Assembly: GCA_027488595.1 (NCBI GenBank)
Contig: JAIYBI010000281.1
Span: forward strand, 1-39,969
DNA from: Opitutaceae bacterium
GTDB taxonomy: Bacteria > Verrucomicrobiota > Verrucomicrobiia > Opitutales > Opitutaceae
Length of the DNA: 39,969 nucleotides
Direction of reading: 5' to 3'
A program made the position numbers and the translations under genes. This document shows, piece by piece, positions 1 through 39,969 of this stretch (its first letter is position 1; each line of letters opens with the position of its first letter). The notes below the pieces were generated by a model, which worked only from the letters and a program-made list of their open reading frames with translations, was not told the origin of the DNA and ran no database searches.

Positions 1-895
1 CGCCGCCGATGACGATGACGTCTTTGTCCTTGGCGGAGATGGCGGGCGCGGTGCCGTCGAGCACGGCCTTGGTGTTGGCGGTGAGGAACTCCATCGCGAA
101 GTGCACGCCGGCGTGGGCGCGGCCCTCGATGGGAAGGTCGCGCGGCAGGGTGGCGCCGGTGGCGATGACGATGGCGTCGTTGTCCTTGCGGAGCTGGGCG
201 GCGTCGTGGGTGACGCCGATGTTGGCGTTGTAGACGAACTTGATGCCCTCCTCCTCCATGAGGCGGATGCGGCGGAGGACGACCTCGTTCTTATCCAGCT
301 TCATGTTGGGGATGCCATACATCAGGAGGCCGCCCGGACGGTCGGCGCGCTCGTAAACGGTGACGGTGTGGCCGGCGGCGTTGAGCTGGGAGGCGGCGGA
401 GAGACCGGCGGGGCCGGAGCCGATCACGGCGACCTTCTTGCCGGTGCGGCTGCGCGGGGTGTTGGGGAGAACCCAACCCTCTTCCCAGCCCTTCTCGATG
501 ATCGAATACTCGATGTTCTTGATCGTGACGGGCGGGTTGTTGATGCCGAGCACGCAGGAACCTTCGCAGGGGGCGGGACACACGCGACCGGTGAACTCGG
601 GGAAGTTGTTGGTTTTGTGCAGACGCTCCAAGGCCTCCTGCCAGCGGCCGCGATAAACGAGGTCGTTGAACTCGGGGATGAGGTTGTGGATGGGGCAACC
701 CGCCGCCATGCCGCTGACCAATTTGCCGGTGTGGCAGAAGGGGACGCCGCAATCCATGCAGCGCGCGCCCTGGTTGCGGAGCTGCTTCTCCTCCATGTGG
801 AGGTGAAACTCCTTGTAGTCGCGCACGCGCTCAAGCGGCGGGCGGTCGGCGGGGATTTCGCGGAGGTATTCGAGGAAGCCGGTAGGTTTGCCCAT
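1..895 (-). CDS. gltD: glutamate synthase small subunit, C-terminus cut off by window edge
   Basis: Minus-strand reading from ATG at 895 gives [57 protein letters not shown], the GltD N-terminal Cys-rich motif; lies directly downstream of gltB. Confidence 0.93.
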
Positions 896-906
896 GGGAG
901 GTAGAA

Positions 907-941
907 TTGAGGGCTGAGACTTGAGACCTGAAACCTGAAGA
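907..941. repeat. five degenerate heptamers, consensus CTGARAC (array A)
   Basis: TTGAGGG|CTGAGAC|TTGAGAC|CTGAAAC|CTGAAGA read directly. Confidence 0.8.
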
Positions 942-980
942 GTCGGAAGCAGGTGGCTCAGTTACAGCGAGGTTTTGGTA

Positions 981-1015
981 ATTTCAGGTCTCAGGTTTCA
1001 GATTTCAGGTTTCGT
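981..1015. repeat. five degenerate heptamers in inverted orientation (array B)
   Basis: ATTTCAG|GTCTCAG|GTTTCAG|ATTTCAG|GTTTCGT; reverse complements of the array A consensus. Confidence 0.8.
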
Positions 1016-1030
1016 GCCGCGTCGCGCGGC

Positions 1031-4000
1031 TCAGTTTCCGCCGACGCGGCTGGTGTCGCGGGCGTTTTCTTCGAAGGCGGCCATGATGGCTTCGTCGCCG
1101 GTGAGGCCCTGGGACTGCGCCTTGTCGATACAGGCCAACATGCGCTTGTAGTCCTTGGGCATGACCTTGACGAACTTCGGCAGGAGGGCGTCCCAGTTGG
1201 CGAGCACCTCGGCGGCGCGGGCGCTGCCGGTGAGCTCGACCTGGCGCTGGATGAGGGCGCGGAGCGAGGCGGCATCGGCGGCGGTATCGACTTTCTCGAT
1301 ACCGACCATGGAGAGGTTGATGTTGCCCTTGAGCTGGGCGGCCTCGTCGAGCACGTAAGCCACGCCGCCGGACATGCCGGCGGCGAAGTTGCGGCCGGTG
1401 GGGCCGAGGACGACGACCTTGCCGCCGGTCATGTATTCGAGGCCGTGGTCGCCCACGCCTTCGACGACAGCGGTGACGCCGGAGTTGCGGACACCGAAAC
1501 GCTCGCCGGCGCGGCCGCCGACGAAGAGCTCGCCGCCAGTGGCGCCGTAGAGGGCGACGTTGCCGATGATGATGTTCTCGGAGGGCTTGAAGCCGGAGTT
1601 GGCGGGGGCGCGGACGATGATCTTGCCGCCGCTGAGGCCCTTGCCGACGTAGTCGTTGGCATCGCCGGTAAGGCGGAAGGTCATGCCCTTCGGCATGAAG
1701 GCGCCGAAGGACTGGCCGGCGGAACCGGTGAAGCGGATATCAATGGTATCCTCGGGCAGGCCGGCGGCGCCGTGTTTGCGGGTGACCTCGCTGCCGGTGA
1801 TGGTGCCGACGACGCGGTGAATGTTCTTAACCGGCAGGTCCGCGATGACCTTCTCGCCGCGCTCGATGGCGGGGGCGCAAAGGGCGAGCAGCGAGGTGAG
1901 GTCGAGGGACTTGTCGAGGCCGTGATCCTGGGTCTGCTGGCAGTAACGACCGACCTCGGGGCCGGCGTCGGGCGAGTAGAGCAGGCTGGAGAAGTCCATG
2001 CCCTTGGCCTTCCAGTGGGTGATGGCCTTGCGGGGCTCGAGGCGGTCGGTGCGGCCGACCATCTCCTCGATGGTGCGGAAGCCGAGCTGGGCCATGAGCT
2101 CGCGAACCTCTTGCGCGATAAAGGTCATGAAGTTCACGACGTGCTCGGGCTTGCCGGCAAAATGCTCGCGCAGGCGGGGATCCTGAGTAGCGACGCCGAC
2201 GGGGCATGTATTCAGATGGCAAACACGCATCATGATACAGCCGGAGGCGACGAGCGGGGCGGTGGCGAAGCCGAACTCCTCGGCGCCGAGCAGGGCGGCC
2301 ATGATAACGTCGCGGCCGGTTTTGAGCTGGCCGTCGGTCTCTACCGCGATGCGCGAGCGAAGATTGTTCAAGACGAGGGTCTGGTGGGTCTCGGCGAGGC
2401 CGAGCTCCCAAGGCAGACCGGCGTGCCAGATGGAGTTCTGCGGGGAGGCGCCGGTGCCGCCGTCGTGACCGGAGATCAGGACAACGTCGGCGTGGGCTTT
2501 GGCGACCCCGGCGGCGATGGTGCCGACGCCGACCTCGGCGACGAGCTTCACGCTGACGCGGGCGCGACGGTTGGCGTTCTTGAGGTCGTGGATGAGCTCA
2601 GCCAAGTCCTCGATGGAATAGATGTCGTGGTGCGGAGGCGGGGAGATGAGGCCGACGCCGGCGGTGGTGTGGCGGGTCTTGGCGATGGACGGGTAGACCT
2701 TGGTGCCGGGGAGCTGGCCGCCTTCTCCGGGCTTGGCGCCCTGGGCCATCTTGATCTGGATCTCGCGGGCGCTGACCAGGTAGTGGCTGGTGACGCCGAA
2801 GCGGCCGGAGGCGACCTGCTTGATGGCGGAGTTTTTGGAGTCGCCGAGCTCGTTGGTCCAAGTGAAGCGTGCGGGATCTTCGCCGCCCTCGCCGGTGTTG
2901 GATTTGCCGCCGATGCGGTTCATCGCGATGGCAAGCGTCTCGTGGGCTTCGGGGGAGATGGAGCCGTAGGACATGGCTCCACTCTTGAAGCGGGTGAGGA
3001 TCTTTTCGACGGACTCGACCTCCTCGATGGGAATGGCGTCGGAGGGCTTGAAGTCCAACATGCCGCGGAGCGTGCAGAGGTTTTTTGAGGTGTCGTTTAC
3101 GAGACCGGTGTAGGCCTTGAAGGTCTTGTAATCGCCGGTGCGGACGGACTTCTGGAGAGCGTGGATGGACTCGGGGTTGAAGAGGTGATATTCGCCGTCG
3201 TCGCGCCACTTGAACTGGCCGCCGGCGGGGAGGGCGTGGTCAATGGCGTTGCGCGCGCCGAAGGCATCGCGGTGGCGCATGAGCACCTCTTGGGCGATGA
3301 CATCAAGACCGATGCCGCCGACGCGCGAGGGGGTCCAGGTGAAGTAGTGATCGATGACATCCTGGCGGAGGCCGACGGCCTCGAAGACTTGGGCGCCGCG
3401 GTAGGATTGGATGGCGGAAATGCCCATCTTGGAGGCGACCTTGACGACGCCCTTGGCGGTGGCCTTGACGAGGTTTTTGCAGGCGGTCTTGTGGTCAACG
3501 CCGACGAGCACGCCCTCTTGGATGAGCTCGTTGATGGTCTCGAAGGCGAGGTAGGGATTGATGGCGCTGACGCCGTAGCCGATGAGCAGCGCCATGTGGT
3601 GGACCTGGCGGGCCTCGCCGGTCTCGAGGACGAGGCTGACCTGGGTGCGCAGCCCCTCGCGGATCAAGTAGTGGTGCAGGCCGGCGACGGCGAGCAGGGC
3701 GGGGATGGGAGCGTAGTCCTTGTTCACGCCGCGATCGGAGAGGATGAGGACGTTGACCTCGTTGTCCTTAATGGCGCGGGTGGCTTCCTCGTAGAGCTCT
3801 TCGAGGGCTTTCGCGAGACCCTGTTCGCCGCGCGAGACGCGGAAAAGAATGGGGAGCGTTTCAACCTTAAGGCCGGGGAGGGCCATGCGGCGGATTTTGG
3901 CGAATTCCTCGTTGGTGAGCACGGGGAGATCAATCTCGACGCGACGGCATGCGGTGGCGCCGGGCTGGAGGAGGTTGCCCTCGGAGCCGAGGCGGGTCTC

Positions 4001-5683
4001 GGAGGAAGTGATGATCTCCTCGCGAATGCAGTCTATGGGCGGGTTGGTGACCTGGGCGAAGAGCTGCTTGAAATAATCGTAGAGCAGGCGGGGCTTGTTG
4101 GAGAGAACGGCGAGGGGCGTGTCGTTGCCCATGGAGCCGATGCCCTCGACGCCGTCTTTGGCCATGGGGAGGAGGATGGCGCGTTCGTCTTCGTGGGTGT
4201 AGCCAAAGGCGAGCTGGCGCTGCTGAAGCGTGTCGCGGTCGGGTGCAGGAAGCTCGGGGGCGGCGGGCAAGTCGTCGAGGTGGACGAGGTGTTGGTCGAG
4301 CCAGTTGCGATAGGGGAACTCGGCGGCGAGCTGGCGCTTGATTTCCTCGTCGGGGACGATGCGGCCCTGAACGGTGTCCACGAGGAACATGTGGCCGGGT
4401 TGGAGACGGCCCTTTTGCACGACGTCGGCGGCGGGGATGTCGAGCACGCCGGCCTCGGAGGCGAGGATGACGAGGTCGTCTTTGGTAACGTAATAACGGG
4501 CGGGGCGGAGACCGTTGCGGTCGAGGACCGCGCCGATGACGTGGCCATCGGTGAAAGTCATGGCGGCGGGGCCGTCCCACGGCTCCATTAAGCAGGCGTG
4601 GTATTGGTAAAAAGCCTTACGGGTGTCGTCCATGGTCTCGTGGTGGGACCAAGGCTCGGGGATCATCATCATGACCGCGTGCGGCAAGGAGCGACCGGCG
4701 AGGTGGAGGAGCTCGAGGGTGTTGTCGAACATCGCCGAGTCGGAACCGTTGGGGTTGATGACCGGGAGGATTTTCGAGATGTCGTCGCCGAAGGCATCGG
4801 AAACGAAGAGCGACTGGCGGGCGTGCATCCAGTTGATGTTGCCGCGGAGGGTGTTGATCTCGCCGTTGTGCGCGACGTAGCGGTAGGGGTGGGCGCGATC
4901 CCAGCTCGGGAAAGTGTTGGTCGAGAAACGCGAGTGAACCAGCGCGATGGCGGTGGCCATGAGCGGGTTTTGCAGGTCGGGAAAATAGGTCGCGAGCTGG
5001 GTGGTGAGCAACATGCCCTTATACACCAGGGTGCGGGAGGAGAGGCTCGGGAGATACCACGTCTCGCCGCCGAGCAAACCCTCGGCGCGAAGCTCGGTGG
5101 TGGCGCGCTTGCGGATGACGTAGAGCTTGCGCTCAAAGGCGAGCTCGTCGGCAAGGTCGGCGGCGCGGCCGATGAATATCTGGCGGATGTAGGGCTCGCT
5201 GGCCTTGGCGGTCTCGCCGAGAGAAGCGTTGTCGGTGGGGACGGTGCGCCAGCCGATAAAAGTCTGGCCCTCGCTCTGGATGATGGCGGCGAACTTCTCC
5301 TCGAGCTTGCGACGGTGGGTGGCGTTTTTAGGAAGGAAAACGAGGCCGGTGCCGTAGTGTCCGGCGGCTGGAAGGGTGAGGCGGGCCTTTTTGGCGACGT
5401 CCACGCAAAAGGCGTGCGGCACCTGCATGAGGATGCCGGCGCCGTCGCCGGTGTTGGGCTCGCTGCCGGCGGCGCCGCGGTGGTCGAGATTTTCGAGGAC
5501 CTGGATGCCCTGGCGCACGATGGCGTGGGTGGCGCGGCCCTTCATGTCTGCGACGAAGCCGACGCCGCACGCGTCGTGCTCAAACCAAGGGTCGTAGAGA
5601 CCCTGCTTGGCGGGGCGGCCGGTGCGAAGAGCGGCGGGCGGGCGGGCGGAAGGGGCGGCGGGTTGGGACTTGGAGGTGTTCAC
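1031..5683 (-). CDS. gltB: glutamate synthase large subunit
   Basis: [22 protein letters not shown] (class II amidotransferase Cys) plus FMN/Fe-S and GXGXG domain signatures; GTG start (VNTSKSQ) chosen because a terminator lies inside the longer ORF (to 5758). Confidence 0.95.
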
Positions 5684-5718
5684 GGAAAAGTAGCTTAGGG
5701 GAAACGAGTTTTGGGGCC

Positions 5719-5751
5719 AAAAAAAGCGGCCCCGGAAATTCACGAGGCCGC
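5719..5751 (-). terminator. Rho-independent terminator after the glutaredoxin-like gene
   Basis: Minus strand GCGGCC-loop-GGCCGC followed by TTTTTTT. Confidence 0.75.
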
Positions 5752-5785
5752 AGGACAAAAAACGAACTAGGCCCGGAGTTTTAAA

Positions 5786-6130
5786 TTAGAAGAAGCGCAC
5801 GGTCTTGGTGGCCATCTGCGCGTGCTCGGCGTCGGAGCAACCGGCGTTGGTGGGAACGTCCACCGCGACGGCAACAGGTTTTATGAGGTCGTTCGCCAAG
5901 AGGTAGTTTTCAACCTCTTCGCCGGAAATGTCGGCGAGCATGACGCCATCAATCTCGACGCAGGGCGACAGCGGCTGGCCGGACTTGGCGACCATCTCGG
6001 CGTAGTTGTCGCGATTGTTGATGATATCAATATCCTCGAAAGCGAGGCCGTGCTTGCGCATGATGGCGCGCACACCGTTCGACCAACCGCAGGAGGGTTT
6101 GAGATAGGCTTTGATTTGCATGGTGGACAT
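5786..6130 (-). CDS. glutaredoxin-like protein with CGWS motif
   Basis: MSTMQIKAYLKPSCGWSNGVRAIMRKHGLAFEDIDI...SPCVEIDGVMLADISGEEVENYL; thioredoxin-fold layout. Confidence 0.75.
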   Translation of the reverse strand: MSTMQIKAYLKPSCGWSNGVRAIMRKHGLAFEDIDIINNRDNYAEMVAKSGQPLSPCVEIDGVMLADISGEEVENYLLANDLIKPVAVAVDVPTNAGCSDAEHAQMATKTVRFF

Positions 6131-6306
6131 CAGATTCGGGACACGGACACGCGCAACCTATGAAAGGGGTTTGCGGGCATTCAAGGGTAACTTTTGTGGT
6201 AATTTGTAGTATTTTTGGCCTGGAGGTCTTGATTGACGCCAGAACCCGGCGCCCTCCGCAGGGAAAAATCACCCGGTCCCCCGCTCTCCGCCCGTCTCAA
6301 TTCACC

Positions 6307-6681
6307 ATGAAAACCATCCTCCTGCTCTTCGCGTCCAACGTCTTCATGACCTGCGCCTGGTATGGCCACCTGAAGTGGAAATTCCTCGAGGGCCGCTCGC
6401 TGCTTTTTGTGATCCTCATCTCCTGGGGAATCGCCCTGGCGGAATACAGCCTGATGATCCCCGCCAACCGCATCGGTTACGCCAGCGGTTTCAGCGGCTA
6501 CCAGCTGAAGGTCGTCCAAGAGGCGATCACCCTGCTCGTTTTCGTGGGCTTCGCCTGGCTGGTGTTAAAAGAGAAGCTCACCTGGAACTACGCGGTGAGT
6601 TTCGTGCTGATCTTTGCCGCCGTGTGGTTTGCCGTGGCCTTCAAGCCCGCCGCCGCCGTCGCCACCACCGCGGGGCATTGA
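6307..6681 (+). CDS. DUF486 (DMT-like) small membrane protein
   Basis: [25 protein letters not shown]...[37 protein letters not shown]. Confidence 0.85.
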
Positions 6682-6836
6682 ACCGGCCGAACCCTTTTCG
6701 CCAAAAAATCCCGCCTTCATCGCCACCCTTGGCTTGCCAGCCTGCCGCCGCCGGATTCACGTCTCTCTTCCTTGCAGCCGGGCGGTCGCCCGGCTCCCAA
6801 ACCATAAAACAAAACACATCAGTCCTCCTACCCGTC

Positions 6837-7910
6837 ATGTCAAAAGCCGCTCCCGCCAAAGTCGCCTCGTCTGCCCCCGCCGTCGCCGCCCCCGACCGCA
6901 AGAACCTCGAACTCGCCGTCAGTTCCATCACCAAACAATTCGGCGAAGGCTCAATCATGCGCCTCGGCGACAACCATAAGATGGAAGTCGAGACCGTCTC
7001 CACCGGTTCCCTCGCCATTGACCTCTGCCTCGGCGGCGGCGGCCTTCCCCGCGGCCGTATCATCGAGATCTACGGGCCGGAGTCTTCCGGTAAAACCACC
7101 TTCTGTTTGAGCGTCATCGCCGAGGCCCAGAAACGCGGCGGCCTCGCCGCCTTCATCGACGTCGAGCACGCCCTCGACCCGAAATACGCCAAGGTCGTCG
7201 GCGTGAAACTCGACGATCTCCTCGTATCCCAACCCGACTCCGGCGAAGACGCGCTCAACATCACCGAGACCCTCATCCGCTCCAACGCGATTGACGTGAT
7301 CGTTATCGACTCCGTCGCCGCCCTTATCACCAAGGCCGAGCTCGACGGCCAGATGGGCGACATGACCATGGGCAGCCAGGCCCGCCTCATGTCCCAGGCT
7401 ATGCGCCGCCTCACCGCCGTCGTCAGCAAGACCAAGTGCATTTGCATTTTCACGAACCAGATTCGCGAGAAGATCGGCGTCATGTTCGGCAGCCCCGAGA
7501 CCACCTCCGGCGGCCGCGCCCTGAAGTTTTTCTCCACCATCCGCATTGATATCCGCCGCAAGGACCAGCTCAAGACTCCCGACGGCAAAATCATCGGCAA
7601 CCGCACCAAAATCAAGGTGGTCAAAAACAAGATCGCCCCGCCCTTCACCGAGTGCGAATTCGACATCATGTATGACGAAGGTATTTCCAAGACCGGCTCG
7701 CTCGTGGATCTCGGCATCGAGCACAAGATCCTCGAAAAGAAAGGCGCCTGGATCTCCTTCGAAGGTGCCCTCGTCGGCCAGGGTCGCGACGCCGCCAAGC
7801 AGGCCATCGCCGAGAAACCCGAGCTCGCCGCCAAGCTCACCGCCGCGATCAAAGAAAAGGTCACCGTCACCGGCGGCGCAGTCGTTACCGGCGGCGGCGA
7901 CGCCGAGTAA
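6837..7910 (+). CDS. recA: recombinase RecA
   Basis: GPESSGKTT Walker [38 protein letters not shown]. Confidence 0.98.
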
Positions 7911-7941
7911 GCAGCAACCCGCGCGAGATCGAATCCTGTTC

Positions 7942-7974
7942 AAAACCGCGCCCCTCATCGGGTGCGGTTTTTTT
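7942..7974 (+). terminator. recA Rho-independent terminator
   Basis: AAAACCGC...GCGGTTTT followed by T tract. Confidence 0.8.
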
Positions 7975-8051
7975 ATGCGCCGGGAGGGAGCGCACAAAGT
8001 CGCCGCCGCGCAGGGACGAGCGGTTTCATTTTGCACGCGGATATTTTGCCA

Positions 8052-8148
8052 CTCGTCATCCCGCCACGCCTGGCTTCTTTGCCTTCACGCTTCATGCCCG
8101 CCGCCCGCCCTCACCTTTTGGGATTAACCCGCACCGAACTCGTCGCAC
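8052..8148 (+). repeat. 97-bp direct repeat, copy 1
   Basis: 94/97 identical by eye to 11260-11356. Confidence 0.93.
8094..8148 (+). pseudogene. rlmN 5' fragment (first 18 codons)
   Basis: Encodes MPAARPHLLGLTRTELVA, identical to the rlmN N-terminus at 11302, then diverges. Confidence 0.75.
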
Positions 8149-8238
8149 CCGCGAAGCCGGTCGCGCCCGCAAAGCCTGCCCCCCCGGATCGCTGTAAACT
8201 CCGCACGCAAATCGCGCCGCGCACTCCCGCGTTGCCTC

Positions 8239-8270
8239 AAGCCGCGTCCCTTTCCGGACGCGGCTTTTTT
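8239..8270 (+). terminator. Rho-independent terminator
   Basis: AAGCCGCGTCC-loop-GGACGCGGCTT then TTTT. Confidence 0.75.
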
Positions 8271-8347
8271 GCGCCGGTAGACTGGGTTCCGGCTGAACCG
8301 AAAAAGCTGATACGTATTTTATCTTCGCTGGTGATAGTTGGGTTCGT

Positions 8348-11098
8348 TCATTCCGTGGACTCGGATTTTACAGACCGAAAGATCCAGCGTAATTCCCGAA
8401 CCGTTTCAGCATAGGCAACGCCATCCACCAGACCCAGCGGCAACGCCTGCGGATGGGTGGCGTATTCCACCGGTTCATAGTGGCCTGGAACGAAAAATAC
8501 CCGTTTCACTTCGGTTTCACCGTCGTCGTAACTTGTCACCACCGACTGTCCGCTGGTCTCCACAATAGCAGTAATTTCGCCGGAGCCGAAGGGGAGCGCA
8601 TATTCATAAAAAAGCCCCGCATCGACTGGCACACCGCGCCGCCACCCCAACGTGTCCATACGACGGCGGAGTGTGGCAGCGGTGATCATTCGCGAGGAAA
8701 ACTCCGGGATGAACACACAACATTCATCCACCGCGGCGACACGTTCAGTTCCCCGGTGCAGTTGTGGAAAAGTCTGTTCGATCGCCTTGATCGCAAACCA
8801 AGTTTTCCAGCTTTCCAACAGATGAGCGTCCATCTGCATCGGGTGGGCGATACCGATATTGGAGTCTTCGTGCAGCGTAAATGTCTGCCCGCCGGGACCG
8901 ACGAGGGCGGTGCCCGCTGTTTCAATGACGAACGTGTTCTTTAACATGTTTTCCTCGTCGTATTTGCCCCACACCAATGTGCAGGCCAATGAACGCATGA
9001 TCGGATGCGCAACGAGGTATCGCTCGAAAGAAAGAGACTTCCAGCGGCGGCCGGCGACCAAACCCCGCTCCAGGCGGTGTCGTTGGTGCTTAACCGTGTC
9101 GGCCACGGCTTTTTTGGATGTGCGCCAGCATTTGGCTGCCTCGGCGGCCTTCGCTTCATCGTCGGCGGGCCCAGGCTTTGGCAGAGCCTTCAAAAGAGTT
9201 CCAGATTCACTGGAAAGGCGTAGCTCTCCACCAAATCGAATCGTCGCGATAAAAACACGCGCACCAAAATCCAGGCGCCGCACGCCGGCCTGATCCAGTT
9301 CACAAGCAGGCACGCTGGTGTCCGCCAGTTCATCGGGCGTCAGGCCCAGCTCGGCGGCGATTTCGCTCACACAAGCCTCGGCACGGGCACGCAGACCCGC
9401 AAAGCGCGTGCGCTGGGAAATGAGCACCAAGGCTTGCAGCGCCGAAGCGTCTCCTATGGCGCGCAAAGTCTCCAAGCCAAGCGCAGCTTTCTGGTGCTGG
9501 CTCTCGGCCGGCCAGTCGCAAATGAAACGGGCGAGATTCGTTGCCGTGGACGGACCACGCAGGGCAACGGCGACGGCCATGCACCAATTATCCTTTTTCC
9601 CCGTTCCCGCGACACACCACTCGACGATCAAAGATTGCCAGAATGCCTCGCGTGAATCGGGGGTCAGCACGTCGCGCACCCAATCGAAAAAGGACTCATT
9701 GTCTTTACCGTTTCGCACCGCACCAAGCAACAAGCGCACTCCCTCAGCTGAAATGCGCGCCGAACCGCGGCGAAGAGAAGCGAGACGTTCCAACTGGACC
9801 CACTCAGGCAGTTTGCCTGCGACACCTGACATTCGAGGGCGTAACGGCCAGACTTCAGGGCCGATCATCCCAGCCTTTTCCTGTTTCCAGGTGTTCAACA
9901 ATTCACTCAAGCAGGGACTACCGTGAGTGGACGAGAGGGTTTCGACGGCTTCGCGGTGCGTCCCAGCCCAAGACCTGTGAAGATGCGAAGCGGCGCGGCT
10001 GTTTCGCGGCCCATCTTCAGAAACGATTTGCGCACACGAGGCCAAGGTCCGATCCGGATTGGCGGCCAGCCAGTCGCGAGCCGGTCTTTGCACGCCACTG
10101 GTCGACTCAGCCAGCTCCAGAAGACAACGGATAACGCGAGGCGACTCCACTGTCCCCAACTGGGAGACGATGGCTTCCGCTTCATCTTTATTTCCCGCTC
10201 GACGAGCGAGGTCGATCACCGGGCCGAGCATGCGATCCCCCGTATGAAGCAGCCAAATGGCGGTTTCTCCGGAACAAGCGGGTTTTAGTTTCAACCGGGC
10301 GAGATGCCGTAACGAAAACTCCGGATCGCGCACTCCAAAGACAAAGAATAGACCCCGATCCAAGAGCCAGTCGGACGAATCCCACATGTCGTCAGGCCAG
10401 CTCTCGACCAGACGGCGCAGCGGCTCGGTGTGACCGAGGTAAACAGCGAGATTCCACACCGTCCGAACTCGACGGCGCTCCCAAGCGACATCGGACACGG
10501 CATACCAATCGGCCGGATCCAGATGTTCATCCAGCGCCCGCACGGCCGATTGCCATTCCGAGCAGGTGACAAAGGCAGCGAGGCGATGGCCAAAAAACGC
10601 AAGAAAATGGATGCCTGAATAATTGTTTCCGCGGAGGGTCAGCTCATCCAGCCGACCCGATATACACCATTCGACGAGTTGCCTTAGGCCTATAAGTGGC
10701 AGGAGCCACACTCCGACGGCCGCCTGGGCAGTCTTCACAGCCTGAACCACAAGATCTTCTATCTCGACGCGGGCCGGCGCTTTTTCCGGATAACGACCGA
10801 TCGCTTCGGTGACTCCAAACTCGTAACGGACGTCATTCAGATAGTTAAAATTCGTTTCAATCGCCACGCGAAACCAGAAGACAGCCTCGGCAGTCGTCAT
10901 GCCGGGACGGACCGCAAAATCACGGAAAGACGGATGCCTCCTACGACTACGAGGTAATTTCGAATCCACCGTCTCCATTTCCTCCGCTTCGCGCAGTGCT
11001 TTCTGTGGATCAAATCGAGGAGCCACGTAGCCATCGGGAAGTGGCTCCGGCACACACATCCAATTGCGAATCAGTTCGTCGCGGGAGGAGCTTATCAT
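8348..11098 (-). CDS. large DUF4132 (MolR-like) domain protein
   Basis: Long ORF (to 11134, alternative ATG at 11098). C-terminal half RLERGLVAGRRWKSLSFERYLVAHPIMRSLACTLVWGKYD and FPQLHRGTERV resembles DUF4132. Confidence 0.65.
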   Translation of the reverse strand: MISSSRDELIRNWMCVPEPLPDGYVAPRFDPQKALREAEEMETVDSKLPRSRRRHPSFRDFAVRPGMTTAEAVFWFRVAIETNFNYLNDVRYEFGVTEAIGRYPEKAPARVEIEDLVVQAVKTAQAAVGVWLLPLIGLRQLVEWCISGRLDELTLRGNNYSGIHFLAFFGHRLAAFVTCSEWQSAVRALDEHLDPADWYAVSDVAWERRRVRTVWNLAVYLGHTEPLRRLVESWPDDMWDSSDWLLDRGLFFVFGVRDPEFSLRHLARLKLKPACSGETAIWLLHTGDRMLGPVIDLARRAGNKDEAEAIVSQLGTVESPRVIRCLLELAESTSGVQRPARDWLAANPDRTLASCAQIVSEDGPRNSRAASHLHRSWAGTHREAVETLSSTHGSPCLSELLNTWKQEKAGMIGPEVWPLRPRMSGVAGKLPEWVQLERLASLRRGSARISAEGVRLLLGAVRNGKDNESFFDWVRDVLTPDSREAFWQSLIVEWCVAGTGKKDNWCMAVAVALRGPSTATNLARFICDWPAESQHQKAALGLETLRAIGDASALQALVLISQRTRFAGLRARAEACVSEIAAELGLTPDELADTSVPACELDQAGVRRLDFGARVFIATIRFGGELRLSSESGTLLKALPKPGPADDEAKAAEAAKCWRTSKKAVADTVKHQRHRLERGLVAGRRWKSLSFERYLVAHPIMRSLACTLVWGKYDEENMLKNTFVIETAGTALVGPGGQTFTLHEDSNIGIAHPMQMDAHLLESWKTWFAIKAIEQTFPQLHRGTERVAAVDECCVFIPEFSSRMITAATLRRRMDTLGWRRGVPVDAGLFYEYALPFGSGEITAIVETSGQSVVTSYDDGETEVKRVFFVPGHYEPVEYATHPQALPLGLVDGVAYAETVRELRWIFRSVKSESTE

Positions 11099-11301
11099 CG
11101 CCCGATTTTTGACGCACGCGTCAACAAGGGTCAATTCAGGTCCGGTTTCTATCCGCTAGGTAAAGAAACAATGGAATGCGGGCTACAACTGACTACTGTG
11201 GTAGCCACGTCGTTAGTTTGATATATTTCAGGTGCACAGATTTCACTTCACAGAGAAATCTCGTCATCCCGCCGCGCGTGGCTTCTTTGCCTTCACGCTT
11301 C

Positions 11302-12420
<1,119 letters not shown>

Positions 12421-12497
12421 AGCGACGACCCAATGTCGTCGCCATTTTACTCCGCTCCTACCTCAGAAACCCGAGCATACCTGAACGTTTTGCAGGA

Positions 12498-14006
12498 TCA
12501 GAGCCGCGTCGCCGCCGGGATCCCGTAGTGCTCCACCACGCGTTTGGTCGCGGCGTCGAGGGTCGCGGCGTCGAGAATCAGACGCTGCAGGCCGCGGCCC
12601 TTCATGAACTCGAAGCGATGCACGCCATCTTTCGGCGCGGCGAGTGCAGCATTCAAATCCGCCAGCGTGGCGACGGGTTGGCCGTTCACCTTGTCCAGCA
12701 CCAGCATGAACGCGTCCTGATAACCGAGGTTGATATCATCCGGCAGCACGCCGCTGAGCACGACGAGCGCCTTGCGGCCGTCAGGCGGCTCGGCGTATTG
12801 GTAATACTGAAGCCGGAAGGGCGAGTTTTTGCGCCAATCGTCGCCCCAGCCGCGCAGGAAGGTTTGCGAGAGCGGCTGGAAAATCAGGCCGCCCGCGACC
12901 ACATACGCCGGGGGCGCGTAAAACACTTCGCGCGGCACGGTGTCATTCGAAAACTCCGCTTTGGGAATCACGTAATCCAGCGTCATCTCCTTGCCGGCGC
13001 GCAGGATTTTAATCGGCAGTTTATCGCCGGCGAAGTGCGCGCGGGTGGCGAGGTTTTCCAACTGAAGGTGTTTGTAGTCGGGGTCCAGGTAATCGCCTTC
13101 GCTATCAATCGCGAAGCCTCCGATTTCGAGAAGAACATCGCCCGCCTGCGGTCCGGCCTCGCCCTTCGCCTTGCCGGGCTTATGCACCACCGCACCACGC
13201 GGCGCTCCACTCAGACCGAGGTCGGCAACAAGCGCCGGATTGCTGCCCGGTTGCCAGGTGAAATCAAAGTAGCCCAGCCCGGCGAAACCACCCGCGCGAT
13301 ACGCCGCCAGCACACGTTGAATGAACGATGCCGGCATCACGCCGCACAAGCGACTCGTGCCGTAGGTCGTCAAACCCGCCACCCGGCCATCGCGCTCCAC
13401 GATCTCCGCCCAGCCGAGTCGGCCGCCGATGTCGGTGCCGACCTCCATGATCATTTGCGGTGAGAAGCCCATCGCGCCCTCGGAAACGATGAAGCGACTG
13501 AAATCCGCGCGGCGGCTCTCCAGATTACCCTCGCGCCAGCGCACGAGGTTGAACTCCGGTCCCGCCGGCACCGTGGTCATTAGTTCGGCCGGCTTCAGCC
13601 CGGCCCAGAACTCCGGCGCTTCGGTCGTGAGCAGCGCGAGGTTGGACTGCGCGTCCCACCACTTCACGCGCGCATCATACCAGCGGCCGCGCCCTCCTTT
13701 TTGCAGACGCACCAGAGTGTGAGTCGGAAGGTATTGAGCGGTGGTGAGAACCTCATTCGCCGCCACAACGAGACCATGCTTGCGAACCGAGAGCGTGGGA
13801 TTGTTCCAGGGTTGGAAGGCATCGTGCGCCTTGAAGGTGATCTCAACGTTCACCAGGGAGCGCGTCCAATCCGGCGCGGTGCGGAGCATGGGCTGCGCCT
13901 GTGCCGCTGCCGGCACGAATGCGATGGCGAGTGCGAGCGCGATGAGGGCAAGCGACAGGGCGCGAGCGAGGGAGCTGAGGCCGGCGAGGGAGCGAAGGGT
14001 TTTCAT
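12498..14006 (-). CDS. trypsin-like/PDZ protease homolog with degenerate catalytic triad
   Basis: Same length and domain layout as the upstream protease; signal peptide MKTLRSLAGLSSLARALSLALIALALAIAFVPAAAQA; His, Asp and Ser motifs replaced. Confidence 0.7.
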   Translation of the reverse strand: MKTLRSLAGLSSLARALSLALIALALAIAFVPAAAQAQPMLRTAPDWTRSLVNVEITFKAHDAFQPWNNPTLSVRKHGLVVAANEVLTTAQYLPTHTLVRLQKGGRGRWYDARVKWWDAQSNLALLTTEAPEFWAGLKPAELMTTVPAGPEFNLVRWREGNLESRRADFSRFIVSEGAMGFSPQMIMEVGTDIGGRLGWAEIVERDGRVAGLTTYGTSRLCGVMPASFIQRVLAAYRAGGFAGLGYFDFTWQPGSNPALVADLGLSGAPRGAVVHKPGKAKGEAGPQAGDVLLEIGGFAIDSEGDYLDPDYKHLQLENLATRAHFAGDKLPIKILRAGKEMTLDYVIPKAEFSNDTVPREVFYAPPAYVVAGGLIFQPLSQTFLRGWGDDWRKNSPFRLQYYQYAEPPDGRKALVVLSGVLPDDINLGYQDAFMLVLDKVNGQPVATLADLNAALAAPKDGVHRFEFMKGRGLQRLILDAATLDAATKRVVEHYGIPAATRL

Positions 14007-15541
14007 AGGCGTTCGGCGGAAACGATGCCGTAGGTGCGGAGGATATCGGCGTTGGCTGCGGTGGCGGCGGCGCGGTCGAGGGCGTCGAGCACACCATATT
14101 TCGGGCCCCAAAACTCGAAGCGGTGGCGTTCGCCCTTGTGCTCCAGGAGGGCGCGCTTCACGTCCTCGAGGCAGGTGATGCGCACGCCGTTGATGCGGTT
14201 GACGAGGGCCTGGCCCCGCACGCCGAAGTCGGCATTCACCGGATGGGGCAGCACGCTGGAAAGCACCACGGGCTCGGTGCGCGCGGCGTCGGGGTTTTCG
14301 ACCGGGAGGTGGTGCAGCTCATAGGCGAGTTGAGCCAGCTCGTCGCTCATACCGCCGCGACCGCCGCCGCTGACGGAATCGAGGTAGTTTGCGCTGAGCG
14401 AGGTGAAGACCAGGCCTCCATAGATAAAGTAGCGCGGCGGCTCGTCGTATTGACGCCCGTTGAGGCGGTCGCCGTCGTAGGCCTCGAGGGGCAGATCAAC
14501 GCCGAGCGGCGCGCGGTCGCGCCAGATTTTTAGCCGGAGCGTCTGCCCGGCTTGTAGTTGCTGAAAAACTACCGTGGCGGCTACCCGGTTTCCCTTGTAG
14601 AGCACGAGACTGTCGCTCCCGACCACGAAGCCGTTGGCCTCGAGCAGCACATCATCCGGTTTTAGTACCTTCTCCGCCGGGCCGCCGGCGCGGAGGGAGT
14701 CTACCCGGGCGCCGCGCCCGTCGTCGGGCAATCCAAGGAGGCGGCGGTAGGCCGGATTTTGAAGGTCGTAAAAACTCAAGCCCGCCATCGGGAAGCCGTC
14801 ATAGCGGTTATCTTTAATGTCATCTAGAAAATGCCGGATCACCTCGGGCGGGATGAAGAAGCCCGCGTTTTGCAGACCGGGTATGCCCTGAAAGGCGACG
14901 CCAACCACTTTGTCGTCCTGGATGACCGGGCCGCCGCTGTTGCCGGGGTTGATCGCAGCGTCCGTCTGCACGGCCAGCAGGGCGCGATTACCGGGGTGCG
15001 CGTAGGGCTGCACTTCGATGCGTGAAACGACGCCGCGGGTGAATGACATCTGGTCGCCGCCGGCCGGGTAACCCGCCGTGACCACGGTCGAGCGGACTTC
15101 GGGCAGCTCGCCAAACTCCAGCGGTTTTACTTCGGCCAATTCCTTCGGATCAATGAGCTCGAGCAACGCGAGGTCGCAGTCGTGACCGGCGAACACCACC
15201 CGCGCCGGAAGCAGGCGGGGATCCTGGTAACGTCGCACCAGGATTTGCTTCGCCCACGCGATGACGTGTGCGTTGGTGAGAATGCGCCCGCCCTCGATCA
15301 CGAAGCCGGTGCCGCTCGAGCGCTGCACGGGCTGGAAACGCCACGGCGCGTCGTAGACCGGCACCTGGCTGGAGGTGAGAATCTGCACGACCGCCCGCTC
15401 CGCCACGAAAGCCTCGGCTCGCGAGGCCGACACCCCGGTGCCGCCGAAGGCTAGCGCCATCACCAGACCCGCCACCACGGCGCGGACAAAGCGCCAGCCA
15501 AGGTTGTCCCACCGCGCGAGCACCCCTTTTGAGTTTTGCAT
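14003..15541 (-). CDS. trypsin-like serine protease with PDZ domain (DegP/HtrA-like)
   Basis: ILTNAHV (His), CDLALLEL (Asp), AAINPGNSGGPVIQ (Ser); ATGA overlap with the next gene. Confidence 0.85.
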   Translation of the reverse strand: MQNSKGVLARWDNLGWRFVRAVVAGLVMALAFGGTGVSASRAEAFVAERAVVQILTSSQVPVYDAPWRFQPVQRSSGTGFVIEGGRILTNAHVIAWAKQILVRRYQDPRLLPARVVFAGHDCDLALLELIDPKELAEVKPLEFGELPEVRSTVVTAGYPAGGDQMSFTRGVVSRIEVQPYAHPGNRALLAVQTDAAINPGNSGGPVIQDDKVVGVAFQGIPGLQNAGFFIPPEVIRHFLDDIKDNRYDGFPMAGLSFYDLQNPAYRRLLGLPDDGRGARVDSLRAGGPAEKVLKPDDVLLEANGFVVGSDSLVLYKGNRVAATVVFQQLQAGQTLRLKIWRDRAPLGVDLPLEAYDGDRLNGRQYDEPPRYFIYGGLVFTSLSANYLDSVSGGGRGGMSDELAQLAYELHHLPVENPDAARTEPVVLSSVLPHPVNADFGVRGQALVNRINGVRITCLEDVKRALLEHKGERHRFEFWGPKYGVLDALDRAAATAANADILRTYGIVSAERL

Positions 15542-15601
15542 TCCGTCATGTTGCAACCCACCCGCCCCCGCACTGCAACGCCCGACGCTAGCCGTCCGAA
15601 T

Positions 15602-15640
15602 AAAAAACAAGACGGGGCCGCCCGTTAGGACGACCCCGTC
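15602..15640 (-). terminator. Rho-independent terminator of the candidate ncRNA
   Basis: Minus strand GACGGGGTCG...CGGCCCCGTC (10 bp with one U-G) followed by TTGTTTTTTATT. Confidence 0.75.
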
Positions 15641-15805
15641 AGGTCCAGCTTCAACTAACACTCCTGAAGTTCGCGGCTTCAGGAATTGGATGCGGGCACA
15701 GGAGTGCCGGCGAAAGAACAGAAAGTGAGCCTCGGGTTTGCCGCCGGCGCCGGCGTTTTACCGTCGGCAGACCATCAACCAACCCAAGGGGTATGAAGCT
15801 GGGAC
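15603..15805 (-). ncRNA. candidate structured ncRNA (6S-like topology, family unassigned)
   Basis: Closing helix GTCCCAGCTTCA/TGAAGCTGGAC (11 bp, one bulge), helix GGGTTGG/CCAATTC, hairpin TCCTGAAG-ccgcgaa-CTTCAGGA, then terminator; no convincing ORF. Confidence 0.5.
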
Positions 15806-15939
15806 GCCACCCGCATGAAAAGGTTCCCGTTTTTTTAATCCGAATCCACCGGGCATTTTTGTCCGCCAACGACACCCAAGTAATTCACTATCGAAACCCG
15901 CCCCACTTTCCGTCTGTGTCGTTTCCCCGCCTCCTCCCG

Positions 15940-17157
15940 ATGCCCTCCCAGTCCCCCGACTCCGCCGCCCGCCCCGCCACCGCTCCGCGCCACCAGGATC
16001 TGGAGATCAAAGACGCGCAGGTGATTTTCGGCGCCGTCTGGCGCGACCTGGAGTCCACCTTCGGACGCGACCAGCTTCGTTTCCCCAAGGAAATCATCCT
16101 GCTCGGCGGCGCCCCTGGCTCCGGCAAGGGCACCAACACCGCCTTCATTCTCAAAGCCCGCGGCCTCACCTGCGAACCCATAGTCGTGAGCTCGCTGCTC
16201 GACTCGCCGGAGGCCCGCCGCCTGAAGGATGCCGGCCACATGGTAGGCGACCGCCAGGTCATCGGCATCCTTTTTGCCCGCCTCATCCGGCCGGAATACC
16301 GCGACGGCGTCATCCTCGACGGCTTCCCCCGCACCCAGGTGCAGGTCGAGTGCCTCAAGCTCCTGGTGGACCGGATGCACGCCCTGCGCCGCGAATTTTA
16401 TCCTACGCCGCTGCGCGCCCACTTTCGCCACCCGACCGTGCACATCATGGCGCTTTTCGTGGACGAAAAAACGTCCGTCGAGCGCCAGCTCAAACGCGGT
16501 CTCGAGATACGCAACTACAACGAAGAGGTCCGCCGCACCGGCATTGGTGAACTCCAGGAAGAGCGCGCCACCGACTACGACCTTGAACTAGCCAAGCGCC
16601 GCTACCGCGTTTTCAAGGAGCAGACGTGGGACGCCCTTCAGTCTCTCCGCGAGATCTACCACTACCACCTCGTCAACGCCCAGGGCTCCCTCGAAGAGGT
16701 CGAGCAAAACATCCTCCGCGAGCTCCAATACCAGAGCTCGCTCGAACTCGACCCCCGCACCCACGAGCGCCTGCGCGCCATCCCGGTCGCGAACGACATC
16801 ATCGTGCACGCCCGCCAGGAACTGGTGAAGCGTCTCGACGCCTATGACTACGAGCACCCCGAGCTCCTCACCCGGGTCGTGGAGTTCATCGAGCGCAAGA
16901 TCATGCCCATCATCCTGCGGCACGCGATTTCGGGGGTCGCGCTGGTGAACACCGAAGACACGTTGCTCGATGATCCGGTCGCACTGGCCATGCTCATTGA
17001 TATCTTCAGCGAGCGCGGCTTCCACGCCACCGTGGACATTCACCGTATCGAGATTCCAGATACATTTGATTCCGCCACCGGCAGGATCACCTGCCGCGTA
17101 AAAAAGGTTTTCCGGATCCAAATCCGGTTCCAAGGCTCCGAAATCCGCCGCGGTTAA
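15940..17157 (+). CDS. adenylate kinase-like nucleoside monophosphate kinase with long C-terminal extension
   Basis: EIILLGGAPGSGKGTNTAFI P-loop and DGVILDGFPRTQVQ. Confidence 0.85.
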   Translation: MPSQSPDSAARPATAPRHQDLEIKDAQVIFGAVWRDLESTFGRDQLRFPKEIILLGGAPGSGKGTNTAFILKARGLTCEPIVVSSLLDSPEARRLKDAGHMVGDRQVIGILFARLIRPEYRDGVILDGFPRTQVQVECLKLLVDRMHALRREFYPTPLRAHFRHPTVHIMALFVDEKTSVERQLKRGLEIRNYNEEVRRTGIGELQEERATDYDLELAKRRYRVFKEQTWDALQSLREIYHYHLVNAQGSLEEVEQNILRELQYQSSLELDPRTHERLRAIPVANDIIVHARQELVKRLDAYDYEHPELLTRVVEFIERKIMPIILRHAISGVALVNTEDTLLDDPVALAMLIDIFSERGFHATVDIHRIEIPDTFDSATGRITCRVKKVFRIQIRFQGSEIRRG

Positions 17158-17177
17158 GACCGGCGGCGGCGTGAGGC

Positions 17178-17747
17178 TCAGTGCTTGCAGCCGCAGTCGG
17201 GCTTGCCGCAATCGCCGCCTTCCTTCGCAGACCCGTGGTCGTGCTCGGCGCCGCCGGACCCGCACTCGCCCGAGCCCCCGCAACACCCGCCCGCGCCGTG
17301 GGCGTGCCCGTGCTCACATTCCTTCTCGGTCGCCGCGCGAACCGCGACGACCTCGACCTCAAACTCTAGGTCCACCCCGGCCAGAGGGTGGTTGGCATCA
17401 AGCAGCAACTCGTCGCCCTCCACCCCACGCACCGTCACGATCGGCGCAAAGGCATCCGTCCCGGCGCGAAACTGGTCGCCCGGTTTGATATCGCCTTCCA
17501 CCGGCAGCAGCGCTTTCAGCACGCGTTGCACTTGAGATTCGTCGCGCTCGCCGTAGGCCTTGGCGGCTGGCACCCCGACCTTGGCTTTCACACCAACCGC
17601 CAGCCCGCGCAGGCCCTCCTCGAGGCCCTCCACAATCTGGCTGGCCCCTTCGAGGAAACTCACCGGCTCGCCGCCGATCGAGGCGTCCAACACCTGCCCG
17701 GCGGTATCCCTTAACGTGTAGTGAAACGTGACGACATTGCGGCTCAT
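17178..17747 (-). CDS. slyD: FKBP-type peptidyl-prolyl isomerase, SlyD-like with Cys/His-rich tail
   Basis: VTFHYTLRDTAGQVLDAS...DANHPLAGVDLEFEVEVVAV and HGHAHGAGGCCGG...CGCKH tail. Confidence 0.88.
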   Translation of the reverse strand: MSRNVVTFHYTLRDTAGQVLDASIGGEPVSFLEGASQIVEGLEEGLRGLAVGVKAKVGVPAAKAYGERDESQVQRVLKALLPVEGDIKPGDQFRAGTDAFAPIVTVRGVEGDELLLDANHPLAGVDLEFEVEVVAVRAATEKECEHGHAHGAGGCCGGSGECGSGGAEHDHGSAKEGGDCGKPDCGCKH

Positions 17748-17776
17748 AGGCCCGCCAGTGCAGCACACCCGCCCTC

Positions 17777-18205
17777 TCACGCCAAGCGCCTACTCCCCCG
17801 CCGCATCGCCGCCCACTCCACGAGGATCGGGGCATCCGCAGCCGGCATCGGCAGGCTCGCCATCTCCTCCGCCGTTACCCAGCGCAGGGCCTGATGCTCG
17901 CGACTCTCCGGCGTCGCACCGCCCGCCACCAAGCGCGCCACGAACGGGCGCAACTCGATAGTCACTTCGGCATATTCGTGACGCACCGCCGCCAACGCCG
18001 CGCCCACCTCAATCTCGCAGCCAAGCTCTTCCGCGATCTCCCGCCTCAACGCCGTCTCCGCCTTCTCGCCGGTCTCGATTTTGCCGCCGGGAAACTCCCA
18101 CAATCCACCGAGGTGTTTGTGCGCCGGGCGTTGAGCCACCAGCACGCGTCCCGCCGCGTCTTCGATCAACGCGCAGACCACGGGCACCGTTCGACTCGTA
18201 TTCAT
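17777..18205 (-). CDS. mutT: NUDIX hydrolase, MutT-like
   Basis: Nudix box GGKIETGEKAETALRREIAEELG. Confidence 0.88.
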   Translation of the reverse strand: MNTSRTVPVVCALIEDAAGRVLVAQRPAHKHLGGLWEFPGGKIETGEKAETALRREIAEELGCEIEVGAALAAVRHEYAEVTIELRPFVARLVAGGATPESREHQALRWVTAEEMASLPMPAADAPILVEWAAMRRGSRRLA

Positions 18206-18317
18206 GGCGGAGCGCTACGCCAATAAGCCGACCTTACCAACCGTAAAAGACACGCGACGCGCAGCCCGCGCCAACCTCTGCGCAGCAAGGTCTCCAGATT
18301 TTCGTTACGCTCACACC

Positions 18318-18896
18318 ATGCAGGACCCCTTGATCACCTTCCAAAAATGGCTCGCCGACGCCGCCCGCCACGGCGTGCAGGAACCCGGCGCGATGGCGCT
18401 GGCAACGGTTGACCCCGAGGGCCGGCCGGAGGTGCGCATGGTTTTACTCAAGCACGCCGACGAACACGGTTTCGTATTCTACACCAACCTCGAAAGCCCC
18501 AAGGCCGTCGCCCTCCGCGCCCACCCGCGCGCGGAGCTTTGCTTTTACTGGAACCCTCCCGGCCGTCAGGTGCGCGTCGCCGGCGCGGTTCAACCCGTCA
18601 CCGACGCCGAGGCGGATGCCTACTTCGACTCGCGTCCCTACCTGAGCCGCATCGGCGCCTGGGCCTCCAAGCAATCGAAACCTCTGCGCGGCACCGAACT
18701 CGAGCGCACCGTCGCCGCCACCATGCTGCGCCACCCGCGCGGGCGCGTGCCCCGCCCGCCACATTGGTCAGGCTTTCGCGTCGTGCCCGATCGCATGGAA
18801 CTCTGGTCGGAAAAACCTTTCCGCATGCACGACCGCGAGTTGTTCACCCGCCCCGCCGTGGATGCCCCGTGGACCCGCACGATGCTCCAGCCGTGA
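18318..18896 (+). CDS. pdxH: pyridoxamine 5'-phosphate oxidase
   Basis: RMVLLKHADEHGFVFYTNLESPKA...WSGFRVVPDRMELWS...LFTRP. Confidence 0.93.
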   Translation: MQDPLITFQKWLADAARHGVQEPGAMALATVDPEGRPEVRMVLLKHADEHGFVFYTNLESPKAVALRAHPRAELCFYWNPPGRQVRVAGAVQPVTDAEADAYFDSRPYLSRIGAWASKQSKPLRGTELERTVAATMLRHPRGRVPRPPHWSGFRVVPDRMELWSEKPFRMHDRELFTRPAVDAPWTRTMLQP

Positions 18897-18903
18897 GCAG
18901 CAT

Positions 18904-18926
18904 AGTGTAACCAATTTGGTTACACT
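18904..18926. repeat. 23-bp perfect palindrome AGTGTAACCAATTTGGTTACACT
   Basis: 11-bp arms around 1 bp, between convergent genes. Confidence 0.85.
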
Positions 18927-18965
18927 TTGCCGGCGAGTTGGTGGAGGTCGCGGCGAACAGTCGTT

Positions 18966-19433
18966 TCACACCACCGGCTTGCGGCGGTAGAAAAGCAGCC
19001 CGGGCAAAGCCAGGCCAACCGCCAGTGCGGCGATGATGAAAAACGCCTTCAGCCCGTTGTCCATCGCGGTGCGCAGCAGCGCCTCGGAGTAGCCTTTTCG
19101 CTCAATCTCCACCAGCGCGAGCAGCGCGGTAAACGCATACACGCCGGGCACCATCGGGATCATCGCGGCCACCGTGAACACCTTCGGGTGCGCCCGCCAT
19201 TTCTGCGCCCAATAAACGCCGATCAAGCTCACCACGCCGGCGGCGATGAGCGTCGCCAGTTCGATCGGCAGCGGCGCTATCTTGTAGAGGGTGAAGCGCA
19301 GAGCGTGGCCGATCGCGCCAGCCAGCGCACAATATCTCAACGCCGGTTTCGGCACATTGAAAATCATCGCAAAGCCCACCGCCGGCACCGCCGCCAGGCC
19401 GAAGTCTTGCAGAAGCAGAAGGAGCGTGTTCAT
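18966..19433 (-). CDS. threonine/serine exporter, YjjB/ThrE C-terminal (DUF3815-like) subunit
   Basis: Multi-TM protein MNTLLLLLQDFGLAAVPAVGFAMIFNVPKPALRYCALAGAIGHALR; ATGA overlap with the upstream gene. Confidence 0.75.
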   Translation of the reverse strand: MNTLLLLLQDFGLAAVPAVGFAMIFNVPKPALRYCALAGAIGHALRFTLYKIAPLPIELATLIAAGVVSLIGVYWAQKWRAHPKVFTVAAMIPMVPGVYAFTALLALVEIERKGYSEALLRTAMDNGLKAFFIIAALAVGLALPGLLFYRRKPVV

Positions 19434-20236
19434 AGCCAGGTCCAGGTGTTCCAAACCGTCATGGCCAACACGATGCCGGCGCAGCAGGCGAGCAGTAGCA
19501 GCACGGCCATGACGCCTCGCGAGATCCCCGTGTTGATGTAGCCTTTGACCATGTCGGACACCGCATTGATGAACGGAAAGCCCGGCACAAAGAGCAGCAC
19601 GCAGGCCGACATCGCGATCTTCGGGCTGTCCACCCAGCCGTGGATCACCCCTTGCGCCGCGATCGAGGTGGCGATGAACGCCGTCACCGCGAAGTTGACC
19701 AGCGGGTTGAAATGCAGCGAGGCCAGCCATTGCCGCGCCTGCATGGCCACCGCGCTCGCCACAAAGGTCAGCACAAAGGTCCACACGTCCGCCTCGGCAC
19801 CGCGCGCGATCAAGCCGAGCCGCGCGAAAGCGGCGCACGAGAGCCCCACCATCACCGACACCTGCCAGCGCGGGTAGCGAAATGGCTTAATCTCGTCGAG
19901 ACGGCGGGCCACACCGGCCGCGTCGAGCTGTTTTTCCTCAGCCAGCAACATTGTGCGCTGCACCTCGGTGACCGCGTGCATATTGATGCCGCGATCGAGA
20001 TTCCGGCGCGCCGTGGTGTGGCACACGCCGTCCCGAATCGTGGTGAGCGTGATACCGTTGGCCAGCAGCACGAGCTCCACCGCCTCCATGCCGAGCGCCA
20101 GCCCCAGGCGGCGCACCACCGACTCCACCAGCGCGCTCTCCGCTCCGTGTTGAAGCAACATCAGCCCGGCCTGCGCGCACAATCGCGTGATCTCGCGCTG
20201 GTCGTCCGCCACCCCGGTGATCTGCGGCACGCTCAT
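19430..20236 (-). CDS. threonine/serine exporter, YjjP/DUF1212-like subunit
   Basis: LCAQAGLMLLQHGAESALVESVVRRLGLALG...LLFVPGFPFINAVSDMVKGYINTGISR. Confidence 0.82.
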   Translation of the reverse strand: MSVPQITGVADDQREITRLCAQAGLMLLQHGAESALVESVVRRLGLALGMEAVELVLLANGITLTTIRDGVCHTTARRNLDRGINMHAVTEVQRTMLLAEEKQLDAAGVARRLDEIKPFRYPRWQVSVMVGLSCAAFARLGLIARGAEADVWTFVLTFVASAVAMQARQWLASLHFNPLVNFAVTAFIATSIAAQGVIHGWVDSPKIAMSACVLLFVPGFPFINAVSDMVKGYINTGISRGVMAVLLLLACCAGIVLAMTVWNTWTWL

Positions 20237-20483
20237 GCGCAGCCCTCCTGCGGGCAACGGGCCGGACGGCGGATTAACAACGAAATCATGATCGCGAGCA
20301 TAGCAGATCGAGAGCCCGCAGCATCGGCGTTTTTTGGTCAACGACACTCCGATTTTTATGCGCGGCACCCTTCCCTTCCCGAACTCCGGCCCCGTTTTGA
20401 CACCGGACGATTTAAGCCCCGCTGCACGTTTAGTCTTCAACTTGGCCTGCTCCCGCCCCCAGCTTGCGGACGTGCCCGAATCC

Positions 20484-21806
20484 ATGCGCATCCTGATCGT
20501 CGGCGGTGGCGCCGCCGGCTTCTTCGCCGCCATCGCAGCCGCCGAGGCGGCTCCCGAGGCTCGCGTATGCCTTTACGAAGCGACCGCCCACCCGCTCGCG
20601 AAGGTCCGCATCTCCGGCGGGGGACGTTGCAACGTCACCCACGCCTGCCCCGAGCCGCGCGAACTGGTGAAACGCTACCCGCGCGGCAGTCGCGAGCTGC
20701 TCGGCCCCTTCACCCGCTTCGGCCCGCGCGACACCATTGCCTGGTTTGCCGACCGCGGCGTCACCCTCAAGACCGAGGACGACGGCCGCATGTTTCCCGA
20801 GACCGATGACTCCGCCACCATCGTCGAGTGCCTGCGTCGCGCCGCCGAAGAAGCAGGCGTGAAAGTCTTCACCAGCATGGGCGTGCGCGGACTCACCGCC
20901 GCAAATCCATCTTGTCAATCATCGATTGACAAGATGCCGAACGCGATTGCCAGCAGTGCTTCCGACGAAAAGACGGTTGGCGAGGGCTCCCCGTGCGTTG
21001 GCTTCGATGTCACTTTCACCGACGACTCCGTCTCGCGCTTCGACCGCGTGCTGCTCGCCACCGGCGGCAACAAATCCTCCATCGGCCTCACCATCGCCGA
21101 GGCCTTCGGCCACGGGATCGAGCCACCGGTCGCATCACTGTTCACCTTCCACATTGACGATCCCCGCCTGCGCGGCCTCGAGGGCGTTGCCGTGCCCGGC
21201 GCCGCCACCAGCGTGCCCGGCACCAAGCTCTCCGAAGCCGGCCCGCTGCTCGTCACCCACTGGGGCCTCAGCGGACCGGCCATCCTCAAACTCTCCGCCT
21301 GGGGCGCGCGCGAGCTCGCCGCTCGTGACTACCGTTTCCCGCTGCGCATCTCCTGGACCGGCGGCACCCAGACCGAGGCCTTCGACGCGCTCACCTACTG
21401 GCGCAACGCCCACCCGCGCAAACAACTCGTCAACACCAACCCCTTCGTCATGCCCTCCCGCCTCTGGGAGCGCTTCATCGCCGCCGTGCCCGGCCTCAAA
21501 CCCGATTCGCAGTGGGCCGGCATCTCCAAGGAAAACCTCCAAAAACTCGCCGCCCAATGCGCCGCCGCCGACTTCACCGTCGAGGGCAAGAGCCTCAATA
21601 AGGACGAATTCGTGACCTGCGGCGGCGTGCGCCTGCGCGAAGTGGACTTCAAAACCATGGAAAGCCGCCTCCAGCCCGGGCTCTACTTCGCCGGCGAACT
21701 GCTCGATATTGATGGCATCACCGGCGGCTTCAACTTCCAGGCCGCCTGGACAACAGGCTGGCTCGCCGGCCAGGCCCTCGCCGCCGCCGCCAACGCGCCC
21801 CGCTGA
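20484..21806 (+). CDS. BaiN/HI0933-like NAD(P)/FAD-dependent oxidoreductase
   Basis: MRILIVGGGAAGFFAAIAAA, KVRISGGGRCNVTH, LLVTHWGLSGPAILKLSAW, GELLDIDGITGGFNFQAAWTTGWLAG. Confidence 0.9.
   Translation: MRILIVGGGAAGFFAAIAAAEAAPEARVCLYEATAHPLAKVRISGGGRCNVTHACPEPRELVKRYPRGSRELLGPFTRFGPRDTIAWFADRGVTLKTEDDGRMFPETDDSATIVECLRRAAEEAGVKVFTSMGVRGLTAANPSCQSSIDKMPNAIASSASDEKTVGEGSPCVGFDVTFTDDSVSRFDRVLLATGGNKSSIGLTIAEAFGHGIEPPVASLFTFHIDDPRLRGLEGVAVPGAATSVPGTKLSEAGPLLVTHWGLSGPAILKLSAWGARELAARDYRFPLRISWTGGTQTEAFDALTYWRNAHPRKQLVNTNPFVMPSRLWERFIAAVPGLKPDSQWAGISKENLQKLAAQCAAADFTVEGKSLNKDEFVTCGGVRLREVDFKTMESRLQPGLYFAGELLDIDGITGGFNFQAAWTTGWLAGQALAAAANAPR
20908..20936. repeat. 29-bp palindrome inside CDS
   Basis: CATCTTGTCAATC-ATC-GATTGACAAGATG, 13-bp perfect arms. 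Confidence 0.95.
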
Positions 21807-21884
21807 ACAGCCTTGCCCGGCGGCCCGCTCCCGCCCCGGCCAAACCGTGCGCAGCATTTGACCGACAACGACCCGAGTGCTTGG

Positions 21885-21913
21885 TTGACAGTGAAACTCA
21901 GTCTCAACTGAAT
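21885..21913 (+). promoter_or_regulatory. candidate promoter with Fur-like 7-1-7 operator upstream of feoA
   Basis: TTGACA at 21885-21890; TGAAACT-c-AGTCTCA at 21892-21906; weak CTGAAT -10 after 17 bp. Confidence 0.4.
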
Positions 21914-21926
21914 CACGCCCGTCTCG

Positions 21927-22190
21927 ATGTCATTTTCACCCCTTCAATCCAAGCCCGTCTCCCTGCCGCTTTGCCAGCTGCCGGCGGGTTCCTCGGGCCG
22001 CGTGTGTGCGTTGAACGGTGAGCCCTCCTTTTGCCAACGTGTTCGTGAGATGGGCTTTGGCGAACGCGCCTTTGTTACCAAGGTCGGCGGCAGCGGCCCC
22101 TTTATTTGCGTAGTGAATGGCTGTCGCCTCGCCCTCAGCCACGATGCCGCCGCCCAGATCCTGATCGAGCCGATCGGCCTGCGCGCCTGA
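21927..22190 (+). CDS. feoA: FeoA-domain protein
   Basis: LCQLPAGSSGRVCALNGEPSFCQRVREMGFGERAFVTKVGGSGPFICVVNGCRLALSHDAAAQILIEP. Confidence 0.85.
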   Translation: MSFSPLQSKPVSLPLCQLPAGSSGRVCALNGEPSFCQRVREMGFGERAFVTKVGGSGPFICVVNGCRLALSHDAAAQILIEPIGLRA

Positions 22191-22220
22191 TCATTCGGGG
22201 TCGCTTCCGCCGGTTTCCAG

Positions 22221-22469
22221 ATGAGCTCCGCCGCCAACCTTGCCCAACTCGCCGTGGGTGCATCCGCCGTGGTAAAGGCCTATCCGGCCTCCAGCGTCGC
22301 CTTCACCCGCTTGCGTGAAATGGGGCTGCTGCCCGGCACCCGGGTCACGTTGATCCGCGTGGCCCCGCTCGGCGACCCGCTGGAAATCCAAGTCCGCGGC
22401 TACCGCCTCTCGCTCCGTAAATCCGAGGCTGAGCACATTCTGCTCGAGGCCCAAACGCCGGCCGCCTGA
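22221..22469 (+). CDS. feoA: FeoA-domain protein (second copy)
   Basis: LAQLAVGASAVVKAYPASSVAFTRLREMGLLPGTRVTLIRVAPLGDPLEIQVRGYRLSLRKSEAEHILLE. Confidence 0.88.
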   Translation: MSSAANLAQLAVGASAVVKAYPASSVAFTRLREMGLLPGTRVTLIRVAPLGDPLEIQVRGYRLSLRKSEAEHILLEAQTPAA

Positions 22470-22485
22470 CGAGGTCAGGCCCGCC

Positions 22486-23397
22486 TCAGCGCCCCATCGC
22501 CGCTTTGGCCGCCGCCGCCATCACGGCCACCGGCACGGAGCGGCCGGTCCAGATTTCCAGCGAACGCGCGCCTTGGTGCACCAGCATCGAGAGTCCGTTT
22601 GCGGCCGGCACGCGCCTCGACCGCGCCTCCGCTAGCAGGGCCGTCTCCGCAGGATTGTAGATCATGTCATACACTGCGTGCGGCACCGGCAGCGCACCGA
22701 GATCAATCGGGAGCGAATCGGTCGCTTTCAGTCCGGCACTCGTCGCGTTCACCACCACCGCGCCCGCCGGCAAACCCGCCGCTCCCGCCGCCACCGGATC
22801 AAAGCCGCGCAACACCGCCGCGCCCGCCAGCGGCGCGAGCATCGCCAGCAACTCGTCCCGATTCGCCCGCGTGCGATTTGCGATCCAGAGCGAAGCGCAG
22901 CCACGTTGCAGACACTCCACTGCCGCGCCGCGCGCCGCGCCCCCGGCACCGAGCAGGATCACGTTTGCCCCGGCGAGCGACACACCGAGGTCTTCCCGTA
23001 GGCCTCCCACCAGACCGTAGCCGTCGGTGTTAAAACCTTCCCAGCCGTCCTCGCGCCAGCGCAGCGTGTTGACCGCCCCCACCAGGCGCGCCGCCGGGTC
23101 AATGGCCGCGACCTGCGACACCGCCAGAATCTTGTGCGGCACGGTGAGGTTCACCCCGCGAAACCTCTTCGCGTGGAGCAGAGCCAGCGCACGCGGCAAA
23201 TCCTCCGGCGCGACCTCGAAACGATCATAACGCCAGTCCGCAAAACGTGCCTCCTCACGCGCCATCACGGCCAGCGCCGCATTATGCATCGCGGGACTCA
23301 CCGAATGCCGGATCGGATGCCCGAGCACGGCCAGCGAGGTCCCGGGCCGCGCCCAGTTCCCCAAGTCCGCCAGCGTGTAAGTGACCGAGTCTTCCAT
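22486..23397 (-). CDS. aroE: shikimate dehydrogenase
   Basis: VLGHPIRHSVSPAMHNAAL, RGVNLTVPHK, NTDGYGLVGGL, LLGAGGAARGA. Confidence 0.95.
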   Translation of the reverse strand: MEDSVTYTLADLGNWARPGTSLAVLGHPIRHSVSPAMHNAALAVMAREEARFADWRYDRFEVAPEDLPRALALLHAKRFRGVNLTVPHKILAVSQVAAIDPAARLVGAVNTLRWREDGWEGFNTDGYGLVGGLREDLGVSLAGANVILLGAGGAARGAAVECLQRGCASLWIANRTRANRDELLAMLAPLAGAAVLRGFDPVAAGAAGLPAGAVVVNATSAGLKATDSLPIDLGALPVPHAVYDMIYNPAETALLAEARSRRVPAANGLSMLVHQGARSLEIWTGRSVPVAVMAAAAKAAMGR

Positions 23398-23473
23398 AAT
23401 TCAGCCCCCCAGCAAAACCCCCGCCCTCGCAAAACAAAAGCCCGGACTGCGCGCTCTGTCGCCGCCGGCACGC

Positions 23474-24340
23474 TCACGCCGTGTTCCGCTCATACGCCGC
23501 TTCGAACTCGCCGACGAAATCGGAGAACATCAGCGCCCGGCGCTCGTCGCCCGCCGCAGCGTAGTGGTTGGCGAGATTGCGGCAGCAGCGGCACAACACC
23601 TCCCGCACCGGCGAGGGCGCGAGGTCTCCGACCGAGGGCTCCAGCCCTTGCCCGCGCAGAAACATCACCACCTCGCCCGGCGTGCGAAAGGCACCCTGCT
23701 CGAACGCATCAATGTAGAACGGCGCGCTCTCCGAAAAGCACCCCACCATAAAATGTCCCGGCAGCCCCACCGGCTCCAGTTCGAGCCCGATGCGCTGCGC
23801 CACCAGCAGATAAACGATTCCCAGCGTGATCGGCAGTCCCTTTTTCCGCACCAGCACTTCGGGCAGCAGGCTGTTCAGCGGATCGGTGTAATTCTCAGTG
23901 TTGCCACGAAAACCCTCCTCGTGAAACAGCACGCGATTGATCGCCCGGCAGCGCATGCGCACCGAGGACGGTTCGGCGATGAGCTCGCGACACCGCGCGG
24001 CGAGGCGATCAAGCGTCACCTCGCACTCGCCGAAGTCCGCCGCCGGCATCACGGTGCGGGCCAGCAGGAGCGAGCCGGTTTCCAGTTCGTAATTCAGTGA
24101 ACGGATAAATCCGCGGAACTCCGCCGCCGGATCACTGAAATGGAGTTCGTTCAGAAACCACCGCGCATGCCACGCGAGTTCGCGATGTTTTCCCTCGGCG
24201 ACGGAAACCAAAAACCGCCTCGCCACCTCCGCCCTGGCCAGAAAATGCGCCAGCAGTTGCGCCCGCACCTTTGAGTTGGTGTCGTCGAGCAGGCTGATAA
24301 AGGCCTCGCGTTCGGCGGGGCTGAAATCCGGCGCTTCCAC
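23474..24340 (-). CDS. SirB1-like transglutaminase-family protein
   Basis: INRVLFHEEGFRGNTENYTDPLNSLLPEVLVRKKGLPITLGIVYLLVAQRIGLELEPVGLPGHFMV; GTG start at 24340 inferred because the longer ORF runs through the tmRNA terminator. Confidence 0.82.
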   Translation of the reverse strand: MEAPDFSPAEREAFISLLDDTNSKVRAQLLAHFLARAEVARRFLVSVAEGKHRELAWHARWFLNELHFSDPAAEFRGFIRSLNYELETGSLLLARTVMPAADFGECEVTLDRLAARCRELIAEPSSVRMRCRAINRVLFHEEGFRGNTENYTDPLNSLLPEVLVRKKGLPITLGIVYLLVAQRIGLELEPVGLPGHFMVGCFSESAPFYIDAFEQGAFRTPGEVVMFLRGQGLEPSVGDLAPSPVREVLCRCCRNLANHYAAAGDERRALMFSDFVGEFEAAYERNTA

Positions 24341-24424
24341 TCCGCCACACCAGCATGGCCCGCTCCGCCCCGCAACCCCGAAGCAGCCGTTAATCGCGAT
24401 ATCCCAGCTCCCGCCCGCCGCGCA

Positions 24425-24461
24425 CAAAAAAACCCGCGAGCGCCTTTCGGCACCCGCGGGC
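24425..24461 (-). terminator. tmRNA Rho-independent terminator
   Basis: Minus strand CCCGCGGGTGCCGAAAGGCGCTCGCGGG followed by TTTTTTT. Confidence 0.8.
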
Positions 24462-24476
24462 TTTCTGTCGTTCAAT

Positions 24477-24832
24477 TGGTGGAGGTGGCGGGAGTTGAAC
24501 CCGCGTCCCCCTGACCTTCGCACACAGCGCCTACCCTCATAGTGCCGTTTTAAATTCGCCGCCGACCCGCGACTGCACGCGCAATGTCGTCAACTAACCC
24601 CCGGATCGAAGATACGACGCCCACACCGCGGGTGGCTCTGGGCGTTATGTCCACTGTCGTCGATCTCATCAGCTAGTGGACGTCGCTGGGAGATCGTCAC
24701 CGCACTTAGGCGGCGAGGGGCATTTCTTCGTAGGTGCCGTTTATGTTTTTTGTGAAGGATGATTTACGCGAGGCCTTCACTCGCGGAGGGCAGCCATGCA
24801 CTCCAACCAAGGGTCGAATCCAGAACACCCCC
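24477..24832 (-). ncRNA. ssrA: transfer-messenger RNA
   Basis: 5' GGGGGUGUUCUGGAUUCGAC and 3' GCGGGUUCAACUCCCGCCACCUCCACCA; 7-bp acceptor with G3-U70; tag frame ends NGTYEEMPLAA-stop. Confidence 0.95.
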
Positions 24833-25010
24833 AAAGTTTGGGAGATCTTCGGGAATCTCACCCTTGCGGGCGAGACGCGCTGACGATCTAAAAGAACGAG
24901 GGAACACCATCGCCGCCCCGACCCGGATTTGCAAGGGCCGCGTCAGATTTCTATGCGCGTCGCTCTTGCAACCCACCTTTTCTCTACAACGCGGCGCTGC
25001 TGGGACTGAA

Positions 25011-25027
25011 GCAGGCTGGAAGCCTGC
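25011..25027. repeat. short palindrome GCAGGCT-gga-AGCCTGC
   Basis: 7-bp perfect arms adjacent to the stop codon of the next gene. Confidence 0.6.
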
Positions 25028-25028
25028 G

Positions 25029-25964
25029 CTACTCGTAACGGGCGGCGCGGCCGAAATAGTTCAAGGTGAACATTTCTTTCCAGACCCGGTAGCGTCCTTC
25101 GTGGCTGATCCGGCCGTGTTCTTCGTGATCGGTCCGCGGCAGGAGAAAGCCGAGCTCGGTGTTGATGCGTTCGAGTTCGCCTTGTTGCGCGTTGATGTCG
25201 TCAAGCGGCTCGCTGGTCCAGGGCACGGCGGCAAAGGCACGGGCGCTAATACGGCTTTGGTGGCGCTTTAGCAGGGCCGGGAAGCTCCGCAGGCACGGGC
25301 GGCGATCCAAGTGCCAGTTTTCCGGGTAAAAGCCCGCAAAAGGCAGGTAATGATTGTCGGTCACCATCCGCTCACCCGAGGCAGTCGCGGAGGCGAGATG
25401 CAGGCACACTGTCACCGTGCCCATGGGCTGCGGCACGAAGGTGACTTGGAGGCGGGTGGTGTTATCCGCGTTCTGAAACAGCGAGACGCGAAGGTAGATG
25501 CTGGTGGCAACCTCGGCGCGGAGGGATTGCACCTGTTTGAAGCCGGAGGCGCGGATCTGATCGCGAAGTTTTAGGAAGCGCGCCTGCACCGGCCATTCTT
25601 CGCCTGCGCGATTGATGGTGAAGCGCGGGAAAAGCGGCAATGGGCTCACACTCATCGCATGGATGGCCAACCAGTGGTAAATGCTCTCGATTAAAAACCA
25701 GCTGATAAAAAACACCACGAACAGGCCCAAGTAAGGACGGTCGGTCCAACCAAAGTGCTGACTCACTTGAGCGAGGCCGCCGGCGAAGATACCCCAACGA
25801 AGCCAGCGGTTGACAATCGCAACCACCGGAGAGGCGAGCTGTTGATTGAGCCGCATTAGCACCAGAGAGATCACCATCGCCGGGATGAGCACCAGCACAG
25901 GCACGATTTTCTCGGGGCTGTAGGCCGACAGAGGTTCAATCGAGGATAAAAACAGTCCTGACAT
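25029..25964 (-). CDS. hypothetical membrane protein
   Basis: N-terminal TM segments then soluble domain; no family recognised. Confidence 0.7.
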   Translation of the reverse strand: MSGLFLSSIEPLSAYSPEKIVPVLVLIPAMVISLVLMRLNQQLASPVVAIVNRWLRWGIFAGGLAQVSQHFGWTDRPYLGLFVVFFISWFLIESIYHWLAIHAMSVSPLPLFPRFTINRAGEEWPVQARFLKLRDQIRASGFKQVQSLRAEVATSIYLRVSLFQNADNTTRLQVTFVPQPMGTVTVCLHLASATASGERMVTDNHYLPFAGFYPENWHLDRRPCLRSFPALLKRHQSRISARAFAAVPWTSEPLDDINAQQGELERINTELGFLLPRTDHEEHGRISHEGRYRVWKEMFTLNYFGRAARYE

Positions 25965-26086
25965 GAAGAAGATCGCAATGGGTGCGCCGAATGAGAGGGA
26001 GAATGGCGTGCGTTTTCTTCGTTAAGGAAAACGGTATTTCAGGCCTCGGGCCAGAACGTTGCCCGCGGAGGGGAGTCTGCTCAGCG

Positions 26087-27211
26087 TTAGCTAATTCGGA
26101 CCGGCATCACAACGCAGACGAAGTTCTCCAGGGTCTTAATGACGCCCGGGCTTACCTCATCTTTGATTTCAAAGTAAATCTCGTCCTTGGTGAGGGCCCG
26201 AAGCGGGTCCACGATAAACTGAGGGTTGAAGGCCACCTGCATGTCAGGACCGTTGTAGGCGATAGCCATACTTTCGTGAGCCTCGCCAAAATCGGGACTG
26301 GAGGCGCTGATTTCCAGAAGGTTATTGGAGACCTTCAGCTTTACTGAATTGCTCTTGTCCGAGCATACGAGGGCGGCGCGATGCACGCATTCATTGAACA
26401 ACTCGCGTTCAAGTTTGATGCGCTGGTGTGTTTCCTTGGGAATAACTTGTTGGTAATTTGGGTAATTGCCCTCGACCACCTTGCTGTAGAGGTAAATCGA
26501 GTCCACGAGACCGGTCTCGGGATTGTCGGCATTGATCTGGAAGGCCGCCCGGCGTTCGTTGAACGAAATTTTGAGTTTTTCTCCTTTGTCCAACATCCGC
26601 AATAATTCTGCAACTGTCTTGGCAGGCAGAATGATGCTGCCGGCTTTTTCTGCGGGAACATCAAGCTCCTTGGCGATCAACGCGAGACGCCGCCCATCGG
26701 TGGCGACGAGTGAAAGTTTACCGTCGCGGAAGTTAAAATACACGCCGTTGAGAATGTAGCGCGTCTCATCGGTGGATTGTGCGTAAGAAACGCTGCGCAA
26801 CATGGAAATGAGCTCGGCCTGCTCAAGGGAAAAGGTTTTGTCTTCGCTGAAATCAGGAAGCGGAGGGAACTCCTCCTTGCCGATGCCCATGATACGGAAA
26901 ACGGAACCGCCGGAGTTGAGTTTCACCTGGTGATTGGGCGCGGAATCGAACGACACGTCCAACTGCGGCAACTCGCGCACGATACCGGCAAGACGTTTTA
27001 CCGGGAGGGTTACGGAGCCGGTTTCCTTGACCTCGGCTTTCACCTTCACGCGGATTCCCAGGTCCAGATTCGTAGTGGTAAGAGTGATACAGTCTTTCTC
27101 GGCCTCGATCAGCACGTTGCTGAGGATCGGCATCGTGGCTTTGGAGCCGACGACGTTGAGAACCTGGGCCAGGCCGTTGCTGAAGTGGTCGCGATTGATT
27201 TTGAATTTCAT
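26087..27211 (-). CDS. dnaN: DNA polymerase III beta sliding clamp
   Basis: [38 protein letters not shown]-terminal [10 protein letters not shown]. Confidence 0.97.
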
Positions 27212-27469
27212 GAAAGGGGCGTGTGTCGGTCTGGAGGAGAGAAACGAGTTTTGAACAAAGGTGAATTAAAACCTAACTTGGATATATAAAACAGTCTTAA
27301 TCTTATAGGTGGTGGATAAGTCTAACAAGCGGGCGCTTTAGCTCTGAAAAACGGCAGGTCAAACAGGCCAAATAAAAATCGGGTTTCGACCGGCAAGGAG
27401 CAGCTTGTTCGCAAGGGGAAAGTTGCTGGCTCCTATGCGCAGGTTTGTTCACCGGGTCATTCACGGTGA

Positions 27470-28360
27470 TTACAAGGGCGGGTTGGAATCGAGAGGTAGA
27501 GGTTTCGGAATGGTTTTGGTGCGAAAATGGTTAACAAGCCCGATGACGATGTAACTCAGGCAACAAGCGAGCATCCCGTATTCTTTGAAACGAAAAACTG
27601 CCGCCCCTACTGCCACGAGAATAATCCAGGTGGTGAGTTTGGTGCGCGTGCGCAAATCAATGGTTTTGCCGCTCGGATAGCGCACCGTGCTCACCATGAG
27701 CACTGCGATCAACAAAAGCAGGGGAGGAAGGGCAAGGGCCCAGCGATGGAGGGAGTGATCGCGCTCGGCTAGGTTAAGCAGGAAAAGCACAAGCGCTGCG
27801 ACAGTGCCGGCGGCGGCCGGCACAGGCAAACCGACAAAGTCCTTGTTGGTTTTAACGCCGGGTTTTTGGAGCAGAGGATGGGTTATGACATTAAAACGGG
27901 CGAGTCTCACTGCCGCGGCGAGCAGGTAAATGAAACCGAGGAGCCCCCCCAAACCGAGCAATTCCGGTTCACCCTTCGTCGGCGAAAGGATCAGAAAATA
28001 AACCAGCAGAGCGGGCGCCAACCCAAAGGAAACCACGTCTGCGATGGAGTCGAACTCGGCACCAAACAACGACTCGCGACCCCCCATGCGAGCGAGCCGG
28101 CCATCGAGAGCGTCAAAACCCATTGCGAGAAAGATGTAAGTCACCGCCCATTTGAAATCGCTGATTGCAGCGGCAGAGAGACCCTCGGTGTCGCGCATGG
28201 CGTAGTTTGCCTCAATGCAGCGCAAGCAAGCCGAGAAACCGCAAAAGAGGTTTCCCGCCGTCATCAAGTTGGGCAGAAAGTAAATGCGACTGGCGTGACT
28301 GGGATCGAGCGGTGGCTCGTAGTCATCATCGAGCTGCGGCATACTGGAAGGCTTTGACAT
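27470..28360 (-). CDS. pssA: CDP-diacylglycerol--serine O-phosphatidyltransferase
   Basis: FLPNLMTAGNLFCGF and CDP-alcohol phosphotransferase motif DALDGRLARMGGRESLFGAEFDSIAD. Confidence 0.92.
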   Translation of the reverse strand: MSKPSSMPQLDDDYEPPLDPSHASRIYFLPNLMTAGNLFCGFSACLRCIEANYAMRDTEGLSAAAISDFKWAVTYIFLAMGFDALDGRLARMGGRESLFGAEFDSIADVVSFGLAPALLVYFLILSPTKGEPELLGLGGLLGFIYLLAAAVRLARFNVITHPLLQKPGVKTNKDFVGLPVPAAAGTVAALVLFLLNLAERDHSLHRWALALPPLLLLIAVLMVSTVRYPSGKTIDLRTRTKLTTWIILVAVGAAVFRFKEYGMLACCLSYIVIGLVNHFRTKTIPKPLPLDSNPPL

Positions 28361-28429
28361 GGCGGAAAAGGGAAACGGCTGAGGGATGTGAGGGACGAGG
28401 GAAAACGATGAAATCTCAGGCCTGAAGAC

Positions 28430-28783
28430 TTACTTGGTCAGGGATTCGAGGTATTTCCAAAACTTGGAATGTTGCTCGACAAGCTGGGTTTCGGAAACAG
28501 GGAGCCGATTGCGCAAAAGAAAATCCTCCAGGGAGTGATGATGCAGAATGTAGAGAACGTGGAGAACCTCCTCGCCGCGCACTTCGAAGTAATAACGCAG
28601 GGTATCGCCACGCAGCCGGTAGAGAGTCAGGCCGCCGCGCACAAAGCGATCGAGCGGCTCGCGAGGGTGGGCAAGAGCCTCGGGTTTGAGCGTGCTGATG
28701 GGCTCGATGGCATCCAACTGCACCAAAGGATCGAGTTTTTTAAGTTCACCCAGAGCCTGAGCGGAAAAAGTAACCTGAAACAT
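28430..28783 (-). CDS. RelE/ParE-fold toxin-like protein, apparently without adjacent antitoxin
   Basis: MFQVTFSAQALGELKKLDPLVQLDAIEPISTLK...VRGGLTLYRLRGDTLRYYFEVRGEEVLHVLYIL. Confidence 0.6.
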   Translation of the reverse strand: MFQVTFSAQALGELKKLDPLVQLDAIEPISTLKPEALAHPREPLDRFVRGGLTLYRLRGDTLRYYFEVRGEEVLHVLYILHHHSLEDFLLRNRLPVSETQLVEQHSKFWKYLESLTK

Positions 28784-28923
28784 AGCCGCGCAGCGTGGGC
28801 GAGTGACGGAGTGCCAGCAAGCCCCGCGTGGCGGATGCGGGGACGGACGCTCCGGGGCATACCGGTGACAGGCTTTCACGTTGCGGCACTCCGGGCGGTG
28901 GCCAACTTCACGGACGCATTCGT

Positions 28924-31305
28924 ATGCGGTCTTCCTTCAGCATTTTCTTCGCTTTGTTTTTTCTCGGGTTAGGCGTGCATGCTTCCGGGGCGAATCCCGC
29001 AGCGCAGGACGATACGATCAGTCTGGATATTCCGGTGCTGGTGGCGGGTTATGGAGCAGAGTTTTTTGAGGAGACGGCACGGGAGTTTTCAAAACTTCGC
29101 CCCGGAGTGAAGGTTCACCTCTATGGCGATCCGCGCATCAACGACAAGGTTCGCACCCGGGTGATGGCGGGTGATTGGCCGGATGCGAGCGACGCGGTTC
29201 TTCTCTACCCACGTTTGATCGAGGCGGGGCGAATTCTCGACCTGGGTCCGGCTCTCGACGGGCCGAATTGGGAAGGCGACGCCCGCTGGCGCGATACCTT
29301 TCGCCCCGGAGTGCTCGACCGTTGGGCGATCCCGGGAAAACAGGAGGGCACCGCGGTGTATGGGGTGCCTTTTGCCCATGCAGTGTGGACGATCTTTTAT
29401 GACAAAGCCCTTTTTAGCCGTAATGGCTGGGAGGTTCCCCGAACCTGGGATGAGTTTTTCACCCTCTGCGAAACAATGCAGCAGGCCGGAGTCGCGCCGC
29501 TCTCGCTACCGGGCGTCACGATGCGCTATGGCGACGCGCTCCTGCGCGCGGCCCATTACAACCTCGTGGGACCGGAAGGCTATGCGGCCTACCACGCACT
29601 CGCGACGGGGGCCCGAACCGATGCACGGTTTATCCGCGCCGCCGAAGTGCTGCGCCGAACCGCCACGCGTCATCTGGTGCGTGGCTGGGAGGGCATGACC
29701 CACACGGCGGCGCAAATGGCATTCCTTGACGGGCGGTGTGCGATGACGCTCTCCGCTTCCTGGTTCGCCAACGAAATGCGCGGACGTCTGCCGGCGGGCT
29801 TTGAATTGGGGGCGATGAACCTGCCGGTTTTTTCCGACGGTATCACGCTTGTGGATACGGTTCAGGCCCAAAGCGGATACTACTTTGTTTTCCAAACCGG
29901 TGACGCGGCGCGGGAGCGGGCGGCGGTGGATTTTTTTCGGTTTATGACCTCGCGGGAGCGGGTGAAGCGCTTTGCGCAGATGGCCGACGCGCCGGTGGCG
30001 TTGCGCGCGGCCTGTCCGGATGATTACTCGCCGCGCATGGTGGACACGGCGGCGCTGCTGGCCCGCAGCCCAGGCGCCTTCGACGCCGCACCGGCCACGG
30101 CTTCAGCGGCTCAGGCAACCCTGGCACAGGCGCTGACCAATGCGCGCTACGAGTTGATGACAGGAAGGATCACGGCCGAGGAGTTCGGCGCGCGTTTGGA
30201 GGCGGCGGCCGGCACGGAGCGGGCGCGGCGCGTGAATCCGGATTATGTGGAGAACCGTCACGGCGCAGTGGCGGCGGGTTTGCTGGCATTGCTTTGCGGC
30301 CTGTTTGCGTGGCTGGTCTGGCCGCGCCGGAGACGCGGCGGGCCCGCCGGGATTCGGGAGGACGGAAGAGAGCCGGAGCATCTCGGTCCCCTGCCCGCTC
30401 GCTTCGGTGCAGTTTTTGTCGGACCGGCGCTGGGAGTTTATGCTGCTTTTGTGCTGGTGCCTGGGCTGGCCGCTTTTGGTTGGGCGCTGACGCGCTGGGA
30501 CGGTTTTGGAACCAAAGCCTGGGCGGGCCTTGGTAACTTCCGCTGGCTGTTGCTGGAGAGTGACGTGTTTTGGGGCGCGCTGAGGAACAACCTGTTTTTA
30601 ATGCTGGTGCCGCCGCTGGTGGTGGTGCCGGTGGCGTTGGGCATGGCGGCGTTTATTCAACGCGGAAACCGGGGGGCGGGAGTGTTTCGAGTGGTGTTGC
30701 TGTTCCCGAATCTGTTGGGCGGTATCGCGGCGGCGTTGATCTGGTTGGCGGCCTACGAGCCGGCGAGTGGCTTCGTGAATGCGGGACTCGTGGCATTGGG
30801 CGACGGACTGGCGGCGGCGGGTGGGCCGGTGGCGGTGAGCGGCTGGTTGCGGGGATTCGCCGGGCATGCGTGGCTGGCGCAGGAGAACCTGTATTGGTCG
30901 CTGGTTCCGATTTACCTCTGGATGGCCTGCGGTTTCAACCTGGTGCTTTATCTGGCGGCAATGCAGGGCGTGCCGGCGGAGCTTTATGAGGCGGCGGAGT
31001 TGGACGGGGCCTCGCCGGTCCGGCAGTTTTTCACGATTACCCTGCCTCTGATTCGCGAGGTGCTGGTGATCTCGGCGGTGTTTTTGATCATCGGCGGACT
31101 CAATGCGTTCGAGCTGGTATGGCTGTTGACCGCGCAGGATCCGGCGGCGGGCGTGCATACGCTTGGAACGTTCATGGTGGGCACGCTGTTCACGGAGTTT
31201 CAGGTCGGACGCGCAGCGGCGATCGCGGTGTTGTTGTTCGTGCTGGTGCTGGCGGCATGTGTGGCATTGCTACGGGTGACGCGAAGGGAGGCGGTCGAGC
31301 TGTGA
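28924..31305 (+). CDS. fusion of extracellular sugar substrate-binding protein and MalF-like ABC permease
   Basis: N-terminal signal and SBP (SLDIPVLVAGYGAEFFEETAREFSKLRPGVKVHLYGDP...), C-terminal permease with EAAELDGASPVRQFFTITLPLIREV. Confidence 0.88.
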   Translation: MRSSFSIFFALFFLGLGVHASGANPAAQDDTISLDIPVLVAGYGAEFFEETAREFSKLRPGVKVHLYGDPRINDKVRTRVMAGDWPDASDAVLLYPRLIEAGRILDLGPALDGPNWEGDARWRDTFRPGVLDRWAIPGKQEGTAVYGVPFAHAVWTIFYDKALFSRNGWEVPRTWDEFFTLCETMQQAGVAPLSLPGVTMRYGDALLRAAHYNLVGPEGYAAYHALATGARTDARFIRAAEVLRRTATRHLVRGWEGMTHTAAQMAFLDGRCAMTLSASWFANEMRGRLPAGFELGAMNLPVFSDGITLVDTVQAQSGYYFVFQTGDAARERAAVDFFRFMTSRERVKRFAQMADAPVALRAACPDDYSPRMVDTAALLARSPGAFDAAPATASAAQATLAQALTNARYELMTGRITAEEFGARLEAAAGTERARRVNPDYVENRHGAVAAGLLALLCGLFAWLVWPRRRRGGPAGIREDGREPEHLGPLPARFGAVFVGPALGVYAAFVLVPGLAAFGWALTRWDGFGTKAWAGLGNFRWLLLESDVFWGALRNNLFLMLVPPLVVVPVALGMAAFIQRGNRGAGVFRVVLLFPNLLGGIAAALIWLAAYEPASGFVNAGLVALGDGLAAAGGPVAVSGWLRGFAGHAWLAQENLYWSLVPIYLWMACGFNLVLYLAAMQGVPAELYEAAELDGASPVRQFFTITLPLIREVLVISAVFLIIGGLNAFELVWLLTAQDPAAGVHTLGTFMVGTLFTEFQVGRAAAIAVLLFVLVLAACVALLRVTRREAVEL

Positions 31306-32156
31306 GCACGCGATGCGAGGTATCGGTTTCGCGGGGTCTTTTGGCGGTGGCGCTGTGCGCGTATCTGGCCTGGGTGGTGTTCCCGATGGTGTGGGTTGCG
31401 TATTCGTCGTTTAAGGACGACGCGGCGATTCTGCGCGCGCCGCTGGCGGTGCCGGCGTGGGCCGAGGTGGACGGAGCCGCGTATGCCCGGGCTTGGAGAG
31501 AGGCGCGTTTCGGGGACTATGTTTTAAACTCGGTGGTGGTCACCGGGGTGTCGGTCGGGCTGATCCTCGCGTTGGGGGCGATGGCGGCTTACGCACTTTC
31601 CCGTTACCACCATCGAATGGGGCGCGCGGTGTATATGCTTTTTCTAGCCGGGCTGACCATGCCGGTGCAATTGGCGATGGTGCCCTTGTTTTTTGAACTG
31701 CGCGCGCTTGGCTTGTTGGATTCGCGACTGGGCCTGATCCTGGTTTACACGGCCAACGGGCTGCCCTTTGCGGTGTTTATTCTGGCGGGTTTTTTCCGGA
31801 GCTTGCCGCGCACCCTTTATGAGGCGGCGGTGATTGACGGCTGTTCGGAGGCGGGGGCGTTTTGGCGGGTGATGCTGCCGCTGGCCCGGCCGGGTTTGGT
31901 GACGGTGGCGATTTTCCAGTTCATCGGGATTTGGAAGGAGTATTTTTTCGCGTTCATGATCGTCGGCGGGGCGGATGGCGGGGCGCGGACCCTGCCGCTG
32001 GGCTTGGCGAATCTGGCGATCACGGCGCAGTATCGTGGTGATCAGGGTATGTTGTTTGCCGGGTTGGTGATGGTGACGCTGCCGATTCTGGCGATCTATC
32101 TGTTGCTGCAGCGGCAGTTGGTGAGCGGTATCACGGCGGGCGCGGTGAAGGGTTGA
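31302..32156 (+). CDS. carbohydrate ABC transporter permease, MalG-like
   Basis: GTG start overlapping the previous stop (GTGA); EAAVIDGCSEAGAFWRVMLPLARPGLV. Confidence 0.9.
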   Translation: MSTRCEVSVSRGLLAVALCAYLAWVVFPMVWVAYSSFKDDAAILRAPLAVPAWAEVDGAAYARAWREARFGDYVLNSVVVTGVSVGLILALGAMAAYALSRYHHRMGRAVYMLFLAGLTMPVQLAMVPLFFELRALGLLDSRLGLILVYTANGLPFAVFILAGFFRSLPRTLYEAAVIDGCSEAGAFWRVMLPLARPGLVTVAIFQFIGIWKEYFFAFMIVGGADGGARTLPLGLANLAITAQYRGDQGMLFAGLVMVTLPILAIYLLLQRQLVSGITAGAVKG

Positions 32157-32222
32157 GGGTGGAGGCGTTGTTTTGCGACGCGGCTTGGCATGGAGGACAA
32201 TCTTGCGCATGGTGAGGGTTGT

Positions 32223-34568
32223 ATGTCCGAGAACGAGTCGTCCTTCATCACTGCGCTGAGTGCAAACGAGCCGATGTTGCTCGCCTGGCTTCGGCAGGGA
32301 ATAGACGCCCATGCGATCATCGCGTTGACGGATCCGGCGGGAGTTATCCGGCATGTGAATGACCGGTTGTGCGAGATTTCGGGTTACGCCAAGGAGGAAT
32401 TGATCGGCCAGACGCATCGTTTGCTCAAGTCGGGTTATCATGACGCGGCGTTTTTTGAGAAGATGTGGGGCACGCTCATCGCCGGCGAGATTTGGCAGGG
32501 CACGATTTGCAACCGGGCGAAGGACGGGCGGCATTACTGGGTTGAGACGACTATCCTCCCGCTGCTCGGGCTAGCGGGGCGACCGCTCGGCTATCTGGCG
32601 CTGCGAACGGATGTCACGCGGCTGATTGATACGGAGCGCGAACTCGCGCTGAAAACCCAGGAGATGCAGCTGCTTTTCGACCACTCGCCAATCGGTCTGA
32701 GCTGGCGTGAAATTGGGCCGGACGGGAAGCCCGGGTTTAACCACGTTAACCGGCGCTTTTGCGAGTTGATCGGGTTGAGCATCGAGGATGCGTCCAATCT
32801 AGCGAATGTTGAGCGAGTCACCCATCCTGATGATTGGGCGAAGCAGATGACGCTCACGCGGGAGCTGTATCAGGGGAAAAACAACACGTTTGTGATGGAA
32901 AAGCGCTACCTGCATCCGGGTGGCCGTGTGATTTGGGGTGTGCTTACGGTGGTGGTGGTGCGCGGCAAGGATGGCCGGGTGACACACCATTTTGCGATGT
33001 TGGAGGACATAACGGCGCGCCATGAGGCGGAGGAGGAGATGCGACGAACCGAGTCCCGGTGGCGCACCTACATCCAGACCGCGAGCGAGATCCTTTATGC
33101 GCTCACTCCCGAGGGACGCATCAAGTTTGTTTCCCAGGCGTGGACGACAAAGTTGGGGCATTCGGTGGATGAGGTCATAGGCATGGCCTTCCGCGATTTC
33201 GTGCACCCGGAAGATGTGGTGCGGTGGGATGAGTTTCTAAGGAATACGTTGGCGACCGGGGGCGACGGGCAGGGTATCGAGTATAGGATCCGGCATCTTG
33301 ATGGACGCTGGATCTGGCATGCCTCGACCGGGTCCGCCTACATTGACCGTGACAAACGCCGGGCGTATTTCGGGGTCGGGCGTGACGTGAGCGTGAGGCG
33401 GCAGGCGCAGCATGAACTTCGGGCCGCTTTGGCGCGTTTGGAGGAGATGGCGCGGATCATTGACCGTTCTCCCTCGGTGGTGGTGCTTTGGCGTTCCGAG
33501 GCGGGGAGCTGGCCGGTGGAGTTCGTTTCCGCGAGTGTGCGGCAGTTTGGTTACAACCCTGACGACCTTACCGGGCGCCGCATCAGCTTCCGGGATATGA
33601 CACATCCGGAGGACCGGGAACGGGTCGGCGCTGAAGTGGATGCCCATGCCGCGGCCGGGCATCAGGAATACAATCAAGAGTATCGCATTCAGTGTGCCGA
33701 CGGTTCGGTGCGTTGGGTGGATGACCACACAATCGTGCGGCTCGATGAAAACGGCCGGGTGACGCATCACGAGGGGCTCATCATGGATATCACCGAGCGC
33801 AAAGCGGCCGCCGACCGCGCGAGAATCGCGCAAGAGCGCGAACTGGAGCTGGCGCGCGATGTGCAGCAGCATCTTTTGCCCAGTAGTTTTCCCGAGCTTG
33901 GTGGAATCGAGGTCGAGGTGCTCTCGCAGCCTTCGCAGCAACTTGGGGGTGATTATTACGATGTGCTCACGGTGGATGAGCGCCACCACGGCTTTGTGAT
34001 CGCGGATGTGTCCGGCAAGGGTGCGCCGGCGGCGCTCATGATGGCGGCGTGCCGTGCGAGCCTGCGCTTGTGCGCGCCGGGAGAACTATCGCCGGCGGCG
34101 GTGCTCCACCGGGTGAACCGCGCCCTGCAACCCGACATGCCGCGCGGCATGTATATCACGCTTTTCTACGGTATTTTAAATTTGGATACGCTTGCGCTCC
34201 GGTTTTGCCGGGCGGGACACGAGGCGGGTCTGGTGCTCCGCGGGGCCGGCGGTCCGCCGCAGTTGTTGGGCGACGGCGGCATGGCGCTGGGCATGGCCCC
34301 GCCCGATCTTTTCGAGGCAACCTTGGACGAGGGCCGGGTTGTGCTTGCGCCCGGAGATTTGCTCGCGCTCTACACCGATGGTATAAACGAAGCCTGCAAC
34401 GCGTCGGGGGATGAGTTTGGTCGCGACCGCCTGGTGGACAGCCTCCGGCGTCATCAAAAAGAGCCGTTGGCGGAGATATTGCGCCGCGTGGATCGTTATC
34501 TCCGGCAGTTTTGCACGCTTGCGCCGCGCCATGATGACCGGGCGCTGCTACTGGTCAGGCCCAAGTAA
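32223..34568 (+). CDS. multi-PAS SpoIIE/RsbU-type PP2C phosphatase
   Basis: Four PAS-like repeats, then ELARDVQQHLLPSSFPELGGIEVEVLSQPSQQLGGDYYDVL and GRDRLVDSLRRH; GGTGAGGG upstream of ATG 32223. Confidence 0.9.
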   Translation: MSENESSFITALSANEPMLLAWLRQGIDAHAIIALTDPAGVIRHVNDRLCEISGYAKEELIGQTHRLLKSGYHDAAFFEKMWGTLIAGEIWQGTICNRAKDGRHYWVETTILPLLGLAGRPLGYLALRTDVTRLIDTERELALKTQEMQLLFDHSPIGLSWREIGPDGKPGFNHVNRRFCELIGLSIEDASNLANVERVTHPDDWAKQMTLTRELYQGKNNTFVMEKRYLHPGGRVIWGVLTVVVVRGKDGRVTHHFAMLEDITARHEAEEEMRRTESRWRTYIQTASEILYALTPEGRIKFVSQAWTTKLGHSVDEVIGMAFRDFVHPEDVVRWDEFLRNTLATGGDGQGIEYRIRHLDGRWIWHASTGSAYIDRDKRRAYFGVGRDVSVRRQAQHELRAALARLEEMARIIDRSPSVVVLWRSEAGSWPVEFVSASVRQFGYNPDDLTGRRISFRDMTHPEDRERVGAEVDAHAAAGHQEYNQEYRIQCADGSVRWVDDHTIVRLDENGRVTHHEGLIMDITERKAAADRARIAQERELELARDVQQHLLPSSFPELGGIEVEVLSQPSQQLGGDYYDVLTVDERHHGFVIADVSGKGAPAALMMAACRASLRLCAPGELSPAAVLHRVNRALQPDMPRGMYITLFYGILNLDTLALRFCRAGHEAGLVLRGAGGPPQLLGDGGMALGMAPPDLFEATLDEGRVVLAPGDLLALYTDGINEACNASGDEFGRDRLVDSLRRHQKEPLAEILRRVDRYLRQFCTLAPRHDDRALLLVRPK

Positions 34569-34637
34569 AAAAAGAGAGTGGCTGGTGCGTCGCTTCGGTT
34601 TGCGCCGGGATGCAGGCGCGCTCAAGGTGCGGACGAT

Positions 34638-35471
34638 ATGCCTGCAACCGCCGTATCCACACCTTTGCTCTACGAGTCCCATTGTCACACACCACTGTGC
34701 AAACATGCGGAGGGCCAGCCCGAGGAGTATTGCGCCCATGCTCTCCGCCGGGGGCTGAAGGGGATCATTTTTACCTGTCACGCTCCCCTGCCCCACGGCT
34801 GGTCGGCCGATGTTCGGATGGCGGATTCCGAGTTTGGCGCCTACGTGGAGATGGTGGCCTGCGCGAGAGAAGTCTTCGCGGGAAGGCTGGATGTGCGACT
34901 GGGGCTGGAGAGTGATTTCGCTCCCGGATTGGAGGCCTGGCTTGAGGCGCTGCACAAACGTGTGCCGCTGCACCACGTGCTGGGCAGTGTGCATTACCAA
35001 ATAGATTTCTATCGAAAGCAGTATTTTAAGGGCGATGTTTTTGAGTATCAAAAGGTTTACTATGAACATCTTGCAATGGCCGCGGAAAGCGGGCTTTTTG
35101 ACACACTGAGTCATCCGGACTTAATCAAGAATGAGTCGCCGAGGGAGTGGTTTTTTCCGCGCATACAGCCGTTTATTGAAGCGGCGCTGGATCGTATCGC
35201 CGCCACCGGGGTGGCGATGGAGCTAAACACGAGCGGGATGTTAAAGGCTATTCGGGAGATGAATCCCGGGCGGGCGCAATTGGCTTTGATGCAAGCGCGG
35301 GGGATTCCGGTGGTGCTGGGGGCTGACGCGCACCGCCCGGACCGCGTAGCGGATGGGTATGAGGCGGCGCTTCTGGGACTTCACCAAGCGGGGTATCGAG
35401 AAGTGAGTATAGTGCTCGATCGCAGGCGTCAGACGATTCCCCTGGAGGCGGCGTTGTCCAGTTTGCGTTGA
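34638..35471 (+). CDS. PHP-family histidinol-phosphatase-like protein
   Basis: YESHCHTPLCKHAEGQPEEYCAHALRRGLKGIIFTCHAPLP; VLGADAHRPDRV. Confidence 0.88.
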   Translation: MPATAVSTPLLYESHCHTPLCKHAEGQPEEYCAHALRRGLKGIIFTCHAPLPHGWSADVRMADSEFGAYVEMVACAREVFAGRLDVRLGLESDFAPGLEAWLEALHKRVPLHHVLGSVHYQIDFYRKQYFKGDVFEYQKVYYEHLAMAAESGLFDTLSHPDLIKNESPREWFFPRIQPFIEAALDRIAATGVAMELNTSGMLKAIREMNPGRAQLALMQARGIPVVLGADAHRPDRVADGYEAALLGLHQAGYREVSIVLDRRRQTIPLEAALSSLR

Positions 35472-35562
35472 TGGAGGCGTGACAATCGCAATCGCAGCGT
35501 GACACCTTGCCTAAACTTGCGCGCCGCCCCCTGCCCCACCCCACTTTTCCATCCTGACGATC

Positions 35563-36966
35563 ATGACGACTGATTCCGGTTCTGCCGACGGTGATGATAC
35601 GATCGCCGCCCTTGCGACGCCCGCGGGCACGGCGGCGCTGGCTTTGATTCGGGTGAGCGGCGGGAGGTCTCGCGTCATGGCGGCGGCGCTTTTTAGGGGC
35701 GACCCCGCGGCACTGCCGGAGCGCCGCTATCGCCACGCTGATTATCGGGCTCTGGGTGGCGAAGTTTTGGATGACGCGGTCTGGAGCTTTGGTGTCGGGC
35801 CGGGAACCTTTACCGGTGAAGATACCCTGGAGATCTGCACCCATGGTAATCCGCTGATCGTGCAGTTGGTTTTGGCGGATCTTTTCGCGCGGGGTTGCCG
35901 GGCGGCGGAGCCCGGGGAGTTCACACGGCGGGCCTTTCTCAATGGACGCATGGAGTTAACCCAGGCCGAGGCGGTGATGGACATCATTCATGCGCGGAGC
36001 GAGCGTGCACTGGTGGCGGCGCAGCAGCAACTGCGCGGCGGCCTCGGACGGCACTTGGAGGAGTTGATCGCGGCGCTGCTGGGGGTTCTCGCGCGGATCG
36101 AAGCCTATATTGATTTTCCGGATGAGGATTTGCCGGTGGAGGACAGGGAGCTGGTGCGGACCGCGCTGGCAGATGTTCTACGTGGAACAGAGCGTTTACT
36201 GGCCACGCACCGCTACGGGGACCTTCTGCGTGATGGCCTGAAAGCGGTGCTCTTGGGTGCGCCCAATGTGGGTAAAAGCAGTTTGCTTAACGCCTTGGTT
36301 GGTCGGGATCGGGCGATTGTGAGTCCGGAGCCCGGGACGACGCGTGATTTCATTGAAGAGATGGTTCACGTAGGGCCGCATCTCCTGCGGCTGATTGATA
36401 CGGCGGGCATGAACCCCGCGGCGGGCCGGGTCGAGCAAATGGGCATGGCAAAGACGGTGGAGCGCCTATCCGAGGCGGATTTAATCCTTTGGGTAACGGA
36501 CGTAACTCAAGCATCGGCCGATGTCCCGGTGGAGCTCCGGCCCTATCTCGGTGCGGATATTGTGCTGCACGTGCGAAACAAGGCGGACCTTGCGGCCGGT
36601 GTCTCCGGCGGGATGGATGGGGGCGGCTTCTCCCCCGCCCTGCCAATCTTTACGGTCTCGGCGCTAAATGGCACCGGATTGGGTGATTTGAGGGCGGCGA
36701 TCATTGCCCGGGCTGATGCGCTACGACCGGCTATGGCGGGCGACGAACATATCGCGATTAATGCCCGGCACGCCGATGCCTTGCGTCGGGCCCGCGAAAG
36801 TCTGGCGTCTGCGGCTGCCGGGCTTGGGGCGGCGATCCCGGCGCCGATTGAGTTAGTGGCGAGTGATGTCCGCGGGGCGTTGGATGCGCTGGGCGAGGTG
36901 GCGGGCAGGGTGGACAACGAGCGCATGCTGGACGCTCTTTTTTCCACTTTCTGCATCGGGAAGTAA
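35563..36966 (+). CDS. mnmE: tRNA uridine-5-carboxymethylaminomethyl modification GTPase
   Basis: GAPNVGKSSLLNALVGRDRAIVSPEPGTTRDFIEE; C-terminal FCIGK. Confidence 0.97.
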   Translation: MTTDSGSADGDDTIAALATPAGTAALALIRVSGGRSRVMAAALFRGDPAALPERRYRHADYRALGGEVLDDAVWSFGVGPGTFTGEDTLEICTHGNPLIVQLVLADLFARGCRAAEPGEFTRRAFLNGRMELTQAEAVMDIIHARSERALVAAQQQLRGGLGRHLEELIAALLGVLARIEAYIDFPDEDLPVEDRELVRTALADVLRGTERLLATHRYGDLLRDGLKAVLLGAPNVGKSSLLNALVGRDRAIVSPEPGTTRDFIEEMVHVGPHLLRLIDTAGMNPAAGRVEQMGMAKTVERLSEADLILWVTDVTQASADVPVELRPYLGADIVLHVRNKADLAAGVSGGMDGGGFSPALPIFTVSALNGTGLGDLRAAIIARADALRPAMAGDEHIAINARHADALRRARESLASAAAGLGAAIPAPIELVASDVRGALDALGEVAGRVDNERMLDALFSTFCIGK

Positions 36967-37057
36967 GGTCCGCTGCCCTACCCTGCCGGCGGTTCTGGGT
37001 GGCACGGTTTTGCGGCCTCGCTTCCGAGCGCAAAACCCCTTCGATGCAAGGTTCTGC

Positions 37058-38995
37058 ATGTCGTCGGATCTTCCAGTCTATGATGTTATCGTTTGCGGTG
37101 CCGGCCATGCCGGCTGCGAGGCCGCCTTGGCCGCCTCGCGGATGGGTGCGCGCACCCTGCTGCTGACCGGAAACCTGGACACGGTCGCGCAGATGAGCTG
37201 TAACCCGGCGATTGGTGGCCAGGCCAAGGGACAGATCGTCCGCGAGATTGACGCGCTAGGCGGGGAAATGGCGATAAACACCGATCTCACCGGCATTCAG
37301 TTTCGTCTCTTAAACGAATCCAAGGGACCGGCGGTGCAATCGCCGCGGGCGCAGTGCGACAAGAAGGCCTATCAGTTTCGCCTCAAACACACCCTTGAAC
37401 TTCAACCTAACCTAAAGCTTTTCCAAGCTACGGTGACGGGGCTGATGTTTTCAAAGGGGCCCTCCGGTGTCCGCCAGATCGTCGGGGTCCACACGAATTT
37501 GGATCTGGATTTCCACGGCCGGACGGTGGTGGTGACGACCGGAACGTTTTTGCGGGGTTTGATGCACATCTGCCAGAACAAGAATGAAGGGGGCCGCATG
37601 GGGGATTTTAGCGCGAAGACGCTTTCGGCCAGCTTCCTGGAGGCGGGCATCGAGTTACAACGGCTCAAAACCGGCACACCGCCGCGCCTGTCCGGGCGCT
37701 CCATTGACTTCAGTCAAATGGAGGCGCAGCGCGGCGACGCGGTGCCGACGCTTTTTGCCTTTCACGATACGCGCGACCCCGAGCCGATGTTCCACGTGGA
37801 ACAGGGCCTGACGGGCCGTGAGCAGCGATTGGGCTGGGATCCCGGCACCGAGCAGGTGCCTTGCTGGCTTACGCATACGACTGAGCGGACGGCGCAGCTG
37901 GTGCGGGAGAATCTGCATTTGTCCGCCATGTATTCCGGTGAGATCGAGGGGGTGGGGCCGCGCTACTGCCCTTCGATTGAAGACAAGTTTGTGCGTTTCG
38001 CCGACAAGCCTCGGCACATTCTCTATCTTGAGCCCGAGGGACGGGCCACCAATGAGTATTACATCAACGGCCTCTCCACGTCGCTTCCCTTTGCAGTTCA
38101 GGTGGAGATGGTGCGGAGCATACCCGGCCTGGAACGGGCGGAGCTTCTGCGTCCGGCCTACGCGGTGGAGTATGATTTCGCCCCGCCGACCCAGTTACTG
38201 GCGTCCTTAGAATCAAAGCTGGTCGAGAACCTCTTCTTTGCCGGACAGATTAACGGCACCTCGGGCTATGAGGAAGCGGCTTGCCAGGGTTTGGTGGCGG
38301 GGGTGAACGCGGTTCGCAAGGGCAGGGGAGAGTCGGCGCTGATCATTGGGCGCGACGAGGGCTACACGGGGGTGTTGATTGACGACCTTGTGACCAAGGG
38401 CACCCGGGAGCCTTATCGCATGTTTACCAGCCGGGCGGAACACCGCTTATTGTTCAACCACGCCAGCTCCGAGCTGCGTTTGGCGCATCATGCGCGTGAT
38501 TTCGGGCTGGTGAGTAAATCCCGTCTGGAGCGAATTGAGGCGAAGCGCGCGCGGATTGAGGGGTGGATAGCACGGCTCGAGGCGAGTCGTCCGACGGTGG
38601 GCAGCGGGGTAGGGCAGGGGACCTGGGCCGATCGCTTACGTCGGGACCAGGGCCGGAGCGGCGAGAACGGGTTGGGTGGCGTTGAGTTACCCGAGGAGTT
38701 CCTTGCTTTGGGAGATGCGGATCGTGCCGAGGTGCTTTATCGGGTGGTTTATGCGGGCTATCTGGAGCGCGAGCGACGCCATGTGGCGCGGTTGCAGGAC
38801 GTGGATAAGGTGCGTGTTCCGGCGGACTTCGATTTCGATGCGGTGAAGGGCCTTCGGAGTGAAAGCCTGGCCAAACTTAAGGCGGCTCGTCCCCTGAGCC
38901 TGGGTCAAGCGGGGCGGATAAGCGGGGTGAATCCGGCCGACATCAGTATCTTGCTGGTGCATTTGGCGGCACGGCGCAGGACGGGCCAGGGGTAG
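37058..38995 (+). CDS. mnmG: tRNA uridine-5-carboxymethylaminomethyl modification enzyme
   Basis: VIVCGAGHAGCEAALAASRMGARTLLLT, MSCNPAIGGQAKGQIVREIDALGGEM, GYEEAACQGLVAGVNA. Confidence 0.97.
   Translation: MSSDLPVYDVIVCGAGHAGCEAALAASRMGARTLLLTGNLDTVAQMSCNPAIGGQAKGQIVREIDALGGEMAINTDLTGIQFRLLNESKGPAVQSPRAQCDKKAYQFRLKHTLELQPNLKLFQATVTGLMFSKGPSGVRQIVGVHTNLDLDFHGRTVVVTTGTFLRGLMHICQNKNEGGRMGDFSAKTLSASFLEAGIELQRLKTGTPPRLSGRSIDFSQMEAQRGDAVPTLFAFHDTRDPEPMFHVEQGLTGREQRLGWDPGTEQVPCWLTHTTERTAQLVRENLHLSAMYSGEIEGVGPRYCPSIEDKFVRFADKPRHILYLEPEGRATNEYYINGLSTSLPFAVQVEMVRSIPGLERAELLRPAYAVEYDFAPPTQLLASLESKLVENLFFAGQINGTSGYEEAACQGLVAGVNAVRKGRGESALIIGRDEGYTGVLIDDLVTKGTREPYRMFTSRAEHRLLFNHASSELRLAHHARDFGLVSKSRLERIEAKRARIEGWIARLEASRPTVGSGVGQGTWADRLRRDQGRSGENGLGGVELPEEFLALGDADRAEVLYRVVYAGYLERERRHVARLQDVDKVRVPADFDFDAVKGLRSESLAKLKAARPLSLGQAGRISGVNPADISILLVHLAARRRTGQG
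37788..37803. promoter_or_regulatory. parS-like ParB-binding palindrome TGTTCCACGTGGAACA
   Basis: Perfect 16-bp palindrome matching the parS pattern TGTTYCACGTGRAACA. Confidence 0.8.
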
Positions 38996-39176
38996 GAAGG
39001 TGCGGGGTATAAGGGGGACAGGGCGCGGAGATTTGCGGGGTGGGCCGCTGTAACATTTGTGAAACGACGGGGCTTTGCTCTAGGCGGCGGCAGGTGACTT
39101 GGATAGTCTTTCAGAATGTCAGGGCCCGCCTTGTCTGTTTGTTCTCACCGCCTCAAAACGAATATCGCCTGTTATC

Positions 39177-39905
39177 ATGTCGGATCCAGCCTCCCTTACG
39201 CCCAAGAAGATTCTCATCGTTGACGACGAGACTGATGTCACCGATCTGCTTGCCTACACCTTGAAGGCCAAGGGCTTCGTGGTCGAGGCGGTGAATGACC
39301 CGAACCGTAGCATTGGAATCGCACGGACTTTTCTACCTGATTTGGTGATTCTTGACGTGATGATGCCGGATCTCAACGGAATCCAGATTTGTCGCATGTT
39401 GCGGGCAGATGCCAAGTTAAAGAAGGTTCCGGTGGTATTCTTAACCGCGAAGGCGGAGGAATCCGACCGTATCCAAGGCCTTGAAACGGGCGCGGATGAT
39501 TATATCTGCAAGCCCTTCAGCACAAAAGAGTTGGTCTTGAGGGTGCAGACGATTCTACGCCGCACCAAGGAGGGCGCGGTTGAGGTGCCCCGGATGATCA
39601 CGGCCGGTCTGATCGTCGTGGATGGCGAGCGCCACATCGTAACGGTGGCTGGAGAGGTGATTGAGCTGACCGCGACCGAGTTCAAGTTGCTGCGGCTCCT
39701 CATGGAGCGACGCGGCCGGGTGCAAACCCGCGAGCATCTTTTGATTAACGTGTGGAATTATGAGACCGAGATTGAGACCCGCACGGTGGATACTCACGTG
39801 CGACGCCTTAGGGAAAAGCTGGGAGGCGAGGCCGACTGGATCGAGACCATCCGCGGCGTAGGATATCGTTTCGCCGAACGCCGGGCCACTGATGCTGATG
39901 CGTGA
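39177..39905 (+). CDS. PhoB/OmpR-family response regulator
   Basis: KILIVDDETDVTDLLAYTLKAKGF, LVILDVMMPDLNG, TRTVDTHVRRLREKLGGEADWIETIRGVGYRF. Confidence 0.92.
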   Translation: MSDPASLTPKKILIVDDETDVTDLLAYTLKAKGFVVEAVNDPNRSIGIARTFLPDLVILDVMMPDLNGIQICRMLRADAKLKKVPVVFLTAKAEESDRIQGLETGADDYICKPFSTKELVLRVQTILRRTKEGAVEVPRMITAGLIVVDGERHIVTVAGEVIELTATEFKLLRLLMERRGRVQTREHLLINVWNYETEIETRTVDTHVRRLREKLGGEADWIETIRGVGYRFAERRATDADA

Positions 39906-39969
39906 TGGAGAGCAGGCGGAGTTCACCCGATCCAGGCCGACTTGCGGCCTCTTGCCGGCCCCTTAAGGC

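What the first reader, a model, noticed from the sequence alone, without database searches (positions are those of the whole stretch)
15602..15805. Unassigned structured RNA gene upstream of the protease operon
The minus strand has an 11-bp closing helix (GTCCCAGCTTCA/TGAAGCTGGAC) about 140 nt apart, an internal helix GGGTTGG/CCAATTC, a perfect 8-bp hairpin in the 3' strand, a GC-rich apical region, and immediately afterwards a strong terminator whose U-G wobble favours the minus strand. A ~165-nt long hairpin with a small hairpin in its 3' strand recalls 6S RNA topology, but I cannot match conserved 6S sequence. A riboswitch or attenuator leader for the protease genes (start 15541) is the alternative.
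Basis: partly seen in the sequence, partly recalled or inferred. Interest (0 to 1): 0.7.

Follow-up and report, generated by a model that had tools for sequence, protein, structure and literature searches.

The report
Stress-sigma-controlled small RNA gene
The stretch is a real, previously unlisted small-RNA gene of Opitutaceae bacteria, apparently switched on by the cell's own stress sigma factor; it is neither 6S RNA nor the leader of the protease genes.

Summary
The minus strand at 15827-15601 carries an independent small-RNA gene. It is found in about 80 of 150 sampled genomes of the family (Opitutaceae; genus of isolate IMCC26134), with essentially none outside it. It has no Rfam match. 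The genome's real 6S RNA lies on another contig. What is conserved is a covarying hairpin, an almost invariant unpaired stretch (GUUAGUUGAAGCUGGACCUG) and a terminator. In front of it, 101 of 108 distinct loci have GGAAC-N17-GTC (shuffled control 0.44), an ECF/sigmaE-type promoter. The same motif stands 42-45 bp before the start codon of one conserved ECF sigma gene in 38 of 38 family genomes, and before none of 9 paralogues examined. The gene lies divergent to an adenylate-kinase-like gene almost everywhere. The proteases follow it only in this genus. Best reading: the noncoding arm of an autoregulated ECF (sigmaE-like) stress response, acting without Hfq, probably by base pairing through the invariant stretch. 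Its relatives in mode of action are RybB/MicA/MicL and the Fusobacterium FoxI/FoxJ RNAs. Transcription and targets are untested.

The parts
15823..15827 (-). -35 element GGAAC of the ECF-type promoter
   Evidence: 101/108 distinct homologous loci have GGAAC-N17-GTC at exactly this spacing, shuffled mean 0.44; position-wise frequencies; coordinates
15794..15796 (-). predicted transcription start (about 7-9 nt after GTC); inference, not mapped
   Evidence: inferred from the promoter spacing of sigmaE-type promoters
15730..15789 (-). 5' hairpin H1 of the long form, basal helix CCTTGGGTT/AACCCGAGG; sequence variable, only this genus has it in this form
   Evidence: fold; conserved basal pairs in consensus fold of 11 congeners
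15711..15720 (-). linker UGUUCUUUCG, conserved in long-form members of several genera
15692..15711 (-). hairpin H2 (GGCACTCCTGTGCC), variable sequence with compensatory changes
   Evidence: consensus fold of 11 congeners, 4 pairs with double changes
   Evidence: 8 of 8 pairs have compensatory double changes, 92.0% of cells paired
15640..15659 (-). almost invariant single-stranded core GUUAGUUGAAGCUGGACCUG, candidate pairing (seed) region
   Evidence: alignment of 21 diverse members: AGTT and AAGCTGGAC invariant
15601..15640 (-). intrinsic terminator, stem GACGGGGUCGUCC/GGGCGGCCCCGUC plus CUUGUUUUUUA
   Evidence: 12-pair helix, 94.9% of cells paired, 7 pairs with double changes
15940..17157 (+). 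divergent adenylate-kinase-like gene (PF00406), the conserved neighbour of the RNA gene
   Evidence: 95 of 111 distinct loci have it divergent and upstream; 11 more are contig ends; Pfam
14003..15550 (-). first trypsin-like/PDZ protease gene, downstream only in this genus; not part of the RNA gene

Best explanation
The feature is an autonomous small-RNA gene. An ECF (sigmaE-like) sigma factor, which also appears to drive its own gene, would transcribe it from a GGAAC-N17-GTC promoter. The product is about 190 nt in this genus and about 90 nt in most other genera, and it ends at an intrinsic terminator. The exposed, almost invariant stretch GUUAGUUGAAGCUGGACCUG between hairpin H3 and the terminator most likely base-pairs with target mRNAs, by analogy those of envelope proteins, without Hfq. 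It would thus be the noncoding arm of this stress response. Supported computationally: conservation, structure, terminator, promoter motif and its shared use with one ECF gene. Inferred: transcription, start site, that this ECF is the one used, trans base pairing, envelope-stress role, targets. My probabilities: independent RNA gene with this promoter 0.9; driven by this particular ECF 0.75; acts by trans base pairing 0.6; targets envelope proteins 0.45.
For: 24/57 genomes searched (own included) match by DNA. A covariance model finds it in 84-86/150 family genomes, about 80 of them strongly, and in 1 of about 250 class genomes outside the family, weakly at 27.7 bits. 102 loci were found by pattern search, nearly all labelled Opitutaceae, Opitutae or Verrucomicrobia. 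Covariation: 93.8% of cells paired, 15/20 pairs with double changes, 212 double-change cells against 69.9 in shuffles. Promoter: GGAAC-N17-GTC in 101/108 distinct loci, no other spacing above 5. The same motif is 42-45 bp before the start codon of one ECF gene in 23/23 and 15/15 family orthologues, and before 0/7 and 0/2 paralogues. In IMCC26134 it also precedes a secreted FKBP-type isomerase, conserved in 3 close genomes. The ECF protein resembles AlgU, SigW and E. coli sigmaE and is followed by an anti-sigma-like gene. No conserved start codon or reading frame crosses the RNA.
Against: There is no transcript or start-site data. No convincing target was found: a 15-mer complement with up to 2 mismatches gave only scattered, mostly coding hits in 10 genomes, not more than the reversed-pattern control, and the core does not pair better than shuffles with ECF, FKBP or adk leaders. 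Hfq is not found in 7/7 genomes. The ECF gene is also present, with the motif, in family genomes that lack a detected RNA, so the link is one-way. The ECF promoter lies very near its start codon and could in part be coding sequence, although the GGA and CAT/CGT third positions stay fixed in most of these GC-rich genomes. In about 12 loci the RNA promoter overlaps a small membrane-protein reading frame. Other ECF factors with similar promoters are not excluded.
Confidence: 0.65

Rival explanations
1. The RNA is ECF-controlled but works by binding a protein through the invariant core (a sponge or scaffold), not by pairing with mRNAs.
For: About 17-20 consecutive near-invariant bases and a conserved terminator stem are more than most pairing seeds need; no conserved complementary site was found; Hfq is absent.
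Against: The core is unpaired and has no repeated protein-binding motif; seeds shared by many targets can also be invariant; genome-wide target search was limited.
Confidence: 0.15
2. It is a 5' leader, attenuator or riboswitch of the protease genes.
For: It lies directly upstream of the protease genes on the same strand in the window and most sequenced congeners.
Against: It has its own strong terminator. Other genera have an NtrC-type regulator (41 loci), other genes, or opposite-strand genes downstream. The conserved neighbour is the divergent adk-like gene. No riboswitch family matches.
Confidence: 0.05
3. It is a 6S RNA or a 6S paralogue.
For: Similar length, and a small hairpin in the 3' strand of an apparent long hairpin.
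Against: No RF00013 match here at E<=10. A true 6S is at G000:C338:1398-1577. The long closing helix is not conserved, and short-form members are about 90 nt.
Confidence: 0.01
4. It encodes a small protein rather than acting as RNA.
For: One frame of the core is open through the terminator in most loci.
Against: No conserved start codon; hairpins change length and sequence with compensatory changes.
Confidence: 0.03

Closest known systems
E. coli/Salmonella sigmaE-dependent sRNAs RybB, MicA, MicL
   Same: Small terminated RNA from a GGAAC...GTC/TC-type ECF promoter shared with the sigma gene itself. As recalled for MicL (lying in cutC), some members here have their promoter inside an upstream reading frame.
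   Different: No sequence similarity (no Rfam match); invariant region internal, not at the 5' end; family has no Hfq; targets unknown.
Fusobacterium nucleatum FoxI and FoxJ (PMC11005410)
   Same: SigmaE-dependent sRNAs outside Proteobacteria, in a bacterium without Hfq or ProQ, with -10/-35 boxes shared with rpoE; conserved likely seed stretch.
   Different: Different phylum, no cytosine-stretch seed, different neighbours; FoxJ/FoxI are experimentally shown, this one is not.
6S RNA (RF00013)
   Same: Only rough length and a superficial long hairpin.
   Different: Genome has a separate 6S gene; no model match; long duplex not conserved.

Membership tests
6S RNA | match to the RF00013 covariance model | tested here: not met
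   no match at E<=10 in window 15400-16050; the genome's own 6S is on contig C338
6S RNA | single long duplex with central bubble | tested here: not met
   closing helix not kept in congeners; consensus fold is a row of separate hairpins
ECF/sigmaE-dependent regulatory sRNA | ECF-type promoter directly in front | tested here: met
   GGAAC-N17-GTC in 101/108 loci against 0.44 expected; sequence evidence only
ECF/sigmaE-dependent regulatory sRNA | same promoter motif before the cognate, autoregulated sigma gene | tested here: met
   38/38 family orthologues at -42 to -45, paralogues 0/9; autoregulation itself not shown
ECF/sigmaE-dependent regulatory sRNA | small RNA ending at an intrinsic terminator | tested here: met
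   transcript itself not observed
ECF/sigmaE-dependent regulatory sRNA | expression depends on the sigma factor | not testable with these tools
   needs Northern blot or RNA-seq with sigma mutants
ECF/sigmaE-dependent regulatory sRNA | base pairing with envelope-protein mRNAs | tested here: inconclusive
   limited complement searches gave no conserved site
Hfq-dependent enterobacterial sRNAs (RybB/MicA/MicL families) | Hfq present | tested here: not met
   PF17209 absent in 7/7 genomes, controls positive
Hfq-dependent enterobacterial sRNAs (RybB/MicA/MicL families) | match to an Rfam sRNA family | tested here: not met
   no match in window or 17 homologous loci
cis-acting leader/riboswitch of the protease genes | conserved position before one gene family | tested here: not met
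   downstream genes differ between genera

The most novel reading that the evidence does not exclude
Opitutaceae have their own noncoding arm of an ECF stress response, unrelated in sequence to the proteobacterial and fusobacterial ones. It acts without Hfq through an almost invariant 20-nt element, possibly by binding a dedicated protein or by controlling many mRNAs with one shared site.
Probability: 0.5. Interest if true: 0.7.

Novelty: new member of a known kind. Interest (0 to 1): 0.55.

Why it matters
The paper search found no described sRNA in Opitutaceae, and an Rfam-based survey lists only 8 distinct sRNA families for the whole PVC group (PMC9029176). If confirmed, this would add a further phylum to those (Proteobacteria, Fusobacteria) in which an envelope-type ECF sigma factor controls a regulatory RNA, suggesting that this pairing arises repeatedly, and without Hfq. 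It also gives a concrete promoter motif and a named ECF gene, so the idea can be tested in a genus with a sequenced isolate (IMCC26134).

Tried and rejected
6S RNA: rejected. Protease leader or riboswitch: rejected. Small protein: no conserved start or frame. DUF1328 identity of the small membrane reading frame overlapping the promoter in some lineages: no Pfam match, so left unnamed. FkpA-like isomerase as a general regulon member: promoter found in only 3 of 23 genomes. Regulon search with the strict motif: few hits, mostly inside coding sequence, fewer than the reversed-pattern control, so uninformative beyond the ECF and isomerase genes. Target search by complement of the core: nothing conserved; core against ECF, FKBP and adk leaders: not better than shuffles. 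Literature: no paper found on sRNAs of Opitutaceae or ECF-sRNA links in Verrucomicrobia; MicL paper not held.

Full report
What was checked. The minus strand from 15815 to 15600 was folded and compared with relatives. The stretch folds to -101.5 kcal/mol, 5.2 s.d. below dinucleotide shuffles. Rfam gives nothing at this place at the gathering threshold; at E<=10 it gives only two unrelated chance-level matches far below their gathering scores, and nothing in 17 homologous loci. The same genome has a proper 6S RNA on another contig (51 bits, gathering 46.4), so the 6S idea can be put aside.

Relatives. A DNA search found the 3' part of the feature in 24 of 57 genomes, all in the same family. A covariance model of hairpin H3, core and terminator found it in 84 of 150 family genomes. 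A broader model found 86, about 80 of them with strong scores. Outside the family it is essentially absent (one weak hit of 27.7 bits among about 250 genomes). A pattern scan of GTDB genomes gave 102 loci, nearly all labelled Opitutaceae, Opitutae or Verrucomicrobia, among them the complete genome of isolate IMCC26134, which is G010 here.

Structure. Hairpin H3 and the terminator are well supported by covariation over 98 distinct sequences: 93.8% of cells paired, 15 of 20 pairs with double changes, no shuffle as good, slid controls at 45-52%. The alignment was fitted to the structure, which favours it somewhat. Between them lies the almost invariant stretch GUUAGUUGAAGCUGGACCUG. In most genera the RNA is short, about 90 nt: hairpin, core, terminator. 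In this genus it is about 190 nt, with a 5' hairpin H1, a linker UGUUCUUUCG and a hairpin H2 in front.

Promoter. Upstream of the RNA, 101 of 108 distinct loci have GGAAC, exactly 17 bases, then GTC; shuffled controls give 0.44, and other spacings give 0-5. The consensus is GGAACC-N16-gGTC-nAW, which from general knowledge is the form of ECF/sigmaE-type promoters. Its distance to the core is about 64-72 nt in most short forms and 151-185 nt in long forms. In the window the boxes are at 15827-15823 and 15805-15803.

Which sigma factor. The strict motif occurs only 0-6 times per genome, mostly within coding sequence. In IMCC26134 one hit lies just before an ECF sigma gene followed by an anti-sigma-like gene, and one before a secreted FKBP-type isomerase. 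The ECF protein is closest to AlgU, SigW and E. coli sigmaE in the PDB. Its orthologues carry GGAAC-N18-TC, the same spacing, at -42 (one at -45) in 23 of 23 RNA-bearing genomes that have the orthologue and at -42 in 15 of 15 family genomes without a detected RNA. Nine paralogues lack it, and orthologues from other families of the order lack it at that place. The isomerase has it only in three close genomes. So one apparently autoregulated ECF factor is the best candidate to drive the RNA. The RNA is an optional part of its regulon. In genomes without the RNA, the adk-like locus shows no RNA core and no such promoter at the expected place.

Surroundings. The divergent adenylate-kinase-like gene is next to the RNA in 95 of 111 distinct loci, with 11 more cut by contig ends. 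Downstream genes vary: an NtrC-type response regulator in 41 loci, the proteases in this genus, and others, some on the opposite strand. The RNA is therefore an independent unit. In about 12 loci the promoter lies inside a small two-helix membrane-protein reading frame without a Pfam name.

Mechanism. Hfq is not found in seven of seven genomes. The exposed invariant core suggests base pairing, but a complement search with up to two mismatches in ten genomes gave no conserved site, and the core does not pair with ECF, isomerase or adk leaders better than shuffles. A genome-wide, annotation-based target prediction could not be run. The closest working parallels are RybB, MicA and MicL in enterobacteria, and FoxI/FoxJ in Fusobacterium, which also lacks Hfq and ProQ (PMC11005410). 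No Rfam family, theirs included, matches this RNA; the resemblance is one of mode of action.

Verdict. The interpretation needs correction: not 6S, not a protease leader, but an Opitutaceae-specific small RNA that appears to be ECF-controlled. Transcription, sigma dependence and targets remain to be shown by experiment.

Noticed in passing
window 24477-24832 (-): tmRNA gene with tag peptide GTYEEMPLAA.
   Followed up: no
window 15899-15881 (-): Block GGTTTCGATAGTGAATT between the RNA promoter and the adk-like gene is well conserved in congeners; possibly the promoter or leader of the divergent adk-like gene.
   Followed up: no
window 12498-14111 (-): Second protease-like protein matches Trypsin_2 only weakly (15 bits, cut-off 27.6) but keeps a PDZ_3 domain; it may be a degenerate, non-catalytic partner of the first protease.
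   Followed up: no
L040, L048, L112, L121, L139 and others: In about 12 loci the RNA's promoter is embedded in a small two-helix membrane-protein reading frame (e.g. MLNWAITFLLLSLVSIFFTVVGTAGEIASLLARLASASFLIAAVAAFVWHFKHRHRRPGAH) with no Pfam match.
   Followed up: partly
L089 (G018:C1:4687100-4687179): A second, weaker copy of the RNA core in one genome (44 bits) without the ECF promoter and without a U-run; perhaps a decayed duplicate.
   Followed up: partly
G010:C1:2580559-2580586 (L205): The same promoter motif stands before a secreted FKBP-type isomerase in three close genomes, as recalled for fkpA in the E. coli sigmaE regulon.
   Followed up: partly
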